From: Hippea alviniae EP5-r
GTDB taxonomy: Bacteria > Campylobacterota_A > Desulfurellia > Desulfurellales > Hippeaceae
DNA length: 64,000 nt
Reading direction: 5' to 3'
Assembly (NCBI RefSeq): GCF_000420385.1
Contig: NZ_ATUV01000001.1
Coordinates: 620,001-684,000, forward strand
Within the stretch, counting starts at the first letter, position 1. The number at the start of each line of letters is the position of its first letter. The notes below the pieces were generated by a model, which worked only from the letters and a program-made list of their open reading frames with translations, was not told the DNA's origin and did not search any database. Below are positions 1 through 64,000 of the stretch, piece after piece. The position numbers and the translations under genes were made by a program.

Positions 1-115
<115 letters not shown>

Positions 116-122
116 TTACCTC

Positions 123-1832
123 CTATTTAACTAAAAAGGCATCCTTAAGCGTATAGGACATATATCCATTCTTTATGTATGCATAAAACGCCACATCATA
201 CACATGCCCAACGCTCAGGTTCAGTTTATCAAAACTTACCATCCATAAACTCGCCGTTCCATCATCAAGAAGGTATTTTGGATATTTGTCAAGAATTAAG
301 CCAACATCCTTTACAATGGCGTTTCTTGAGAAGAACAATGGCTCTTCGTTTGAATGACCAAACGGTTCAAGCAGGCTCAACTCTTCCAAAAACTGCCTGT
401 TAAACACATCAAACGAAACTTCGCACTCAATATCATAACTTGCCGTTGGCACATAATCCCTATATCTCTCTTTTGCTATCTCGTTAATTCTCTCCTTAAA
501 TTTATCTAAATACTTATTCTTTATCGTTATACCAACAGCCATTCTATGACCGCCAAATCTCTCAAGAAAAACTTCGGTCTCTTTTATGAGAGAAAATAGG
601 TCTATATCTCCGGCACTTCTGCCACTGCCTATGCTTATCTCTTCGCCTTTGCTTACAATAATTGCAGGTTTTTTGTATTTGTATGATATGGCATTTGCCA
701 CTATTCCTATGACGCCTTTGTGCCAATGTCTATCTGCTGCGACAATAACCAAATCATCTGTATTTTCGGCTAATTTTTGAACTTCCGATACTATCTGCAT
801 CTGAAGTTTTCTTCTTTCGGCATTTATCTGTTCAAGCTTTCTTGCTATTAGCTCTGCTTCCTTCTCATCTTCCTTCATGAACATATCAACAACTATTGAA
901 GCATCGGATAGTCTGCCCGCTGCGTTTATCTTTGGCGCTATAACAAAGCCTACATGTTTTGATGTTAAGTTTCCTTCTATGCCCGAAACCTTCTTTAGAA
1001 GCTCAAGCCCAACAGTTGAGTGTTTCTTGTTAAATAAACCAACCTTTACACAAACCCTGTTCTCATCTAAAAGTGGGACGATGTCTGCAAGTGTTCCAAG
1101 AGCAACAAGGTCTAAATACTTCTTCAAGTTTGGCTCTTCCATAGAGTCAAAAAAACCCATCTTTCTAAGCCTGTTTCTTAATGCCATGATAAGATTGAAT
1201 GCAACACCAACACCTGAGAGCTCTTTAAATGGAAACTTTGAGTCTCTCCTTTTTGGATTTACTACGGCAAATGCATTCGGCAGACTCTCCTGCGGCTCGT
1301 GATGGTCTGTAATTATCACATCTATGCCAACATTCTTTGCAAACTCAACTTCGTCTATGCTTGTGATACCGTTGTCAACGGTGATTATTAACCCGGCTTT
1401 TGTTTGGACGGCCTTTTTAATTGCTTCAAGGCTTAACCCATATCCTTCATCCCTTGTTGGTATGTAAAAGCTTGCATTTACACCTATTTCTTTAAAGAAT
1501 TTGAGCAGAAGGCTTGTTGATGTGACACCGTCGGTGTCGTAATCACCTACAACAAAAATCTTCTCTTTTCTTCTTATCGCCATAATAATTCTATCGACGG
1601 CTATGTCCATATCCTTAAGAAGAAACGGATTGTATAACTGGGAAAGGGAAGGATAGAGAAACTCTCTTATCTGATGCTCTGTTGTTATTCCCCTGTGTGA
1701 TAGGATTTTTCTTGTTATCTCGTATATGTTAAGCCTTCCAACCCTTATTAAAGGGTTTTTGAAGCACTCATCTTTGATTATGAGCTTTTTCTTTTCACCT
1801 GTTATGCTGTTCAGTTGAATTTCCCGTGCCAT
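123..1832 (-). CDS. recJ: Single-stranded-DNA-specific exonuclease RecJ
   Basis: A protein of about 569 residues of the DHH phosphoesterase superfamily. RecJ degrades single-stranded DNA 5' to 3' in recombination and mismatch or base-excision repair. Motif I DYDTDG lies near residues 97-102, the DHH motif (TDHHEP) near 176-178, and the DHHA1 motif GGHRMAVG near 425. The length matches the family (about 560-580). The reading frame is open to 1871, but the ATG at 1832 is preferred. It still lies inside the 3' end of the upstream argH-Nudix gene (38 nt overlap), so translational coupling is likely. The exact start is uncertain because no strong Shine-Dalgarno site precedes it. Confidence 0.93.
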
Positions 1833-3645
1833 ATTTTGAGAAATAGTCCTGCAGAATCTTTTTATGGTCAAAAACTATCGGTTCAGGTAAACTATTTTTA
1901 TCAAATAGACCTATTTCTAAAGCATCATCATCCGCTTTGGGTTTACCTTCGGCTTCTGCAACAAATACGGTGGTTATTGTGTGCCCTCTTGGGTCTCTGT
2001 CTGGGTCGGAATAGACGCCAAGCAGACCCTTAAGCTTAACATCAAGCGATGTCTCTTCCTTTGCTTCCCTTACTGCTGCACTTTCGGCTGACTCTCCATA
2101 ATCTATATATCCGCCCGGTATTGCCCATCCATAAGGCTCGTTTTTTCTTCTTATTAAAACAATCTTGCCATCAACTTCAATAATTATATCAACCGTTGGG
2201 ATAGGGTTTTTATAAGCCTTTACAGGATAACCACATCTTGGGCATTCAATCGTATTGCCATCTTCTCTTGTTGACAGCTCTTTTTCTATCTCTTCAATCA
2301 CCTTAAGCACATTCTCTTTTGCCGTTCCACCATAGCTTGTTCTTGAATTTACAGCTTTCTTGTAATGCAGAACATTGATTATGTCGCTTTCTATGAGTTC
2401 TGAGAACTTCTTTAACTCTTCTATGCTTAGTTCGTTCAATTTTTTGTTGTTTTGTTCAGCATAAGCTACAATTTCACCTGTTATCTTGTGTGCTTCTCTG
2501 AAAGGAATACCTTTTCTCGTCAGATAATCTGCCAAATCCGTTGCCGTTATAAAACCCTTTTCTAAAGCTTTTTCTAACACTTCTTCTTTTGGCTTTATCT
2601 TTGGTATAAATCCATTTAAAACATCCAAAATGCCAAAAATTGTATCGATTGAGTCAAATAGTGATTCCTTATCTTCCTGCATGTCTCTGTTGTATGTTAA
2701 AGGTAAACCTTTCATTAATGTTAAAAGCTGGATGAGATTGCCGTATGTTCTTGCCGTTTTTCCACGCACAAGTTCCATTGCATCGGGATTTTTTTTCTGT
2801 GGCATTATGCTTGAGCCTGTACAGAACTCATCGGGCAAATCAACAAAATCAAACTCTTGAGATGAGAATATAACCATCTCTTCGGCAAATCTTGATGCAT
2901 GCATAGCACAGATTGCTATATCGTTTAAAAACTCAATAGCAAAATCCCTATCCGAGACTGCATCCATTGAGTTTCTTGATATCTTTGAAAACTTAAGCTG
3001 TTCTGCAACGAATTTTCTATCTATCGGGAAGCTTGTGCCTGCTAAGGCTCCGCTGCCCAAAGGCAAAACATCAATTCTTTTTATCGTATCTTTGAATCTC
3101 TCTTTATCCCTTTTGAATTTTTCATAATAGGCTAAAAGATAATGGGAAAATAGAACGGGTTGGGCATGCTGAAGATGGGTAAAGCCCGGCATTACAACAT
3201 CGACATACTTTTTTGCAAGCTCAACGATGTTTTTCAAGAGTTTATTTAGTCTGTCTATTATCTCAATTGATGCATCCCTTAAAAATAGCCTTATGTCTAA
3301 AGCTATCTGGTCGTTTCTGCTTCTTGCTGTGTGAAGTTTACCACCGACTTTGCCAACAAGTTCTATCAGTTTTCTCTCTATGTTCATGTGTATATCTTCA
3401 TCTTCTATGCGAAACTCAAACTCACCTTCATCAATCATGTGCTTTATTTTTCGTAAGCCTTCTATGATTTTATCTGCTTCTTCGTCGGTTATGATGCCCT
3501 GTTTTGCAAGCATCTGAGCGTGAACAATCGAGCCTGCTATGTCGTATTCATATAATCTTTTGTCATAACTTATCGATTCTGAAAACTTCTCCATTACATT
3601 GTCTGTGGCAGACGAGAACCTTCCACCCCACAGTTTTTTATTCAT
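1795..3645 (-). CDS. argH: Argininosuccinate lyase fused to a C-terminal Nudix hydrolase domain
   Basis: Residues 1 to about 457 are a complete argininosuccinate lyase, the last step of arginine synthesis. Visible are KLWGGRF at the N-terminus, the HTARSRNDQ region and the fumarase/lyase signature [11 protein letters not shown]. The frame then continues without a stop into about 155 residues of a Nudix hydrolase: a CPRCGYP knuckle, [17 protein letters not shown], and a Nudix box GGYIDYGE...REAKEETS in which the usual last glycine is serine. No ATG, GTG or TTG in the correct frame separates the domains, so the Nudix part appears to be made only as a fusion. The Nudix substrate is unknown; it resembles ADP-ribose/MutT-type enzymes. 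The gene overlaps hom by 8 nt and recJ by 38 nt. Confidence 0.93.
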
Positions 3646-4936
3646 CGTTATCCACCCTTATAAGTAAGGCTTTCTCTTTTACTATATCAAGCTTTTCTAT
3701 AATTGACAGGGCGTGTTTTATGTCTGCTTCCCTTGCCTTGTGGGTAAACATTATCAAAGGCACCCACTCATCACCCTTATTTATCTGAACAACACTTTTT
3801 ATACTTATGTTGTAATCGCCTAAGACACCCGATATCTTTGATAAAACGCCAGCCTGGTCTTTAACGGTAAATCTTAGGTAATAACTCATTTGTAAGTCGT
3901 CTATATTTAGAATCTCTCTTTTTCTTACGAAATTGAACGGAAATGACATCAAAGGAACCCTTAGGTTTGTTTTATTCTTTATGTTTCTTGCTATGTCCAT
4001 AATGTCGCCAACAACGGCAGATGCTGTTGGCAGGCTCCCTGCACCTTTGCCTATATAAATTGTCTCATCATCCATGTCGCATCTAACCTTTATTGCGTTA
4101 AATTCGCCATCGGTTTTTGCAAGTGTGTCGTCCTTTTTAATTAGTGTCGGATGCACCCTTACATCTATCTTATCGTCTATTAATCGCGTTATTCCCAACA
4201 GCTTAATCCTATAACCAAACTCATCGGCAAACTTTATATCAAGCAGACTTATATTTCTTATGCCTTCTGTATAGACTTCCTTTGCGACAACATTATCTCC
4301 AAATGAAATGGAACTTAAAATCGCCATCTTGTGGGCTGAATCTATACCGTCAATGTCGAATGTTGGGTCTGCTTCAGCAAAACCTTTCTCCTGTGCATCC
4401 TTTAAAACCTTATCAAAAGGCAGCTCCTTGTTAAACATCTCTGTTAAGATATAGTTGCAAGTGCCGTTGACTATAGCTTTTATTGAGTGTATGTTATTTG
4501 CGGCTAAGGATTCTTTAATGGATTTGATTATTGGTATGCCGCCAGCTACCGCAGCTTCATAACCTATATCCACTTTCTTATCGAAGGCTTTTGAGAATAT
4601 CTCATATCCAAACTCGGCAAGCAGCGCCTTGTTTGCAGTTGCTATACTTTTGCCCTTCTCTATGGCTTCTAATATAAACTCTTTTGCAAATGTCGTTCCA
4701 CCAATGAGCTCAACGACAATATCTATATCATCATTTAGCAGCTCTTCGTAACTGTTTGCTATCTTACCTTCGAGCAAAGGTTTTACATCATCCTTAATCT
4801 TTTTTGCATATACTCTTTTAAGGTTCAGCTCAAAGCCGAGCCTTTTTTTAATTATCTCACTATTTTCAGTTAATATTTTAACAACGCCACTTCCAACAGT
4901 TCCAACGCCAAGCAAACCCACATTTACCGTTTCCAT
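3638..4936 (-). CDS. hom: Homoserine dehydrogenase with ACT domain
   Basis: 432 residues, the length usual for bacterial homoserine dehydrogenases. The enzyme reduces aspartate semialdehyde to homoserine for threonine, methionine and isoleucine synthesis. Visible are the N-terminal nucleotide-binding loop [11 protein letters not shown] (7-17), the VNGTCNYIL segment of the catalytic domain, [18 protein letters not shown] with the conserved acidic and lysine residues, and a C-terminal ACT domain from about 350 ([26 protein letters not shown]) that normally binds an amino-acid effector. AAGGAGTC precedes the ATG. A consensus promoter lies just upstream, so this starts the hom-argH-recJ-nrdJ unit even though aroF lies only 63 nt before it. 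Confidence 0.96.
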
Positions 4937-4948
4937 AGCGACTCCTTT

Positions 4949-4965
4949 ACCCTAAGAGTTAGGGT
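4949..4965 (-). promoter_or_regulatory. Inverted repeat at the hom transcription start
   Basis: A perfect 7-bp inverted repeat, ACCCTAA-ctc-TTAGGGT, covers the expected transcription start between the hom -10 box and its Shine-Dalgarno site. It could be a repressor operator or a short 5' mRNA hairpin. No regulator is identified. Confidence 0.45.
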
Positions 4966-4966
4966 T

Positions 4967-4995
4967 AATATAGAATACAACAAGAGAAGTGTCAA
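4967..4995 (-). promoter_or_regulatory. Promoter of hom operon
   Basis: TTGACA, 17-bp spacer, TATATT reading toward hom. This is a near-consensus sigma-70 type promoter placed in the 63-nt gap between aroF and hom. Confidence 0.75.
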
Positions 4996-4999
4996 CGCA

Positions 5000-6034
5000 T
5001 TATTCTTCTATGATTTTATCAACGACTTCTCCTATAGCTTTCAACTCTTTCATTAAATTGCAAAACTCTTCTATTGTCAACTGCTGAGCGGCATCGGACA
5101 CTGCTATCTGTGGATTGTAATGAACTTCTATCAGTAATCCATCTGCACCTGCTGCTATTGCTGCCCTTGACAATGCCGGAACATAGTCCCTTTTACCTGC
5201 AGCATGAGACGGATCTATGATTACAGGTAAATGCGTCTCTTTTTTCAAAACTGGAACGGCAGATATGTCAAGTGTGTTTCTTGTTGCCGTTTCGAATGTT
5301 CTTATACCCCTTTCACATAGGATAACATCTGCATTGCCTTCGCTCATTATATATTCTGCACTCATCAAGAACTCCTGAATCGTCGTTGCCATACCCCTTT
5401 TAAGTAAAACTGGTTTGTCGGTTTTTCCAACTTCTTTGAGCAGTGCGAAGTTTTGAATGTTTCTTGCACCAATCTGCAACACATCTGCATATTTAAGCAC
5501 AACATCTAAATCTCTTGGGTTCATAACTTCTGTTACAACGGGCATTCCTGTCTCTTCTGATGCTTCTTTTAAAATCTTTAGCCCTTCTTCACCCAATCCC
5601 TGGAAGCTGTAAGGTGATGTTCTTGGTTTGAATGCACCACCTCTTAACATGTGGGCTGAACATTTTTTTATGCCCAGAGCTGTTGTCATAACCTGTTCTC
5701 TGTTCTCAACCGAGCATGGACCAGCAATTACGGTGAATCTATTTCCACCTATTTTGACACCGTTTACATCAATGATTGTGTCTGAGTCTCTATGTTCTCG
5801 TGATGCTAACTTGTAAGGTTTAGATACCCTATGGACGCTTTCAACAGCTTTGTCAAGGGATAATACGGCAATCAAATCCAAATTCTCTGTTTTTGAGTCT
5901 ATGTCGCCTATTACACCTATAACCGTTTTTGTGCTACCCTTTGATATGTGGGCTTTAAGCTCTAAGCTTTCAATCTTCTCCTTTAGTCTTTGAATGTCTT
6001 CTTCTTTTGCTGTTGATTTCATTACAATTATCAT
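5000..6034 (-). CDS. aroF: 3-deoxy-7-phosphoheptulonate (DAHP) synthase, Thermotoga type
   Basis: 344 residues. It catalyses the first step of the shikimate pathway, condensing phosphoenolpyruvate and erythrose 4-phosphate. The N-terminal ~70 residues form the ferredoxin-like regulatory domain found in Thermotoga/Bacillus-type DAHP synthases ([15 protein letters not shown]). The barrel carries [28 protein letters not shown] and DPSHAAGKR. The ATG at 6034 is chosen because GGAGGTG lies 5 nt upstream; a longer open frame would begin inside that ribosome binding site. In related enzymes the ferredoxin-like domain gives feedback inhibition by aromatic amino acids. Here transcription also appears attenuated by an aromatic-rich leader peptide upstream. 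Confidence 0.95.
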
Positions 6035-6063
6035 TTTTACACCTCCCAATTAGAATTTCGGCC

Positions 6064-6117
6064 AATAAAAAAAGCCGTTTGGGTTGACCATCCTTGGGAT
6101 AGCCTACCCAAACGGCT
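6064..6117 (-). terminator. Attenuator terminator before aroF, with competing antiterminator
   Basis: In the reverse-strand RNA, a 12-bp perfect stem AGCCGTTTGGGT/ACCCAAACGGCT (6106-6117 with 6073-6084) closes a 21-nt loop and is followed directly by seven U residues (6073-6067): a strong intrinsic terminator 30 nt before the aroF ribosome binding site. The 5' arm contains CCGTTTGGG, which can instead pair with TTTAAACGG just after the leader stop codon (AAACGG at 6134-6139), using G-U pairs at the end. The two pairings exclude each other, as in trp/phe attenuators. Confidence 0.85.
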
Positions 6118-6146
6118 CGAAAACTAACAAGCTCCGTTTAAATAGA

Positions 6147-6227
6147 CTATCCCCCTCCTTTGAAAAACCAATAATAATAGTTAAATGTATAAAAATAACC
6201 CTTGAAACTTTTAGCCAATCCCATCAT
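6147..6227 (-). CDS. Aromatic-rich leader peptide of the aroF attenuator
   Basis: A 26-codon ORF beginning ATG ATG between a strong promoter and the attenuator terminator of the DAHP synthase gene. Eleven of 26 residues are aromatic: Phe at 8, 12, 15, 21 and 22; Tyr at 11, 13, 17, 18 and 19; Trp at 20. The core reads YFYTFNYYYWFF. This is the pattern of amino-acid attenuation leaders, here apparently sensing all three aromatic amino acids together. The stop codon lies 8 nt before the segment that forms the antiterminator, so a ribosome reaching the stop would cover that segment and favour termination, while one stalled at the aromatic codons would leave it free. The last sense codons also contain AAAGGAGGGGG, an internal Shine-Dalgarno-like run that might slow ribosomes. 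The function is inferred from sequence alone. Confidence 0.85.
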   Translation of the reverse strand: MMGLAKSFKGYFYTFNYYYWFFKGGG

Positions 6228-6236
6228 AGTGCAACC

Positions 6237-6265
6237 CTTATAGCACAAAGATTAAGTAATTGCAA
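6237..6265 (-). promoter_or_regulatory. Promoter of the aroF leader
   Basis: TTGCAA, 17-bp spacer, TATAAG reading toward the leader peptide. The expected start (about 7 nt after the -10 box) falls around 6230, only a few nucleotides before the leader ATG at 6227, so the leader would be translated from an almost leaderless RNA. Confidence 0.7.
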
Positions 6266-6266
6266 G

Positions 6267-6536
6267 TTATTTTTTGCTTTGTGTTTGATACAGAGCATCA
6301 AGATATTTACTTAAAATTTTGTTGAGCTTTTTCATTATCTGGTTTATCTCTTCTTCCTTAAAAACCAAATGGAGTTGTCTAAAATCAACTCCTTTGTAAA
6401 AAAGAACACCATTTTCCAAAGATATCTCGTCGTCTAACAAACTTTTAAATAGCCAATCGTTTGCGAATGTTTTCTCTATTCTATCTGCAAAGTAGTTTAA
6501 GTCTGCCACAATTTTACTGTTTATGTTTCTTTTCAT
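6267..6536 (-). CDS. Conserved-looking small protein of unknown function
   Basis: An 89-residue charged protein without membrane segments or motifs that I recognise. The start at 6536 is chosen because AAGGTG lies 4 nt upstream; the frame is open to 6554 but the extra codons lack a binding site. A plausible promoter (TTGATT, 16 bp, TAATCT at 6569-6596) precedes it. It ends 2 nt before the -35 box of the aroF leader promoter, so read-through into that operon is possible. Even spacing of Lys, Glu, Leu and Ile suggests a mainly helical soluble protein. Function unknown. Confidence 0.6.
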   Translation of the reverse strand: MKRNINSKIVADLNYFADRIEKTFANDWLFKSLLDDEISLENGVLFYKGVDFRQLHLVFKEEEINQIMKKLNKILSKYLDALYQTQSKK

Positions 6537-6601
6537 CTTACACCTTCTTAACAATACATAGCGCAGATAGATTACCAGATTTTACTTCAAAATCAATATG
6601 T

Positions 6602-6631
6602 TTGACTATCAATGTGCACTTTTGCTATAAA
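6602..6631 (+). promoter_or_regulatory. Promoter of tRNA-Ser(CGA)
   Basis: TTGACT, 18-bp spacer, TATAAA, with the mature tRNA beginning 8 nt after the -10 box. Confidence 0.7.
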
Positions 6632-6638
6632 AACCAAC

Positions 6639-6729
<91 letters not shown>

Positions 6730-6793
6730 GTTTAATCTAATCCCTTTTGTTTATATTAAAAGTGTTGTAAAAACAGGTAAAAAGGAGGACAAA

Positions 6794-7252
6794 ATGAACA
6801 AAAGCGAGGAAAAATTCAAAGAGTGGCTCGATAGCAAAAAGTATCCTTATATCTATGTAGATCAAGGTACAGATACTTTCTCCAATTTTTTCAAAGATTT
6901 TACTAAAAGACCGGATTTTTTGGTGATTGTTAGAAATTTTGGAATAATAGCAGTAGATGTAAAAGAAAAAAACAATAGAGAATACAAAGATTTCATATTA
7001 GATGAAGAAGAAGTAAAAAAATATTTAGCGTTCGAGAGAATAACTAAATTACCGGTATGGTTTGTGTTTTGCAGAAGAGAGGAAGAATATAAGAACTGGT
7101 ACTGGATTTCACTTTCCAAAGTTTTAGAATGTTCCATTAAAAAAAGTCAGGCTAGTGGTGATGAGTTCAGAGCTATCAATTCTTCAGACTGTATAATTAT
7201 TCAAGTAGGTAGAGGCGATGGTTTATCTCGTCTTATGGATGATATGATGTAG
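6794..7252 (+). CDS. Small PD-(D/E)xK nuclease-like protein
   Basis: 152 residues; AAAGGAGGAC lies just before the ATG. The pattern P40-D41, then D55-V-K57 in a hydrophobic strand (GIIAVDVKEK), with E6 or E10 upstream, fits the PD-(D/E)xK nuclease fold seen in restriction, repair and Holliday-junction enzymes. A catalytic role is an inference, since proteins with this fold can also be inactive binders. It stands alone between a forward serine tRNA gene and two reverse ones, with no methylase, recombinase or toxin partner nearby. Its AT-rich flanks and tRNA setting are compatible with acquired DNA but do not prove it. Confidence 0.6.
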   Translation: MNKSEEKFKEWLDSKKYPYIYVDQGTDTFSNFFKDFTKRPDFLVIVRNFGIIAVDVKEKNNREYKDFILDEEEVKKYLAFERITKLPVWFVFCRREEEYKNWYWISLSKVLECSIKKSQASGDEFRAINSSDCIIIQVGRGDGLSRLMDDMM

Positions 7253-7474
7253 AGAAAATAGGAGTAATCTATAATTAAATACAATTAAACAAAAACGAAG
7301 CAAAAAACCAACTAAAACAAGATAAAAAGTTTTTCTTTTCTCTTAATAAAACGGCAGAAATAAGCGTAGGAAGAAAACAAAAATAGGTAAAACATCAAAA
7401 TTTAAATCTACGGCTTTATGTTGTTTTTAAGAATAACTTGAAGTTAAATAACCACAATCGGAGGTTTAAGAAAC

Positions 7475-7569
<95 letters not shown>

Positions 7570-7579
7570 AAAAAATAAA

Positions 7580-7671
7580 TGGCGGAGGAGGTAGGATTCG
7601 AACCCACGGTACCCTTGCGGGTACAACGGCTTTCAAGGCCGCCGCCTTAAGCCAGACTCGGCCACTCCTCC
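7580..7671 (-). tRNA. tRNA-Ser (anticodon UGA)
   Basis: Reverse strand: acceptor GGAGGAG/CTCCTCC, discriminator G and an encoded CCA. The anticodon loop CTTGAAA gives UGA (codons UCA/UCG/UCU by wobble). The long variable arm GTACCCGCAAGGGTAC marks a serine tRNA. It lies 10 nt before the GCU gene, so the two are probably one transcript. Confidence 0.97.
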
Positions 7672-7681
7672 GTCGCTGAAA

Positions 7682-7710
7682 TAAATAACACATTTACCCT
7701 GATTTTTCAA
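7682..7710 (-). promoter_or_regulatory. Promoter of the tRNA-Ser(UGA)-tRNA-Ser(GCU) pair
   Basis: TTGAAA, 17-bp spacer, TATTTA, 10 nt before the UGA tRNA and directly after the mqnC stop codon. Confidence 0.6.
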
Positions 7711-7718
7711 GTGGTTAA

Positions 7719-8786
7719 CTAAAGCATTTTGACGATTTTGTAATCCGTTGTTCTGAGTGCAGGTTTAAAGCCAGCTTTCTTTATGCACCTTGCTATCTCA
7801 TCAACGGAAGCTTCAGCTCTAAAGCCAGCCTGTCTCATTACATTCTCTTCAACGAGCATACTGCCCATATCATTTGCGCCAAAGTGCAAAGCCACTTCTC
7901 CCACATCTTTGCCTTGAGATGCCCACGAAGCCTGAATATTGTCAAAATTGTCAAGATAGATTCTCGCTATAGCAACAATTTTCAAATAATCAATACCACT
8001 TACGCTTCTTTCAACCCTTTTACCCAACTCGTTATTCTCTTTTTTAAAATCCCAGGCTATAAACGCTGTAAAACCGTGAGTTTTATCCTGAAGCTTGCGT
8101 ATTCTATCTAAATGCTCAATTATGTCTTCTTCTGTCTCTATATGTCCAAACATCATCGTTGCCGTTGTTTTTATGCCATGCTCATGTGCCTTTTGCATTA
8201 TTTCAAGCCATCTGTCGGTGCTTATCTTTTTGGGTGAAATCTCTCTTCTTACCCTTTCTGTTAAAATCTCAGCTCCACCACCCGGCATTGTCGTTAAGCC
8301 TGCATTTTTTAAATCTTCGAATACCTCATCAACGCTTTTTTGAGAAATTTTACACATAAGGTCTATCTCGGGTGGTGAAAACGCATGAACATGAACGCTG
8401 CTTTTTGATAACTCCCTTACCAGATCGAGATAATACGAGTAAGGCAAATCGGGATTCAAACCGCCCTGGATAAGAGCCGTTGTTATACCTTTACTTTGTG
8501 CTTCTTCTATCTTTTTAATCAACTCATCTATGCTTAAAGTGTAAGCATCCGGGTCGTTCTTTTTTCTGTAAAAGGCACAGAAAGAGCAGCCAACATAACA
8601 GATGTTCGTATAGTTTATGTTCGTGTCGAGTATGAATGTAACTATATCCGATGGCTGTTTTTTAAACCTTATTCTGTTTGCCAATCTGCCAAGTTCTAAA
8701 AAATCGCCGTTTTTTAGAAGCTCAACACCTTCATTCAGATTGATTCTTTCGAAGTTTTCTATCTTCTTGTATATTTTTTCTATCAA
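7719..8786 (-). CDS. mqnC: Cyclic dehypoxanthinyl futalosine synthase (MqnC)
   Basis: 355 residues, radical SAM. The cluster motif CYVGCSFC places three cysteines at 63, 67 and 70. The protein shows the MqnC-like segments LIQGGLNPDLPYSYYLDLV, AFSPPEI and TMPGGGAEIL. In the futalosine route to menaquinone, MqnC cyclises dehypoxanthine futalosine. It overlaps mqnE by 4 nt (ATGA), so the two are co-translated. MqnC and MqnE are paralogues and easily confused; the assignment rests on HAFSPPEI here against KAFTAVEIDY in the neighbour. Menaquinone serves anaerobic respiration, and chorismate is the precursor. Confidence 0.9.
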   Translation of the reverse strand: MIEKIYKKIENFERINLNEGVELLKNGDFLELGRLANRIRFKKQPSDIVTFILDTNINYTNICYVGCSFCAFYRKKNDPDAYTLSIDELIKKIEEAQSKGITTALIQGGLNPDLPYSYYLDLVRELSKSSVHVHAFSPPEIDLMCKISQKSVDEVFEDLKNAGLTTMPGGGAEILTERVRREISPKKISTDRWLEIMQKAHEHGIKTTATMMFGHIETEEDIIEHLDRIRKLQDKTHGFTAFIAWDFKKENNELGKRVERSVSGIDYLKIVAIARIYLDNFDNIQASWASQGKDVGEVALHFGANDMGSMLVEENVMRQAGFRAEASVDEIARCIKKAGFKPALRTTDYKIVKML

Positions 8787-9862
8787 TTGAACACCTCTAT
8801 CTCGTTGTATAGGGCATCCCTTTCGACAGGAACAAAACCTGCGTTTTTTATTAGATTTACCATCTGTTCTTTTGCTAAGCCCAGCGGGCTTTTTGCGCCT
8901 GCAGCATGAGTTACCCTTTCTTGACCTATTGTGCCGTCTATGTCATCTGCACCGAAATGCAAACCAATCTGACCTATTTTTGGCGATAGCATAACCCAAT
9001 AGGCTTTTATGTGTGGGAAGTTGTCGAGTATTATCCTTGAGAGCGCAAGCACTTTCAACTCCTTTACTGCATCGACTTTCTCAATTTTACCTTCAAGCGG
9101 CGTATTTGCAGGATGAAAGCTCAAAGGTATAAAACATAAAAAACCCGGGTGTTCTTCCTGGAGTTTTCTTAATTTAAACAGATGGTCGATGATTTCGTCG
9201 TCTGTCTCTATATGGCCAAAAAGCAGAGTGGCATTTGTCGGTATATTCAATTTATGTGCTATTGCATGGACTTCAGCCCACTTCTCATAAGGTATTTTGT
9301 TTGGATAGAGCTTTTTTCTTACCCTTTCTGAGAAAACTTCAGCTCCACCCCCGGGCATTGAGTCAAGCCCTGCCCTTTTTAACTCCTTTAACACACCTTC
9401 GTAATCAAGCCCTGAAAGTTTCGAGAAGTAGTCAATCTCAACAGCGGTAAAAGCCTTTACATTAACATTTGGAAAATGCTTTTTTATACTTGAAACCATA
9501 TCAAGGTAATATGAGAAGGGTTTTGTCGGATGGAGGCCGCCAACTATATGCACTTCCCTTATACCTTCTGGCATTTGTGATATCTCTTCGATTATCTTAT
9601 CAACTTCCATCGTGTATGCATCAGGTTCGTCTCCGTTTCTATAAAACGCACAGAATTTACACTTAGATACACAAAGGTTCGTATAATTTATATGCTTGTT
9701 GAAAACAAAATAGACCTTTTTGCCTGTTTTTTTAAGCTTAATCTTTCTTGCAAGCCTACCAATCTCTATCAAATCGTTGCTTCTTAGAATTGCTTTTGCG
9801 TCTTCAAAATTTAGCGCCTGGTTATTGTCTATTTTTTCTTCAATCTCTCTCAAATCACTCAT
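8783..9862 (-). CDS. mqnE: Aminofutalosine synthase (MqnE)
   Basis: 359 residues, radical SAM, with cysteines at 64, 68 and 71 (CVSKCKFC). EVHIVGGLHPTKPFSYYLDM and KAFTAVEIDYFSKLSG are hallmarks of MqnE, which joins the radical SAM-derived adenosyl group to the chorismate-derived enolpyruvyl benzoate. It precedes mqnC with a 4-nt overlap and overlaps the phosphohexomutase gene by 8 nt, so the three genes form one operon. Other futalosine genes (mqnA, mqnB, mqnD) are not in this window. Confidence 0.9.
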   Translation of the reverse strand: MSDLREIEEKIDNNQALNFEDAKAILRSNDLIEIGRLARKIKLKKTGKKVYFVFNKHINYTNLCVSKCKFCAFYRNGDEPDAYTMEVDKIIEEISQMPEGIREVHIVGGLHPTKPFSYYLDMVSSIKKHFPNVNVKAFTAVEIDYFSKLSGLDYEGVLKELKRAGLDSMPGGGAEVFSERVRKKLYPNKIPYEKWAEVHAIAHKLNIPTNATLLFGHIETDDEIIDHLFKLRKLQEEHPGFLCFIPLSFHPANTPLEGKIEKVDAVKELKVLALSRIILDNFPHIKAYWVMLSPKIGQIGLHFGADDIDGTIGQERVTHAAGAKSPLGLAKEQMVNLIKNAGFVPVERDALYNEIEVFN

Positions 9863-11258
9863 TTATAAACTTCTCCACTTGTTTTAGTATTGTATCCTTT
9901 ATTCTGTTTAAATTTTCTTCTGTATCTGCTTCAAATCTTAGAACAAGGACGGGCTGTGTGTTGCTCGCTCTTAGGAGTCCGAATCCGTAGTCCGTTTTAA
10001 ACCTTACACCGTCGATTGTATTTATCTGTTTTATGCCCAACTTATCACCGTTTTCCTTTAAATATGCCTTTATACTTTCTATAACCTTCTGTTTTTTGTC
10101 TTCTGGACAGTCTATTCTTATCTCTGGCGTGTTGTAAACTTTTGGCAGGTTGTTTTTCCACTCTATAAGGTCTAACTTCTCTCTTGTGATTATCTCAACA
10201 AGTCTTAACGATACATAAATCGCATCGTCATAGCCGAAATATCTATCGCCCATAAATATGTGCCCACTCATCTCTCCGGCTAAAGGAGCGTTTTCTTCCT
10301 TCATTTTTGCCTTTATCAATGAATGGCCAGTTTTATACATTATTGGATTGCAGCCTGCTTCTTCCATTTTCTTGAATATGGCATCTGAACATTTGACATC
10401 AGCAACAACTTTGACGCCTTTCTGGGTTTTTGCCAAATCTTCGGCAAGAAGAAGTAAAAGTTGGTCGCCCCACAATATATCGCCATTTTTTAAGACAACA
10501 CCTATTCTGTCTCCATCTCCGTCGTATCCTATGCCTATATCATAACCTTCTTCGGCTAAAACCTTTTTTAAATCAACCAGGTTTTTCTCAACTGTTGGGT
10601 CTGGATGATGATTGGGAAAGCTGCCGTCTGGTTCTATATATAAACCTTTTGTCTTATATCCCAAGCTTGTGAATATGTCGTATGCCACAAAACCTGCAAC
10701 ACCGTTTCCGGCATCAAGAACAACCTTTGGTTTCTCTTCTATATCTTTTAAATAGCCAAACTGAATCATCATAAACTCTTTGTATTTAGAAAGTATGTCA
10801 ACTTCTTCCATAAGCTCTTCAGCTTCGCAGTTTTCATCTATCTCTAACTCTTTCATTATCTCATATATCTCTTGAATCTGGGAACCAAAAATCGTGTTTG
10901 TTTTTATTGAGAGTTTAAATCCGTTGTATTCAGAAGGGTTGTGAGATGCTGTTATCATGATACCGCCATCAACATCAAGGTTAAAAAGTGAAAAGTACTG
11001 AACTGGTGTTGGCACCATTCCTATATTTAAAACTGTGATGTTCTCGCAGTTCAACCCTTTGCTTAAAGCCTTTAGGATTTCAACAGATGAGCTTCTTGCA
11101 TCATAACCAACACTTACTTTTCCTTTGCTTATATTTAGCTTATCTTTCAGATATTTGGCAAAGGCTATGCCCAATCCGAAGGCAAAATCCGTGTTTATGG
11201 TTTTGTTCCAGATTCCTCTTATATCATATTCACGAAAAACGCTTTTATCTACTTTCAT
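9855..11258 (-). CDS. Phosphomannomutase/phosphoglucomutase
   Basis: 467 residues of the alpha-D-phosphohexomutase family, which interconverts hexose 1- and 6-phosphates for glycogen, exopolysaccharide or lipopolysaccharide precursors. It has the active phosphoserine S105 in ITASHNPSEYNG, the metal loop DGDGD (246-250), the sugar loop GEMSGH (328-333) and a C-terminal phosphate loop RASNTQPVLVLRFE. Start 11258 has GGAGGAAAC in front; the frame is open 57 nt further upstream without a binding site. It resembles the AlgC-like enzymes that use both mannose and glucose phosphates, but substrate preference cannot be read from sequence. It is the first gene of the mqnEC operon, although its biochemical link to menaquinone is not obvious. 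Confidence 0.9.
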   Translation of the reverse strand: MKVDKSVFREYDIRGIWNKTINTDFAFGLGIAFAKYLKDKLNISKGKVSVGYDARSSSVEILKALSKGLNCENITVLNIGMVPTPVQYFSLFNLDVDGGIMITASHNPSEYNGFKLSIKTNTIFGSQIQEIYEIMKELEIDENCEAEELMEEVDILSKYKEFMMIQFGYLKDIEEKPKVVLDAGNGVAGFVAYDIFTSLGYKTKGLYIEPDGSFPNHHPDPTVEKNLVDLKKVLAEEGYDIGIGYDGDGDRIGVVLKNGDILWGDQLLLLLAEDLAKTQKGVKVVADVKCSDAIFKKMEEAGCNPIMYKTGHSLIKAKMKEENAPLAGEMSGHIFMGDRYFGYDDAIYVSLRLVEIITREKLDLIEWKNNLPKVYNTPEIRIDCPEDKKQKVIESIKAYLKENGDKLGIKQINTIDGVRFKTDYGFGLLRASNTQPVLVLRFEADTEENLNRIKDTILKQVEKFINE

Positions 11259-11287
11259 AGTTTCCTCCGATAAAAATTTTGAGAACA

Positions 11288-11315
11288 ATATTACATAAAC
11301 CCAAGTTTTTTTCAA
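11288..11315 (-). promoter_or_regulatory. Promoter of the phosphohexomutase-mqnEC operon
   Basis: TTGAAA, 16-bp spacer, TAATAT reading left, 30 nt before the start codon. Confidence 0.55.
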
Positions 11316-11373
11316 ATATTAAAACAGACAATTGAAGATGCTTGAAAATTTAACATTTTTTTGGACAAAAGTT

Positions 11374-11402
11374 AAATAGCTATTTCAATATTTAGAAATA
11401 TT
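11374..11402. promoter_or_regulatory. Two adjacent palindromes in the divergent intergenic region
   Basis: A 12-bp perfect palindrome AAATAGCTATTT (11374-11385) and an inverted repeat AATATTT-ag-AAATATT (11387-11402) stand side by side, 35 nt before the -35 box of the carboxylase promoter. They could bind a dimeric regulator. AT-richness makes chance palindromes more likely. The rest of the 239-nt gap shows only the two divergent promoters. Confidence 0.35.
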
Positions 11403-11436
11403 CTTTATGAAGTTAACAAAAGGATAAAAAACTTTA

Positions 11437-11465
11437 TTGACACTTTATTTGTTTTTGAGTATATT
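11437..11465 (+). promoter_or_regulatory. Promoter of the acyl-CoA carboxylase operon
   Basis: TTGACA, 17-bp spacer, TATATT, followed by ATAGGAGGTTG and the ATG at 11498. Near consensus. Confidence 0.8.
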
Positions 11466-11497
11466 AGACTTGAAAAATATTATAGGAGGTTGTTCAA

Positions 11498-13042
11498 ATG
11501 CGCGACAAACTGGAAGAACTCAAAAAACTCGAAGAGCAGGCAGAGTTGGGTGGTGGTTTAGACCGTATTGAAAAACAGCATGCTCAGGGTAAATTAACTG
11601 CCCGTGAAAGAATTAAGTTATTACTCGACGAAGGCAGCTTTGTTGAGCTGGATAAGTTTGTTGTTCACAGATGCACTGACTTTGGTATGGAAAAGAAGAA
11701 AATCTTAGGCGATAGTGTCGTTACAGGTTATGGAACTATTGATGGAAGGCTTGTTTTTGTATTTAGTCAGGACTTTACGGTATTTGGTGGTTCTTTAAGT
11801 GGTGCTCATGCCAAGAAAATCTGCAAGATAATGGATTTGGCTGCAAAGGTTGGTGCACCTGTAATAGGATTGAATGACTCTGGTGGTGCAAGGATTCAGG
11901 AAGGTGTTGAGTCATTAGCTGGTTATGCAGATATATTCTTGAGAAATGTTTTAATGTCTGGCGTCATTCCGCAGATTTCAGTGATAATGGGTCCAACAGC
12001 TGGTGGTGCTGTCTATTCACCTGCTGTTACAGACTTTACTATAATGGTTAAAAATACAAGCTTTATGTTTATTACGGGTCCTGATGTTATTGAAGCTGTG
12101 ACGGGCGAGAAGATAACAAAAGAAGACTTGGGTGGTGCTGAAGTTCATACTACAAAGACAAATGTTGCCCACTTTGCGGCAGAAAATGACGAAGATGCTT
12201 TGATGATAGTAAGAGAGCTTCTGCAGTTTATCCCACAAAACAATATGGAAGACCCACCATACAAGCCAACGGATGACCCACCAAACAGAAGAGAAGAGTC
12301 TATCTACGACTTAGTTCCAGCCGACCCAAACAAGCCATACAACATAAAGGACTTAATTAAAAAAGTTGTTGATGATAATTATTTCTTTGAGATTCAAGAG
12401 AATTATGCAAAAAATATCGTTATTGGATTTGCAAGATTGGGCGGAAGGAGTGTTGGTATAGTTGCTAATCAGCCGCAGTTCTTTGCTGGCGCTTTGGATT
12501 ATAAAGCTGCTATTAAAGCTGCAAGATTCGTAAGATTCTGCGATGCTTTCAATATTCCTATCATAACATTCGAAGACCAGCCGGGATACATGCCAGGTGT
12601 TGCTCAAGAGCACAACGGCGTTATCGTTCATGGCGCAAAGTTGCTCTACGCATATGCTGAAGCTACAGTTCCAAAAATTACGCTCATCGTAAGAAAGGCA
12701 TACGGTGGTGCATACGATGTTTTGGGTTCTAAGCACTTTAGGGCTGATGTAAACTATGCTTATCCAATAGCAGAGATTGCCGTTATGGGTCCTGATGGTG
12801 CTGTTAACATTCTTTACAGAAAAGAGCTTGCTGAAGCCGAAAATCCTGTTCAGAAGAAAGCTGAGCTTGTCCAAATGTACAGAGAGAAGTTTGCTAATCC
12901 TTATGTTGCTGCTGGTTTGGGTTATATTGATGAGATTATCGATCCTGCGGATACAAGGCTTAAACTTATACAGGCATTGGAGATGACAAAGAATAAGAGA
13001 GAATCTAATCCACAGAAGAAACACGGAAATATTCCGCTATAA
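11498..13042 (+). CDS. Acyl-CoA carboxylase carboxyltransferase subunit (propionyl-CoA carboxylase beta type)
   Basis: 514 residues. The carboxyltransferase moves CO2 from carboxybiotin to an acyl-CoA. It has the paired crotonase-like halves of the PccB/MmdA family: [28 protein letters not shown] and SGGARIQEG in the N-half; [34 protein letters not shown] and [15 protein letters not shown] in the C-half. A biotin carboxylase and a carrier follow in the same operon, so an ATP-dependent carboxylase (propionyl- or acetyl-CoA) is more likely than the Na+-pumping methylmalonyl-CoA decarboxylase, which needs membrane subunits not seen here. Strong ribosome binding site ATAGGAGG. Confidence 0.92.
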
Positions 13043-13058
13043 AAGATAGGAGGCAATT

Positions 13059-14615
13059 ATGGCTAAGTATAAAGAGTTTAAAAAGGTTTTGATAGCCAAC
13101 AGAGGAGAAATAGCTATCAGGGTTGCCAGAGCCTGCAGAAAGATGGGCATTGAGACGGTTGCTGTTTATTCTGAAGTTGACAGAAATGCTCTGCATGTAA
13201 GGTATGCCGATGAAGCATACTATATAGGTCCACCTGCGCCTGCTGAGTCATACTTAAATATAGAGAAAATTGTTGAAGTTGCCGTTAAGTCTGGCTGCGA
13301 TGCGGTCCATCCGGGATACGGCTTCTTGAGTGAAAATTCCGAGTTTGTTAAAGCATGTGAAGAGGCTGGTATAACATTTATTGGACCTAATACTGAGTCA
13401 ATGTATATTTTGGGTGATAAAACAAGAGCTCGCCAGAGAATGATAGAAGCTGGAGTTCCTGTTGTTCCTGGAACCAAGGACCCTGTTGAGAGTCTTGAGC
13501 ATGCTCTAAAAATAGCTGAAGAAGTAGGCTATCCGATTATGTTTAAAGCTTCAGCCGGCGGTGGTGGTAAGGGAATGAGATTGATTCGTTCGGCTGAAGA
13601 GTTTAAAGAAGTTTATGACTTAGCTAAAGGTGAAGCTTTAAGTGCATTTGGCGACGATAGAATGTATATTGAAAAAGCCATAGAGAAACCAAGGCATGTT
13701 GAGATTCAGATTGCACGGGACAAACATGGAAATGCGATTCATCTGTTTGAAAGGGAGTGTTCAATCCAGAGAAGACATCAGAAGGTTATAGAAGAGTCTC
13801 CATCTATGGCAATTAACGACGAAGTAAGACATAAGATGGGCGAAGCTGCTATAAGAGCTGTTGCTGCTGCAAACTATGATAGCGTTGGAACGGTTGAGTT
13901 CTTGGTTGACAAGGATATGAACTTCTATTTTCTTGAAGTTAATACAAGACTTCAGGTTGAGCATCCTGTTACGGAGATGGTAACAGGAATAGATATCGTC
14001 AAACTCCAGATAGAGATAGCAGAAGGTAAACCTATTCCGTTTAAACAAGAAGATATAAAACAGGTTGGACATGCCATAGAGTGCCGAATCTATGCAGAAG
14101 ACCCAGATAATAACTTCATGCCTTCACCAGGTATGATTACAGGTTTAAGGATGCCCGGAGGTCCTGGAGTTAGAGTTGATAGCGGAGTTTACTCAAGGGG
14201 TGAAGTGCCACTCTATTACGACCCAATGGTCGCAAAGTTGATAGTTTGGGATACAGATAGGCAAAATGCTATAGCCAGAATGAAGAGAGCGCTAAAAGAG
14301 TTTGTAGTTAAAGGCATAAAAACAACGATTCCATTCCATCAAAAGGTCTTAAGAAACGAAAACTTTATAAAGGGTAATATAAGCACTGATTTCATAGATA
14401 AAGAAGTTTTGGCTGAACCACAGAAAAGAGAAGGTTCAGTTGAGGTTGCTATAGCAGCAGCGGCAATTAAGGAGTATCTAAGAGAGAAAGAGTTAGCAAG
14501 AAAGGTGCTTGAATTTAAAGAGACCTGCTCTTATGGTAGTCCATGGAAAGAAGCGGGAAGAAGGGCAGCTATGTACGGAGTTAGTTTTGGTGATATTTAT
14601 AAATATTCAACCTAA
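13059..14615 (+). CDS. Biotin carboxylase subunit
   Basis: 518 residues; carboxylates biotin using ATP and bicarbonate. The first ~450 residues match AccC-type biotin carboxylases: KVLIANRGEIAIRVARACR, HPGYGFLSEN, the glycine-rich loop ASAGGGGKGMR, ERECSIQRRHQKVIEE, and NFYFLEVNTRLQVEHPVTE with the catalytic Glu/Arg. An extra ~70 residues at the C-terminus go beyond the usual ~450-residue AccC and resemble the extension of anaerobe pyruvate- or acyl-CoA-carboxylase subunits. AGGAGGCAATT precedes the ATG, 17 nt after the carboxyltransferase stop. Confidence 0.93.
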   Translation: MAKYKEFKKVLIANRGEIAIRVARACRKMGIETVAVYSEVDRNALHVRYADEAYYIGPPAPAESYLNIEKIVEVAVKSGCDAVHPGYGFLSENSEFVKACEEAGITFIGPNTESMYILGDKTRARQRMIEAGVPVVPGTKDPVESLEHALKIAEEVGYPIMFKASAGGGGKGMRLIRSAEEFKEVYDLAKGEALSAFGDDRMYIEKAIEKPRHVEIQIARDKHGNAIHLFERECSIQRRHQKVIEESPSMAINDEVRHKMGEAAIRAVAAANYDSVGTVEFLVDKDMNFYFLEVNTRLQVEHPVTEMVTGIDIVKLQIEIAEGKPIPFKQEDIKQVGHAIECRIYAEDPDNNFMPSPGMITGLRMPGGPGVRVDSGVYSRGEVPLYYDPMVAKLIVWDTDRQNAIARMKRALKEFVVKGIKTTIPFHQKVLRNENFIKGNISTDFIDKEVLAEPQKREGSVEVAIAAAAIKEYLREKELARKVLEFKETCSYGSPWKEAGRRAAMYGVSFGDIYKYST

Positions 14616-14633
14616 AAAGGAAGGAGTGAAAAG

Positions 14634-15137
14634 ATGTATATAGCAACGCTTGACAATGTTGAGTATAAAGTTGAAGTAAAAGAGCTGGATGAAGGTAAAT
14701 ACGAAGTGATAATAGATGATAAGTCTTATATAGTTGATGCTCAGTTATCTGAAATTAGCGTTTATTCTCTGATAGTTAATGGAAAATCGTTTGAGGTTGA
14801 CTTAGATTACAAAGATGGAATTTACCATGTTTATAACGAAGGTGACCTGTTCAAAATTGAAGTTATGGATGAATTAAAGAAGAGAATGCTTGAGAAACGA
14901 GGCGGTGCTGGTGGTCTTGAAGGTGCATACACTGTTAAGAGTGAGATGCCCGGTAAGGTTGTTGAAGTTAAGGTCAAAGTTGATGATGAAGTTAAAGAAG
15001 GCGATGTGCTCCTGATTCTTGAGTCGATGAAGATGCAAAATGAAATAAAATCTCCAAAAGACGGAAAGGTTACAGAAGTCTTTGTTGAAGATGGTGAGAC
15101 AATTGAAGCTGATGCAAAACTTGTAACAATCGAGTAA
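14634..15137 (+). CDS. Biotin carboxyl carrier protein with BT-like N-terminal domain
   Basis: 167 residues. The C-terminal ~70 residues are a biotinyl domain with ESMKM; lysine 133 is the predicted biotin site. The first ~80 residues (VNGKSFEVDLDYKDGIYHVY) resemble the small beta BT/linker domain that in propionyl-CoA carboxylase alpha chains joins biotin carboxylase and carrier. Here the alpha chain seems to be split into separate biotin carboxylase and BT-carrier polypeptides. AAGGAGTG precedes the ATG. A terminator follows, closing the three-gene operon. Confidence 0.92.
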   Translation: MYIATLDNVEYKVEVKELDEGKYEVIIDDKSYIVDAQLSEISVYSLIVNGKSFEVDLDYKDGIYHVYNEGDLFKIEVMDELKKRMLEKRGGAGGLEGAYTVKSEMPGKVVEVKVKVDDEVKEGDVLLILESMKMQNEIKSPKDGKVTEVFVEDGETIEADAKLVTIE

Positions 15138-15154
15138 AGAAAAAGTTTATTCTT

Positions 15155-15180
15155 GGGCAGGTTTTTAGCCTGCCCTTTTC
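15155..15180 (+). terminator. Intrinsic terminator after the carboxylase operon
   Basis: Stem GGGCAGG (15155-15161) with CCTGCCC (15169-15175), a 7-nt loop, then TTTTC and further T-rich sequence. It lies between convergent genes. Confidence 0.85.
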
Positions 15181-15192
15181 TATTTCTATTTT

Positions 15193-16296
15193 TTAGGGTT
15201 CAAATACTGCAACAGGTTTAAATTTTCCGTCTTTTACCTGCCGTAAGACGATAGTCCTTTTAACTATTCCGTTCTTTATTATTATTTTTCCAGTTATGCC
15301 ATAAAATGTTGTATTTCTCGCAAATTGTGCAACCTTTTGAGGGTTTTCATCACCTTTTTCTATAGCTTTTACGAGTAGTAGATAGGCATCAGCTGCTAAA
15401 GCTTCGGGGGAATCTGGAAGTCTATTGTATCTTTTTCTAAATAGAGAAATAAATTTTCTACTTTCTTGCGTTTGTGGAATTAATGGGTCGAAGTCGTCTG
15501 TAAATATTAATCCTTCTGCGGCTCTACCCGCAATTTTTAGTAGGGCATAGGATGATGCTGCTGAACCAGCGAATGCGGGTATGTTGCACTTTATCATTCT
15601 CAAATCCCTAAGTATCAGCGCAATAGATGGATAGTATGTTGTAAAATATACAAAATCAGCATTTGAGCTCTTTATTTGTGCTGCAAGAGCACTGAAGTCT
15701 GTGTCTGAACTTGAAATATAGAATATTTCACTAATTTCCCCACCTATTTTTTTAAATGAATTTATAAAATCCTTTGCGAGGTCAACGGAGTAATCTTGGC
15801 TTAAATCTTCTACAATAACACCCTTTTTTTTGCCAGATGAGTATATGTAGTTCGCCATAACCTTAGCTTGTTGCTGATTGCTAAAGCAGACGCGAGAAAT
15901 AAAGCTCTTTCCTTTCGTTAGTCCTTTTGCGTTTGCGGTTGGTATGACATCTACTACCTTAGCCTTTTCAAATATAGGTATGGCAGATAAGGCAGCGAAA
16001 CTTGCAACAGGCCCTACAACAAACTTAACTCTTTCATCTACAAGTTTTTCCGCTGCAAGCGCCGCACCTTCAGGCTTACTTGCTACGTCTTCAAGAAGTA
16101 AATCAATGTTCTTTTTGTTAACTTTTTTTATCATTTCATGTGCCATCTTTATACCTTGCCACTCTACCCTACCCCAAGCAGCAACGGGTCCTGTCATGGA
16201 CAAGTAAACCCCAACTTTGATATTCGATTCTGCCATTGATGGTAAAGAGAAAGTAAGGATTAACAGAAAAATGCCTACGATAAGTCTTCCCATCTC
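15193..16296 (-). CDS. Branched-chain amino-acid type (LivJ-like) periplasmic binding protein
   Basis: 367 residues with a signal peptide (GRLIVGIFLLILTFSLPSMA, then ES) and a type I periplasmic-binding fold of the LivJ/Peripla_BP_6 family (IKVGVYLSMTGPVAAWG, FVVGPVASFAALSAIPIFE, KGVIVEDLSQDYSVDLAKDF). These bind amino acids, amides or related ligands. Start 16296 follows AAAGGAGAAC; the frame is open 45 nt further upstream. No permease or ATPase genes for this family are adjacent. Instead it is divergent from a Cache/HD-GYP protein, so it may serve as a sensory ligand carrier, or its transporter is elsewhere. Ligand unknown. Confidence 0.88.
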   Translation of the reverse strand, partial: EMGRLIVGIFLLILTFSLPSMAESNIKVGVYLSMTGPVAAWGRVEWQGIKMAHEMIKKVNKKNIDLLLEDVASKPEGAALAAEKLVDERVKFVVGPVASFAALSAIPIFEKAKVVDVIPTANAKGLTKGKSFISRVCFSNQQQAKVMANYIYSSGKKKGVIVEDLSQDYSVDLAKDFINSFKKIGGEISEIFYISSSDTDFSALAAQIKSSNADFVYFTTYYPSIALILRDLRMIKCNIPAFAGSAASSYALLKIAGRAAEGLIFTDDFDPLIPQTQESRKFISLFRKRYNRLPDSPEALAADAYLLLVKAIEKGDENPQKVAQFARNTTFYGITGKIIIKNGIVKRTIVLRQVKDGKFKPVAVFEP

Positions 16297-16335
16297 TGTT
16301 CTCCTTTCATTGTTAAGTGTCTTTAAAAGAAAAAT

Positions 16336-16347
16336 TAACAATTGTTA
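16336..16347 (-). promoter_or_regulatory. Palindrome at the binding-protein promoter
   Basis: A 12-bp perfect palindrome TAACAATTGTTA abuts the downstream side of the -10 box, spanning the expected transcription start of the binding-protein gene. Operator candidate. Confidence 0.4.
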
Positions 16348-16374
16348 TTATACAGTTAAGCCTTCTACTGTCAA
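16347..16374 (-). promoter_or_regulatory. Promoter of the LivJ-like binding protein
   Basis: TTGACA, 16-bp spacer, TATAAT, reading left. Both hexamers are consensus. Confidence 0.78.
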
Positions 16375-16384
16375 GCTTAAATTT

Positions 16385-16412
16385 TTGACTCTGTTGTATT
16401 TCAAAGTATAAT
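16385..16412 (+). promoter_or_regulatory. Promoter of the HD-GYP gene
   Basis: TTGACT, 16-bp spacer, TATAAT, reading right. The start codon at 16421 lies 9 nt after the -10 box with no Shine-Dalgarno site, so the mRNA should be leaderless or nearly so. Confidence 0.72.
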
Positions 16413-16420
16413 TGACTATA

Positions 16421-18742
16421 ATGAATAGAAGAAGGTCTATATCTTTGTCATTTATAATAGCACTGTTTGTGCTATTATATGGTACTTTAGCGTTGATCGT
16501 TCTTGAAGTTGTTCTTCATAAATCCCTAAGTGATGCTTTTATAAAAAACTCTAAAGTTATAAGAAATAATTACATAAATTTGAGAAAAAAAGAGGTCAAA
16601 GGTAGTGTTTTAAAAACGATTGAATTTATAGCAACTCAATACAGTTATTCAAGATATAGGGTGAGAGAAGTTATACGAAAAGAAGCGTTTAACCAGAAAG
16701 AGAGAGTTGACGATTTGTTGAAACTTTTGGGAGATAGAGACTTTTTTAAGTATGTAAAATTGTTTACTGAAGGCAGTTTTCTCTACGATTGTGGGAAATT
16801 TGCAGTTTTAGTAGAGACGGGAAACTATATAAATGAGTATAATATTACTTTAACAGAAGAAACAAGAAAAACATTTATGCTAAAAGCGGATACAGAAGAT
16901 GAATTTTTCGTAGATGGTAAAATGGCAAACGGTAACAAGTTTGTTGGTTATGCTGTATTTTTACCGGAGTTAAATGCCTATATTATGGCTTATGTGAATC
17001 TTGATAGATATAATAGATGGGTTAAAAACAGTGTGATTTTTAATATAGAGAAGACCAATGGTGTTGTGAATGAGAACAACTATATTTTTATTAACACTAT
17101 GGATGGAGAAGCTATAATAACGAACAATAAAGTAATAAATGATGGCAGGAAGTTGTGGCAAGTCAGCAAAGTTCCCAAAAAAGCAAAGGAAGTTTTTAAG
17201 AAAGAGTTGAAAGCCTGCGAAAAAGGTGGCGGATTTATAGAGTATTCGTGGATAGAACCGAAAACAGGAAAGGTTGAAAGAAAAATCTCTTACATCGGAT
17301 GTTTTGCCGATTGGGGATGGATAATTGGTGAAGGGTTTTATATTGATGAAGCTAACGCTGTGATAGGTAACATAAACAATAGGCTCAAGCAGAGCATTAT
17401 CACTGTTGAAAGGGGCTTTTTTGTTCTTCTTATTATTGGGATTATTATTGTAGCCGGGATTGCATGGGTATCTTTTAATATTACAAAAAGAAAGATTGAA
17501 AACCTGCTGCATGAAATTGAAGATGCATTTAAAAATAATTCTATATTGAATCAAGAAAAATACAAAATAAAAGAGATAGAGAAATTTACTCGCTATATAA
17601 ATCTTGCTTTGCTCAAATTTAGAGATTATGAGAATGAGTTTCTTGAAGCCTTCATAAAAGCGACAGAAGCAAGAGACCCTTACACCAAAGGCCACTCTCA
17701 AAGGGTTGCCTTCTATTCAAAGATAATAGCAAAGAAGTTGGGTATGTCAGAGTCAAAACAGGAAGAGCTTTACAGAGCAGGCCTTTTGCATGATATAGGC
17801 AAAATTGGTGTCCCTGATAACATACTTCTAAAACCGGGAAGGTTAACAAAAAATGAGTATAAGATTATTCAATACCATCCTATCTTCTCATATCAAATAG
17901 TGGCAAACATATCGAGATTCAAAGAGATGGCAAATTATATAAAACACCATCATGAGCGGTGTGATGGCAGTGGATACCCAGATGGACTTAAATGTGATGA
18001 GATAGAAATAGAAGCAAAAATCCTTGCTATTGCAGATGTATTTGATGCCTTGACATCAAAAAGGCCATATAGAGATAAATTATCTCCAGAAAAAGCTATA
18101 GAAATAATGAAAAAAGAGAAATTAGACCAAGATATTCTCTCAAAGGTTGAAAATGAACTCATAGAGAACTGCATACTCGAAGAGACAAAAGAAGTCGATG
18201 CAGAGATAGAAGAAGTTGACAGAATAAGAAACGAAATCTTCGATATAGATTACAAAACAGGATTAAAGAGAAGAAGGGTTTTGATAGAGAAAGCAAAACA
18301 GTTTCAATCAAATAACGAACCGTTTGCAATGTTTATGATTTATTTAAGGGATATGGCTTTTTTAAACTATGAATTTCCACCCGATGCAGTTGATAAGGTT
18401 ATCTATTTAATAACAGAATATATCGTAAAAACACTCGAAGAGATGGGCTATTCAGAAGAGTATGCTTCAAGGGCTTATGAAGATGCATTTCTGTTTATAG
18501 TAAGACAAGAAGGAGAGAAGTGGTTTAATAGGCTTGAAAAGTTAAAGGATGCAATAGAAAAAGATATAAAGAAGATAGTGGAAGACAACTCAGAACTTAA
18601 AAGCTTTGTGGATGAAAGAAATGAGAGTATAGTTCATTTTGTAAAGATAGAAGTGTCGTATCTCACCTATCCCTATGAAGCAAAGAGCTTTGAAGATGCC
18701 TTATACCTGCTGCTACTAAAGAGAAGAAAAAGTGTTGTTTAA
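16421..18742 (+). CDS. Cache-domain HD-GYP phosphodiesterase with degenerate C-terminal GGDEF domain
   Basis: 773 residues. TM1 lies at about 7-32, followed by a long periplasmic Cache sensor region ending in DWGWIIGEGFYID (about 295-315), TM2 at about 332-352, and a linker. The HD-GYP domain follows (EARDPYTKGHSQRVA, LLHDIGKIGVPD near 456, HHERCDGSGYPDGL near 510), with its metal ligands and GYP motif intact, so c-di-GMP hydrolysis is likely. The last ~165 residues look like a decayed GGDEF domain: DYKTGLKRRR corresponds to D-LTGL-NRR, and RAYEDAFLFIV occupies the RxGGDEF position, so cyclase activity is not expected. The ATG at 16421 is chosen; a TTG three codons upstream overlaps the -10 box. 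The stop overlaps the convergent lipoprotein stop by 4 nt. Confidence 0.9.
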   Translation: MNRRRSISLSFIIALFVLLYGTLALIVLEVVLHKSLSDAFIKNSKVIRNNYINLRKKEVKGSVLKTIEFIATQYSYSRYRVREVIRKEAFNQKERVDDLLKLLGDRDFFKYVKLFTEGSFLYDCGKFAVLVETGNYINEYNITLTEETRKTFMLKADTEDEFFVDGKMANGNKFVGYAVFLPELNAYIMAYVNLDRYNRWVKNSVIFNIEKTNGVVNENNYIFINTMDGEAIITNNKVINDGRKLWQVSKVPKKAKEVFKKELKACEKGGGFIEYSWIEPKTGKVERKISYIGCFADWGWIIGEGFYIDEANAVIGNINNRLKQSIITVERGFFVLLIIGIIIVAGIAWVSFNITKRKIENLLHEIEDAFKNNSILNQEKYKIKEIEKFTRYINLALLKFRDYENEFLEAFIKATEARDPYTKGHSQRVAFYSKIIAKKLGMSESKQEELYRAGLLHDIGKIGVPDNILLKPGRLTKNEYKIIQYHPIFSYQIVANISRFKEMANYIKHHHERCDGSGYPDGLKCDEIEIEAKILAIADVFDALTSKRPYRDKLSPEKAIEIMKKEKLDQDILSKVENELIENCILEETKEVDAEIEEVDRIRNEIFDIDYKTGLKRRRVLIEKAKQFQSNNEPFAMFMIYLRDMAFLNYEFPPDAVDKVIYLITEYIVKTLEEMGYSEEYASRAYEDAFLFIVRQEGEKWFNRLEKLKDAIEKDIKKIVEDNSELKSFVDERNESIVHFVKIEVSYLTYPYEAKSFEDALYLLLLKRRKSVV

Positions 18743-19740
18743 TCCCTTTGAGACAGATAATACAGCTGGTCAAATATCTTGCTTTTTAACTCTATGTCAT
18801 TTGTATTTTTTAAGATATACTCGAATATAGCTTCTGCCTTGTCAAAGTTTCCAAGCAGCTCATATCCAACAGCCACATCATACATCAACCTGTAATCTGT
18901 GTTGTATTTTAGCATCTTTTCAAGCTCCGTTTCGCTAAAGTTCCCAGATTGAAGGGCATCTAAGAATTTTTTAACATCGTCTTTTTCTGTTTTTGGCTTT
19001 AATATCTCAACCTTGAATGTAAACGGATGCGGGAAAAAGTCCTTTATAAAAGCATCAGCTATCTTCATAGCCTGCATCTTCTGTAAATATTTTATTTCGT
19101 TTTGAGATACCTTATAAACAGAAGGCTTACTGCTGTAAGGTATGCTGCCAATAGAAGAGCATGCATCTGCTAAATCGCTCTGTGTGTATATCTTTTTGAA
19201 TACATCAACACTTAATGTTGCTGTTGTGGTTATTGTTGCTCTCTGGCAGGTTATGTAAGTGTATAGCGGTTTGCACTTCTCTTGAATTTGATAGATTTTG
19301 TTTTTATACAAGTAATAGCCCTGCGGGTTTCTCAATGAGTTTGAGATATAATAATACAGTTTGCTTGTGATTTTATTCTCTTTTGAGCAGAACACTATGC
19401 CGTTTTTTGCCACGCAGGTTGCGGCAAAATACTCGCATCTTGGAATATCCTGGTAATTGATTTTAACCTTCTTTTTATAATTTATGATATTTATTCCGTT
19501 TTCAACCTTTCCAGAGACTATGCATGTTTTTCCTATTCTCTTTATAAGCAAACCATTCGACAATAACTTTTTGTATATAAAACTTCTTAATCCCACCGTG
19601 TCGCCTTTTATGTTGCCCAGCTTCACTGTTTTGCAGGTAAGGTTTTTATAATTTCCCTTTTTTATCATTTTAACTTTAACCGTCTCTGTTGTGCACGAAG
19701 AGATTAAAAACATTATCGCCACGATAAGGATTAGTCTCAT
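18739..19740 (-). CDS. Lipoprotein of unknown function
   Basis: 333 residues. An N-terminal export signal RLILIVAIMFLISSC ends in a lipobox cysteine (C16), so it is probably membrane-anchored in the periplasm. The middle is cysteine-rich for an exported protein (CEYFAATCVAKNGIVFCSKE, CKPLYTYITCQRA), which suggests disulfides. The last ~60 residues (YRLMYDVAVGYELLGNFDKAEAIFEYIL) look like tetratricopeptide-type helices. I do not recognise the family. GGAGGGTAAA, lying in the end of uvrC, provides the ribosome binding site, so it is co-transcribed with uvrC. Confidence 0.8.
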   Translation of the reverse strand: MRLILIVAIMFLISSCTTETVKVKMIKKGNYKNLTCKTVKLGNIKGDTVGLRSFIYKKLLSNGLLIKRIGKTCIVSGKVENGINIINYKKKVKINYQDIPRCEYFAATCVAKNGIVFCSKENKITSKLYYYISNSLRNPQGYYLYKNKIYQIQEKCKPLYTYITCQRATITTTATLSVDVFKKIYTQSDLADACSSIGSIPYSSKPSVYKVSQNEIKYLQKMQAMKIADAFIKDFFPHPFTFKVEILKPKTEKDDVKKFLDALQSGNFSETELEKMLKYNTDYRLMYDVAVGYELLGNFDKAEAIFEYILKNTNDIELKSKIFDQLYYLSQRD

Positions 19741-19741
19741 T

Positions 19742-21541
19742 TTACCCTCCTTCGTTTAGCTTCTCTTTTATTATCTCGGCAATCCTTCTGCTTATGCCTT
19801 TAACAGATGCAATCTCATCTATGTCAGCTTCTCTTAGTCTATCAATATTACCGAATTTTTCAAATAAAGCCTTCTTTCTTTTTGGGCCTATAAACTCTAT
19901 TCTATCCAGCGCACTCATTAAAACATACTCTTTTCTCTTTTTTCTATGATAGCTTACGGCAAACCTATGCGCTTCGTCTCTGAGTTTTTGGAAAAACTTA
20001 AGCAAATCTTCATCTATCTCAATTATGCCTTCTTCTGAATAAATTTTGTCAGCCACATCACCCAAAGAGCGCTTGGATAAACCATCTTTTTTCTCTTTTG
20101 CTATGCCTAAAACGATAATCTCCGGAAATATCCTTTTTGCTGCTTTTACCTGAATAACGCCGCCGTCAACAAGAAGAATGTCAGGCAATTTTAAAGAGCT
20201 TCTGATTAGCAACTTTTTATGCCTGCTCAACATCTCTTCCATAGCTTCGCTCTCATATTTTGACTCAAGTTTGTATCTTCTATACATCTGTTTATCAAAT
20301 CCGCTTATACTGTATCTGACAACTCCGCCAACGACATTTTCAAAGTTTATGTGAGATATGTCTGCTATGTCTATCGCATGTGGCATTTTTAAAAGACCGA
20401 ATCTCTCTTTTAGTTTTGAGAGTATTCTGATGTTTTCTGAGAACTGATTTAGGTGGATGTCGAGATTTAGTTTGGCATTTTTCAAAGCCATCTCAAGCAG
20501 TTTTCTTCTTTTACCCTTTTTAGGCACTATAACCTGAACATTTTTTAGCGTTGATATGGCTTTACTCAGAGTATTTGTATCTTTTAAGCCGTCTGTTATT
20601 ATAACATCAGGTATAACCTGCGACGATACAAGGTAATACTGTGTCAAAAAGCTCTCTATAAACTCATCATCTATATGAGCCTGATAGAAGAAAAAACTCC
20701 TGCCGCCTGTTATGTTTGAAAATCTTACGCTCATCACATAAACACAGACGATGCCGTCTTTTTCTGCAAATGCCACAACATCGCAGAAATCTTCGTCTAT
20801 CTCACTTACAGTCTGCTTGTTTTCAAGCAGCTCAATGGCTTTTAGTTTATCCCTTAACTCAATAGCCTTCTCAAAGTTCAACTCTTCAACGCACCTGTCT
20901 ATCTCACTCTTTAGCTTCTTTTTGATTTTTGACGGATTGGTTAGAATTTCTCTTATCTCATCTATAAGCTTTAAATACTTATCTCTGCTTATTGCTCCTA
21001 TGCAGGGTGCTGTGCACTTTCCCATCTGATAATAGATGCATGCCCTATCTGAGCCCTGGCATTGAGAGTCGTTTTTTTGAATAATCTTAAACGATGATTT
21101 CAACAACTTAACAAGTGTTCTCAGCTTATCAACAGGTGTTATAGGCCCAAAGTAAAAGTCGCCCTTTTGCTTTACTCTTCTTACGATTGTGAGTCTCGGG
21201 AATTTTTCAGAATAACTGATACGCAAATACGGATAGCTTTTATCGTCTCTCAAAACAATATTGTAAGGCGGTCTGTACTCTTTTATCAGGTTTGACTCAA
21301 GAAGCAACGCTTCAAGCTCACTGTTTACGACGATAATCTCAACTGACGAAGCTTCTCTAACAAGAGATATCTTGAACATATCCAGATCGGAAGGTTTCAG
21401 ATAGCTTTTTAGCCTATCTCTTAGCGATTTTGCCTTGCCTATGTATAAAATCTCATCGTCTTCGGATTTTATGATATAGACGCCGGATTGTGTAGGTATC
21501 TCTTTTATAAGGTTATGGTCTTTAAACAAATCAATCTTCAT
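19742..21541 (-). CDS. uvrC: UvrABC system protein C
   Basis: 599 residues, standard length. UvrC makes both incisions in nucleotide excision repair. The GIY-YIG nuclease domain is at the N-terminus (GVYIIKSEDDEILYIGKAKSLRDRLKSY), then a cysteine cluster (CQGSDRACIYYQMGKCTAPC), a UVR motif (CVEELNFEKAIELRDKL), an RNase H-like endonuclease domain (ADISHINFENVVGGVV, DGGVIQVKAA, FRDEAHRFAVSYHR-type LRDEAHRFAVSYHRKKR) and C-terminal helix-hairpin-helix repeats. It overlaps the upstream cupin gene by 4 nt (ATGA). Confidence 0.97.
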   Translation of the reverse strand: MKIDLFKDHNLIKEIPTQSGVYIIKSEDDEILYIGKAKSLRDRLKSYLKPSDLDMFKISLVREASSVEIIVVNSELEALLLESNLIKEYRPPYNIVLRDDKSYPYLRISYSEKFPRLTIVRRVKQKGDFYFGPITPVDKLRTLVKLLKSSFKIIQKNDSQCQGSDRACIYYQMGKCTAPCIGAISRDKYLKLIDEIREILTNPSKIKKKLKSEIDRCVEELNFEKAIELRDKLKAIELLENKQTVSEIDEDFCDVVAFAEKDGIVCVYVMSVRFSNITGGRSFFFYQAHIDDEFIESFLTQYYLVSSQVIPDVIITDGLKDTNTLSKAISTLKNVQVIVPKKGKRRKLLEMALKNAKLNLDIHLNQFSENIRILSKLKERFGLLKMPHAIDIADISHINFENVVGGVVRYSISGFDKQMYRRYKLESKYESEAMEEMLSRHKKLLIRSSLKLPDILLVDGGVIQVKAAKRIFPEIIVLGIAKEKKDGLSKRSLGDVADKIYSEEGIIEIDEDLLKFFQKLRDEAHRFAVSYHRKKRKEYVLMSALDRIEFIGPKRKKALFEKFGNIDRLREADIDEIASVKGISRRIAEIIKEKLNEGG

Positions 21542-21843
21542 CTATAGAAAACAGCAAGCCAGATGGCAGGTTTTGAAGTATATTCGACTCTGTGAAGTTC
21601 GTGTGGCTCTATGACTAAATAATCGCCTTTTTTGAGCCTAACCCTGCCCTTTTCTTTAAAGAACAGCTCGGCTTCACCTTCAAGCAGTAAAACAAACTCA
21701 TACTCATCCTGGTCGTAAAAGAAACCTTCAGGCGATTTCTGGCCATTTGAGATAATTCTTTCTATCCTGACATATTCGCTTTTTGTTATCGTCTCAAAAA
21801 TCTCTTCGTCTGCAAGCCTTATATTTTCAAATGCATTCATCTT
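21538..21843 (-). CDS. Small cupin-domain protein
   Basis: A 101-residue single cupin: [15 protein letters not shown] (motif 1 region) and [28 protein letters not shown] (motif 2 with the PxxxHR pattern). Motif 1 lacks the usual HxH pair, while two His remain in motif 2, so metal binding is uncertain. Start 21843 is inside the end of purL (17 nt overlap); the frame is open to 21873. It belongs to the purL-cupin-uvrC-lipoprotein run. Function unknown; small cupins of this kind are sugar-phosphate or metabolite binders. Confidence 0.8.
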
Positions 21844-24028
21844 TCCAGTTAAACACTGAGCCGAAAAACTCATCGTTGTTCTTTTTTAAAGTTGTTCTGT
21901 CGATATCTATAATGTCGTTTATGATTAGTCTTTGTTCTATAGTTTTTCCTATTATGCTAAAATCAAGCCCCGCTTTGTCGCACAACTCTTTTAGCTTATC
22001 GGAATCGTCCGTCTCAACGATTATAACGCCCTGAGTTTCGCTAAACAGATAAAAATCGGCTCTGTCTTTTATGTCAAGCTTGACTTTGGCTCCTGTTTTT
22101 CCTTTCAAAACCATCTCAGCTAAGCAGATTGCTATACCGCCTTCTGAAACATCGTGAGCAGATAAGATATATCCCTTCTCTGTTGCTTCAATCATAACGC
22201 TTTTGAGCTTTTTATGGGTTTCGTAATTTATCTTTGGCAGTTTGCCTTCTATTTTGCCGTATATCCACTTAAGATAAGCAGAACCGCCAAGTTCTTTCTC
22301 TTCTATCCTGCCAATCATACAGACATCACTGCCTATCTTTTTAAAACCGATACTTGCAGCGTTTAACGGCTTGTTGATTATTCCAACCATGCCGATTGAC
22401 GGTGTCGGGAGTATATTTTTGCCGCTTGTTTCATTATAAAAGCTCACATTTCCACTAACGACCGGCACTTCCATAGTTTCGCAAGCCTTTTTTAACCCTT
22501 CGATTGACTCTTTAAACTGCCACATGATTTCTGGGTTTTCTGGATTTCCGAAGTTTAAGCAATCCGTTAAGGCTATAGGTTCTGCACCTGTTGTTATAAG
22601 ATTTCTGTATGCTTCTAAAAAGGAGAGCTGAGTGCCTTTATCAGGATTTAAAAATACATATCTCGGATTTACATCAATCGTCGCAGCAACGCCCTTTTTT
22701 GACTCTTTAACCCTTATAACGGCAGCATCGCTTCCGGGTCTTAAAATCGTATTCGTCTGGACGGTGGCATCATACTGCTCATACAACGGCTCTTTATTTG
22801 CAAACTCAGGACTCTTTATAAGCTTTAGCAAAACGCCATTGTAATCGCTGGGTTCTTTTATCGAATCAAAATCAAAACCTTCTTTCTCTTTTATGTATGC
22901 CGGTTCTTTTGTCTCTCTGTTGTAAACCGGTGCGTTTGATACCATAAACTCAACATCTATATCGGCAACAAGCTTGTTTTCATAAAACAACCTTATTCTT
23001 TTTGTGTCGGTTACTTTGCCTATAACTTCAGCGTCAAGATTCCACTTCTTGAATATCCTTTTGACTTCTTCCTCTTTGCCTTTTTTTGCTATAACAAGCA
23101 TTCTCTCCTGCGATTCAGATAACATTATCTCACTTGGCGTCATTTTCTCCCTTGTCGGCACCTTGTCTAAATACAAATCAAGCCCGACACCTCCCCTGTC
23201 TGCCATCTCAAACGAGCTTGAAGTCAAACCCGCTGCACCCATATCCTGAATACCTTCGATTATATCTTTATCCATCAACTCAAGGCATGCTTCAATTAGG
23301 AGTTTTTCCGTAAACGGATCTCCCACCTGAACGGCAGGTCTTTCTTCTTCTGCGTTGTCGTCGAAGGAGTTTGACGCCATTGTCGCACCGTGAATCCCGT
23401 CTTTACCTGTTTTTGAGCCAACATAAAAAACAGGATTGCCTATACCCTTTGCCATGCCTAAGAATATCTTCTCTTTTCTGCCTATGCCGAGCGTGAATGC
23501 ATTGACAAGGTTGTTTGTATTGTATGACTCATCAAAGAATGTCATACCACCAACAGTTGGCACTCCAACACAGTTTCCGTAATCACCTATTCCACGCACA
23601 ACGCCGTCTATCAGGTATTTTGTTCTTGGATAATCAATCGAGCCAAAAAAAAGGCCGTCAAGATTCATCACAGGCCTTGCACCCATAGTGAAAACATCCC
23701 TTAGAATTCCACCCACTCCCGTGGCTGCACCCTGATAAGGCTCTATGAAACTCGGGTGATTGTGCGATTCCATCTTGAATACTGCAACAAAACCGTCATC
23801 TATATCGACAACACCGGCATTTTCACCAGGCCCAATAATTACCCTTTTGCCTTTTGTGGGCAACTTTTTCAAATGAATTTTCGAAGACTTATAGCTGCAA
23901 TGCTCACTCCACATGGCAGATGCTATCTCAAGCTCTATATCTTCTGGCTCTCTGCCCAATTTTTCTTTTAATAGTTCGTATTCTTCTATCTTCAAACCTA
24001 TTGCGTTTAGCTTTTCCTCCAGATTCAT
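21827..24028 (-). CDS. purL: Phosphoribosylformylglycinamidine synthase subunit PurL
   Basis: 733 residues, the short PurL form that works with separate PurS and PurQ (neither is in this window). It makes formylglycinamidine ribonucleotide in purine synthesis using ATP and ammonia. Visible are [18 protein letters not shown], the ATP/Mg site [51 protein letters not shown], and the second AIRS-like half [23 protein letters not shown] and [11 protein letters not shown]. It overlaps prmA by 4 nt and the cupin gene by 17 nt. Confidence 0.97.
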
Positions 24029-24621
24029 TTCTCCTCCCTTTTAAGCAGAATAGTGGTGTATTCTTCTAAAAAAATATTTTTCAGTACCCTTAAACCGCTC
24101 TCTTCGAAAGCTCGCTTGACCTTGAAATTTTCCTCTATTAAGACACCGGATAAAAGCAAATGGCCGTCTTTTTTTAAAACCCTTAAAATTTCATCCTTCA
24201 TGGACAAAATTATATCGTCGAATATATTTGCGATAACAAGGTCAAATTTTTCATCTACGGCTGCAGGCGAATCAGCGACAAAGCAATCAATATCAACATT
24301 ATTTAATTTCGCATTCTTTTTGCACTCGTCGATGGCAAATTTTTCTATATCAAAACCCACTGCTCTTTTTGCTTTTAGTTTCATGGCTGCAATAGATAAA
24401 ATCCCGCTTCCTATACCTACATCAAGCACACTTTTGTCTTTTAAGTCGAGTGTCTCCATAACTTCTATGCAGCTAACGGTTGTCTCATGCACACCGGTTC
24501 CAAAGGATTTACCTTCAGCGAGCGTAATTTTAATCCTGTCTGTTTTTACATCTTCTGGTGCTATTATGAATTTTTCTCCTATCTCAATAACCTTTGCCTT
24601 ATCTTTCAATCTCCAACCCAT
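24025..24621 (-). CDS. PrmA-like ribosomal protein L11 methyltransferase lacking the N-terminal domain
   Basis: 198 residues, against about 250-300 in typical PrmA. The SAM-binding catalytic part is intact: [46 protein letters not shown], and [11 protein letters not shown] in the place of the NIL motif. The N-terminal domain that recognises L11 is missing, and a stop codon (TGA) lies in frame directly before the ATG, so no longer form is possible from this DNA. AGGAGAGATGA serves as ribosome binding site. It may methylate L11 without the helper domain or act on another target. Confidence 0.82.
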
Positions 24622-24657
24622 TCATCTCTCCTGATATTTTATTCTCCCATCCACAAC

Positions 24658-24689
24658 TTCCAATTCAAAATCCAAAATTCAAAATTCAC
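24658..24689. repeat. Short AT-rich imperfect repeat
   Basis: Two to three imperfect copies of ATTCAAAA/ATCCAAAA lie head to tail across the end of the ATPase gene and the gap before prmA. Low complexity; no function suggested. Confidence 0.35.
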
Positions 24690-25765
24690 AACTCAAGTTT
24701 TTCCATTCCCTTCTCATAAATCCTGCTATTTCCTTTAACTTCCAATGTAAGCGGGTCAAAGAAGAGTATCTCTTTTTCTGCCCACTTGGAGATGACTTCT
24801 AAGTATTTTGAATCTCTGTCTTTTGAAAGAACAAATGAGCCATTGTTTAAAATCTCTTTGCAGATATTCTCAAATATTTCTATCTCTTCTTTTGGAAACT
24901 TACCTTGATGATAGAACATTACTATCTGCGAATAAGCCAAAAACGCCCTATGCTCTAAATACTCTTTAATGCTTTTGTATTTGTCTTTTAACATCATCAT
25001 TCTTTGTATATCTGGAATACAACCACCAAGATAGTCATAGATGAGATTTATCTCTTCTTCTGTGTATCCTTCAGAACTTAACCACTCTACAACTATACTC
25101 TTATCTAAATGGTCAATCTTAAAAAACTCACTTGTCTTCTTTAGCTTTGCATCATTATAAATCCTATCAATAAACACAGTATTTGAGCTTAGGATAACAA
25201 CATGAGACAGATGTGTCTCTTTTGTTAAAGAGACACAGAAGTTTAAAAACTCTTTTAGAAGCTCTCTTTCTCCATTGATGTAAATCTCTTCTAATGTCTG
25301 AATCTCATCAATGATGAGAATTGGTTTTTTATTCTCTTTCTTTACCTTTTTATCTAACTCATCTATTAGAGCATCAAATAAATCCTTTTTTCTCTCTTTT
25401 ACCTGTTTTAAAATTTCTGCTTTCAATGTAAATACTGCAACAGATACTCCTGCAGAGATACCCTTTTGCATTACATACTCTTCTTCAGGTTTGATGAACG
25501 ATTCAAGAAATGTCTCATAGCTTGAGATGAGTTTTCTTCTTAGGTTTACATATCTAACCCAATAGTTCCCTTTGGGTTTTAAGTTCTCAAAATCTTCAAA
25601 CAGCTCCTTTTCAACAACATACTCAATGAGTGTTGTTTTGCCTGAAGATTTTGGGCCATAAACCCAAAGGATTAACTCTGGTAATTGATTGAACCAGTCA
25701 AGGAGGAAGTTTATCTCTTTATCTCTGTCTATGAGTTTTTTGTTTCTGAAGGTTCTTGTGTTCAT
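24686..25765 (-). CDS. Archaeal-type AAA ATPase
   Basis: 359 residues. Walker A is GPKSSGKTTLIEY (about 37-49), Walker B is PILIIDEIQTL (about 155), and a sensor-1-like strand HVVILSSNTVF follows. The arrangement, with an N-terminal FxxRxxEI-type start (FRNKKLIDRDKEINFL) and a C-terminal winged-helix-like part, fits the archaeal ATPase/ORC-Cdc6-related STAND family that is common in archaea and thermophilic bacteria and often spread by transfer. The role is unknown. It has its own promoter and is separated from neighbours on both sides (64 nt and 119 nt), unlike the tightly packed genes around it. AAAGGAGCAACCC precedes the ATG. Confidence 0.82.
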   Translation of the reverse strand: MNTRTFRNKKLIDRDKEINFLLDWFNQLPELILWVYGPKSSGKTTLIEYVVEKELFEDFENLKPKGNYWVRYVNLRRKLISSYETFLESFIKPEEEYVMQKGISAGVSVAVFTLKAEILKQVKERKKDLFDALIDELDKKVKKENKKPILIIDEIQTLEEIYINGERELLKEFLNFCVSLTKETHLSHVVILSSNTVFIDRIYNDAKLKKTSEFFKIDHLDKSIVVEWLSSEGYTEEEINLIYDYLGGCIPDIQRMMMLKDKYKSIKEYLEHRAFLAYSQIVMFYHQGKFPKEEIEIFENICKEILNNGSFVLSKDRDSKYLEVISKWAEKEILFFDPLTLEVKGNSRIYEKGMEKLEL

Positions 25766-25794
25766 GGGTTGCTCCTTTTAGTCAGTTTGTTTTT

Positions 25795-25824
25795 ATTATA
25801 CAGGGAGTTTAAAAGAGTTTGCAA
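25795..25824 (-). promoter_or_regulatory. Promoter of the archaeal-type ATPase gene
   Basis: TTGCAA, 18-bp spacer, TATAAT, 29 nt before the ATG, reading left. The remaining gap (25825-25884) is AT-rich with no clear terminator. Confidence 0.65.
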
Positions 25825-25884
25825 GAAAAATGAAAATTTTTAATTTTAAGTAATCTTTCATTCACAAAGCGAAAAACAGCTCAT

Positions 25885-26196
25885 CTATTTATCCAACTCG
25901 CTAAAAACTTCGTAATGTATCACTTTCTCTTCAAACTCAAGCAGAAAATCCTTATCTTCTGGATAATACTTAGCCTTTTCGTAATCTTCGCCGGCGAATT
26001 TTTTGATAGCATCCAAACTCTCCCAAAATGTGATGAGAGTAAAGTGAGCTTCTTGCTTCTCTTTTCTTCTTAAAAAGATAAGTTTGATAAACCCTTCAGT
26101 GTTGGTATAATCCGGTATTGCTTTAGTTTTTAGAAATTCTGAGTATCTCTCATAATCTTCAACCCTTGTCTTTCCATGCCACACCCTTGCTATCAT
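25885..26196 (-). CDS. Antibiotic-biosynthesis-monooxygenase-like (ABM fold) small protein
   Basis: 103 residues with the pattern of dimeric alpha-beta barrel proteins: MIARVWHGKTRVEDYERYSEFL at the start and HFTLITFWESLDAIKKFAGEDYEKAKYYPED in the middle. Members degrade heme, oxidise quinols or have unknown roles; no specific activity can be assigned. The ATG at 26196 shares one base with the nfo stop and has AGGAG 6 nt upstream. It is the last gene of the long porG-to-nfo cluster. Confidence 0.75.
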   Translation of the reverse strand: MIARVWHGKTRVEDYERYSEFLKTKAIPDYTNTEGFIKLIFLRRKEKQEAHFTLITFWESLDAIKKFAGEDYEKAKYYPEDKDFLLEFEEKVIHYEVFSELDK

Positions 26197-27050
26197 CACA
26201 AACTCCTATCTGACTCAAATTTTCTTAACATTTTTATCTCATCTGCCCATATTGAATTATTTGGCGTTTCAAGAATCAAAGGAATATCGTCAAACCGCCT
26301 ATCTCTCATTAAAAGTTTAAAGGCGTCTATACCTATTTTACCCTTGCCTATGCTTTCGTGTCTATCAACCCTGCTGCCGAGTTCAACCTTAGAATCATTC
26401 AGATGAACACCTTTTAGCAACTCAAACCCAACTATCTCATCAAACTTCTCCCATGTTTTAAAAAAGCTCTCCTTATCTCTTATGTCGTATCCTGCAGCAA
26501 ACATATGGCATGTATCAATACAAACACCGATGCGTTTTTTATCTTTGACCGAATCGATTATATCCCTTAAATGCTCAAACCTATAGCCGATATGCGTTCC
26601 ATCACCTGCCGTATTTTCAATAACTATAATCACATCTTCCGTCTCTTCGATGATTCTGTTTATGTTTTTGGCAACAAGCTTGATGCACTCTATCTCTGAA
26701 ATTTTATTCAGATGAGCACCTGGATGAACATTTATCTTGTTCAGCGATAGCTCTTTCACTCTTAATACTTCATCTTTAAACGATTCGAACGACTTTTTAG
26801 CGTTCTCTTCAACAACACTGCCCAAGTTTATCAAATAACCCGCATGCGGCAGGATATATTTACTTTCAAAACCCAGCTCTTTGCAATTTTGTTTGAATTT
26901 CTCAACGGTATCTTTATCCAAAGGCTTCGCCTTCCACTGTCTCTGGTTTTTTACAAACAGAGCAAAGGCGTCTGCTCCTATCTGCTTTGCCCTAACTGGT
27001 GCGTTAAATACGCCACCTGAAGCACTAACATGAGCTCCTATATGTTTCAT
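26196..27050 (-). CDS. nfo: Endonuclease IV
   Basis: 284 residues, normal length. This is a zinc-dependent AP endonuclease that cuts DNA 5' to abasic sites in base-excision repair. Visible are IGAHVSASGGVFNAP, NINVHPGAHL-like KINVHPGAHLNK, VIVIENTAGDGTHIG, GVCIDTCHMFAAGYDIRD, VHLNDSKVELGSRVDRHESIGKG and a final LILETPN, giving the His/Glu/Asp trinuclear zinc ligands. It overlaps murJ by 4 nt. Confidence 0.97.
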   Translation of the reverse strand: MKHIGAHVSASGGVFNAPVRAKQIGADAFALFVKNQRQWKAKPLDKDTVEKFKQNCKELGFESKYILPHAGYLINLGSVVEENAKKSFESFKDEVLRVKELSLNKINVHPGAHLNKISEIECIKLVAKNINRIIEETEDVIIVIENTAGDGTHIGYRFEHLRDIIDSVKDKKRIGVCIDTCHMFAAGYDIRDKESFFKTWEKFDEIVGFELLKGVHLNDSKVELGSRVDRHESIGKGKIGIDAFKLLMRDRRFDDIPLILETPNNSIWADEIKMLRKFESDRSL

Positions 27051-28504
27051 ACTGTCTTCTCTTTTAAAAATCTCTTTATTCCATAAATCAAAAAAGCAAG
27101 GTAAACGGGAATTACGACAATAAAGCCAAACCTATACCCTGCTGCAATAATTGACAAGACAGCAAGCAGAACAAACTCAAGAGCAATAAACCTATCAATA
27201 ATCATTTTAAGCCTTATTCTGCCTATCTTCTTTGGTATGTAAAACAGCAAAGCAATACAGTTTATAAATCCTGTTATCGCCGTTGATATGGCAAGCCCAA
27301 CGAAACCAAGCCAAAAACCCAAACTTAATGATGAGATTATGGCTGCAATCGATGAGATAACAGATACCCTAAGTGGTGTCTTTGCATCTTTTAAAGAGTA
27401 AAACGCATTGTTCAAAATCTTCGAAAATGAGTAAAAGATAAAGCTAACCATCATGATTTTTAAGGCTAATGCTGTGTTTAGGGTGTCTGTGAGTGAAAAT
27501 TTACCGTGCATAAACAGAATTTCTATGATTTTGTCTGCAAACACGATAAAGTAAATCTCAACGCCTATGGACAAAAAGAGCATAAACTTGAGCAGAACTT
27601 CGACGGCAGATGGTATCTTCTCTTTCTCTATTTTTGATAAACTTGGCAGAGAGCTTTGGGTTATGGCTATAGAAAATACAGCAAACGGAAGTTGAAACAG
27701 TCTGTTTGCATAAAAAAGATAGGTAAAGCTGCCTGCCTGAAGAAAACTTGCAACGAATGAGTCCACCATTGACGAGATTTGAGATGCACTACTGCCTAAT
27801 GCCGTTAAGGTTGTTAAAGAGAATATCTCTTTTGTTGACTTTTCAAGTTTTAACGAGAATCTAAACGGCAACCTTAGGCTTAAAAAATCAATCAAAGAGA
27901 CTAAAACCTGCAAAACTCCACCAATCAAAACACCAACCACTAAAGCATAGGCAGGATTTTTAAACTTACCCAGAAGCAACAAAACAGCAGCTATTAAAGA
28001 GACATTTAAAAGTGCAGGTGCAAATGAAGGAATGGCAAAATGCTCATAGCTGTTTAGAATTCCCATAAGAAGGACATACAATCCGACAAAAAATAGATAG
28101 GGAAAAATAAGTTTAATAAGGCTGTTCATTGTTGATGAGTAAGGTGAGTTGATGTATCCACCTGCAAACAGAAGCATCAAAAGTTTTGAAGCCACAATAC
28201 CCAAAACGGTTATAATAAGAAGAACGACGCAGAAATAGAAGATAAGGTTAAAAATAGCCTTCGGTTTCTCTTTTTCTTCTATCTTTGATAAAACAGGAAC
28301 GACAGATGAGTTTATCGCTCCTTCGCCAAGAAACCTTCTTAACGAATTGGGTATTCTAAAGGCGATAAAAAACATGTCAGTATAAACGCTTGCACCAAGA
28401 TGAGAAGCGATAAGTAAATCCCGAACAAAGCCCAGTATTCTGCTTAAAAGCGTAAAAATGGATATGGTTTTTGAGTTTTTAAGCGTTTTTCTTAACGAGA
28501 ACAA
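27047..28504 (-). CDS. murJ: Lipid II flippase MurJ
   Basis: 485 residues with about 13-14 hydrophobic segments, family MviN/MurJ. It moves lipid II across the inner membrane for peptidoglycan synthesis. Family-typical stretches include ISIFTLLSRILGFVRDLLIASHLGAS, FFIAFRIPNSLRRFLGEGAINSSVVPVLS and PFAVFSIAITQSSLPSLSK. It overlaps rsmI by 26 nt and nfo by 4 nt. Confidence 0.95.
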   Translation of the reverse strand: MFSLRKTLKNSKTISIFTLLSRILGFVRDLLIASHLGASVYTDMFFIAFRIPNSLRRFLGEGAINSSVVPVLSKIEEKEKPKAIFNLIFYFCVVLLIITVLGIVASKLLMLLFAGGYINSPYSSTMNSLIKLIFPYLFFVGLYVLLMGILNSYEHFAIPSFAPALLNVSLIAAVLLLLGKFKNPAYALVVGVLIGGVLQVLVSLIDFLSLRLPFRFSLKLEKSTKEIFSLTTLTALGSSASQISSMVDSFVASFLQAGSFTYLFYANRLFQLPFAVFSIAITQSSLPSLSKIEKEKIPSAVEVLLKFMLFLSIGVEIYFIVFADKIIEILFMHGKFSLTDTLNTALALKIMMVSFIFYSFSKILNNAFYSLKDAKTPLRVSVISSIAAIISSLSLGFWLGFVGLAISTAITGFINCIALLFYIPKKIGRIRLKMIIDRFIALEFVLLAVLSIIAAGYRFGFIVVIPVYLAFLIYGIKRFLKEKTV

Positions 28505-29156
28505 CGAATTCGCCCTTTATGGACGGCCTTTTTGAGAGAATGTCAATAACTTCGCTTACTGTTCCAACCAAAAACTCTTCGTGTATCTTTGTCAGCTCTC
28601 GTGCAACGACAACTTCCCTTTCGCCCAATGCTTCCTTAACATCAACTAAAGCCTTCAAAACCCTGTTTGGAGACTCATAAAACACTATCGTCGCATCTAT
28701 ATCTGCTTCCTGCAAAGCTTTTCTTCTTTTGGGTGATGTCTTTGGTAAAAATCCCAAAAAGACAAACCTATCCGTTGGAAGGCCGCTTGCACTTAGAGCG
28801 GTTATTACGGCACTTACTCCGGGAATTGGGACAACTTCAAGTCCATTATCCCTAAACGCTTTAACAATCCTGTATCCCGGGTCTGAAATTGTGGGCGTTC
28901 CTGCATCTGTAATCAAAGCTATGTTTTGCCCATTTTTTGCATCCGTAATTGCCTGATTGATGATTTTTTCAACATAGTAATCGTCGTTGTATTTTATAAG
29001 CCTTGTGTCTATTGAATATTTCTCAAACAACCTGCGAGAGTGGTTTGGAGCTTCAGCAAGCACATAATCAACACTCTTTAAAACTTCAACGGCTCGATAG
29101 GTTATATCGGCAAGATTGCCTATTGGTGTTGCAACAACAAACAGCTTGCCACTCAT
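28479..29156 (-). CDS. rsmI: 16S rRNA (cytidine1402-2'-O)-methyltransferase RsmI
   Basis: 225 residues, somewhat short but complete for the tetrapyrrole-methylase-fold core. Motifs are VVATPIGNLADITYRAVEVLK, EAPNHSRRLFEKY, ALITDAGTPTISDPGYRIV and PGVSAVITALSASGLPTDRFVFLGFLP. It 2'-O-methylates C1402 of 16S rRNA. The C-terminal extension of longer homologues (about 280 residues) is absent. It overlaps thyX by 4 nt. Confidence 0.95.
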   Translation of the reverse strand: MSGKLFVVATPIGNLADITYRAVEVLKSVDYVLAEAPNHSRRLFEKYSIDTRLIKYNDDYYVEKIINQAITDAKNGQNIALITDAGTPTISDPGYRIVKAFRDNGLEVVPIPGVSAVITALSASGLPTDRFVFLGFLPKTSPKRRKALQEADIDATIVFYESPNRVLKALVDVKEALGEREVVVARELTKIHEEFLVGTVSEVIDILSKRPSIKGEFVVLVKKNA

Positions 29157-29827
29157 AGATTCCTAAAATACTCCCTTATTGCGGGTATATCTGGACAGGG
29201 TTTCTCTTCTGGACACCTGCCCCACATACAGGTTGGGCCTGCATTCTCAAATATTATCGGTGCCTTGCTCTTTGCCAGCTTTAGCATCTCGATTGCAGCT
29301 TCTCTTATCTCCCACTGAGCCCTTACGCAGCACCTTAAGGAGAAGAAGTGTAAAAGCTCCCGTGCGTTCATTGTTATGACGATGTTTGACACGACTGCCT
29401 GCGGAATTACAAAGCGGGCATCTTCCTTTTTTATGCCAAGTTCTATCAGCTTCTCATACAACTCAATTGAGTTTTTAAGGTGTTTTTCGAATAGCTCTTT
29501 TGCTTCTCTGTTCTCTTCTATTGACGGCGGAGCTGCAAAGCTGTCTGGTTTGATTTTTGTGTATCTGTGGCTCTGTTGAGAGTAGCTTGCAATTCTGTGT
29601 CTTACAAGCTGGTGGGTTGCAACCCTGCTTATGCCTTCTATCAAAAAGGTAAAGTTCACATGCTCTAAAACCGAGTGGTGTCCTGATTTTATAACCCTTC
29701 TTAAGATTTTTCTTATCTCTTCATCGTCAAGCTTTAAGGAGTGCGGATTAGAAGAATAACAGACCCTTGCAGCAAAGGCTGCTGTTCTGTCTGGGCCTGG
29801 TGTATATTCAATTAAACTCACTCTCAT
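29153..29827 (-). CDS. thyX: Flavin-dependent thymidylate synthase
   Basis: 224 residues. The ThyX signature RHRx7S is present (RHRIASYSQQSHRY). The enzyme makes dTMP with FAD and methylenetetrahydrofolate without consuming the folate ring as reductant. Start 29827 follows GGAGAGAAAT and lies inside trmFO (20 nt overlap); the frame is open to 29863. A conserved-looking C-terminal CMWGRCPEEKPC adds a cysteine group. ThyX next to TrmFO, another FAD/folate methylase, is a meaningful pairing because both draw on the same methylene-folate pool. Confidence 0.95.
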   Translation of the reverse strand: MRVSLIEYTPGPDRTAAFAARVCYSSNPHSLKLDDEEIRKILRRVIKSGHHSVLEHVNFTFLIEGISRVATHQLVRHRIASYSQQSHRYTKIKPDSFAAPPSIEENREAKELFEKHLKNSIELYEKLIELGIKKEDARFVIPQAVVSNIVITMNARELLHFFSLRCCVRAQWEIREAAIEMLKLAKSKAPIIFENAGPTCMWGRCPEEKPCPDIPAIREYFRNL

Positions 29828-31106
29828 ATTTCTCTCTCCATCGCTTTGTGTTTTCAAGTGCAATTTTAGCCTGCAGTTCCCTTTTCATCTTTTTGTTCTT
29901 CACTTTACCAACTTCTATGAATCCGAAATTTTCGCTTATTGGCTGAAACTCTCCTTCCTTTGATGTGATGTATCGTATAAGGTCACCAAACATCGTATTT
30001 TCGGGTGGCTCTAACATTTTGTTCTTCTTTAATTTAAGTGCAATGTTCATGCCAACATATATGCCGCTTACGGCAGATGCCATATACCCTTCGACACCTG
30101 TTATCTGCCCAACAAAGAAGACATTGGATTTTTTCTTTGACTGAAGAAAAACATTCAAAAGTTTTGGTGAATCGATGAATGTATTTCTGTGAAGACTGCC
30201 CAACTTTGCAAATTCGACATTTTTAAGTGCCGGAATAAGTCTGAAGATACGCTTCTGCTCTGGGTATGTTAGCTTAGTCTGAAAGCCAACCAAAGATAGA
30301 AGTGTGCCTTCTTTATTCTCTTTTCTCAGCTGAACGACTGCAAACGGTGTTTTGCCTTCATATTTCAAACCAACGGGTTTTAATGGGCCGAAAAGTAAAG
30401 TTTGCTTGCCTCTTTCTGCTAACTCTTCAATCGGCAGGCATGCTTCAAAGTAATTCTTCTCAAACTCCTTTGGTTCAACTTTTTCAGCCTTCAAAAGCTC
30501 ATCATAAAACCTGTTATACTCATCTTCCGTAAGCACACAATTGAAGTAATCTTTATCTGAAGAGTACCTTGAGCCCCAAAACCCTTTTGAAAAATCGACA
30601 GTGTCGGCATACACAATCGGCGCTATCGCATCGTAAAAATAAAGCATCTCATCACCGATTATCTCTTCTTTTAAATATTCAACAAGTTCACTATCGCACA
30701 GTGGTCCACAAGCCACTATCCAGATATTATTATCGTCCAGCTCTGTAATTTTCTCTCTTATAAGTGTAATGTTTGGCTCTTCTTCTGCCCACTTTGTGAT
30801 TAAAGCCGAAAACTTCTCTCTATCAACAGCCAATGCACCGCCTGCTTCAACTCTAACCTGTTCGGCAGCTTTCAGCAAAACCGAATCGAGTATTTTCATC
30901 TCTTCTTTTAGAATACCGCTTGCCGTCGTTAACTTCACACTGCCAAAGGAGTTTGAGCAGACTATCTCTGCTAATCTGTCTGTTTTATGCACTTCGCTAA
31001 AATGCTTTGGCTTCATTTCGAATAGATTTACGTTATATCCCCTTCTTGCTATGGCAAAAGCAGTTTCTATACCTGAAAGCCCTGCACCAACTATGTTTAC
31101 TTTCAT
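29808..31106 (-). CDS. trmFO: Methylenetetrahydrofolate-tRNA-(uracil-5-)-methyltransferase TrmFO
   Basis: 432 residues. The dinucleotide fold at the start (VNIVGAGLSGIETAFAIARRGYNVNLFEMKP) is followed by the TrmFO-specific CSNSFGS, WIVACGPLCDSELVEYL, AIAPIVYADTVDFSKGFWGSRY, and FVGQITGVEGYMASAVSGI. It forms ribothymidine at position 54 of tRNAs using FAD and methylene-folate. It lies 5 nt after ftsB in the same direction. Confidence 0.97.
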   Translation of the reverse strand: MKVNIVGAGLSGIETAFAIARRGYNVNLFEMKPKHFSEVHKTDRLAEIVCSNSFGSVKLTTASGILKEEMKILDSVLLKAAEQVRVEAGGALAVDREKFSALITKWAEEEPNITLIREKITELDDNNIWIVACGPLCDSELVEYLKEEIIGDEMLYFYDAIAPIVYADTVDFSKGFWGSRYSSDKDYFNCVLTEDEYNRFYDELLKAEKVEPKEFEKNYFEACLPIEELAERGKQTLLFGPLKPVGLKYEGKTPFAVVQLRKENKEGTLLSLVGFQTKLTYPEQKRIFRLIPALKNVEFAKLGSLHRNTFIDSPKLLNVFLQSKKKSNVFFVGQITGVEGYMASAVSGIYVGMNIALKLKKNKMLEPPENTMFGDLIRYITSKEGEFQPISENFGFIEVGKVKNKKMKRELQAKIALENTKRWREKYESEFN

Positions 31107-31111
31107 ACTGA

Positions 31112-32651
<1,540 letters not shown>

Positions 32652-32664
32652 TCACCTCCAATAT

Positions 32665-33576
32665 TTATGGCGTAAATACACTTTCAACAAAGTCTCTTGC
32701 GTTGAATGCCCTTAGGTCTTCTAACTGTTCGCCGATTCCAATGTATCTTATCGGAATTTTGAACTCTTCGCTTATTGCAACGATTATTCCGCCTTTGGCT
32801 GTGCCATCCATCTTTGTTAGAACAATACCCGTTATTCCCAATGCTTTATTAAACTCCCTTGCCTGATTTATGGCATTTTGGCCAATTGTTGCATCAAGAA
32901 CAAGAAGCGTCTCGTGTGGTGCTTCTGGGTATGCCTTTTGAATCGCCTTTTTTATCTTTATCACTTCGTTCATCAGGTTTTTTTGCGTGTGCAGTCTGCC
33001 TGCTGTATCGACAAATATAACATCAACATCCCTTGCTATACCGCTTGATACACCATCGTATGCAACGGCTGCAGGGTCTGCTCCTTCTTCCTGTTTAACA
33101 ATCAGAGCGCCGCTTCTTTTTGCCCACTCTTCAAGCTGTTCTATGGCTGCTGCCCTGAATGTATCTGCAGCAACGAGCATCACCCTTTTGCCTTTATCTG
33201 TATTTAAACTTGCAAGTTTGCCTATGGTTGTTGTTTTACCAGAACCATTTATTCCAACAACCAAAACAACAAACTTTTTATGCCTTATCTCGAGTGGTTT
33301 TTCCACCTGCTTCAGCACATTTAGTATCACTTCCCTGATTTTTAGCTCAACATCGTGTCTTGTCTTAATCTCCTTTGAATCAATACCTTCTTCGATTGCT
33401 TCCATGATTTTCATTGTTGTCTTTACACCAAAGTCAGACTCTATCAAAAGCTCTTCAATAAAATCCAAATACTCCTGCGTTATCGGTTCATCTTTTTTAG
33501 ACTCTTCGTGTATCTTCTCTGTAAAACTCTTCTTTGTTTTAAAAAGCTTATCTGAGATGGACTTCAAAAATCCCAT
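32665..33576 (-). CDS. ftsY: Signal recognition particle receptor FtsY
   Basis: 303 residues comprising the N and G domains only; the acidic A domain of E. coli FtsY is absent, as in many bacteria. GTPase motifs are GINGSGKTTTIGKLA (P-loop), DTFRAAAIEQLEEWAKR, VDTAGRLHTQKNLM and TKMDGTAKGG. It delivers ribosome-SRP complexes to the SecYEG translocon at the membrane. It lies between an enoyl-CoA hydratase homologue and eno with gaps of 4 and 16 nt. Confidence 0.97.
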   Translation of the reverse strand: MGFLKSISDKLFKTKKSFTEKIHEESKKDEPITQEYLDFIEELLIESDFGVKTTMKIMEAIEEGIDSKEIKTRHDVELKIREVILNVLKQVEKPLEIRHKKFVVLVVGINGSGKTTTIGKLASLNTDKGKRVMLVAADTFRAAAIEQLEEWAKRSGALIVKQEEGADPAAVAYDGVSSGIARDVDVIFVDTAGRLHTQKNLMNEVIKIKKAIQKAYPEAPHETLLVLDATIGQNAINQAREFNKALGITGIVLTKMDGTAKGGIIVAISEEFKIPIRYIGIGEQLEDLRAFNARDFVESVFTP

Positions 33577-33580
33577 TTGA

Positions 33581-34336
33581 CTATCCCCTGTTTAAAAATT
33601 TTTCCATCTGCTTTTCTCTCTTTCCAAACATCCAGCTTGCAGAAAACAGCTCCCTCTCAAGTCTCATAGCTGACTCTCTATCAAGCAAAGCAGACTCTTT
33701 GGCGAGTTTTTTAATCTGTTTTAACAGCTTCACATCGTCATCTTTTAGTTTATAACAGAACTCAAACACTTTATCCATCAAAATACTCTTATCGTAAATC
33801 TCATTCACAAGCCCTATATCTTTGGCTCTTTTTGCATCTATTTTGTCTGCAGAGAGAAGAATCTCAAGCGCTTTTGAGTATCCAAGCAGCTTAACGAGTC
33901 TGTATGTGCCGCCCCACCCTGTCGTAACGCCCATATTCTTCTCTTTAAACTGAATGTAAATATCGCTTCTTGCAAACCTTATGTCAAAGGCAAGCACAAT
34001 CTCTGCTCCGCCACCGATAGCAGAACCGTTTATCGCACATACTGTCGGATACTTTAAATCTTCAAACCTGTTTAGAATGTTGTGCATTCTAAATGCCATC
34101 TTAAAGGCATCTTCATGGCTTTTCAATGTTATAAAGTATGAGATATCACCACCTGCAGCAAATACATTCTCACCAGCAGACCTAACAACCAATACCTTCA
34201 TGTTCTCTTTTTCTGCAAAATCTAAGAACTCTTCCAAGTCTCTCATATAATCCTGATTGATTGAGTTGTGTTTGTCTGCCCTATTTAGCGTTAAAACACC
34301 TATCTCGTCGCTTTTTTCAAATTTTACATAACTCAT
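33581..34336 (-). CDS. Enoyl-CoA hydratase/isomerase family protein
   Basis: 251 residues, crotonase superfamily. The oxyanion-hole segments are FAAGGDISYF and INGSAIGGGAEIVLAFDIRFA. In true hydratases two glutamates follow; here E in GGGAEI and the KNMGVTTGWGGTYRLVKLLG segment (with T or G where the second Glu normally lies) suggest a different member, such as an isomerase, decarboxylase or hydrolase, so substrate is unclear. The ATG at 34336 is used; a TTG two codons earlier overlaps the mtnA stop. Its place between mtnA and ftsY gives no functional clue. Confidence 0.85.
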   Translation of the reverse strand: MSYVKFEKSDEIGVLTLNRADKHNSINQDYMRDLEEFLDFAEKENMKVLVVRSAGENVFAAGGDISYFITLKSHEDAFKMAFRMHNILNRFEDLKYPTVCAINGSAIGGGAEIVLAFDIRFARSDIYIQFKEKNMGVTTGWGGTYRLVKLLGYSKALEILLSADKIDAKRAKDIGLVNEIYDKSILMDKVFEFCYKLKDDDVKLLKQIKKLAKESALLDRESAMRLERELFSASWMFGKREKQMEKFLNRG

Positions 34337-34338
34337 TT

Positions 34339-35358
34339 TCAAAACTCATAAGGATACTGATAAACGCCTTTTTCTGTGATGATTGCGTCAATTAGATTGG
34401 CGTCTGTTAAATCGAATGAAAAATTCAAGGCATCAGACTCCTTTGGTGCGACTTGAATGCCTGCTATCTTTAGCACTTCATCCTTTGAGCGCTCTTCAAC
34501 GGGTATCTCATTTAAACTTTCAATGTTTCTGTCTATTGTTGACTCTGGTGCTGCAACGACGAATGTTATACCATGCCTTTTGCTCATCGCTGCCAAACAG
34601 TATGTCCCGATTTTATTTGCCGTATCGCCGTTTCTTGCAATTCTATCTGCACCCACAATCACAGCATCAACAAGCCCTTTTCTGAATAGCATACCGCAGG
34701 AGTTATCCGTTATGATTTTGTAAGGTATGCCTTCTTCTTTTAGTTCAAATGCCGTCAATCTTGCTCCCTGAAGATAAGGCCTTGTCTCATCAACATAGAC
34801 TATCTCAATCTCTCCATTTTTAAACATTGTCTTTATGATGCCTAAGGCTGTGCCTATGCCACCTGTTGCCAATGTTCCCGTATTGCAGTGCGTTAAAATC
34901 CTTTTTTTGCCTTTTAAAAATCCTGCTCCAAACTCGCCAATTGCTCTATCCTGAGCTTTCTGTTCTTCCCACAGATTGAAACCGCACGCCCTTGTTTTTT
35001 TGATAAGCTTCTCCAAAGGCAAAAGTTCGAAAAACTCATCTATCGTCTTTTTCACATAATCCAAAGCAAAAAAGAGATTTACAGCCGTTGGTCTTGTTTT
35101 TGATAAACACTTAATTGATTTGTTTAGTTTATTTAAAAATTCGTCTTTGCTTTCTGCATCTCTTATTCCCAAATATACGCCAAAAGCCGCCGTTATGCCT
35201 ATTAATGGTGCCCCCCTTACGACCATCTCCTTTATAGCTTTGCATACATCTTCAACCGTATCAACCCTTAGGTAAAGCTTCTCGCTGGGCAGTTTTCTCT
35301 GATCGAGCAGAAAGAACTCATCGCTATCCTTCACAACTATTGGACTATAACCATCCAT
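34339..35358 (-). CDS. mtnA: S-methyl-5-thioribose-1-phosphate isomerase
   Basis: 339 residues. It converts methylthioribose 1-phosphate to methylthioribulose 1-phosphate in methionine salvage. Family marks include VVRGAPLIGITAAFGVYL, RPTAVNLFFAL, ILTHCNTGTLATGGIGTALG (with the catalytic Cys), VDETRPYLQGARLTAFEL and GADRIARNGDTANKIGTY (with the catalytic Asp). It overlaps the SDR gene by 14 nt. In archaea-like organisms MtnA homologues may be aliphatic-nitrile or ribose-1,5-bisphosphate isomerases, but the motif set fits MtnA. Confidence 0.94.
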   Translation of the reverse strand: MDGYSPIVVKDSDEFFLLDQRKLPSEKLYLRVDTVEDVCKAIKEMVVRGAPLIGITAAFGVYLGIRDAESKDEFLNKLNKSIKCLSKTRPTAVNLFFALDYVKKTIDEFFELLPLEKLIKKTRACGFNLWEEQKAQDRAIGEFGAGFLKGKKRILTHCNTGTLATGGIGTALGIIKTMFKNGEIEIVYVDETRPYLQGARLTAFELKEEGIPYKIITDNSCGMLFRKGLVDAVIVGADRIARNGDTANKIGTYCLAAMSKRHGITFVVAAPESTIDRNIESLNEIPVEERSKDEVLKIAGIQVAPKESDALNFSFDLTDANLIDAIITEKGVYQYPYEF

Positions 35359-36253
35359 GCTCTTTATACCACCTTGCAGTGATTTTAAAGCCTTCTTCTA
35401 TCTCAACAGAAGGTTTAAATTTTGTCCTTTCAAAAAGCTTATCGTTGTTGCAAGTCCACGCTTTGGGTCTTATCTCTCGTATCTTGTCTTTGCTAAATAC
35501 CTTTGACTCAAACTTCAAAAGAGAAAATACGCCTATGAAAGCATCCGGTATAGGTATCTCAATACCGCTTTTTGAGACGGCATTAAACAGAGCCCTGTTT
35601 ATTCTATCTGTTTTAGCTTTTGAACCGCTGATATAGAAGATTTCAGGTCTGCTTGTCTCTAAGTTTAAAAGCTTTTCTATTGCTTTAACAAAATCATCTA
35701 TAAAAACAAAGCTATACCTTCTGTTTAGTTTTGGCAGAATTCCCCTTTTTGCCATCCTAAACAGTTCAAAGCAGCCCTTATCGTAAGGTCCATAGATTAT
35801 TGGCGGTCTTATGATTTTAAGATTTCCATTATAACAACGATGTATAAACTCAAGTTCGCCAAGTCTCTTTGAGCACCCGTAATGAGAGACGGGATTTTGA
35901 AATCCATCAGGCCCCCTTGCTGCAAGTGAAGAGATATAGACGATATTGTTTATGCCGTTTTCTATACATGCTTGGGCAATATTTCTGCTTCCAATTCTGT
36001 TTGTTAAATACAGCTTTTCTAAGTTTGACGCATTTATCAGTCCGCCTATATGAACAACAGCATCAACGCCCTTTATCGCCCTATCGATGGACTCTTTATC
36101 AACTATATCACCTATTGTTATCTCAACATCACCGTTTAGGACTTTCGCTTTACTTTTATCTCTTAAAAAGGCAACAACTTCATGCTTCTTTTTCAAGTAA
36201 TTGACGGCATTTATGCCCACAAAACCCGTTGCACCTGTCAAAAGTATCTTCAT
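35345..36253 (-). CDS. NAD(P)-dependent epimerase/dehydratase (extended SDR)
   Basis: 302 residues with a Rossmann start KILLTGATGFVGINAVNYLKK, the SDR active-site pair in SHYGCSKRLGE (YxxxK) and RPPIIYGPYDKG. Family members modify nucleotide sugars, or act as ketoreductases or isoprenoid-chain reductases; the substrate is not evident. It overlaps mtnA (14 nt) and the HDOD gene (4 nt). Confidence 0.85.
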   Translation of the reverse strand: MKILLTGATGFVGINAVNYLKKKHEVVAFLRDKSKAKVLNGDVEITIGDIVDKESIDRAIKGVDAVVHIGGLINASNLEKLYLTNRIGSRNIAQACIENGINNIVYISSLAARGPDGFQNPVSHYGCSKRLGELEFIHRCYNGNLKIIRPPIIYGPYDKGCFELFRMAKRGILPKLNRRYSFVFIDDFVKAIEKLLNLETSRPEIFYISGSKAKTDRINRALFNAVSKSGIEIPIPDAFIGVFSLLKFESKVFSKDKIREIRPKAWTCNNDKLFERTKFKPSVEIEEGFKITARWYKEHGWL

Positions 36254-37110
36254 ACGCCTTCTTCCATTGTTGATGCGAGAATCTCGAACTTTCTTTCTAT
36301 CTCATCGGTCAAACCACTGAGATGCTCTTCTTCAAAACCTATAACTTTAGCAGACGATAAGCCTAAAACTATGCTCTCATCGTCAATCTTATACTTTTTC
36401 CCTATTCCGAGAAGGTTGTTAACGATAAAATCAGAGAAATTAACCAAAGCCGCCTTTTTTAGAAAATCGCTTGTCTTTTTAAGTGAGAAGTTTAGATGAT
36501 GAAAAGAGACAGCGTCAATTATCTCCTGGTCGAAATTCCACTCCTGAAGTATATAACCACCAACATCGGCATGATTGTATCCGTATTTCTCTTCTTCCAA
36601 CAGCCTTATATCTTCGCCATCTTCGTATGATTTTTTTAATATCTCCATGTAATCTGTAAGCTCACTCTTCTTAAAAACGATTTTTCCTATATCGTGAAGA
36701 AGGCCTGAGATATAAGCAACACCATCTTCAGTAATCTTTACCCTTTCGTTCACAACAGACGAACCCACAGCCACAGCAAGCGAATGCTCCCACAAAATCT
36801 TATCAAACTCATCACTAACCTTAAAGGCGTTTTTGGCAGATATCATAATTACAATCTTTTTCACTTCTTCAAAACCAATTAATGTTATAGCATCAGAAAG
36901 CGTCTTAACCTTGCCGGGAAAATTGTAAAATGCCGAGTTTGACACCTTTAAGATATAAGCTGCAAGAATTGGGTCAAGTGATACAATTTTAGCCAAATGA
37001 TAGGCGCTCAAATCATCTTCTTCAAAAAGACGCAAAATTCTCATAGCAACCTTTGGAAAGGTTAGCTTATCCTTGACGCTATCAACCAAATCCTTTATTG
37101 AAACCTTCAT
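36250..37110 (-). CDS. HDOD-domain signalling protein
   Basis: 286 residues of the HDOD family, an HD-like fold lacking most catalytic residues. Features include FPKVAMRILRLFEEDDLSAYHLAKIVSLDPILAAYILKVSNSAFY and VAYISGLLHDIGKIVFKK followed by YNHADVGGYILQEWNFDQEIIDAVSFHH. Unusually for HDOD, an HD pair (LLHDIGK) and later His residues are present, so metal-dependent activity cannot be ruled out. Members regulate signalling and gene expression. It overlaps aroK and the SDR gene by 4 nt each. Confidence 0.88.
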   Translation of the reverse strand: MKVSIKDLVDSVKDKLTFPKVAMRILRLFEEDDLSAYHLAKIVSLDPILAAYILKVSNSAFYNFPGKVKTLSDAITLIGFEEVKKIVIMISAKNAFKVSDEFDKILWEHSLAVAVGSSVVNERVKITEDGVAYISGLLHDIGKIVFKKSELTDYMEILKKSYEDGEDIRLLEEEKYGYNHADVGGYILQEWNFDQEIIDAVSFHHLNFSLKKTSDFLKKAALVNFSDFIVNNLLGIGKKYKIDDESIVLGLSSAKVIGFEEEHLSGLTDEIERKFEILASTMEEGV

Positions 37111-37607
37111 AGAAAACTCCCGCCGATAAGTTTTTCAATCTCTTGTGCAACTTTCTCTTTGTCCATTCTGCCATCTATCCTTATATGTGCCTTATTATAA
37201 CACTCTTTTCTTCTTTTAAACAACTCAAAAGCTCTCTCTTGGTCTAAAAAGAGCGGCCTTTTTTTTGAATTTTTCACCCTATTTTTTATCTCTTCAAAAT
37301 CCGTATCAATCCAAACGACAAGCCCAATTGATTTTAGTCTCTCCATATTGTCAAAGAAACAGGGCATTCCACCGCCCGTTGCAACAATACAGCCATCACA
37401 GAATTTTAGATGACTGTTTATTATCTTTCTTTCCAGCTCTCTGAAATAGCCTTCACCCTTTTTATCGAAAATTTCGGCAATAGTCAATCCCTGTTGTTTC
37501 TCTATCAGCTTATCCGTATCCACAAATCTCAATTTTAAACGGCGGGAGAGAATGCGTGCTATTGTCGTTTTGCCAGAACCCATAAATCCAACGAGAATAA
37601 TATTCAT
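37107..37607 (-). CDS. aroK: Shikimate kinase
   Basis: 166 residues, usual length. The P-loop GFMGSGKTTIARIL, FVDTDKLIEKQQG (shikimate-binding Asp), the FRELERK segment (conserved Arg), VATGGGMPC and a lid region KNSKKRPLF are visible. It phosphorylates shikimate, two steps before chorismate. It overlaps aroC by 4 nt, so the two shikimate genes are coupled. Confidence 0.96.
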   Translation of the reverse strand: MNIILVGFMGSGKTTIARILSRRLKLRFVDTDKLIEKQQGLTIAEIFDKKGEGYFRELERKIINSHLKFCDGCIVATGGGMPCFFDNMERLKSIGLVVWIDTDFEEIKNRVKNSKKRPLFLDQERAFELFKRRKECYNKAHIRIDGRMDKEKVAQEIEKLIGGSFL

Positions 37608-38755
37608 TTGACGGACAGATACTTTTTGTATGCTTCAACTCTCTCTTTCAGCTCTTTGAGAGTATCCCCTCCAAATTTTTCTGCATAAAGATTGGCAAGC
37701 TCAAAAGCAACAACCGAGCGAGCAACAATACTTAAAGATGGAACAGCCGTCACATCGCTTCTCTCAAAAGCAGAGATATCTTCTTCATGCGTGTCAATAT
37801 TGACAGATTTCAAGCCCTTTCTTAGCGTTGGTATAGGCTTCATGTAAGCCCTTACCACTATATCTTCACCGTTTGACATACCACCTTCTATACCACCTGC
37901 CCTATTTGACACTCTTTTATATCCACTATCGTAAACAATCTCGTCGTGAACTTGGCTGCCAAATTTATAGGCATTCTCAAAACCATCGCCTATCTCGACA
38001 GCCTTTACGGCCTGAATACTCATAAGAGAGAACGACACCCTTGCATCCAATCTTCTATCCCACTGCACATAACTGCCAACGCCAGCAACCACGCCAGAAG
38101 CCACAACTTCAACAACACCGCCAAGCGTATCGCCTTCTTTTTTTGCTTCTTCAATCTCAGCTATCATTAAATCTTCTACTTTTTTATCTGGACAGAAAAC
38201 TAAAGAGTCAATAATTTTTCTTTCAAACTCATCATTTACTTCTGGCTTTATCTCTGTTTTGATTTTTCCTATGCTTCTAACAAAGCTTATAATTCTCACA
38301 CCCAACTCTTTAAGCAGAAGCTCGCAGATTGAACCAACAGCCACTCTTATAGCCGTCTCTCTCGCACTTGAACGCTCAAGTATATCCCTTATATCGTCTC
38401 TATCATACTTTAAATAGCCCGTTAAATCAGCATGCCCAGGTCTTGGCCTATTCACCCTTCTTTGCCGGCTCTTTTCAGCAAACGGCTCCATTATGTCTCG
38501 CCAATTCTCAAAGTCTCTGTTCTTTATGAGTATCGCAATGGGAGAGCCTATTGTTTCGCCAAACCTTACGCCACTTAAAAACTCAACTCTGTCTTTTTCT
38601 ATTTTTTGCCTGCCGCCCCTGCCGTAACCTGACTGCCTTAAAAGAAGCTGTCTGTTTATAAAGTCTGAGTCTATTTTTAAGCCTGCTGGTAACCCTTCGA
38701 TTATTGCAATTAGTGCTTTCCCGTGAGATTCACCGGCATCTAAAAACCTAATCAT
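37604..38755 (-). CDS. aroC: Chorismate synthase
   Basis: 383 residues. It makes chorismate from EPSP using reduced FMN. Motifs are LDAGESHGKALIAIIEGLPAG, RQSGYGRGGRQKIEKDRVEFLSGVR (in part), RPGHADLTGYLKYDRDDIRDILERSSARETA (in part), and NRAGGIEGGMSNGEDIVVRAYMKPIPT. The protein keeps the two conserved His (H12 and the one in PGHAD). It overlaps the Lon-like gene by 8 nt and aroK by 4 nt. Confidence 0.97.
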   Translation of the reverse strand: MIRFLDAGESHGKALIAIIEGLPAGLKIDSDFINRQLLLRQSGYGRGGRQKIEKDRVEFLSGVRFGETIGSPIAILIKNRDFENWRDIMEPFAEKSRQRRVNRPRPGHADLTGYLKYDRDDIRDILERSSARETAIRVAVGSICELLLKELGVRIISFVRSIGKIKTEIKPEVNDEFERKIIDSLVFCPDKKVEDLMIAEIEEAKKEGDTLGGVVEVVASGVVAGVGSYVQWDRRLDARVSFSLMSIQAVKAVEIGDGFENAYKFGSQVHDEIVYDSGYKRVSNRAGGIEGGMSNGEDIVVRAYMKPIPTLRKGLKSVNIDTHEEDISAFERSDVTAVPSLSIVARSVVAFELANLYAEKFGGDTLKELKERVEAYKKYLSVK

Positions 38756-41096
38756 CCTGAGACTCTTTTCTCAATATCTCGTTTATCTTTCTTAATTTTC
38801 TATCGACAAGATAGTGAAAGCTATCCTTCTCAAAGCTGTTTTTCTCTCTTTTTCCTGCCTTCATATCGGTAAATATCTCTATTGCATCATCTATCGTATC
38901 AATCGCATATAAGTGAAATATGCCGTCTTTGATTGCTTCTTCAACTTCCTTGCTTAGAACAAGGTTTTTGACATTTTTAGCCGGTATGACAACACCTGCT
39001 CCTTCTAAATTGCCCGTTAACTTGCAAACTTCGAAAAATCCTTCAATCTTCTCATTAACACCGCCAATTGGCTGAACAACACCGTTTTGGTTCATTGAGC
39101 CCGTAACTGCAAGGTTCTGCTTGAGTGGAACTTCAGCCAAAGACGAAAGTATAGCAAGCGTCTCTGCAACTGATGCACTGTCGCCTTCTATCATAGAGTA
39201 TGACTGCTCAAAGCTCAAAGATGCAGAAAAACTCAAGTTTTTGTTAAACCCATACATGCCGTTTATGTATCCTGCTATGATAAACGATGCTTTGTCAAAT
39301 ATGCGACCTGAGAGCTTGCTCTCCCTTTCTATACTCACAACACCATCTTTGCCCAAGTATGTTTTTGCAACAATCTTATTTGGTCTGCCGAATGCAAAAT
39401 CGCCTATTTCACTAACCGATAGTCCATTTATCTCGCCAATCTTTTTACCCTTCAAATCGACGATTATCTGACCATCGGTTATCATCTCATAGATTTTCTC
39501 TTTCCATAAGCTCTTTAAAAATCTGTTCTCTTCTATCGCAACCCTTATGTCATCTTCCGTTAGCTCGTCTGTCTTGCTGATTGTTTGAGCCTGCTTTATC
39601 ACATCAAAAATCTCATCGGTGTAAGCCCACAGCTTCTCTTTATCTTCAGCAAGTCGGCATGAGTATTTAAACAGCTCAGATATAGCCCTTTTTGTTGGAA
39701 TTTTGAGCTTGTTCTCCTTGCAGAACGAGACAATCTTTGAAGTGTATTTCTTCAAAACAGTCTCTTTCTTTGGAACGGCATAATCGAAGTTCGTCTTTAT
39801 CTTGAACAGCTTTCTAAACTCATCGTCAAACTCAAAGAGTATATCATACAGATACTCAGGCCCAACGAGTATAACCTTTAATTTTAAGTCTATCGGCTCG
39901 GGTTTTAAGGTTTCTGATGCTATAATACCGTATTTCTCGCTCCACTCTTCTATGATGCTTTTGCCACTCAACAGACACCTTTTTAATGTATCCCACACGC
40001 CGGGATTAACAAGCACATTAAAGGCATCAAGCAGAAGATATCCACCATTTGCCTTATGAATTGAACCAGCTATGATATGTGTAAAATCCGTAATAAACGC
40101 ACCAAAATACGCCTGTTTTTCCAACTTTCCGAACACATTGTAATATGTCGGGTTCTCTTCATACATCACAGGAACGCTCTTTGTTTCACTATTGTCAACA
40201 AAGAGATTAACCTTGTATTCTGTATATTTCATTGGCATCTGCAAGAACGGAAAGTTCTGATTCTTCTGCGGCAGGAATATAGTTATGTTCTTAAGCGTAA
40301 ACTCTTCAACTTCATCCAAATACTCTTCAACATCGCTGTTGCCTTCAAACTCTTTCCTTATCTCGTCCAACTTGCCAGAGACGATAAACAGGCTCATCTC
40401 GTCGTTTATCTTTTTGAGCTTATCCTGTTTCTCTTTCTCAAGCTTTTTAGATTCGGCTAAAAACTCATCTATGTGTTTCTCAAGCTCTCTTCTCTTTTTC
40501 TCTATTGTCTCCTTTATATCATCCGAAAGAGAAGAATACTCCCTTTCGGTTATCACCCTTCCTGCTATGACGGGATTTACAACAATCCCCATCTGGGAAA
40601 ACTTAACAACAAAGTCAAGCTCGTTTGCCTTTTTTTGCAGTTCATCGTAAAGCTCTTTCTGTTTGGCATCGTAATGCTTCAAGACTTCCTGAATTTTCTC
40701 TTCATACTCCTTGCTTTCAAACACATTGGGAACGCTTTTAATTAGATAATCAACAAAATCGTCCATGCATTTTTGAAGTTTTTTGCCTTCCCTGGGCTTT
40801 AGCTTTATAACCTTTGGTATCTTTGGGTTTTTAAAGTTATTTACATAACAGTAATCGTAAACTTCGAGCTTCTTCTCTTTATTGAAATTTTTAAGCATCT
40901 CAAGAATCGTGTATTTGTCAGCTTTGCTTAAATCACCAGATATGTAAAGGTTGTGGTCAAAACTATCAATTGAGCTAATCTTCTCAAGCGCAAGCTCTAT
41001 CCTGCGTTGATAGATGAGTGAGTTATCCGACTCTATACCATCTGCTTCTATGTCAAACTCAAGATTAACATCTTCAAACTTCAGCTCTTTTATCAT
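38748..41096 (-). CDS. Lon-like (LonB/YcbZ family) protease with degenerate P-loop
   Basis: 782 residues of the Lon-related putative ATP-dependent protease family. The protease domain at the C-terminus has Ser640 (EGDSASVAE) and Lys683 (VNEKIEGF), 43 residues apart, exactly as S679/K722 of E. coli Lon. The middle contains a long coiled coil (about 150-240) and the family segment NGGYLLLDAFNVLVNPGVWDTLKR. At the position of Walker A, around residues 50-62, the sequence reads ISGDLSKADKYT in place of a G-x-x-G-x-G-K/R-T/S loop, so ATP binding there is doubtful. It lies between aroC (8 nt overlap) and a 99-residue unknown. Targets unknown. Confidence 0.88.
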   Translation of the reverse strand: MIKELKFEDVNLEFDIEADGIESDNSLIYQRRIELALEKISSIDSFDHNLYISGDLSKADKYTILEMLKNFNKEKKLEVYDYCYVNNFKNPKIPKVIKLKPREGKKLQKCMDDFVDYLIKSVPNVFESKEYEEKIQEVLKHYDAKQKELYDELQKKANELDFVVKFSQMGIVVNPVIAGRVITEREYSSLSDDIKETIEKKRRELEKHIDEFLAESKKLEKEKQDKLKKINDEMSLFIVSGKLDEIRKEFEGNSDVEEYLDEVEEFTLKNITIFLPQKNQNFPFLQMPMKYTEYKVNLFVDNSETKSVPVMYEENPTYYNVFGKLEKQAYFGAFITDFTHIIAGSIHKANGGYLLLDAFNVLVNPGVWDTLKRCLLSGKSIIEEWSEKYGIIASETLKPEPIDLKLKVILVGPEYLYDILFEFDDEFRKLFKIKTNFDYAVPKKETVLKKYTSKIVSFCKENKLKIPTKRAISELFKYSCRLAEDKEKLWAYTDEIFDVIKQAQTISKTDELTEDDIRVAIEENRFLKSLWKEKIYEMITDGQIIVDLKGKKIGEINGLSVSEIGDFAFGRPNKIVAKTYLGKDGVVSIERESKLSGRIFDKASFIIAGYINGMYGFNKNLSFSASLSFEQSYSMIEGDSASVAETLAILSSLAEVPLKQNLAVTGSMNQNGVVQPIGGVNEKIEGFFEVCKLTGNLEGAGVVIPAKNVKNLVLSKEVEEAIKDGIFHLYAIDTIDDAIEIFTDMKAGKREKNSFEKDSFHYLVDRKLRKINEILRKESQDD

Positions 41097-41100
41097 CTAA

Positions 41101-41400
41101 TCACTCCTTGACGATGTATTCACAGACAAGCTGATAGAAGTGTTCAAACTCTTCCTTCGTTGGGTTTACCCTTCTGCCGTTTGGTAATATTATCCTGCTG
41201 CCTGTCTCATCCTGTTTTAAAAACTCAAATAGGCTTTTTAATATCTCTTTTTCTTCCTTTTCCACTTCAAAACTCAAGATAGACTTCTCATTTGTAAACT
41301 CGACGAACCACTCCTTTATCTCTATCCCTTCTTTTGAGAGCATCTCTTTAATCGTCCATCTCTTTTTTCTGTCGGTAATAATGTCTATTTCGCACTTCAT
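41101..41400 (-). CDS. Hypothetical protein
   Basis: 99 residues, charged and without membrane segments. The alternation of short beta-like and helical stretches (CEIDIITDRKKRWTIKEMLSKEG, SILSFEVEKEEKEILKSLFEFL) suggests a small ferredoxin-like alpha/beta fold. AAAGGTGCG precedes the ATG, and it sits 10 nt after porB and 4 nt before the protease gene, so it is a real operon member. No function assigned. Confidence 0.72.
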   Translation of the reverse strand: MKCEIDIITDRKKRWTIKEMLSKEGIEIKEWFVEFTNEKSILSFEVEKEEKEILKSLFEFLKQDETGSRIILPNGRRVNPTKEEFEHFYQLVCEYIVKE

Positions 41401-41410
41401 AAGCGCACCT

Positions 41411-42283
41411 TTAATTAAAGTATTCGAATTTTATTTCAAGCCTTCTCCATCTCTCTTTTATGTTCTCTTTTATAACTTCCATCTCTTTCTCTGAGATGTT
41501 TCTGAATCTTCCCTGAAGTTTTAGATACTCTTCAATACCTGTAAACTTTGGTTTTTTATTGAGCTTATACCTGCCATCTTCAATCTCATAAAGCGGGAAT
41601 ATGCCAGTCTCAACGGCAAGCTTTGATATCTCAATTGTTTTGTCTTCTGGAAATTTATGTCCCGGTGGACAGGGTGTAAGTATGTGGATTAACTTAAAGC
41701 CCTTCTTACTCTTTGCCTTCTCAAACTTCTTTATCAAATCAACAGGATATGCAACTGTTGCAGATGCAATATAAGGAACCGAGTGTGCTGCAACAAGCTC
41801 CATTAAATCTTTCTTGGGTCTGTTTTTGAGCATTGGTGCTGGTGTTGTCGTTGTTTCAGCTCCAATCGGTGTTGCTGAACTTCTCTGAATACCCGTATTC
41901 ATGTAAGCTTCATTATCATAGCACACATAGATGATGTCGTCGTTTCTCTCTGCTGCACCGCTTAATGCCTGCAATCCTATATCAAATGTTCCGCCATCGC
42001 CTGCCCAACCGACAACAGTTATGTCGTCTTTACCCTGCATTTCAAGAGATGCTTTTATACCTGCAGCAACTGCAGCTGTTGTCTCAAATGCCGTATGAAA
42101 CACAGGAACACCTGCGTAATTTTTACCCCATGGACCATTTATGACAGTCCAGCAGCATGCTGGGATTACAATCACCGTCTTTCTTCCCAAAGCCTTCAAA
42201 GCTAATCTCATAGCCAATGCAGCACCACATCCAGGACAGGCAAGATGATTCGGTTTTAATATCTCATCTTTTGGTATTTTCAT
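41411..42283 (-). CDS. porB: 2-oxoacid:ferredoxin oxidoreductase beta subunit (pyruvate type)
   Basis: 290 residues. It binds thiamine pyrophosphate and a [4Fe-4S] cluster: CPGCGAALAMRLAL (Cys16, Cys19), PACCWTVINGPWG, GWAGDGGTFDIGLQALSGAAERNDDIIYVCYDNEAYMNTGIQRSSATP (quoted in part; contains the GDG...N TPP-binding motif). The pattern PxGA...TTTTPAP is typical of pyruvate or 2-ketoisovalerate enzymes. It decarboxylates pyruvate to acetyl-CoA with reduction of ferredoxin, or does the reverse in CO2 fixation. It overlaps porA by 4 nt. Confidence 0.93.
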   Translation of the reverse strand: MKIPKDEILKPNHLACPGCGAALAMRLALKALGRKTVIVIPACCWTVINGPWGKNYAGVPVFHTAFETTAAVAAGIKASLEMQGKDDITVVGWAGDGGTFDIGLQALSGAAERNDDIIYVCYDNEAYMNTGIQRSSATPIGAETTTTPAPMLKNRPKKDLMELVAAHSVPYIASATVAYPVDLIKKFEKAKSKKGFKLIHILTPCPPGHKFPEDKTIEISKLAVETGIFPLYEIEDGRYKLNKKPKFTGIEEYLKLQGRFRNISEKEMEVIKENIKERWRRLEIKFEYFN

Positions 42284-43416
42284 TTTTCACCCCACAAGAA
42301 AGTGTCTTCTTTTATTTTTCCACTAAGCACATCTTTTGTGGCTTTGACTAAATCGTCTTCATCAACATCATAACCGCCAAGTCCACAGACTATACCTATG
42401 CAGTTTGACAATCCTAAGGCACCGACCAACTCATCCTTTACTATACCACCCTTGCCCATTGATACATTTCTGTCAAACACAATTACATTTTTAGCGTTTT
42501 TTAAAGACTCTTTTAGCTCATCCTTTGGAAATGGCCTAAACATCTTTATTTTTACGAGTTTTGCTTTTATGCCTTCTTCTTTGAGCTTGTCTATAGCAAG
42601 CTGAGAAGTCTCAGCCAAAGAACCCATCGTGATTAAAACGACTTCAGCATTCTCATCGCCATACTCTTCTATTACTGAATGCTGTCTATTTGAAAAATTT
42701 TTAAATTCATTTGCTATTTTTTCAAACACAGCTGTTGCCTTTTTCATTCTTTCAAACTGCTGGATTTTTATAGGCATGTAATCCTTTGGAAATGCCAATG
42801 CACCGAATGCTTCGGGATTGTCAACATCAAGCAAAGCCTTCCACTTTTTCTCTTTTATAAATCCGTCTATCTCACCTTCAAATACAGCAACAGGCTCTTT
42901 TGTATGAGTCAAAAGAAAACTGTCTAAGCATATCATTACTGGATTTTTTACTTCTTCTGCAAGTTTAAAAGAGATAAAGACAAGGTCATACACTTCCTGA
43001 GAGTTAGAAGCATAGAGCTGAATCCATCCTGTATCTCTTTGACTCAAAGAGTCTGTCTGTTCAGCCCAGATGCTCCAGGGCGGTGCAACAGCCCTGTTTG
43101 CGTTTGCCATGACGATTGGCAGACCGGCTCCTGCAGCCCAGTGCAGAACTTCATGCATCAGAAGAAGGCCTTGAGAGCTTGTCGCAGTAAAAACCCTGCT
43201 TCCTGCAGCCGATGCGCCCATTGCAGCAGCCATAGCCGAATGCTCACTCTCAACCCTTATAAAGCGCGTGTTTATCTCGCCTGCGGCTATAAATGATGCT
43301 ATCTTCTCAACAATGGATGTTTGCGGTGTTATAGGATATGCGCTTACAACATCAACATAGCTCTGTTTTACGGCATAAGCCACAGCGTCGTTTCCACCTA
43401 ATACCAGACTTTTCAT
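42280..43416 (-). CDS. porA: 2-oxoacid:ferredoxin oxidoreductase alpha subunit
   Basis: 378 residues. Family marks: NDAVAYAVKQSYVDVVSAYPITPQTSIVE (in part), RVESEHSAMAAAMGASAAGSRVFTATSSQGL (in part), PVMICLDSFLLTHTKEPV and VFDRNVSMGKGG. This subunit carries the substrate-side pyrimidine domain. It follows porG with a 4-nt overlap and precedes porB likewise. Confidence 0.94.
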   Translation of the reverse strand: MKSLVLGGNDAVAYAVKQSYVDVVSAYPITPQTSIVEKIASFIAAGEINTRFIRVESEHSAMAAAMGASAAGSRVFTATSSQGLLLMHEVLHWAAGAGLPIVMANANRAVAPPWSIWAEQTDSLSQRDTGWIQLYASNSQEVYDLVFISFKLAEEVKNPVMICLDSFLLTHTKEPVAVFEGEIDGFIKEKKWKALLDVDNPEAFGALAFPKDYMPIKIQQFERMKKATAVFEKIANEFKNFSNRQHSVIEEYGDENAEVVLITMGSLAETSQLAIDKLKEEGIKAKLVKIKMFRPFPKDELKESLKNAKNVIVFDRNVSMGKGGIVKDELVGALGLSNCIGIVCGLGGYDVDEDDLVKATKDVLSGKIKEDTFLWGEK

Positions 43417-43952
43417 AGCTCCCTCACACTTTCGTAGGCAGCTAAAGCCGCCTGTATATTTAAATCTGCTCTTTTGCCCATTTTCTCTTCATAAACCGCT
43501 TTAAGCGTGTCAAACGAGAAATCTCCACTAACCTTGCAGTATGCTCCAAGCAGAGCAGTATTGATAAGTGGCATTGCTGCTGTTCCAAGATTGAGTTTTA
43601 GGGCTATGGCGTTTGCATCAACAAAAAATATCCTTGCCCTTGAAGGTCTCTTCTCTATCTTTGCAGGAAGATTGAGAAGAGCCAAACCGTCTTCCTTTAA
43701 AACAACATTGTTAAGAAGTGTAATATTGAACACTATAACGGCATCGGGAGTTTTAATTGAATAACGGTTTAAAATCTTTCTCTCTTTGTCTATCCTGACA
43801 TAAGCGTTTGATGGTGAGCCTCTCCTTTCTGCTCCGTATGATGGCATAAATTGAACCTGATAGCCTTCTTTAAAATAGATATTGGCAAGCAGCTCACCAG
43901 CCATCACAACGCCTTGTCCGCCTCTGCCGTGCAAACCAATCTCCTTCATCAA
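43413..43952 (-). CDS. porG: 2-oxoacid:ferredoxin oxidoreductase gamma subunit
   Basis: 179 residues. IGLHGRGGQGVVMAGELLANIYFKEGYQV and SYGAERRGSPSNAYVRI are typical of the gamma chain. Start 43952 has AAGGGGTGGG upstream; the open frame reaches 43979 but overlaps the -10 box. No delta (2x[4Fe-4S] ferredoxin-like) gene lies between porG and porA, where it is expected in four-subunit enzymes. First gene of the long cluster that ends near 25.9 kb. Confidence 0.93.
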   Translation of the reverse strand: MMKEIGLHGRGGQGVVMAGELLANIYFKEGYQVQFMPSYGAERRGSPSNAYVRIDKERKILNRYSIKTPDAVIVFNITLLNNVVLKEDGLALLNLPAKIEKRPSRARIFFVDANAIALKLNLGTAAMPLINTALLGAYCKVSGDFSFDTLKAVYEEKMGKRADLNIQAALAAYESVREL

Positions 43953-43977
43953 CCCACCCCTTACAAAAAGTTTAGGC

Positions 43978-44006
43978 ATTATAAGAAAAAAGTTATGATT
44001 TGTAAA
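43978..44006 (-). promoter_or_regulatory. Promoter of the porGAB cluster
   Basis: TTTACA, 17-bp spacer, TATAAT in the short gap after pfkA, reading toward porG. The -10 box is consensus. Confidence 0.72.
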
Positions 44007-44012
44007 TATTCC

Positions 44013-44972
44013 TTATCTGGTAAGTCTCTCCCCCAGCTTTAACAAGAAGGGATTTAGAGAATACTTATTGTTAACAACAGTATCTATATCTATAAGTTTG
44101 AGACGCTCATCTTTATATGCAACCATATCATGTATCTCTTCATTATTTATATGTTCAAGTGCAAACTCCATAAACTTATACGCCATCAATCTATCGAATA
44201 CTGTTGGATTGCCACCACGCTGAACATGACCAAGAATCGTAATCCTTGTTTCCATACTAAGATTCTTCTCTAAGAATTCAGCCATCTTGTATGTCTGTTT
44301 TGTGCCTTCAGCAACAACGGCAACAACATAACTCCTGCCCTGCTCTATCTCTTTTTTCAATCTCTTCTCTATGGACTCATAATCAATGGGCAGCTCTGGG
44401 ATTGAAAGTATCTCGGCACCACTTATAATTGAGCTTACAAGCGCCAAATAACCGCAGTTTCTTCCCATTGTTTCAACAACAAAAGCCCTGCCAAACGAAG
44501 ATGCCGTATCCCTTATATTGTCAAGCATGTGCCTTATCACATTTAAAGCCGTATCAACGCCGAGACAGTAATCTGTGCCGTATATGTCATTGTCTATGGT
44601 TACAGGTATCCCAACAAAACCTACTCCAAAGTCGTGATAAAATACATCCATGCCTTTAAAAGAGCCATCTCCACCAAGAACAACAAGTCTATCTATGCCA
44701 AACTTTTTAAGATTCTCAAAGGCTTGCTTTCTGTAATCATACTCATAAAACCTTTTTGATCTTGAAGATCTTATAATCGTTCCGCCTTTGTGAAGAATGC
44801 CTGCAACATCAGAATAGTCTGCTTTCTTTATCTTTCCGTCTATTAAACCTTCAAGTCCATTGTAAATAAAATAAGGCTCTATGCCTTTAGAATAACTCAA
44901 CTCGACAAACGCTTTCAAAGCTGGATTCATGCCTGCAGCATCGCCGCCGGATGTAAAAACGGCTACTTTCAT
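44013..44972 (-). CDS. pfkA: ATP-dependent 6-phosphofructokinase
   Basis: 319 residues, length of bacterial PfkA. Motifs are TSGGDAAGMNPALKA, VVLGGDGSFKGMDVF, the catalytic TIDNDIYGTDYCLGVDTALN and GHVQRGGNPTVFDR. The GGDGS sequence is typical of ATP-using rather than PPi-using enzymes. The first residues read GGDAAG where GGDAPG is usual, a mild change at the nucleotide loop. It overlaps the 170-residue unknown by 4 nt. Confidence 0.94.
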   Translation of the reverse strand: MKVAVFTSGGDAAGMNPALKAFVELSYSKGIEPYFIYNGLEGLIDGKIKKADYSDVAGILHKGGTIIRSSRSKRFYEYDYRKQAFENLKKFGIDRLVVLGGDGSFKGMDVFYHDFGVGFVGIPVTIDNDIYGTDYCLGVDTALNVIRHMLDNIRDTASSFGRAFVVETMGRNCGYLALVSSIISGAEILSIPELPIDYESIEKRLKKEIEQGRSYVVAVVAEGTKQTYKMAEFLEKNLSMETRITILGHVQRGGNPTVFDRLMAYKFMEFALEHINNEEIHDMVAYKDERLKLIDIDTVVNNKYSLNPFLLKLGERLTR

Positions 44973-45481
44973 TGCTTACACCTCAACTTTACGACTTTTA
45001 TGTGTGCACTTTTAAACTCTCTCTTTTCCAAAACAGTGCACTTATCGAATAGCTCAAGCTCTTTACCCAACTGGCTAAATGCCTTCTTATCTGTCAACTT
45101 TAGCGTTGTTTCAAAAAACTTACTCCCTTTTAAAAAACATATACAGTAAACTTCAGTATCATCTCTTGCATGTTCAAGTGCTTTTTTTATGCTTTCTTTG
45201 TCTGTATAGTATGTGCTTACAAAAAAAACAATTTTGTCGAACTTTATCTTATCCTTCAAAGGAAAATCCGTTTCAACATTCCATGAAAAATAATTCTCTT
45301 CATTCTCTGTTATCTGGATGCACAGAGATTTAAAATAGTCCACCTCTCTATAGATTACAAACAGCTTCTCGTCTGGATTTGGGTCAACATACTCAACAGA
45401 CTTTATAATGTATGGTTCATATTGAAAACGCCTTGCAAACTTTGACTTTTGAAGCTTTATTATCCAGTTTGTTACTCCCAT
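44969..45481 (-). CDS. Hypothetical protein
   Basis: 170 residues, mixed alpha/beta, no signal peptide and no motif known to me. It has an aromatic-rich centre (ENYFSWNVETDFPLKDKIKFDKIVFFVSTYYTD, in part) and four to five cysteines (CIQI, VYCICF, KCTVL, LRCKQ). It lies between a small lipoprotein gene (1 nt overlap) and pfkA (4 nt overlap), so it is co-translated with them. Function unknown. Confidence 0.75.
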   Translation of the reverse strand: MGVTNWIIKLQKSKFARRFQYEPYIIKSVEYVDPNPDEKLFVIYREVDYFKSLCIQITENEENYFSWNVETDFPLKDKIKFDKIVFFVSTYYTDKESIKKALEHARDDTEVYCICFLKGSKFFETTLKLTDKKAFSQLGKELELFDKCTVLEKREFKSAHIKVVKLRCKQ

Positions 45482-45687
45482 TACTCTGAACTCGTGCTAT
45501 TGTCTTTATTTGTATCTACCTTTTTGCCCTTTACAGGCTTTGTAATCTTAATAGAGTATCCTTCTTCTGATGCTTTGTATCCTAAGTATGCTCCGCCTGC
45601 TGCTGCACCGCATACAAGCAAAGGTGTGCAGGATGTTGTGGATAGAAGAAGAGATAAACCTATCAAAGCAAAGGCTAATTTTTTCAT
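45481..45687 (-). CDS. Small lipoprotein
   Basis: 68 residues. Signal sequence KKLAFALIGLSLLLSTTSC ends in a lipobox cysteine (C20). A short glycine/alanine-rich stretch CGAAAGGAYLGYKAS, reminiscent of glycine-zipper lipoproteins, follows, with a charged Ser/Lys tail. Probably anchored in a membrane facing the periplasm. It overlaps the alcohol dehydrogenase gene by 4 nt. Function unknown. Confidence 0.75.
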   Translation of the reverse strand: MKKLAFALIGLSLLLSTTSCTPLLVCGAAAGGAYLGYKASEEGYSIKITKPVKGKKVDTNKDNSTSSE

Positions 45688-46859
45688 CTTCCCTCCAATG
45701 CTTCTAAATAGATATTAAGGATGTCCTGTTTTGTAAACTCACACGGGCTGTTCTGTATGCCGTGAGACATTGTCCAGAAGTTGTCTTCAACCATCCTCTC
45801 TATGGTTTTTCTATCAAACCCAAAATCCTTTAAACTCTTTTTAAGGTTTAGCTTGTCAATCAACTCACCAACGGCATCTATACACATCTCTGCAGCCTTT
45901 GTAAGACTCTCGTTAGATATATCCCTTCCCAACAGATAGGCAATATCTGAAAACTTCTCTTTATTGCAATAAACGGCTCTTTTTAAGAAGGGAATCATAA
46001 CCATTGCAAGGCCAAGTCCATGCGGTAAGTCTGGGTTGTATGCGCTTAGGTTGTGTTCAAGTGCATGTGGAAGGGAAGCTCTGCCAACATTTAACGCCAT
46101 TCCTGCAAACATTGCTGCAAGACTCATATTATCCATATACTTCTCTCTTTTTTCTTTAAAAGCACCGACAAGATTTACACCTATAAGCGATATAGCTTCT
46201 CTGCAGTAAAGGTCGGTTATTGGCGATGCTGATTTTGATGTGTATGCTTCAATCGCATGACTCAAAGCGTCAAAACCTGTATTTGCTATCACACTTTCTG
46301 GCATTGTATAGGTAAGTGTTGGGTCTATTAAAGAAACCTTTGGATATATGGAAAAAGAAGAGAGTGCTATTTTAACCTTTTTCCTGTTGTCGTTAAACAC
46401 TGCATATCTTGTCACTTCACTGCCAGAGCCAGAAGTTGTTGGAACACACACAAGGTTAAAAGCATCAAGTACACTTAGAGAGTCATCGTTGTATAAATCC
46501 CAAACAGTTCTGTTGTTCTTAGCACACAGAGATGCAACCTTAGCCAAATCCATTGCACTGCCGCCGCCTACAGAAACGACAACATCCAACCTGTTTTTTC
46601 TAATCTCTTCTGTTGCATCTTCGATTGCTTCTATATCTGGATTTTGTGGCGTTCTGTCAAACAGGACGACTTCTTCTATCTTGCTGCTTCTTTTAAAAAT
46701 ATCCAAAATCTTATCGAGTTGCCCTGTTTTTTTAAGGTGATTCCTGCCAACGACAAGCAGAACCCTTCTTCCATTTCTTGAAGTTAACTGGGCAAGCTTC
46801 TCTATTCCACCCTTCTCAAATATAATCCTTAAAGGTGCATAAAAACTAAAACCCTTCAT
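45684..46859 (-). CDS. Iron-containing alcohol dehydrogenase
   Basis: 391 residues, type III (iron) alcohol dehydrogenase family. NAD-binding GGGSAMDLAKVASLCA and the metal site in DALSHAIEAYTSKSASP, SLPHALEHNLSAYNPDLPHGLGLA and HGIQNSP provide the His/Asp ligands. The substrate may be an alcohol, lactaldehyde, 1,3-propanediol or 4-hydroxybutyrate; a 4-hydroxybutyrate dehydrogenase role would fit the 4-hydroxybutyryl-CoA dehydratase gene 6 kb away, but this is speculation. Its promoter carries an inverted repeat operator candidate. Confidence 0.88.
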   Translation of the reverse strand: MKGFSFYAPLRIIFEKGGIEKLAQLTSRNGRRVLLVVGRNHLKKTGQLDKILDIFKRSSKIEEVVLFDRTPQNPDIEAIEDATEEIRKNRLDVVVSVGGGSAMDLAKVASLCAKNNRTVWDLYNDDSLSVLDAFNLVCVPTTSGSGSEVTRYAVFNDNRKKVKIALSSFSIYPKVSLIDPTLTYTMPESVIANTGFDALSHAIEAYTSKSASPITDLYCREAISLIGVNLVGAFKEKREKYMDNMSLAAMFAGMALNVGRASLPHALEHNLSAYNPDLPHGLGLAMVMIPFLKRAVYCNKEKFSDIAYLLGRDISNESLTKAAEMCIDAVGELIDKLNLKKSLKDFGFDRKTIERMVEDNFWTMSHGIQNSPCEFTKQDILNIYLEALEGR

Positions 46860-46870
46860 CTTTTCACTCC

Positions 46871-46895
46871 TTTTAGGTGAGAATATTACCTAAAA
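46871..46895 (-). promoter_or_regulatory. Inverted repeat operator candidate at the alcohol dehydrogenase promoter
   Basis: TTTTAGGT and ACCTAAAA, 9 nt apart, flank the -10 box and expected start. A related TTTTAGGT...ACCTAA pair brackets the peroxiredoxin -10 box near 54.65 kb. Confidence 0.5.
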
Positions 46896-46911
46896 ATTAG
46901 CAATAAATCAA
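46883..46911 (-). promoter_or_regulatory. Promoter of the alcohol dehydrogenase-pfkA unit
   Basis: TTGATT, 17-bp spacer, TAATAT, reading left; AAAGGAGTG follows before the ATG at 46859. Confidence 0.65.
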
Positions 46912-46977
46912 TTATTCGAAAAAATCAACCAAAAATGACTTTACCTTAAAAGAACAATAGTGTATATAAAGTGTGGT

Positions 46978-47898
46978 ATGTTTAAAAAGGTTGCTTTGAT
47001 TTTTATCATACTTTTTACCTTTAACATATCTATAAAAGCAGAAATACTCAGAATAGGCGTTCTTAAAATAGAAGATGCTGCACCTGTCGTTATTGCTTTA
47101 AAAGACGGCATATTTAAAAAGCACGGCATTGATGCAAAAATTACTTATTTCAATAGCGCATTAGAAAGGGATGCGGCATTAGAAGCAGGCGCTGTTGATT
47201 GTGTTATTAGCGACCCGATTGCAGCTATTTTACTAAGGGCATCAGGTTATAATGTGAAAATCGTATCTATTGCATTAGGAGTAAGTCCAAAAGATGGAGT
47301 CTTCTCGTTTTTGGCGTCACCAAAAAGCAAGATTAAAACATTAAAAGATTTAGCTGGTAAAACAGTTGCGATATCGAGAAACTCCATTATCGAATACATA
47401 ACGGATGAAATACTAAAACCAAAAGGTATAAAGGTTAAAAAGATAGAGATAAGAAAGATGCCGTTGCGTGTTCAAATGCTTCTTGCTTCAAAGGTTGATG
47501 CTGCCGTTCTGCCCGAACCATTGGCTACTTATGCAAGATTCAAAGGAGCAAGACTCATATTTTCAGACAGCTCCTTGAAAAAGAGTCTCTCTCAAACAGT
47601 GTGGATTTTCAACGGTTCATACATAGAAAAGCATCCAAAGGTTATCGAAGCATTCAAAAGCTCATACAACGAAAGCGTAAATCTGATAAATGCCAATCCT
47701 TCAAGATATAAAGATACAATCACCGCCATAGCACGGGTTCCAAAAGAGATTCTATCAATATACAAGATACCGCACTTCTCTCACTTTAGCCTACTTACAA
47801 AAGAGAGTTTTGCCAGTTATGAGAAGTGGCTCATTGAGAAGGGATTGTTAAAGCATCCAATCCCGTATTCTGCTGTTGTGTATGTTACAAGCCATTGA
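46978..47898 (+). CDS. ABC transporter substrate-binding protein, NMT1/SsuA type
   Basis: 306 residues. The signal peptide FKKVALIFIILFTFNISIKA is followed by a type II binding fold: LRIGVLKIEDAAPVVIALKDGIFKKHGIDAKI, DCVISDPIAAILLRASGY, LKDLAGKTVAISRNS, KVDAAVLPEPLATYA (all in part). The family serves thiamine-precursor, sulfonate, taurine, nitrate or related small-molecule uptake. The ATG at 46978 lies about 8 nt after a TATATAAA box with no ribosome binding site, so the mRNA may be leaderless. A GTG at 46960 overlaps that box and is unlikely. It overlaps the ATPase gene by 17 nt. Confidence 0.88.
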   Translation: MFKKVALIFIILFTFNISIKAEILRIGVLKIEDAAPVVIALKDGIFKKHGIDAKITYFNSALERDAALEAGAVDCVISDPIAAILLRASGYNVKIVSIALGVSPKDGVFSFLASPKSKIKTLKDLAGKTVAISRNSIIEYITDEILKPKGIKVKKIEIRKMPLRVQMLLASKVDAAVLPEPLATYARFKGARLIFSDSSLKKSLSQTVWIFNGSYIEKHPKVIEAFKSSYNESVNLINANPSRYKDTITAIARVPKEILSIYKIPHFSHFSLLTKESFASYEKWLIEKGLLKHPIPYSAVVYVTSH

Positions 47899-48613
47899 TG
47901 TATCAAAAACCTACAAAGATAACACAAAAGCTGTTGATAAAATAAGTTTTGAGTTTAAAGAGCACAACTCATACTCGATAATAGGGCCATCTGGATGCGG
48001 AAAATCGACATTTCTGCTCATGGCAGCAGGCCTTTTAAAACCTACTTCTGGAAAATTTTTAATAAAAGGAAAAGAGCTAAAAAAACCTTACGATAAATCT
48101 GCAACGATATTACAAAACTTTGGACTTCTGCCCTGGTACACGGTTTATGAGAATGTCGCTTTAGGATTGAAGATAAAAGGATTCAAGAAAAGAGAAATAG
48201 AAAAAGCGGTTAATGAAACATTGAAAGCAATAGGTTTGTATGAGTTTAAAGATTTTTACCCTTCTCAACTATCTGGCGGCATGAGACAAAAAGTGGCTTT
48301 TGGAAGGGCATTTGCATTAAAACCAGAGATTGTGTTTTTAGATGAGCCGTTATCTTCTCTTGATGCTTTAAACAGAGAGAAAATGCAGAACTTCCTTGTA
48401 AATTTATGGAAAAAAGAGAAGGTTTTGATGATAGTAATAACTCACAGCATCGAAGAAGCAGTATTCTTAGGCAAAGAGATACTTGTATTCTCAAACAGAC
48501 CTGCTCGTCTTGTAAAGGTTATTAAAAATGAGTCAGCAGGAGAAACAAATTACAGAAACACAACAGCATTCTTGGAGAAATGCAAGCTAATAAGAGAGTA
48601 TATAAAGCTTTAA
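47882..48613 (+). CDS. ABC transporter ATP-binding protein, SsuB/TauB type
   Basis: 243 residues. Walker A GPSGCGKSTFLLMAAGLL, Q-loop TILQNFGLLPWYTVYENVALGLKIKG (in part), signature QLSGGMRQKVAFGRAFA, Walker B EIVFLDEPLSSLDALNR and H-loop VITHSIEEAVFLG are complete. It energises the importer formed with the flanking binding protein and permease. Its start lies inside the preceding gene and its end overlaps the permease by 34 nt, so translation is coupled throughout. Confidence 0.93.
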   Translation: MLQAIDVSKTYKDNTKAVDKISFEFKEHNSYSIIGPSGCGKSTFLLMAAGLLKPTSGKFLIKGKELKKPYDKSATILQNFGLLPWYTVYENVALGLKIKGFKKREIEKAVNETLKAIGLYEFKDFYPSQLSGGMRQKVAFGRAFALKPEIVFLDEPLSSLDALNREKMQNFLVNLWKKEKVLMIVITHSIEEAVFLGKEILVFSNRPARLVKVIKNESAGETNYRNTTAFLEKCKLIREYIKL

Positions 48614-49335
48614 GCTATCTTCTTGCTATAATCACTTTAACGGCTATTTGGGAGATTTTATCGATACTGATTAACACTCCATCAATCCCAGATGTGTTTA
48701 AAATATGGGTCTATTTTTTTGAGAATTTAAGAAGTGTTATGAACAACGCCGAAGTGAGTTTTTTAAGGGTGTTCTTAGGGATTTTAACGGCGTTTCTTAC
48801 CGCCGTCCCTTTAGGGCTTTTGAGTTATTCAAAAAAGATTGATGCTATCTCTTCATCTTTTCTCTATGTGCTTTATCCTATACCACACATTGTTCTTCTG
48901 CCACTGTTTTTAATCCTGTTTGGCCTTACTGAAACATCAAAGATACTCTTTATAGCTTTTGTCGTCTTTTTTCAGATATGGATGAGTGTAAGCGATGCAG
49001 CAAGAAACATAGAAGAAGAGTATACATACTCGCTTCTGAGTCTTGGAGCAAATAGATTTGACATATATAGACACCTTGTTTTACCCTATGTCTTGCCAAA
49101 AATCTTTACGGGCTTAAGAATAAGTGTTGGAACATCAATTGCGATACTCTTCTTTGTTGAGTCGTTTGCAACATCTAAAGGACTTGGTTTTATGATTATG
49201 GATGCGTGGAGCAGTGCTAACTATCCGGCTCTGTATGCTTCTATGATGGCTTTTGCCATGATGGGGCTTTTTATGTATATCGCTGTTGGGATTTTAGAGA
49301 GAAAAACATGCAAATGGTTGTATCAAAACTCTTAA
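48580..49335 (+). CDS. ABC transporter permease, SsuC/TauC type
   Basis: 251 residues with about six membrane segments. The cytoplasmic coupling loop YSLLSLGANRFDIYRHLVLPYVLPKIF matches the EAA motif (EAA---G--------P) of importers. The single permease implies a homodimer. Substrate of the system unknown; the neighbours yqhA-like and moeA do not settle it. Confidence 0.9.
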   Translation: MQANKRVYKALSYLLAIITLTAIWEILSILINTPSIPDVFKIWVYFFENLRSVMNNAEVSFLRVFLGILTAFLTAVPLGLLSYSKKIDAISSSFLYVLYPIPHIVLLPLFLILFGLTETSKILFIAFVVFFQIWMSVSDAARNIEEEYTYSLLSLGANRFDIYRHLVLPYVLPKIFTGLRISVGTSIAILFFVESFATSKGLGFMIMDAWSSANYPALYASMMAFAMMGLFMYIAVGILERKTCKWLYQNS

Positions 49336-49347
49336 GAAAGGACAAAA

Positions 49348-49881
49348 ATGAGAAAGAGAAACATAATAGAAGCTGTGTTTGAGTTTGTTTTATGGAAAAG
49401 TAGGCTAATATCCATTGCTGCTGTGATATTCGGCATGATTGGTGCAATTATTATGTTCATAGTCGCAAGTCTCGATGTAATAAACACGGCAAAAGATACC
49501 TTCATCTTCTTAACAAAGCACACACCGTCTCACGACGAGTTTCATGGTATTCTGATAAGTCAGATAATAGGAGCGGTTGATTTATATTTGATAGCTGTGG
49601 TCATGCTTATCTTCTCCTTCGGCATATACGAACTGTTTATAAGCGATATAGACGATGCTTTGGATACAAAGGTTGGCAATAGGATTCTATCTATACACAG
49701 TTTGGATGAACTAAAAGACAAACTCGGCAAAGTTGTCGTTATGGTGCTCATTGTCAGTTTCTTTAAAAGGATTTTGCATATGAGCCTTTCCAAACCGATA
49801 GACATGCTCTATTTCTCAATAAGTATTGCACTTTTAGCGTTGGCATTGTATTTTTTACATAAGAAGGATAAACACTTATAG
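49348..49881 (+). CDS. YqhA/UPF0114 family membrane protein
   Basis: 177 residues with four membrane segments. The family pattern FEFVLWKSRLISIAAVIFGMIGAIIMFIVAS, then SQIIGAVDLYLIAVVMLIFSFGIYELFISDIDDA (in part) identifies the uncharacterised YqhA family. AGGACAAAA precedes the ATG, 12 nt after the permease gene. Function unknown in all organisms I know of. Confidence 0.85.
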   Translation: MRKRNIIEAVFEFVLWKSRLISIAAVIFGMIGAIIMFIVASLDVINTAKDTFIFLTKHTPSHDEFHGILISQIIGAVDLYLIAVVMLIFSFGIYELFISDIDDALDTKVGNRILSIHSLDELKDKLGKVVVMVLIVSFFKRILHMSLSKPIDMLYFSISIALLALALYFLHKKDKHL

Positions 49882-50001
49882 ATGCATGAAAAAAGGAGTC
49901 GATAAAGATGTTTATAAAATTCCAAAATGATAACTTCTCATGAAATAATAGGCTGTATGAAAAAGCATTTGAAAAGATAATAAATTGAAGGAGTAAGAAA
50001 A

Positions 50002-51219
50002 ATGATAATGCCGTTTGATGCGCTTGATATTATTTTGGAAAGCATAAAACCCTTAGGAAAAGAGAAAATCTCTATCTTTGAAGCAGAAAGCAGGGTTGCA
50101 GCAGAAAAGCTCTACTCAAAATTAAATCTTCCAGCCAAAGACAACGCTGCGATGGATGGATATGCTGTTAGATTCGAAGATATAAAGGATATTCCCGCTC
50201 ATCTTAAGGTTGTTGGAACAATTAAGGCAGGTGATAATATTGAGGGGCTAAAGGTAAACAAAGGTGAGTGCTTTAGAATTATGACGGGTGCGTTTATTCC
50301 TGAAGGAGCTGATACCGTTGTTGAGTTTGAAGCAACGGAAGAAAACGGAAGTATGGTGAAGATATTGAAGCAAAAGAAAAAATACGCAAATGTTAGATTT
50401 AAAGGAGAAGATATAAAGAAAGGCGATGAGATAAATTTTGTTGGCGAGCCTTTGAATGCATATAGGTTGGCTCGTATCGTATCGACGGGAAATGTGTTTG
50501 TTGATGTTTACAAAAAGCCATCTATATGCGTTATATCGACGGGAAACGAGCTTGCTTACCTTGATGATTTTAACGAAGATTCGACAATAGACTCAAATAG
50601 CCACTTCATCAGGTCTATTTTAAAAGAGCTCGGCTTAAATATCTCTTATCTTGGGATAGTAAAAGATGATGAAAATCAGCTGAAAGAGACACTGAGTCAT
50701 GCAAAGGAGTATAACATTATTATCACGACTGCAGGTATATCCTTTGGCGATTATGATGTAGTTACAAATGTTGAGAAGGAAGTTGGTATAGAGTGGGCAT
50801 TCAAGTATGTAAAACAGAAACCGGGTAAGCCATTTGCATTCGGCAGGCTAAAGGATAGTTTTATCTTTTCATTTCCCGGTAATCCTGTTTCAACGGCGTT
50901 CTGTTCATTCTTTTACCTAATACCTGCATTAAAAAAGATGCTCGGATACAAAAAATACAGACACACACCAATAAAAGCAATTTTAACAGAGCCAATAAAG
51001 AAGAGCAACAACAGGGTTCACTTCAACAGGGTTAGGGTTGAGTTTAAAGATGGTAGATTCCTTGCAACACCATTCAAGACGCAGGGTTCAAACATAATAG
51101 AGTCAATAGCAACATGCAACGGATTTGGCATGATTGAGTCGGATGTCGTTGGAGTAGTTGAAGCAGGAAGGGAGATTTTAGTCTATCTTTACGATTTTGA
51201 GTCTGTATTTGAAGAATAA
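50002..51219 (+). CDS. moeA: Molybdopterin molybdenumtransferase MoeA
   Basis: 405 residues. It inserts molybdate (or tungstate) into molybdopterin. Family marks: LPAKDNAAMDGYAVRFEDI, GECFRIMTGAFIPEGADTVVEFE, CVISTGNELAYLDD, GISFGDYDVV and FSFPGNPVSTAFCSFF. AAGGAGTAAG precedes the ATG. No other molybdenum cofactor gene is in the window. The 3' end overlaps the convergent trmO-like gene by 31 nt. Confidence 0.94.
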   Translation: MIMPFDALDIILESIKPLGKEKISIFEAESRVAAEKLYSKLNLPAKDNAAMDGYAVRFEDIKDIPAHLKVVGTIKAGDNIEGLKVNKGECFRIMTGAFIPEGADTVVEFEATEENGSMVKILKQKKKYANVRFKGEDIKKGDEINFVGEPLNAYRLARIVSTGNVFVDVYKKPSICVISTGNELAYLDDFNEDSTIDSNSHFIRSILKELGLNISYLGIVKDDENQLKETLSHAKEYNIIITTAGISFGDYDVVTNVEKEVGIEWAFKYVKQKPGKPFAFGRLKDSFIFSFPGNPVSTAFCSFFYLIPALKKMLGYKKYRHTPIKAILTEPIKKSNNRVHFNRVRVEFKDGRFLATPFKTQGSNIIESIATCNGFGMIESDVVGVVEAGREILVYLYDFESVFEE

Positions 51220-51647
51220 TGGCTATACCATCCAAAAACAGGATTTTCTATTTCTTCTGGTAAATACGGTTTTATGTCCAGAATTGGTGTCCCGTTAAGT
51301 ATATCTTTATTGGAGATATAAACCCTGTTATCTACAATCTTATTTAGCTTAACGATAGAGAAACCTATTGGATTAGGTCTATAAGGAGAACGAGTAGCGA
51401 ACACACCGCACAGTTTATTGTAAGGATTATATTTTAACGGTTTGACTAAAAGTTCAACTCCCCTTGAACGATTGAAGTAAAAAATGACAACAATATGAGA
51501 AAAACCTTTAAGTTCCTTTAGCCCTTTAGTTAATTCTCTTTTTATCTCTATAAATGCATTATCATCCCTTTCAAACTGTTGGCTTCTCTTCTTGAACTTA
51601 GTCTTTAGAATACCTATCGGATAGAAAATAACCGGTTTTAAATTCAA
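51189..51647 (-). CDS. TsaA/TrmO-like tRNA methyltransferase family protein
   Basis: 152 residues. The family signature GVFATRSPYRPNPIGFSIVKL is intact, with an N-terminal FYPIGILKTKF and GFSHIVVIFYFNRS. E. coli TrmO methylates the N6 of t6A37 in some tRNAs using SAM; this short form lacks the C-terminal domain of the enterobacterial protein. The start is TTG at 51647, 8 nt after AAAGG and 4 nt after the stop of a small recoded or disrupted ORF, which suggests translational coupling. Function inferred from family. Confidence 0.85.
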   Translation of the reverse strand: MNLKPVIFYPIGILKTKFKKRSQQFERDDNAFIEIKRELTKGLKELKGFSHIVVIFYFNRSRGVELLVKPLKYNPYNKLCGVFATRSPYRPNPIGFSIVKLNKIVDNRVYISNKDILNGTPILDIKPYLPEEIENPVFGWYSHYSSNTDSKS

Positions 51648-51651
51648 CTTA

Positions 51652-51785
51652 TCAACCTTTCTTTTCTTTTATCCTTAAATTACTAATAACTTCGACATCC
51701 AATGTAAAGAGAAGCTCTTCCTTTTTATAAGGCATGTTTTGCTTATATCTAAGAGTTTCTCGTTTTTTAAAATACGTATTTGCAT
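51652..51785 (-). pseudogene. Small ORF with an A6 frame break (decayed gene or -1 frameshift)
   Basis: A good promoter (51806-51833) and AGGAAGG lead into an ATG at 51785. The ATG frame runs only 36 codons, to a TAA at 51675. After six codons the RNA reads A-AAA-AAC (51762-51768), a classic -1 slippery heptamer. Continuing in the -1 frame gives a more protein-like tail (YKKEELLFTLDVEVISNL) that ends with TGA 4 nt before the TTG of the trmO-like gene; the total would be 44 residues. Either a single A has been lost from the run and the gene is broken, or frameshifting is used. Product unknown. Confidence 0.45.
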
Positions 51786-51805
51786 AGATGAATCCTTCCT
51801 AATTG

Positions 51806-51833
51806 ATTATAGTTCATCGACACAAATCGTCAA
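51806..51833 (-). promoter_or_regulatory. Promoter of the small ORF-trmO unit
   Basis: TTGACG, 16-bp spacer, TATAAT, reading left, 12 nt after the antiporter stop codon. Confidence 0.7.
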
Positions 51834-51844
51834 ATTTTTTAGGT

Positions 51845-52762
51845 TCAGATAAACATCTTGTAAATAAAGAAAAGATACAGTAGAATAAAGATAGCTCCGA
51901 CCCATTTTGAGAGTTTTCTATTTTGAACAACAAAACCCAATATTATGCTCGATGCTATCATAAAGGCAAAGCCATAAACAGATGTGCTTCTGTCAACCTT
52001 CAATACTCCAACAAGCGAAGAGAACCCTAATACTCCCAATGCATTGAATATATTAGAGCCAATAACATTACCTATAGCTATCTCAAGCTTGCCCTTCCTT
52101 GCCGCAGTTATACTAACAATCAGCTCGGGAAGACTCGTTCCAAAGGCTATAACAGTTGCTGCTATGACATCGGTTGCTATACTCAATCCCTTTGATATCT
52201 CTATAACACTTTTTATTGTGTATTTTGAACCAAGATCGAGAAATATAAGGCTCAATATCAAAATTATAGGGTCTTTCAGCGAGATTTTTTTACTCTCTTC
52301 TTCTATCTCTATCTTCTTTGAGTTTATCGCATAAAGCACATAGATGAACAGAGCAGCTAAAGAGAATATGCCTTCTATCACACCGAAACTGCCGCCCAAA
52401 AAGGCAAAATAGACAAAAAACGCACTGAATATGAGAATGGGAAGGTCAACTATAGCTGCATTATGCTTCAAAATTTCACTCTTTGAAAATAAGAGAGACG
52501 CACCAAGCACAAGCAGTATATTTGTCGTATTTGAACCCACAACATCAGCAACAACAATTTCGGAATGTTTTTGTAATACTGCTGCGATACTCGTTACAAG
52601 CTCGGGCAAACTTGTGCCTATGGATAAGATTATAGCACCAACAATGAATGGAGAAAGGCCTAAGGCTATGCCAATTCTTTCAGCTGATTCGGTAAAATAA
52701 TCAGCAGATTTAACAACAACAAACAGAGAGACGACAAAAATAAGAAACTGAATTATTAACAT
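51845..52762 (-). CDS. CaCA-family sodium/calcium (cation/proton) antiporter
   Basis: 305 residues with about ten membrane segments in two inverted halves, each with the alpha-repeat: ILSIGTSLPELVTSIAAVL and VIAFGTSLPELIVSITAARKG, both with the ion-binding Glu. VADVVGSNTTNILLVLGAS and AIGNVIGSNIFNALGVLG complete the repeats. It resembles E. coli YrbG. The ATG follows the -10 box by 7 nt without a Shine-Dalgarno site, which predicts a leaderless message. Confidence 0.93.
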   Translation of the reverse strand: MLIIQFLIFVVSLFVVVKSADYFTESAERIGIALGLSPFIVGAIILSIGTSLPELVTSIAAVLQKHSEIVVADVVGSNTTNILLVLGASLLFSKSEILKHNAAIVDLPILIFSAFFVYFAFLGGSFGVIEGIFSLAALFIYVLYAINSKKIEIEEESKKISLKDPIILILSLIFLDLGSKYTIKSVIEISKGLSIATDVIAATVIAFGTSLPELIVSITAARKGKLEIAIGNVIGSNIFNALGVLGFSSLVGVLKVDRSTSVYGFAFMIASSIILGFVVQNRKLSKWVGAIFILLYLFFIYKMFI

Positions 52763-52769
52763 GACAGCG

Positions 52770-52797
52770 ATTTTAACATTGTATCTTTATGTGTCAA
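52770..52797 (-). promoter_or_regulatory. Promoter of the CaCA antiporter gene
   Basis: TTGACA, 16-bp spacer, TAAAAT, reading left; start codon 7 nt downstream of the -10 box. Confidence 0.72.
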
Positions 52798-52800
52798 TAG

Positions 52801-52814
52801 GATAAAATTTTATC
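52801..52814. promoter_or_regulatory. Palindrome upstream of the antiporter promoter
   Basis: A 14-bp perfect palindrome GATAAAATTTTATC begins 4 nt upstream of the -35 box. Candidate regulator site; too AT-rich and loop-less for a convincing terminator of the dehydratase gene. Confidence 0.35.
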
Positions 52815-52830
52815 TGTTTATTGCTCTTTT

Positions 52831-54270
52831 TTATTTTAAACTATCCCAAACTTTTAGCAGTTCCTTTACATTCTCTTTTTTGCTATCTATATTTGCCGAG
52901 CGCTCAATAAATATACTTGAGGTTATAGGAGAGCCACCTCCATGAACAGCTCCTCCCAGATGTGGACCTGCCACCCAGAACTCGGCAAACTTTATAAGTC
53001 TCATCCTCTCTTCTGTATCTACATTATCAGAAGCTTTAAGATAATGCTTTAAATAATCTCCTATCTCAGGATTTTCAATATCTTTTTTGGACGGACAGGT
53101 TACGGATATACCGCCAGTTATATCAGCAAGATTTATAATAGCTTCTGATATAGCAGGCAGACCCAAAGCCTTTGAAACATTTGAAAAGAGAGTGTTCGGC
53201 AACCACACCTTTATCTCAGTCTCTACAGCTTCATATCCTGCCGCCAGACCGCAGGCATAACAGGCTTCTGATGCCTTAATTGTATCTATTATCTTATCCT
53301 TAACATGCTTGGCTTTATAAGTGTTGTTATACTCTGCCATAAGAGCCATAGTTCCTATTATCGTATCTATAAACCCTGCTTTACACCCTGCTCCCACATA
53401 GCGATGTATGTTTGAAAAATTAGTAACAAAATCTATAGCAAACTCATACTCTTCACACATAAAAACATTTTCCCAGGGTATGAAAACATTATCAAATATC
53501 ATAAGAGATGTTCCTCTAACGCCATAAGGGTTACCGGATTCCCAATCCTGACTTTCTCTTCTTTTTGCCTCAAATGCGTTATTTTGCATCACATAGGTTA
53601 GTCCTTCTGTATCAGGCGAAACAGCAAAAGCAACAGCATACTCTTTATCTTCTTCTGACAGAGCTATAGTGGGTACAACAAGAGTGTAGTCAGACACTAC
53701 TGCTCCGGATTGATGAATCTTTGCCCCTTTTACCACTATGCCATCGCTTCTTTTTTTCACAATTTTTAAATACATATCGTCCTGTTCGTGTGGTCTTTTT
53801 GACCTGTCGCCTTTAACGTCTGTCAACCCACCAGACACCGAAAAATCGCCTTTCTGGGCAGATTCAACAAATTTTACAAATCTTCTGTGATACTCACTGC
53901 CAAACTTCTCATCCATTCTGTAAGTAGTAACAAACAATGAGTTTATAGCATCACACCCAACACACCTATAATTGCATGTGGCCAGCTTACTACTAAAAAA
54001 TCTCGCTAATTTTATCCGTTTTATTAAATCATCCTTCGTCATATACACATGCAAAAATCTATTTATCGGCTCGTCTATAAACTGAGAATGAGCGGTAACT
54101 ATATCCTTAAACTCATCTTCATGAGCCAAATCATAAGTTAAACTTATGGAATCAATGATGGGTTTTATATTTGGATGATTTACATAATCCTCAACCCTTT
54201 CACCGTTTACATATACCCTAACTTTTCTTTTGGAAAGCCTATTTAAATAATCTTTAGATGTAGTTATCAT
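52831..54270 (-). CDS. 4-hydroxybutyryl-CoA dehydratase-like flavoprotein (4-hydroxyphenylacetate 3-hydroxylase family)
   Basis: 479 residues. Family members include 4-hydroxybutyryl-CoA dehydratase/vinylacetyl-CoA isomerase, an oxygen-sensitive FAD/[4Fe-4S] radical enzyme, and aerobic two-component hydroxylases. The cluster ligands of the dehydratase are present: C99 and C103 (CNYRC) and H289 and C296 ([10 protein letters not shown]), with the same spacings as C99, C103, H292 and C299 of the Clostridium aminobutyricum enzyme. This favours the dehydratase over a monooxygenase. Other marks: [16 protein letters not shown] and [16 protein letters not shown]. It is monocistronic with its own promoter and AAAGGAGGATG. 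It would act in 4-hydroxybutyrate or 4-aminobutyrate fermentation, or a 4-hydroxybutyrate CO2-fixation route; the partner genes are not in view. Confidence 0.88.
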
Positions 54271-54307
54271 GACATCCTCCTTTGACTTTATTGATATTTA
54301 ATAATAA

Positions 54308-54336
54308 ATTGTAGTTTTATTTATTGATTTTGTCAA
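54308..54336 (-). promoter_or_regulatory. Promoter of the 4-hydroxybutyryl-CoA dehydratase-like gene
   Basis: TTGACA, 17-bp spacer, TACAAT, reading left. Confidence 0.72.
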
Positions 54337-54406
54337 AAAGATAACAAAAAAATGGCAAAGTGTGGTAGTAAACTAAAAATCATCTCCAATAATTCAATTC
54401 TTTTTC

Positions 54407-54435
54407 TTGACAACTCATAAAAAATTGAGTATTGA
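54407..54435 (+). promoter_or_regulatory. Promoter of tRNA-Leu(GAG)
   Basis: TTGACA, 17-bp spacer, TATTGA, 20 nt before the tRNA. Confidence 0.6.
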
Positions 54436-54455
54436 ATTTAGCGCCTACCTAAAGA

Positions 54456-54542
54456 GCCGAGGTGGTGGAATTGGTAGACACGCCATCTTGAGGGGGTGGT
54501 GGGAGTATTCCCGTGCGGGTTCGAGTCCCGCCCTCGGCACCA
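54456..54542 (+). tRNA. tRNA-Leu (anticodon GAG)
   Basis: Acceptor GCCGAGG/CCTCGGC, discriminator A and an encoded CCA. Anticodon arm CCATC-TTGAGGG-GGTGG gives GAG (codons CUC/CUU). It has the class II variable arm and T loop GGTTCGAGTCC. Confidence 0.97.
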
Positions 54543-54628
54543 TTTTCCTTTACTTTTTTTATAAAAATCCTATAGTTGAAAGTGATGGTTGGGTTTAAAA
54601 TTTTGTTCCTAATTTATAATTTTTTTCC

Positions 54629-54657
54629 TTGACAAAAAATTATTTTAGGTGTATATT
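54629..54657 (+). promoter_or_regulatory. Promoter of the peroxiredoxin gene with flanking repeat
   Basis: TTGACA, 17-bp spacer, TATATT. TTTTAGGT (54643-54650) and ACCTAA (54666-54671) bracket the -10 box and start, and GTGTA-tat-TACAC (54649-54661) is a second palindrome over the -10. Stress-responsive regulator sites are plausible. Confidence 0.7.
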
Positions 54658-54686
54658 ACACTCAAACCTAAGGAGGTGAAAGAACC

Positions 54687-55388
54687 ATGGGTTGCGACAG
54701 CGAACTTAAGGCAATTGAAGAGCCTAAAAAAGAAGAAAAAACTTTAAAGGAGGAAGAGAAAATGGAAAGGACACAAGCAGGAGTATTGGTATTAAGGAAA
54801 ATGCCAGAATTTAAAATGGATGCTTATGACCCAAAAACAGGCAAGTACATAACTGTATCGAGTGATGATTACAAGGGTAAATGGCTTGTTGTATGCTTCT
54901 ATCCAGCAGACTTTACATTCGTATGTCCAACAGAGATTGCAGCAATGAATGCAAAATACGACGAGCTTCAGAAATTGGGTGTTGAAGTATTGGCAGTATC
55001 AACCGACACAAAATTCTCTCACAAGAGATTTGCAGAGACAGAGCCGCTTTTGAAAGACCTTAAACTTGTCATCGGTGCTGACCCAACAGGTGAAGTATCA
55101 AGAAAATTCGGCGTCTTAATAGAAGAAGAAGGCTTAGCCTTAAGAGGAAGATTCCTAATCAACCCAGATGGCGTCGTCGTAGCCGAAGAAGTTCAGGGAC
55201 CATCTGTAGGAAGAAGCGTAAATGAGTTTATCAGACAAATTCAGGCATGGCAGCATGTTTACAAAACTGGAGAAGTCTGCCCAGCTAACTGGAGACCGGG
55301 CAAAAAGACTTTGCCTGTCAACACAAAAGCAGAAGAGCTTACAGGTCGCGTAGGCGATTATGTAACGGTAGAAGAGCTGTTATCTTAA
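54687..55388 (+). CDS. Typical 2-Cys peroxiredoxin (AhpC/Prx type) with optional N-terminal extension
   Basis: 233 residues from the first ATG. Peroxidatic C80 lies in FYPADFTFVCPTEI and resolving C198 in GEVCPANWRPGKK, so this is a typical 2-Cys enzyme that reduces peroxides in the cytoplasm. The first 25 residues (MGCDSELK..., then a Lys/Glu-rich run) are not usual in the family. Both starts have strong ribosome binding sites: AAGGAGGTG before 54687 and AAAGGAGGAAG before an in-frame ATG at 54762 (codon 26). The shorter form is the ordinary length (208). Two isoforms are possible. A terminator follows directly. Confidence 0.94.
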   Translation: MGCDSELKAIEEPKKEEKTLKEEEKMERTQAGVLVLRKMPEFKMDAYDPKTGKYITVSSDDYKGKWLVVCFYPADFTFVCPTEIAAMNAKYDELQKLGVEVLAVSTDTKFSHKRFAETEPLLKDLKLVIGADPTGEVSRKFGVLIEEEGLALRGRFLINPDGVVVAEEVQGPSVGRSVNEFIRQIQAWQHVYKTGEVCPANWRPGKKTLPVNTKAEELTGRVGDYVTVEELLS

Positions 55389-55398
55389 AAAACAATCA

Positions 55399-55424
55399 GC
55401 CGGCCTTTAGGGTCGGCTTTTTCA
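55399..55424. terminator. Terminator between peroxiredoxin and 5'-nucleotidase-like genes
   Basis: Stem AGCCGGCC with GGTCGGCT (one G-U pair), short loop, then TTTTT, 10 nt after the peroxiredoxin stop. On the reverse strand an A-rich side follows the other gene's end as well, so it may act on both convergent genes. Confidence 0.8.
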
Positions 55425-56891
55425 TTTTATTATTTTTATCCTGCCGTCTGGTTTCTCTTCATTCAAAACTCTATTTTTATTCAGATACGATGCAACGATA
55501 GAATAGAAAGAAGTGTAAGTGTTAAAGAGCTCTTCTCCGCACTTTTTAAACCAGAAATAGCCGTTGCCACCTTTAGCTAAAAAGTCGTTTATAAGAACAG
55601 TATAAGTTTTGTTTGTATCCAATGGCTTTCCGTTAATTGTTATATCGCTAACCCTTTCTCCTTTAGGCTTTTTTAAATCAACAGTATATCTTATACCTGC
55701 AACCTGAAGCCAACCACCGTTACCAAAGCTGTCAGCACTAAACTCAAGAACATCTTTTATATATCTGCCCTTTAGCTTGAGAAGAAAAGCAACATTGTCA
55801 AACTGGAAGATTTTATGCAGCATAACATCGGTTATATTGCCTTTTGGGATTTTGCTATCTCCTCTAAACAGGCCAGAGTTGTTAAACACAACATCAACCC
55901 TAAACTTGTCTTTTAATATGTCGTTTATCGTATCGGCAAAGCCAGACTCTTTAAATCTCAAAACAGACTCTCTTAAATCAAAACCAGTTTCTGTTTTTCC
56001 CAAAACAACTGCTTTTGGAAGTCTCTTTTTGAAACGCTGAAGTTTTTGTTCAACAGAAGCAAGTTTTTCAACCCTTTCGTCAACAGGTATAAGTTTATAT
56101 CTTGTCATCTTCTTAATGAGCTTTTTGCCTTTATCAAAATACAAATCAACCCTTACAAGATACCTTCCCAAAGAGCCGCCATTTACGACAACCGTATCGC
56201 CTTTTATAAACGCCTTTTTTAGATAAACATGCGAATGGCCGCCAAATATGAGAGTTATACCTTTAACATTTTCAGCAACGGTTTTGTCGTGAGAAAAACC
56301 TATGTGTGTAAGGGCAATTATTACATCTGCACCTTTGATTTTGAGCAATTTAACCATCTTTTTTGCCGTCTCTATATTGTTAGAGATAAGCTTAACCTTC
56401 TCTGGTGAGCTTATTAAAGGTAACTCCTGAGTCATCAAAGAGAAAATACCTATTTTTAGACCATCTTTTTCAACAATAAGATACTTCTTGCATTTACCTT
56501 CAAGCGGTGTTCCTTTTGTAGCCAAATCAGAGCAGATAAACTTACATTTTGCATAACCTAAAGCTTCTTTGAGAATTCTATCGCCCTTATCGAATTCATG
56601 ATTACCCAAAACGCAGAATCTATACCCTGCATCATACATTAAGCTATAAATGGCTTTACCGTGAAACTTATCAAAATACCTTCCCATCAACTCATCACCT
56701 GTTGCAACAACCATTGTCCCTTTAGGGTTGGATTCAACTGCTTTCTTTATCAGCGTTGCCAAACGGGATATCCCTTCTAAATTTCCTTGAAGGTCACCCG
56801 TGCCCACAACTGTCAGATGATAAAAAGCGCTTCCATACGCATAAACAGATAGAAAAAGAAACAAGAAAACAGCGATAATGGGTTTTCTCAT
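55422..56891 (-). CDS. Periplasmic 5'-nucleotidase/UshA-like metallophosphatase
   Basis: 489 residues: signal peptide PIIAVFLFLFLSVYAYGSA, a metallophosphatase domain (to about 300) and a 5'-nucleotidase C-terminal domain (FADTINDILKDKFRVDVVFNNSGLFRG, in part; FLAKGGNGYFWFK). Metal motifs are VATGDELMG, GNHEFDKG, THIGFSHD and GGHSHVYL. Motif I, normally (N)DxHG, reads GDLQGN, so the first metal-ligand His is a Gln. The enzyme normally removes phosphate from nucleotides or cyclic nucleotides in the periplasm; activity may be altered. Start 56891 has GGGGAGGGC upstream; the frame is open to 56948. Confidence 0.88.
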   Translation of the reverse strand: MRKPIIAVFLFLFLSVYAYGSAFYHLTVVGTGDLQGNLEGISRLATLIKKAVESNPKGTMVVATGDELMGRYFDKFHGKAIYSLMYDAGYRFCVLGNHEFDKGDRILKEALGYAKCKFICSDLATKGTPLEGKCKKYLIVEKDGLKIGIFSLMTQELPLISSPEKVKLISNNIETAKKMVKLLKIKGADVIIALTHIGFSHDKTVAENVKGITLIFGGHSHVYLKKAFIKGDTVVVNGGSLGRYLVRVDLYFDKGKKLIKKMTRYKLIPVDERVEKLASVEQKLQRFKKRLPKAVVLGKTETGFDLRESVLRFKESGFADTINDILKDKFRVDVVFNNSGLFRGDSKIPKGNITDVMLHKIFQFDNVAFLLKLKGRYIKDVLEFSADSFGNGGWLQVAGIRYTVDLKKPKGERVSDITINGKPLDTNKTYTVLINDFLAKGGNGYFWFKKCGEELFNTYTSFYSIVASYLNKNRVLNEEKPDGRIKIIK

Positions 56892-56919
56892 TTTGCCCTC
56901 CCCTTTTTTTGTTTTTTTA

Positions 56920-56948
56920 ATTTTACTTAACTTATAAATAGGTTGCAA
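56920..56948 (-). promoter_or_regulatory. Promoter of the 5'-nucleotidase-like gene (shares its -35 box)
   Basis: TTGCAA, 17-bp spacer, TAAAAT, reading left. Its -35 box is the same palindromic hexamer (56943-56948) that serves the divergent lemA promoter. Confidence 0.6.
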
Positions 56949-56971
56949 ATTATATTAAAGAATGATATATT
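56943..56971 (+). promoter_or_regulatory. Promoter of lemA-DUF2207 (shares its -35 box)
   Basis: TTGCAA, 17-bp spacer, TATATT, reading right from the same hexamer as the leftward promoter. Confidence 0.62.
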
Positions 56972-57003
56972 CTCTAACAAATATTGTCCACAGGAGGTAA
57001 GCT

Positions 57004-57558
57004 GTGAGCCTTCTAATCTCTATCCTTTTGGGCCTTATTTTAATACTCATAATAGCCCTTATTTACTATTACAACAAGTTTGTAAAGCTGAAGAACATGA
57101 TAGACAACGCATGGAGCGATATAGATGTTCAGCTAAAACGAAGATACGATTTAATACCAAACTTAGTCGAAACAGTTAAAGGATATGCAAAACACGAAAG
57201 AGAAACGCTCGAAAATGTTATAAAAGCAAGAAATATGGCAATGAGTGCCACGAGTATTCAAGATAAAGCCCAAAAAGAGAACATGCTTACAGATGCCTTA
57301 AAAACAATCTTTGCATTAGCAGAAAACTATCCTGACTTAAAAGCCAATCAAAACTTCCTTGATTTACAAAAAACGCTCTCAGATATTGAAAATGAGATTC
57401 AGCTTGCAAGAAGGTATTACAACGCCGTTGTTAGAGATTACAATGTCTTATGCGAATCTTTCCCTTCCGTTTTAATAGCCAATCAATTTGGATTCAAAAA
57501 ACGAGAGTTCTTTGAGATAGAAGAGAGAGAAAGAGAGAATGTCAAAGTTAAATTCTAA
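57004..57558 (+). CDS. lemA: LemA family protein
   Basis: 184 residues starting with GTG; ACAGGAGGTAAGCT precedes it. One N-terminal membrane segment (LLISILLGLILILIIALIYYY), then the LemA signature MIDNAWSDIDVQLKRRYDLIPNLVETVKGYAKHE (in part) and ARRYYNAVVRDYN near the end. A helical domain of unknown function, frequently encoded beside DUF2207 proteins, as here (20 nt overlap). Confidence 0.92.
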   Translation: MSLLISILLGLILILIIALIYYYNKFVKLKNMIDNAWSDIDVQLKRRYDLIPNLVETVKGYAKHERETLENVIKARNMAMSATSIQDKAQKENMLTDALKTIFALAENYPDLKANQNFLDLQKTLSDIENEIQLARRYYNAVVRDYNVLCESFPSVLIANQFGFKKREFFEIEERERENVKVKF

Positions 57559-59254
57559 ACTGCTTGCTGTCATAGTTCTTTTTATTACCTTTGTGCCTAT
57601 ATCATCAAAAGCAGAATACTTTTACATAAAAGATTACCATGTAAACCTATACATACATAAAGATGCCGTAATAGATGTTGAAGAGACAATTAAGGTTCAC
57701 TTCTTGCAACCAAGACACGGAATTATAAGAAAAATCCCTTATAAGTATAGGGTATCTGACTCTGCAAAAAAGCATTTCAGAACTTCTGGAGACTATTATG
57801 AGATATCAATATACAATGTGAAGGTTGAAAACTTCAAATACTCAACCAGAAAAAGGGGTAAATACCTATACATAAAAATCGGCGACAGACTGAAATATGT
57901 AAACGGTGATGTTGTATATAAAATCAGCTATACAATAAACGGAGCAATTAATTTTTTCAAAGACCACTCTGAGCTGTATTACAATGTCATAGGAGTTGAG
58001 TGGCCCGTAAAAATAGAAAAAGCTTCATTTGATATAATGCTTCCAACCACGCTGCCAAAATCAGAAATAAAATATCTCGTGTTTAGCGGAACATACGGCT
58101 CAACACACAAAGAAGAAGCAACATACTCAGATGGAATATTGAGCTGCGAACTTATGCACCAATTAAAACCAAGAAACGGATTAACCGTTGTTCTATGGAT
58201 GCCAAAAGGATACCTAAAAAAGAGTTTCGCAGGCAGTATAAAACTGTTCCTTTTAAACAACAAAATCTTTGCTTTACCCATATTCACATTCCTTATACTG
58301 TTTCTTATCTGGTATTACAAAGGCAAAGATGAGAAGATTCCTATCATGGCAAGGTATAAACCACCAGAAAATATAACGCCTGCTGAAGCCGGTGTTTTAA
58401 TAAACGATAGAATAGACAATCACGACCTAATAGCATTAATATTCTGGTGGGCAAACAAAGGATACTTAGAGATTGAAGAAACAACAAAAAAATCAGCACT
58501 TTTTAAAAAGAAAGATATCGTTTTAATAAAGAAAAAGGATTTACCAGACGATGCAGAAGAGTATGAAAAAGTTATATTCAACGGCCTGTTTCCAACAAAA
58601 AATGTAAATGCAGTTAGAGTAAGCTCTTTAAGGAACAAATTTTACAAGACGATGGAGCTGGCAAAAGATATGCTCGATGAGCGTATCAAAGAAGACAATC
58701 TTTACACAAAAGGTTCAAGAGGAATAGGAATAACTTTAATTTTCATAAGTATGATAATGCTTGGTTTTGCTGGCATTAATTTCTTTGATTTTAATCTCTC
58801 TTCTGCTTTTGCTTTTCTTATAACAGCTATAATCTGTTTTGTGTTTGGACGAATTATGCCGCAGAAGACATCTGTTGGATTAAAAAAATACTCAGCCATA
58901 AAGGGATTTAAAGAGTTTATGGATAGAGCTGAAAAGGATAGATTAAAGAGACTGCTTGATGAAAACCCTAATTACTTCTTTGACACCTTAGCCTATGCTG
59001 TTGCATTCGGAGACCTAAAGAAGTGGGCTGAAAAGTTCAAAGACTTAAATATTCAACCACCAAACTGGTATAGAAGCGATCATTTCCACACCTTTAGTGT
59101 AATGAGTTTTGCCGATACCATAGACCACAACCTATCAACAATGGCAACAGAATTCACCAGCTCTCCATCCGGCAGTGGCTCAAGCGGATTCTCAGGTGGT
59201 GGTGGTGGATTCTCAGGCGGCGGCATGGGTGGTGGCGGTGGAAGCAGCTGGTAA
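57539..59254 (+). CDS. DUF2207 membrane protein with glycine-rich tail
   Basis: 571 residues. Signal peptide (KLLAVIVLFITFVPISSKA), an extracytoplasmic beta-rich DUF2207 domain (VDVEETIKVHFLQPRHGIIRKIPYKYR-type pattern near 25-60), membrane segments near 235-255 and two at about 395-440, and a C-terminal tail of Gly/Ser/Phe (GFSGGGGGFSGGGMGGGGG) as in many of this family and TPM-domain proteins. Partner of LemA by overlap and known genomic association; function not established. No terminator is visible before the next gene. Confidence 0.88.
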   Translation: MSKLNSKLLAVIVLFITFVPISSKAEYFYIKDYHVNLYIHKDAVIDVEETIKVHFLQPRHGIIRKIPYKYRVSDSAKKHFRTSGDYYEISIYNVKVENFKYSTRKRGKYLYIKIGDRLKYVNGDVVYKISYTINGAINFFKDHSELYYNVIGVEWPVKIEKASFDIMLPTTLPKSEIKYLVFSGTYGSTHKEEATYSDGILSCELMHQLKPRNGLTVVLWMPKGYLKKSFAGSIKLFLLNNKIFALPIFTFLILFLIWYYKGKDEKIPIMARYKPPENITPAEAGVLINDRIDNHDLIALIFWWANKGYLEIEETTKKSALFKKKDIVLIKKKDLPDDAEEYEKVIFNGLFPTKNVNAVRVSSLRNKFYKTMELAKDMLDERIKEDNLYTKGSRGIGITLIFISMIMLGFAGINFFDFNLSSAFAFLITAIICFVFGRIMPQKTSVGLKKYSAIKGFKEFMDRAEKDRLKRLLDENPNYFFDTLAYAVAFGDLKKWAEKFKDLNIQPPNWYRSDHFHTFSVMSFADTIDHNLSTMATEFTSSPSGSGSSGFSGGGGGFSGGGMGGGGGSSW

Positions 59255-59279
59255 ACAATAAAAATTACCAATAAAAATA

Positions 59280-59308
59280 TTGCATCAATCAACTATTGAT
59301 GATAAATT
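59280..59308 (+). promoter_or_regulatory. Promoter of the GGDEF gene
   Basis: TTGCAT, 17-bp spacer, TAAATT, with the ATG at 59319 only 10 nt after the -10 box and no Shine-Dalgarno site. A small inverted repeat GCC-tttt-GGC covers the expected start. Confidence 0.55.
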
Positions 59309-59318
59309 GCCTTTTGGC

Positions 59319-61280
59319 ATGAGAGAAGAAAAAAGAATAAAAAATAGCTTCATAGCTTTATCGATAATTCTATTGATTATATCTCTCTTTTTTACGGCTT
59401 TTATTTTCTACAAAGACCTTACGGCCATTCATCGAGATGTTTTTAAGGACTATGAAACCGTATATATACACAAAAGTAAAAGTGAGATTAAAAATGTAGT
59501 AAACTACTTCATTGAAAGCATAAAATTTGAAAGAGAAAACGCCTTTGAAGACATAAAAGTCTCTCTTCGCAGAAAAGCTAAGAAGATAGAAAATGTGATG
59601 ATGGGTTTTGAAAGGGAAAAAGACAGAAAAGAGTTTTTAAGAATGGTCTCCTATCAAGACCCTTCCATTTGTGTTATTTTCTCCAAAAGAAAGAGATTAT
59701 ACTGTCCTCTTTCAAAAATAGAAAATAACAAAAAAATACTTTTAGAACTTATAAAGACGGTATATATAAGGCCTATCTTCAGAACAATCTACTTAAAATC
59801 TAAAAATGGAGAAACGAATAAATATCTGGCTTTTATCATCTACAATTCAAAAGAAAAAGCTTACATATTGACACTTGAAAATATGACAAAGATAGAAGAA
59901 AAACTAAAGGATAAATTTAAGAAAGAAATAAACAAGTTCAGATATGGAATATCAAGAAAAAGATACATGTTTGTTTTGAGAGTCGAAAAGAAAAATGGAA
60001 AAATAAAGCTCATAAGGCTTGTAAACCCAAATAGACCAAAAAGTTTTATGAATAAAGAAATACCCTTAGATACAAAGGATATAAAAGGAAAAGAGTTCGT
60101 GAAAGAAATAGTAAGTATTGCCTTAAACAAAGGAGAAGGGTTTGTCGAATATTACTTCAAGATTATAGGTGAAAACAAAATATCTCCAAAGATAACATAC
60201 ATAAAATATTACAAACCATGGAACTGGATAATAGGTAGTGGTTTTTATCCTGATTTATACAAAAACGACCTATACAAGAGAGACAAAAATTTAAACAAGA
60301 TTTTTAAAAAGTACATACTAAGCCTTACATCCGAACTTGCAGTATTTAATTTGCTTCTTCTGCTTGTCTTTGTGGGATTTGTTAACATAATAATGAAAAG
60401 GATAGCGCGATACAGAAATCAACTTGAAGAGAAAGAGAAATTTCAAATTCATCTTATAGAATCTATACCAAATCCGTTATTTATACTTAACAAAAATGGA
60501 AACTTCGTAAGGGTAAACAGAGCTTTTGAAAAGTTTTTCTGCGTTGATGAAAGTTCCTTGCTTAAAGGTAAAGTTAAAGATAAAACCATTGAAGAATTAA
60601 AAGAGCATGCCTTAAACTTCTTTGAAAAAAGAGAAAATAATAACTCAAAAGAGATACAAGTTGATGTATGCAAAACAGAGAAAAGCATAATAGAGATTTT
60701 CTACTCTGTATACACAGATATTAATGGAGAACCTGAGGGCGTCATAGGCATAATTTTCGATATTACAATAAAAAAGGCAGAAGAGAGAAAATTAAAACAA
60801 ATAAGTATAAAGGATGAGCTAACCGGACTATTTAACAGAAGGCATTTCAACGAGATATTAAACAGAGAAATATTGAGAGCAAATAGATATAAAGAGCCAC
60901 TATCAATGATAATGTATGACATAGACCATTTCAAAAGAGTTAACGACACTCACGGTCATCTTGTTGGAGACAAAGTTTTAAAAAGGCTCAGCGAAATTGT
61001 AAAAAGTAATGTTAGAAGTTCAGACTATGTGTTCAGAACCGGAGGAGAAGAATTTAGCATATTACTTCCAAACACCGATTTAGAAAAAGCCTATATGGTT
61101 GCAGAGAAACTAAGAAAACGTGTAGAGAACGAAAACTTTGATAAGGTTGGCAAAATTACGATAAGTCTTGGCGTTGCTCAATACTCAGAAAATGAGACGG
61201 CAGATAACTTCATAAAACGCACAGACAGTGCATTATACTCTTCCAAAGAAAACGGAAGGAATAGAACATCAACTGGCTAA
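59319..61280 (+). CDS. Diguanylate cyclase with Cache, PAS and GGDEF domains
   Basis: 653 residues. TM1 (about 11-33), an extracytoplasmic Cache region ending in PWNWIIGSGFYPD (near 305), TM2 (about 335-358), a PAS domain (about 377-490; SIPNPLFILNKNGNFVRVNRAFEKF, then GVIGIIFDITIKKAEE) and a GGDEF domain (DELTGLFNRRHFNEIL, MYDIDHFKRVNDTHGHLVGDKVL, in part). The active site is GGEEF near 573. An inhibitory-site RxxD (RSSD) lies five residues before it, so both c-di-GMP synthesis and product feedback are expected. An open TTG at 59280 lies in the -35 box, so ATG 59319 is used. The stop overlaps the convergent cbiB stop by 12 nt. Confidence 0.93.
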   Translation: MREEKRIKNSFIALSIILLIISLFFTAFIFYKDLTAIHRDVFKDYETVYIHKSKSEIKNVVNYFIESIKFERENAFEDIKVSLRRKAKKIENVMMGFEREKDRKEFLRMVSYQDPSICVIFSKRKRLYCPLSKIENNKKILLELIKTVYIRPIFRTIYLKSKNGETNKYLAFIIYNSKEKAYILTLENMTKIEEKLKDKFKKEINKFRYGISRKRYMFVLRVEKKNGKIKLIRLVNPNRPKSFMNKEIPLDTKDIKGKEFVKEIVSIALNKGEGFVEYYFKIIGENKISPKITYIKYYKPWNWIIGSGFYPDLYKNDLYKRDKNLNKIFKKYILSLTSELAVFNLLLLLVFVGFVNIIMKRIARYRNQLEEKEKFQIHLIESIPNPLFILNKNGNFVRVNRAFEKFFCVDESSLLKGKVKDKTIEELKEHALNFFEKRENNNSKEIQVDVCKTEKSIIEIFYSVYTDINGEPEGVIGIIFDITIKKAEERKLKQISIKDELTGLFNRRHFNEILNREILRANRYKEPLSMIMYDIDHFKRVNDTHGHLVGDKVLKRLSEIVKSNVRSSDYVFRTGGEEFSILLPNTDLEKAYMVAEKLRKRVENENFDKVGKITISLGVAQYSENETADNFIKRTDSALYSSKENGRNRTSTG

Positions 61281-62255
61281 AGGCATCGTAGAAAAAAGAA
61301 AAAATATAAACGATAAAAATGAAGAGACTTCAAGCAGATGAACAGCAAGAGTTATATCAGAAATCTTGGGTTTTCTATCGAATTCACCGATTATAGGTTT
61401 ATCAATCCATACACCGTTATACTTTGTCCTTCCACCAAGCATAAGCTTCAAACTGCCAGCAAAAGCACTCATAGGATGCGCTGAGTTCGGGCTTGAATGG
61501 GCTTTTCTATATTTTCCGAAAGTATAAATAACAGCCTCAAAACCACGACCAATCAAAACAGAAGCTATAGCAATAAAAACAATGCTCAACCTTGCCGGTA
61601 TAAAATTCAAAACATCATCAAATTTAGCAGCAAACCTACCAAACTCAATGTATTGCTCGTTTTTGTATCCTATCATCGAGTCAAATGTGTTGATGGTTTT
61701 AAAAATCAAAGCACCAACAATGCCAAACAGAGAGAAGTAAAACATAACCGACAAAACGCCATCGACATAATTTTCAGATACAGATTCAACTGTTGACTTT
61801 ATAATTTTATCTTCTTCTAAATCATCAGTATCTCTGCTAACCATATGTGAAAGATACAAGCGTGCTTTCTGTATATCTCCATTTTCTAAGGCTTTGTAAA
61901 CCCTAAGTGCATGCTCTTTTAAAGACTTTACGCTGATTGATGAAAAAAATATGTAAGTTGCAACAAGAGAGTAAAAGAGCCTAACAAAAAAGTAATCTCT
62001 ATACATCACAAAGAGCATGATAACAACAAAAGCGAAACTAAGAACAATAAACAGAACAGATAACACGCACAAAAAACCTGCAAAAAGCTTATCTCTAAAA
62101 GGATAAAAAACATTTTCAAACAGCCGTATAAGTTTTCCTATCCAAACGACGGGATGAATCTTTACAGGTGGCTCACCAAAGAAGTAATCCAGTATAAACC
62201 CAACAACAAACGCTATGGCATTATAATAAACAAGCTGTGATATTATCTCTTTCAC
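61269..62255 (-). CDS. cbiB: Adenosylcobinamide-phosphate synthase CbiB/CobD
   Basis: 328 residues, several membrane segments. GFILDYFFGEPPVKIHPVVWIGKLI, DTDDLEEDKIIKSTVESVSENYVDGVLSVMFY (in part), FKTINTFDSMIGYKNEQYIEFGRFAAKFDDVLNFIPARLS (in part) and SPNSAHPMSAFAGSLKLMLGG identify the enzyme that joins aminopropanol phosphate to adenosylcobyric acid. The start is GTG at 62255, overlapping the cobQ stop by 4 nt. It acts after CobQ and uses the product of the CobD-type decarboxylase encoded upstream. Confidence 0.94.
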   Translation of the reverse strand: MKEIISQLVYYNAIAFVVGFILDYFFGEPPVKIHPVVWIGKLIRLFENVFYPFRDKLFAGFLCVLSVLFIVLSFAFVVIMLFVMYRDYFFVRLFYSLVATYIFFSSISVKSLKEHALRVYKALENGDIQKARLYLSHMVSRDTDDLEEDKIIKSTVESVSENYVDGVLSVMFYFSLFGIVGALIFKTINTFDSMIGYKNEQYIEFGRFAAKFDDVLNFIPARLSIVFIAIASVLIGRGFEAVIYTFGKYRKAHSSPNSAHPMSAFAGSLKLMLGGRTKYNGVWIDKPIIGEFDRKPKISDITLAVHLLEVSSFLSFIFFLFSTMPLAS

Positions 62256-63640
62256 TGTATCATCTTATCAACAGGAAGACTATTTTCAATTATTTCAGCA
62301 AGCATATCTATCTGTTTATCCTTCTCTTTTGCTATATCAATATTCACATCAATCTTTTTGCCAATAACATTAAAAATAAATTTTAGAAACTCTCTATTGT
62401 TGAAAATGCCATGCAGATATGTGCCTATGATTTTTTTGCTTTCTTCAAACACGCAAACATTACTGTCTTCTGCAAGCTGAATAACACCTTCAACTTCTGA
62501 TAAACCGTGATGAATCTCATAGCCTTCAAGGTTTGCACCTTTTAGGTAATTTATGCCTTTGTATGTTTTATTGATAAGCTTTTTATCTTTGGAAAACTCT
62601 GTCGTCATTTTCAAAAAACCAAATCCCTTACTTAAACCAACCACTTCACCGAGCATCTGATAACCGCCGCAGACACCAATCAATAGCTTTTTTGAGAGAA
62701 TCTTACACAAGGCTTCATAAAAACCTGCCTTATAAAGGTAATTTAAATCATAATCAACAGCTTTTGAACCCGGAATAATCACCATATCACAATCATCAAA
62801 CTCTGGTTTGTCTATAAATTTAAGACTTACATCATCGATAAACTCAAAAACTCCAAAGTCTGTAAAGTTTGACATATAGGGCAACTTTATTACGCAGATT
62901 TTTACAAAGCCTTCTTTTTTTGATGGTTTAAACAGAGAATCTTCTTCATCAAGCTTCAATCTAACAAAAGGCACAACACCCAAAATCGGCACACTACAAT
63001 AATTTTTAAACATATCAAAGGCAGGTTTTAGAAGATTTATATCACCCCTAAACTTGTTTATTATAAAGCCTTTGACCAACGGTTTAAATTTATCTTTTAT
63101 CAAATCGAATGTGCCCTTAAATGCTGCAAACACACCACCTTTGTCTATGTCTCCAACTATGTAAACATTCGCTTTGGCATAGCCTGCCATCCTTAAGTTT
63201 ACAATATCGTATTTTTGAAGGTTTATCTCAGCTGGTGAGCCTGCACCTTCCATAACAATAAAGTCAAACTCTCTACTTAGACTATCAAAGGCATCCTTTG
63301 CTATTTCGAAATGCTCATCTGCGAACTTGTAATACTCACCATAAGATACGGTTTTGAATGGTTTACCCTTTCTCACTATGTATGTCTTCCCGCCATCTGG
63401 TTTTAAAAGTATAGGGTTCATTCTCCAATCCGGCATAACTCGTGCCGCAGTTGCCTGTAGATTCTGAGCTATGCTTATCTCAAAGCCATCTGGCGTTGTT
63501 ATGCTGTTTAGCGACATATTTTGAGATTTAAACGGTGCAACAGAGTATCCTTTATTTGCTAAAATTCTGCAGAATGCAGTCGTTATTATGCTTTTCCCAA
63601 CCCCCGATGCAGTTCCGCAGAACATTATCGCTTTAGCCAT
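62252..63640 (-). CDS. cobQ: Adenosylcobyric acid synthase (CobQ/CbiP)
   Basis: 462 residues. N-terminal ATPase-like fold (IMFCGTASGVGKSIITTAFCRIL) that amidates four side chains of the corrin, QNMSLNS, RMAGYAKANVYIVGDIDKGGVFAA (in part), and a C-terminal glutaminase domain with the nucleophile Cys in LLIGVCGGYQMLGE (near 326) and His in GYEIHHG and GTYLHGIF. It lies between the cobD-type gene (16 nt overlap) and cbiB, in pathway order. Confidence 0.95.
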   Translation of the reverse strand: MAKAIMFCGTASGVGKSIITTAFCRILANKGYSVAPFKSQNMSLNSITTPDGFEISIAQNLQATAARVMPDWRMNPILLKPDGGKTYIVRKGKPFKTVSYGEYYKFADEHFEIAKDAFDSLSREFDFIVMEGAGSPAEINLQKYDIVNLRMAGYAKANVYIVGDIDKGGVFAAFKGTFDLIKDKFKPLVKGFIINKFRGDINLLKPAFDMFKNYCSVPILGVVPFVRLKLDEEDSLFKPSKKEGFVKICVIKLPYMSNFTDFGVFEFIDDVSLKFIDKPEFDDCDMVIIPGSKAVDYDLNYLYKAGFYEALCKILSKKLLIGVCGGYQMLGEVVGLSKGFGFLKMTTEFSKDKKLINKTYKGINYLKGANLEGYEIHHGLSEVEGVIQLAEDSNVCVFEESKKIIGTYLHGIFNNREFLKFIFNVIGKKIDVNIDIAKEKDKQIDMLAEIIENSLPVDKMIQ

Positions 63641-64000
63641 CTTCCATAAACCTTCAAAAAAGAGTTTAAAAACTTCTCCGTAGTTCTTTTATCCTTGATA
63701 GAAATTCTAAAGAATTTATCACTCAATCCCCTAAAATTCGAGCAATCCCTTATCAAAAAGCCTTCTTTTATCATCTTATCAAAAAGCCAGGCTGAGTCTT
63801 TTCTCTTTAATTTAAACAACAAAAAGTTTGTCTTGCTTTCGAAGGTTTCAACATACCCACTCTTTTTCATCTCCTCTCTTAGCCAATCCCTAACATTTAC
63901 AATCTGAGCTATTTTGTTAGAATAATCCAGATCTAAAGCCCTTATAGCAAGCTCTTCGGCTAAAGCCGATACAGACCAGGAAAGATTAATTCTATTAAGT
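63625..64000 (-). CDS. CobD-type threonine-phosphate decarboxylase/aminotransferase, C-terminal part
   Basis: The frame is open to the window edge; 124 C-terminal residues are visible. The text around NLSWSVSALAEELAIRA, RDWLREEMKKSGYVETFESKTNFLLFKL (in part) and GLSDKFFRISIKDKRTTEKF matches the small domain of fold-type I PLP enzymes of the HisC/CobD group. Next to cobQ and cbiB it is most likely L-threonine-O-3-phosphate decarboxylase, which makes the aminopropanol phosphate arm used by CbiB; histidinol-phosphate aminotransferase is the alternative. An internal ATG at 63870 is not the start. Confidence 0.82.
   Translation of the reverse strand, partial: LNRINLSWSVSALAEELAIRALDLDYSNKIAQIVNVRDWLREEMKKSGYVETFESKTNFLLFKLKRKDSAWLFDKMIKEGFLIRDCSNFRGLSDKFFRISIKDKRTTEKFLNSFLKVYGRWLKR

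Follow-up and report, generated by a model that had tools for sequence, protein, structure and literature searches.

A probable leader-peptide attenuator with phenylalanine, tyrosine and tryptophan control codons before the DAHP synthase gene of Desulfurellia

In Escherichia coli, the control of DAHP synthase is divided among three isoenzymes and repressors, and the ilvGMEDA leader has codons for each of the three amino acids made by one common pathway. A multivalent branched-chain leader has also been described in Corynebacterium, as a uORF at ilvB-II (PMC10272879). At aroF itself, the AroR leader of Corynebacterium glutamicum is described as containing the residues Phe-Tyr-Phe (Neshat et al. 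2014; PMC11802643, PMC4046766). Leader control of aroF has likewise been proposed for the uORFC-13-1 motif of Acholeplasma (PMC8632094). Merino's predicted attenuators include some before type I-beta DAHP synthase operons, for example in Thermus and Bacteroides (PMC1173090), and a suggestion that E. coli aroF has an attenuator dates from 1980 (cited in PMC2659441).

The locus described here lies in the window, a stretch of 64,000 nucleotides from contig NZ_ATUV01000001.1 of Hippea alviniae EP5-r. On its minus strand, aroF (5000..6034, ATG at 6034) encodes a 3-deoxy-7-phosphoheptulonate synthase of 344 amino acids and is preceded by the Shine-Dalgarno sequence GGGAGGTG (6040..6047, minus). The protein matches NCBIfam PRK08673 and combines a ferredoxin-like regulatory domain (PF18152, E = 4.9e-20) with PF00793 (E = 6.2e-89), which makes it a DAHP synthase of type I-beta, the Thermotoga type. 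Upstream of the gene and on the same strand, a −35 element TTGCAA (6260..6265) and a −10 element TATAAG (6237..6242) are separated by a 17-nt spacer, a TTG-17-TATAA layout that recurs in relatives, and are followed by the leader ORF MMGLAKSFKGYFYTFNYYYWFFKGGG (6147..6227; ATG at 6227, stop codon at 6149-6147), which holds five Phe, five Tyr and one Trp in 26 codons. Promoter, ORF composition and a Thermotoga-type enzyme with an N-terminal regulatory domain had all been claimed in the original prediction and are found as it read them. We consider that this arrangement is very probably a ribosome-mediated transcription attenuator that senses charged tRNA-Phe, tRNA-Tyr and tRNA-Trp together.

The leader ATG lies 9 nt 3' of the −10 box and leaves no space for a Shine-Dalgarno sequence. 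With so short a distance the transcript should begin at or just before the ATG, and the leader mRNA is thus predicted, from promoter spacing, to be leaderless. Across the Hippeaceae and Desulfurella loci the ATG stands 7-10 nt past the −10 box (for L093, L095 and L101 the spacing was read directly, the automatic scan having picked another site), and the loci of the third family (L105, L107) have 18 nt here. Next to this promoter, at 6267-6536 of the window, is an 89-residue gene with no Pfam or NCBIfam match; it is unlikely to be part of the attenuator system, because it is absent from the ORFs that precede aroF in L007.

Codons for Phe and Tyr are rich in T and A and the window has a GC content of 37.5%, so that a chance ORF in a T-rich intergenic region, combined with a terminator that simply serves the gene upstream, has to be weighed. 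The control-codon cluster YFYTFNYYYWFF (6162..6197, minus), however, has 10 aromatic residues in 12 codons, the densest such stretch among the 1821 window entries for ORFs of 10-50 codons, where the runner-up has 7. When the leader region was shuffled 2000 times with its dinucleotides preserved, no shuffle reached this density, the best giving 9, and the terminator is located beyond the leader's own promoter. Shuffling and the conservation set out below, which by itself already contradicts a chance ORF, lead us to reject this explanation as having a negligible probability. The leader region also has a more stable fold than 200 shuffled versions of it (z = −3.3).

Two mutually exclusive hairpins can be drawn between the leader and aroF. 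The intrinsic terminator (6067..6117, minus; about −32.9 kcal/mol) has a 12-bp outer stem (6117-6106 / 6084-6073), an 8-bp inner stem (6104-6097 / 6093-6086) and a T7 tract at 6073-6067, in agreement with the 12-bp stem and U7 tract that had been placed before the aroF ribosome binding site. The antiterminator (6096..6153, minus; about −33.6 kcal/mol) pairs a 5' strand at 6153-6128 with a 3' strand at 6119-6096. The motif AAACGG, proposed earlier as an antiterminator half, is indeed present after the stop codon, at a distance of 7 nt and not 8 nt, but the antiterminator is far larger than this motif, with about 24 pairs and the leader stop codon within its 5' strand.

We compared the locus with those of 25 genomes of the class Desulfurellia. 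In 21 of them, from three families, aroF is preceded by a short ORF with at least one Phe, at least one Tyr and at least one Trp codon (totals F83, Y93, W33), and every one of these leaders, in addition to a strong terminator hairpin (about −21 to −36 kcal/mol) with a U6-U9 tract, has a competing antiterminator with its 5' strand in the last part of the leader, on or near the stop codon. Had leader and stems not been conserved among near relatives, this would have spoken against the attenuator; both are conserved in the 21 genomes. A leader of this kind is lacking at aroF in three genomes of the class (L110, L111, L113); in L110 and L113, for which the upstream DNA was read, the gene lies directly behind another gene. 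In one further genome (G015) the best aroF match is only partial, and it is not counted among the 21. The peptides themselves differ in sequence, as seen in examples at genus level (MKEVSLKVSKVSFYFIYFNFNYYYWFFGGGG and MRRDVGIRVSFTYFFYTYYWFWQRGG), at family level (MSGSSILGRVFSYSFYAYYFWFFYRGRTT), and from the sister family (MEKFDSLLAIENINRSYWWYYFYSWQE) and a further family (MKVVCSFSHTYWYYFYFWGGSLPV). In leader stretches that can be aligned, the variable codon columns show 7, 3 and 13 changes at positions 1, 2 and 3, the pattern expected of a translated ORF.

Pairing was examined in a genus alignment (A1). In the terminator, 98.9% of the pair cells are standard and sliding the register cuts pairing to 24-53%; five pairs show compensatory change on both sides against 0.8 in shuffles, a comparison that the relatedness of the sequences on the tree inflates. 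The antiterminator is 77.5% paired, falling to 35-50% when the register is slid, and 10 of its cells changed on both sides against 4.9 in shuffles, with 6 of 500 shuffles reaching 10 and the same inflation applying; its middle pairs are weak or unpaired in several relatives. The stop codon (UAA or UAG) agrees in its third base with the antiterminator partner in nine of nine sequences, A standing with U in five and G with C in four. The terminator imposes no such covariation, since there the base stands opposite G whichever of the two it is. The compensatory stem changes that the original prediction had proposed to look for are thus present, in the double-changed terminator pairs and in the covarying stop codon.

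Long conserved hairpins with a terminator would also be compatible with an aptamer-based or protein-bound element, such as a riboswitch, a T-box or a TRAP-like site, in which the ORF would be incidental. We regard such an element as very unlikely. Searches of the leaders, in the window region and at the relatives' loci, gave no match to the Rfam T-box, Trp_leader or Phe_leader families or to other attenuator or riboswitch families, and a riboswitch or T-box known to Rfam is thereby ruled out. The codon-position pattern and the presence of Phe, Tyr and Trp in every leader speak against an incidental ORF, the antiterminator overlaps the ORF stop codon, whose third base covaries with its partner, and no conserved unpaired stretch resembling an aptamer was seen.

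A second way of using the same ORF would be a nascent-chain arrest peptide that responds to a free metabolite, as TnaC does, in place of stalling on uncharged tRNA. The order of the aromatic residues is partly kept within genera, as such a peptide would suggest, whereas among families sequence, length and residue order all differ while the aromatic content stays. Moreover, the Desulfurellia leaders have no fixed C-terminal motif, their tail residues following the antiterminator strand, and a biosynthetic gene should be induced by a low aromatic supply and not by excess. Arrest by the nascent chain therefore appears highly improbable. The reading as a leader-peptide attenuator in which codons for Phe, Tyr and Trp exert the control is in turn backed by the composition of all 21 leaders, by the third-position variation and by the pairings that are kept.

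To relate the ribosome's position to the two hairpins, RNA folding was computed with a ribosome placed at each leader codon. In the window RNA, about 20-22 antiterminator pairs formed when the ribosome stood at the late Tyr, Trp or Phe codons, and only 1.4 when it stood at the stop codon. A stall at Phe, Tyr or Trp kept the switch in 18-21 of the 21 leaders per amino acid over footprint edges of 9-17 nt; a single leader (L096) lacked a clear switch. As a control, the identical calculation on E. coli trpL yielded 5.1 antiterminator pairs on stalling and 0.2 at the stop. The locus thus has an ORF rich in codons for the pathway products, a terminator before the gene and an exclusive antiterminator that, in computed folding, is freed by a stall. 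At every ribosome position, the computed equilibrium favours the terminator over the antiterminator. Strict equilibrium switching is rejected on this ground, and the switch must be kinetic, relying on the order of folding during transcription, with the antiterminator forming ahead of the terminator as it does in attenuators already known. The antiterminator also forms in the free RNA without a ribosome, which would predict read-through when the leader is not translated.

The transcription start, translation, termination and amino-acid response that we infer for the aroF leader would follow this course. Transcription would begin just before the leader ATG. When all three tRNAs are charged, the ribosome would pass the aromatic cluster and reach the stop codon, where it would cover the 5' strand of the antiterminator; the terminator could then fold and RNA polymerase would halt about 30 nt before aroF. 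When the supply of even a single aromatic aminoacyl-tRNA runs low, the ribosome would stall in the cluster, upstream of the antiterminator 5' strand, and the antiterminator would form ahead of synthesis of the terminator 3' arm, so that aroF would be transcribed. The original proposal, in which a deficit of just one of the charged tRNAs could switch the gene on, agrees with the computed ribosome-position folding. The element would act as a logical OR at the sole enzyme committing carbon to the pathway, the trp operon having its own Trp-only attenuator.

An attenuator of this kind might nevertheless sense a single amino acid physiologically, either Tyr or Phe, with the other aromatic codons of minor effect. 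AroR gives reason for caution here by analogy: it contains Phe-Tyr-Phe, yet transcription changes with Phe limitation and not with Tyr availability (PMC11802643), and the window leader has just one Trp codon beside its runs of Tyr and Phe. Against this, Trp is present in all 21 leaders, which span three families, with as many as three Trp codons per leader, and adjoins the switch point, and stalls at Phe, Tyr or Trp predict an identical outcome. We therefore consider single sensing unlikely, and keep to an attenuator that would respond to all three aminoacyl-tRNAs.

No second DAHP synthase was found in the genome: there is no PF01474 (type II) protein, and the other PF00793 gene is KdsA. With AroF as the one enzyme at the pathway entry, a leader that takes account of all three end products makes sense. 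The trp operon has a Trp-only leader, MMSEFMFLSLKRNTILNNWWWQDS (L117:664-738), with WWW, followed by hairpins and a T-run; it starts 6 nt after a −10-like TAGTAT, a leaderless-type start. No leader was found at pheA of the same genome, which is preceded by a close upstream gene. Near the trp operon, divergent from trpE and adjoining a hydrogenase-like membrane gene, there is a fluoride riboswitch (Rfam RF01734, 46 bits; L117:520-583, minus). Downstream of aroF in the window, between it and the homoserine dehydrogenase gene hom, lies a promoter TTGACA-17-TATATT (4995-4967) with an 11/12 match; hom and argH may thus be transcribed separately from aroF, and co-control of hom by the attenuator is weakened by that match. 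The argininosuccinate lyase encoded at 1795-3645 of the window is fused to a C-terminal NUDIX domain, a fusion also present in L007.

Dense aromatic ORFs are also found beyond the class. At 33 of 74 aroF loci outside Desulfurellia, at least 7 aromatic residues occur in 12 codons, whereas the antisense strand gives 1 such locus and shuffled sequence would give about 1, a frequency that again speaks against chance. Examples come from Desulfuromonadales (FYFWYGFYFRPSARG) and Clostridium (FYFSWGFYFSAGYFF). These leaders look like the same logic in unrelated sequence. The leaders seen in Desulfurellia, Desulfuromonadales, NC10, Clostridium and other groups suggest that control of DAHP synthase by leader peptides is common and has been annotated too rarely. 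In the Desulfuromonadales leaders upstream of aroF (L016-L050, L062, L083), the peptide ends in a conserved tail, FxFRPSARG, whose coding sequence GGCCGTCTGCCC is able to pair with GGGCAGACGG on the 5' side of the terminator; the tail seems to be fixed by RNA pairing. Two Woesearchaeota loci (L044:2758-2838, L047:2688-2768) have before aroF a conserved, Tyr/Phe-rich ORF of 26 amino acids, MKAxxNSGxLNSGSFxLAYSFYYFSY, ending in a stop codon and beginning shortly past a TATA-like box. If these ORFs work as leaders, control of this kind would be unusual for archaea.

A fuller picture, put forward tentatively and rated somewhat below an even chance, is that starvation for Phe, Tyr or Trp would each independently induce the sole DAHP synthase from a leaderless mRNA, that an untranslated leader would antiterminate by default, the opposite of E. 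coli trp, and that aromatic-rich leaders working on this principle emerged at, or spread to, the DAHP synthase genes of several phyla. In an organism with one DAHP synthase, a single RNA element could in this way match entry into the shikimate pathway to the demand for three aromatic amino acids.

Among known systems, AroR resembles the Desulfurellia leaders as an aromatic leader peptide before a DAHP synthase gene whose stalled translation raises transcription. By its published description it differs in having only Phe-Tyr-Phe with no mention of Trp, in responding to Phe and not to Tyr, and in belonging to another phylum. The uORFC-13-1 motif shares the short ORF, the intrinsic terminator and a position exclusively upstream of aroF, but is described only as having at least one Phe codon, with no Trp or Tyr control described, and occurs in another lineage (PMC8632094). 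The terminator and antiterminator pairs predicted by Merino stand at the same type of operon, aroA-I-beta, although the accessible portion of that work describes no leader peptide and does not have Desulfurellia among its entries (PMC1173090). The E. coli trpL and pheL/pheST leaders have the same stall-versus-stop logic and mutually exclusive hairpins, reproduced for trpL in our calculation, but sense a single amino acid; the Desulfurellia leaders match neither Trp_leader nor Phe_leader in Rfam and have a predicted leaderless start. Our literature search, with most subscription journals outside it, found no description of a leader combining Phe, Tyr and Trp, or of a Desulfurellia leader. The claim that no leader of such composition had been described stands to that extent, whereas leader attenuation of aroF was already known from AroR and uORFC-13-1. 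Mixing all products of a pathway, held at first to be unusual, has no counterpart that we found for Phe, Tyr and Trp, but is known for the branched-chain leaders ilvB-II and ilvGMEDA, where a single leader likewise has codons for each of the three end products of one pathway, there with Ile, Leu and Val, at other genes and in other RNA sequences. With aroF leaders and three-amino-acid leaders both on record, the new part would appear to be the combination of Phe, Tyr and Trp.
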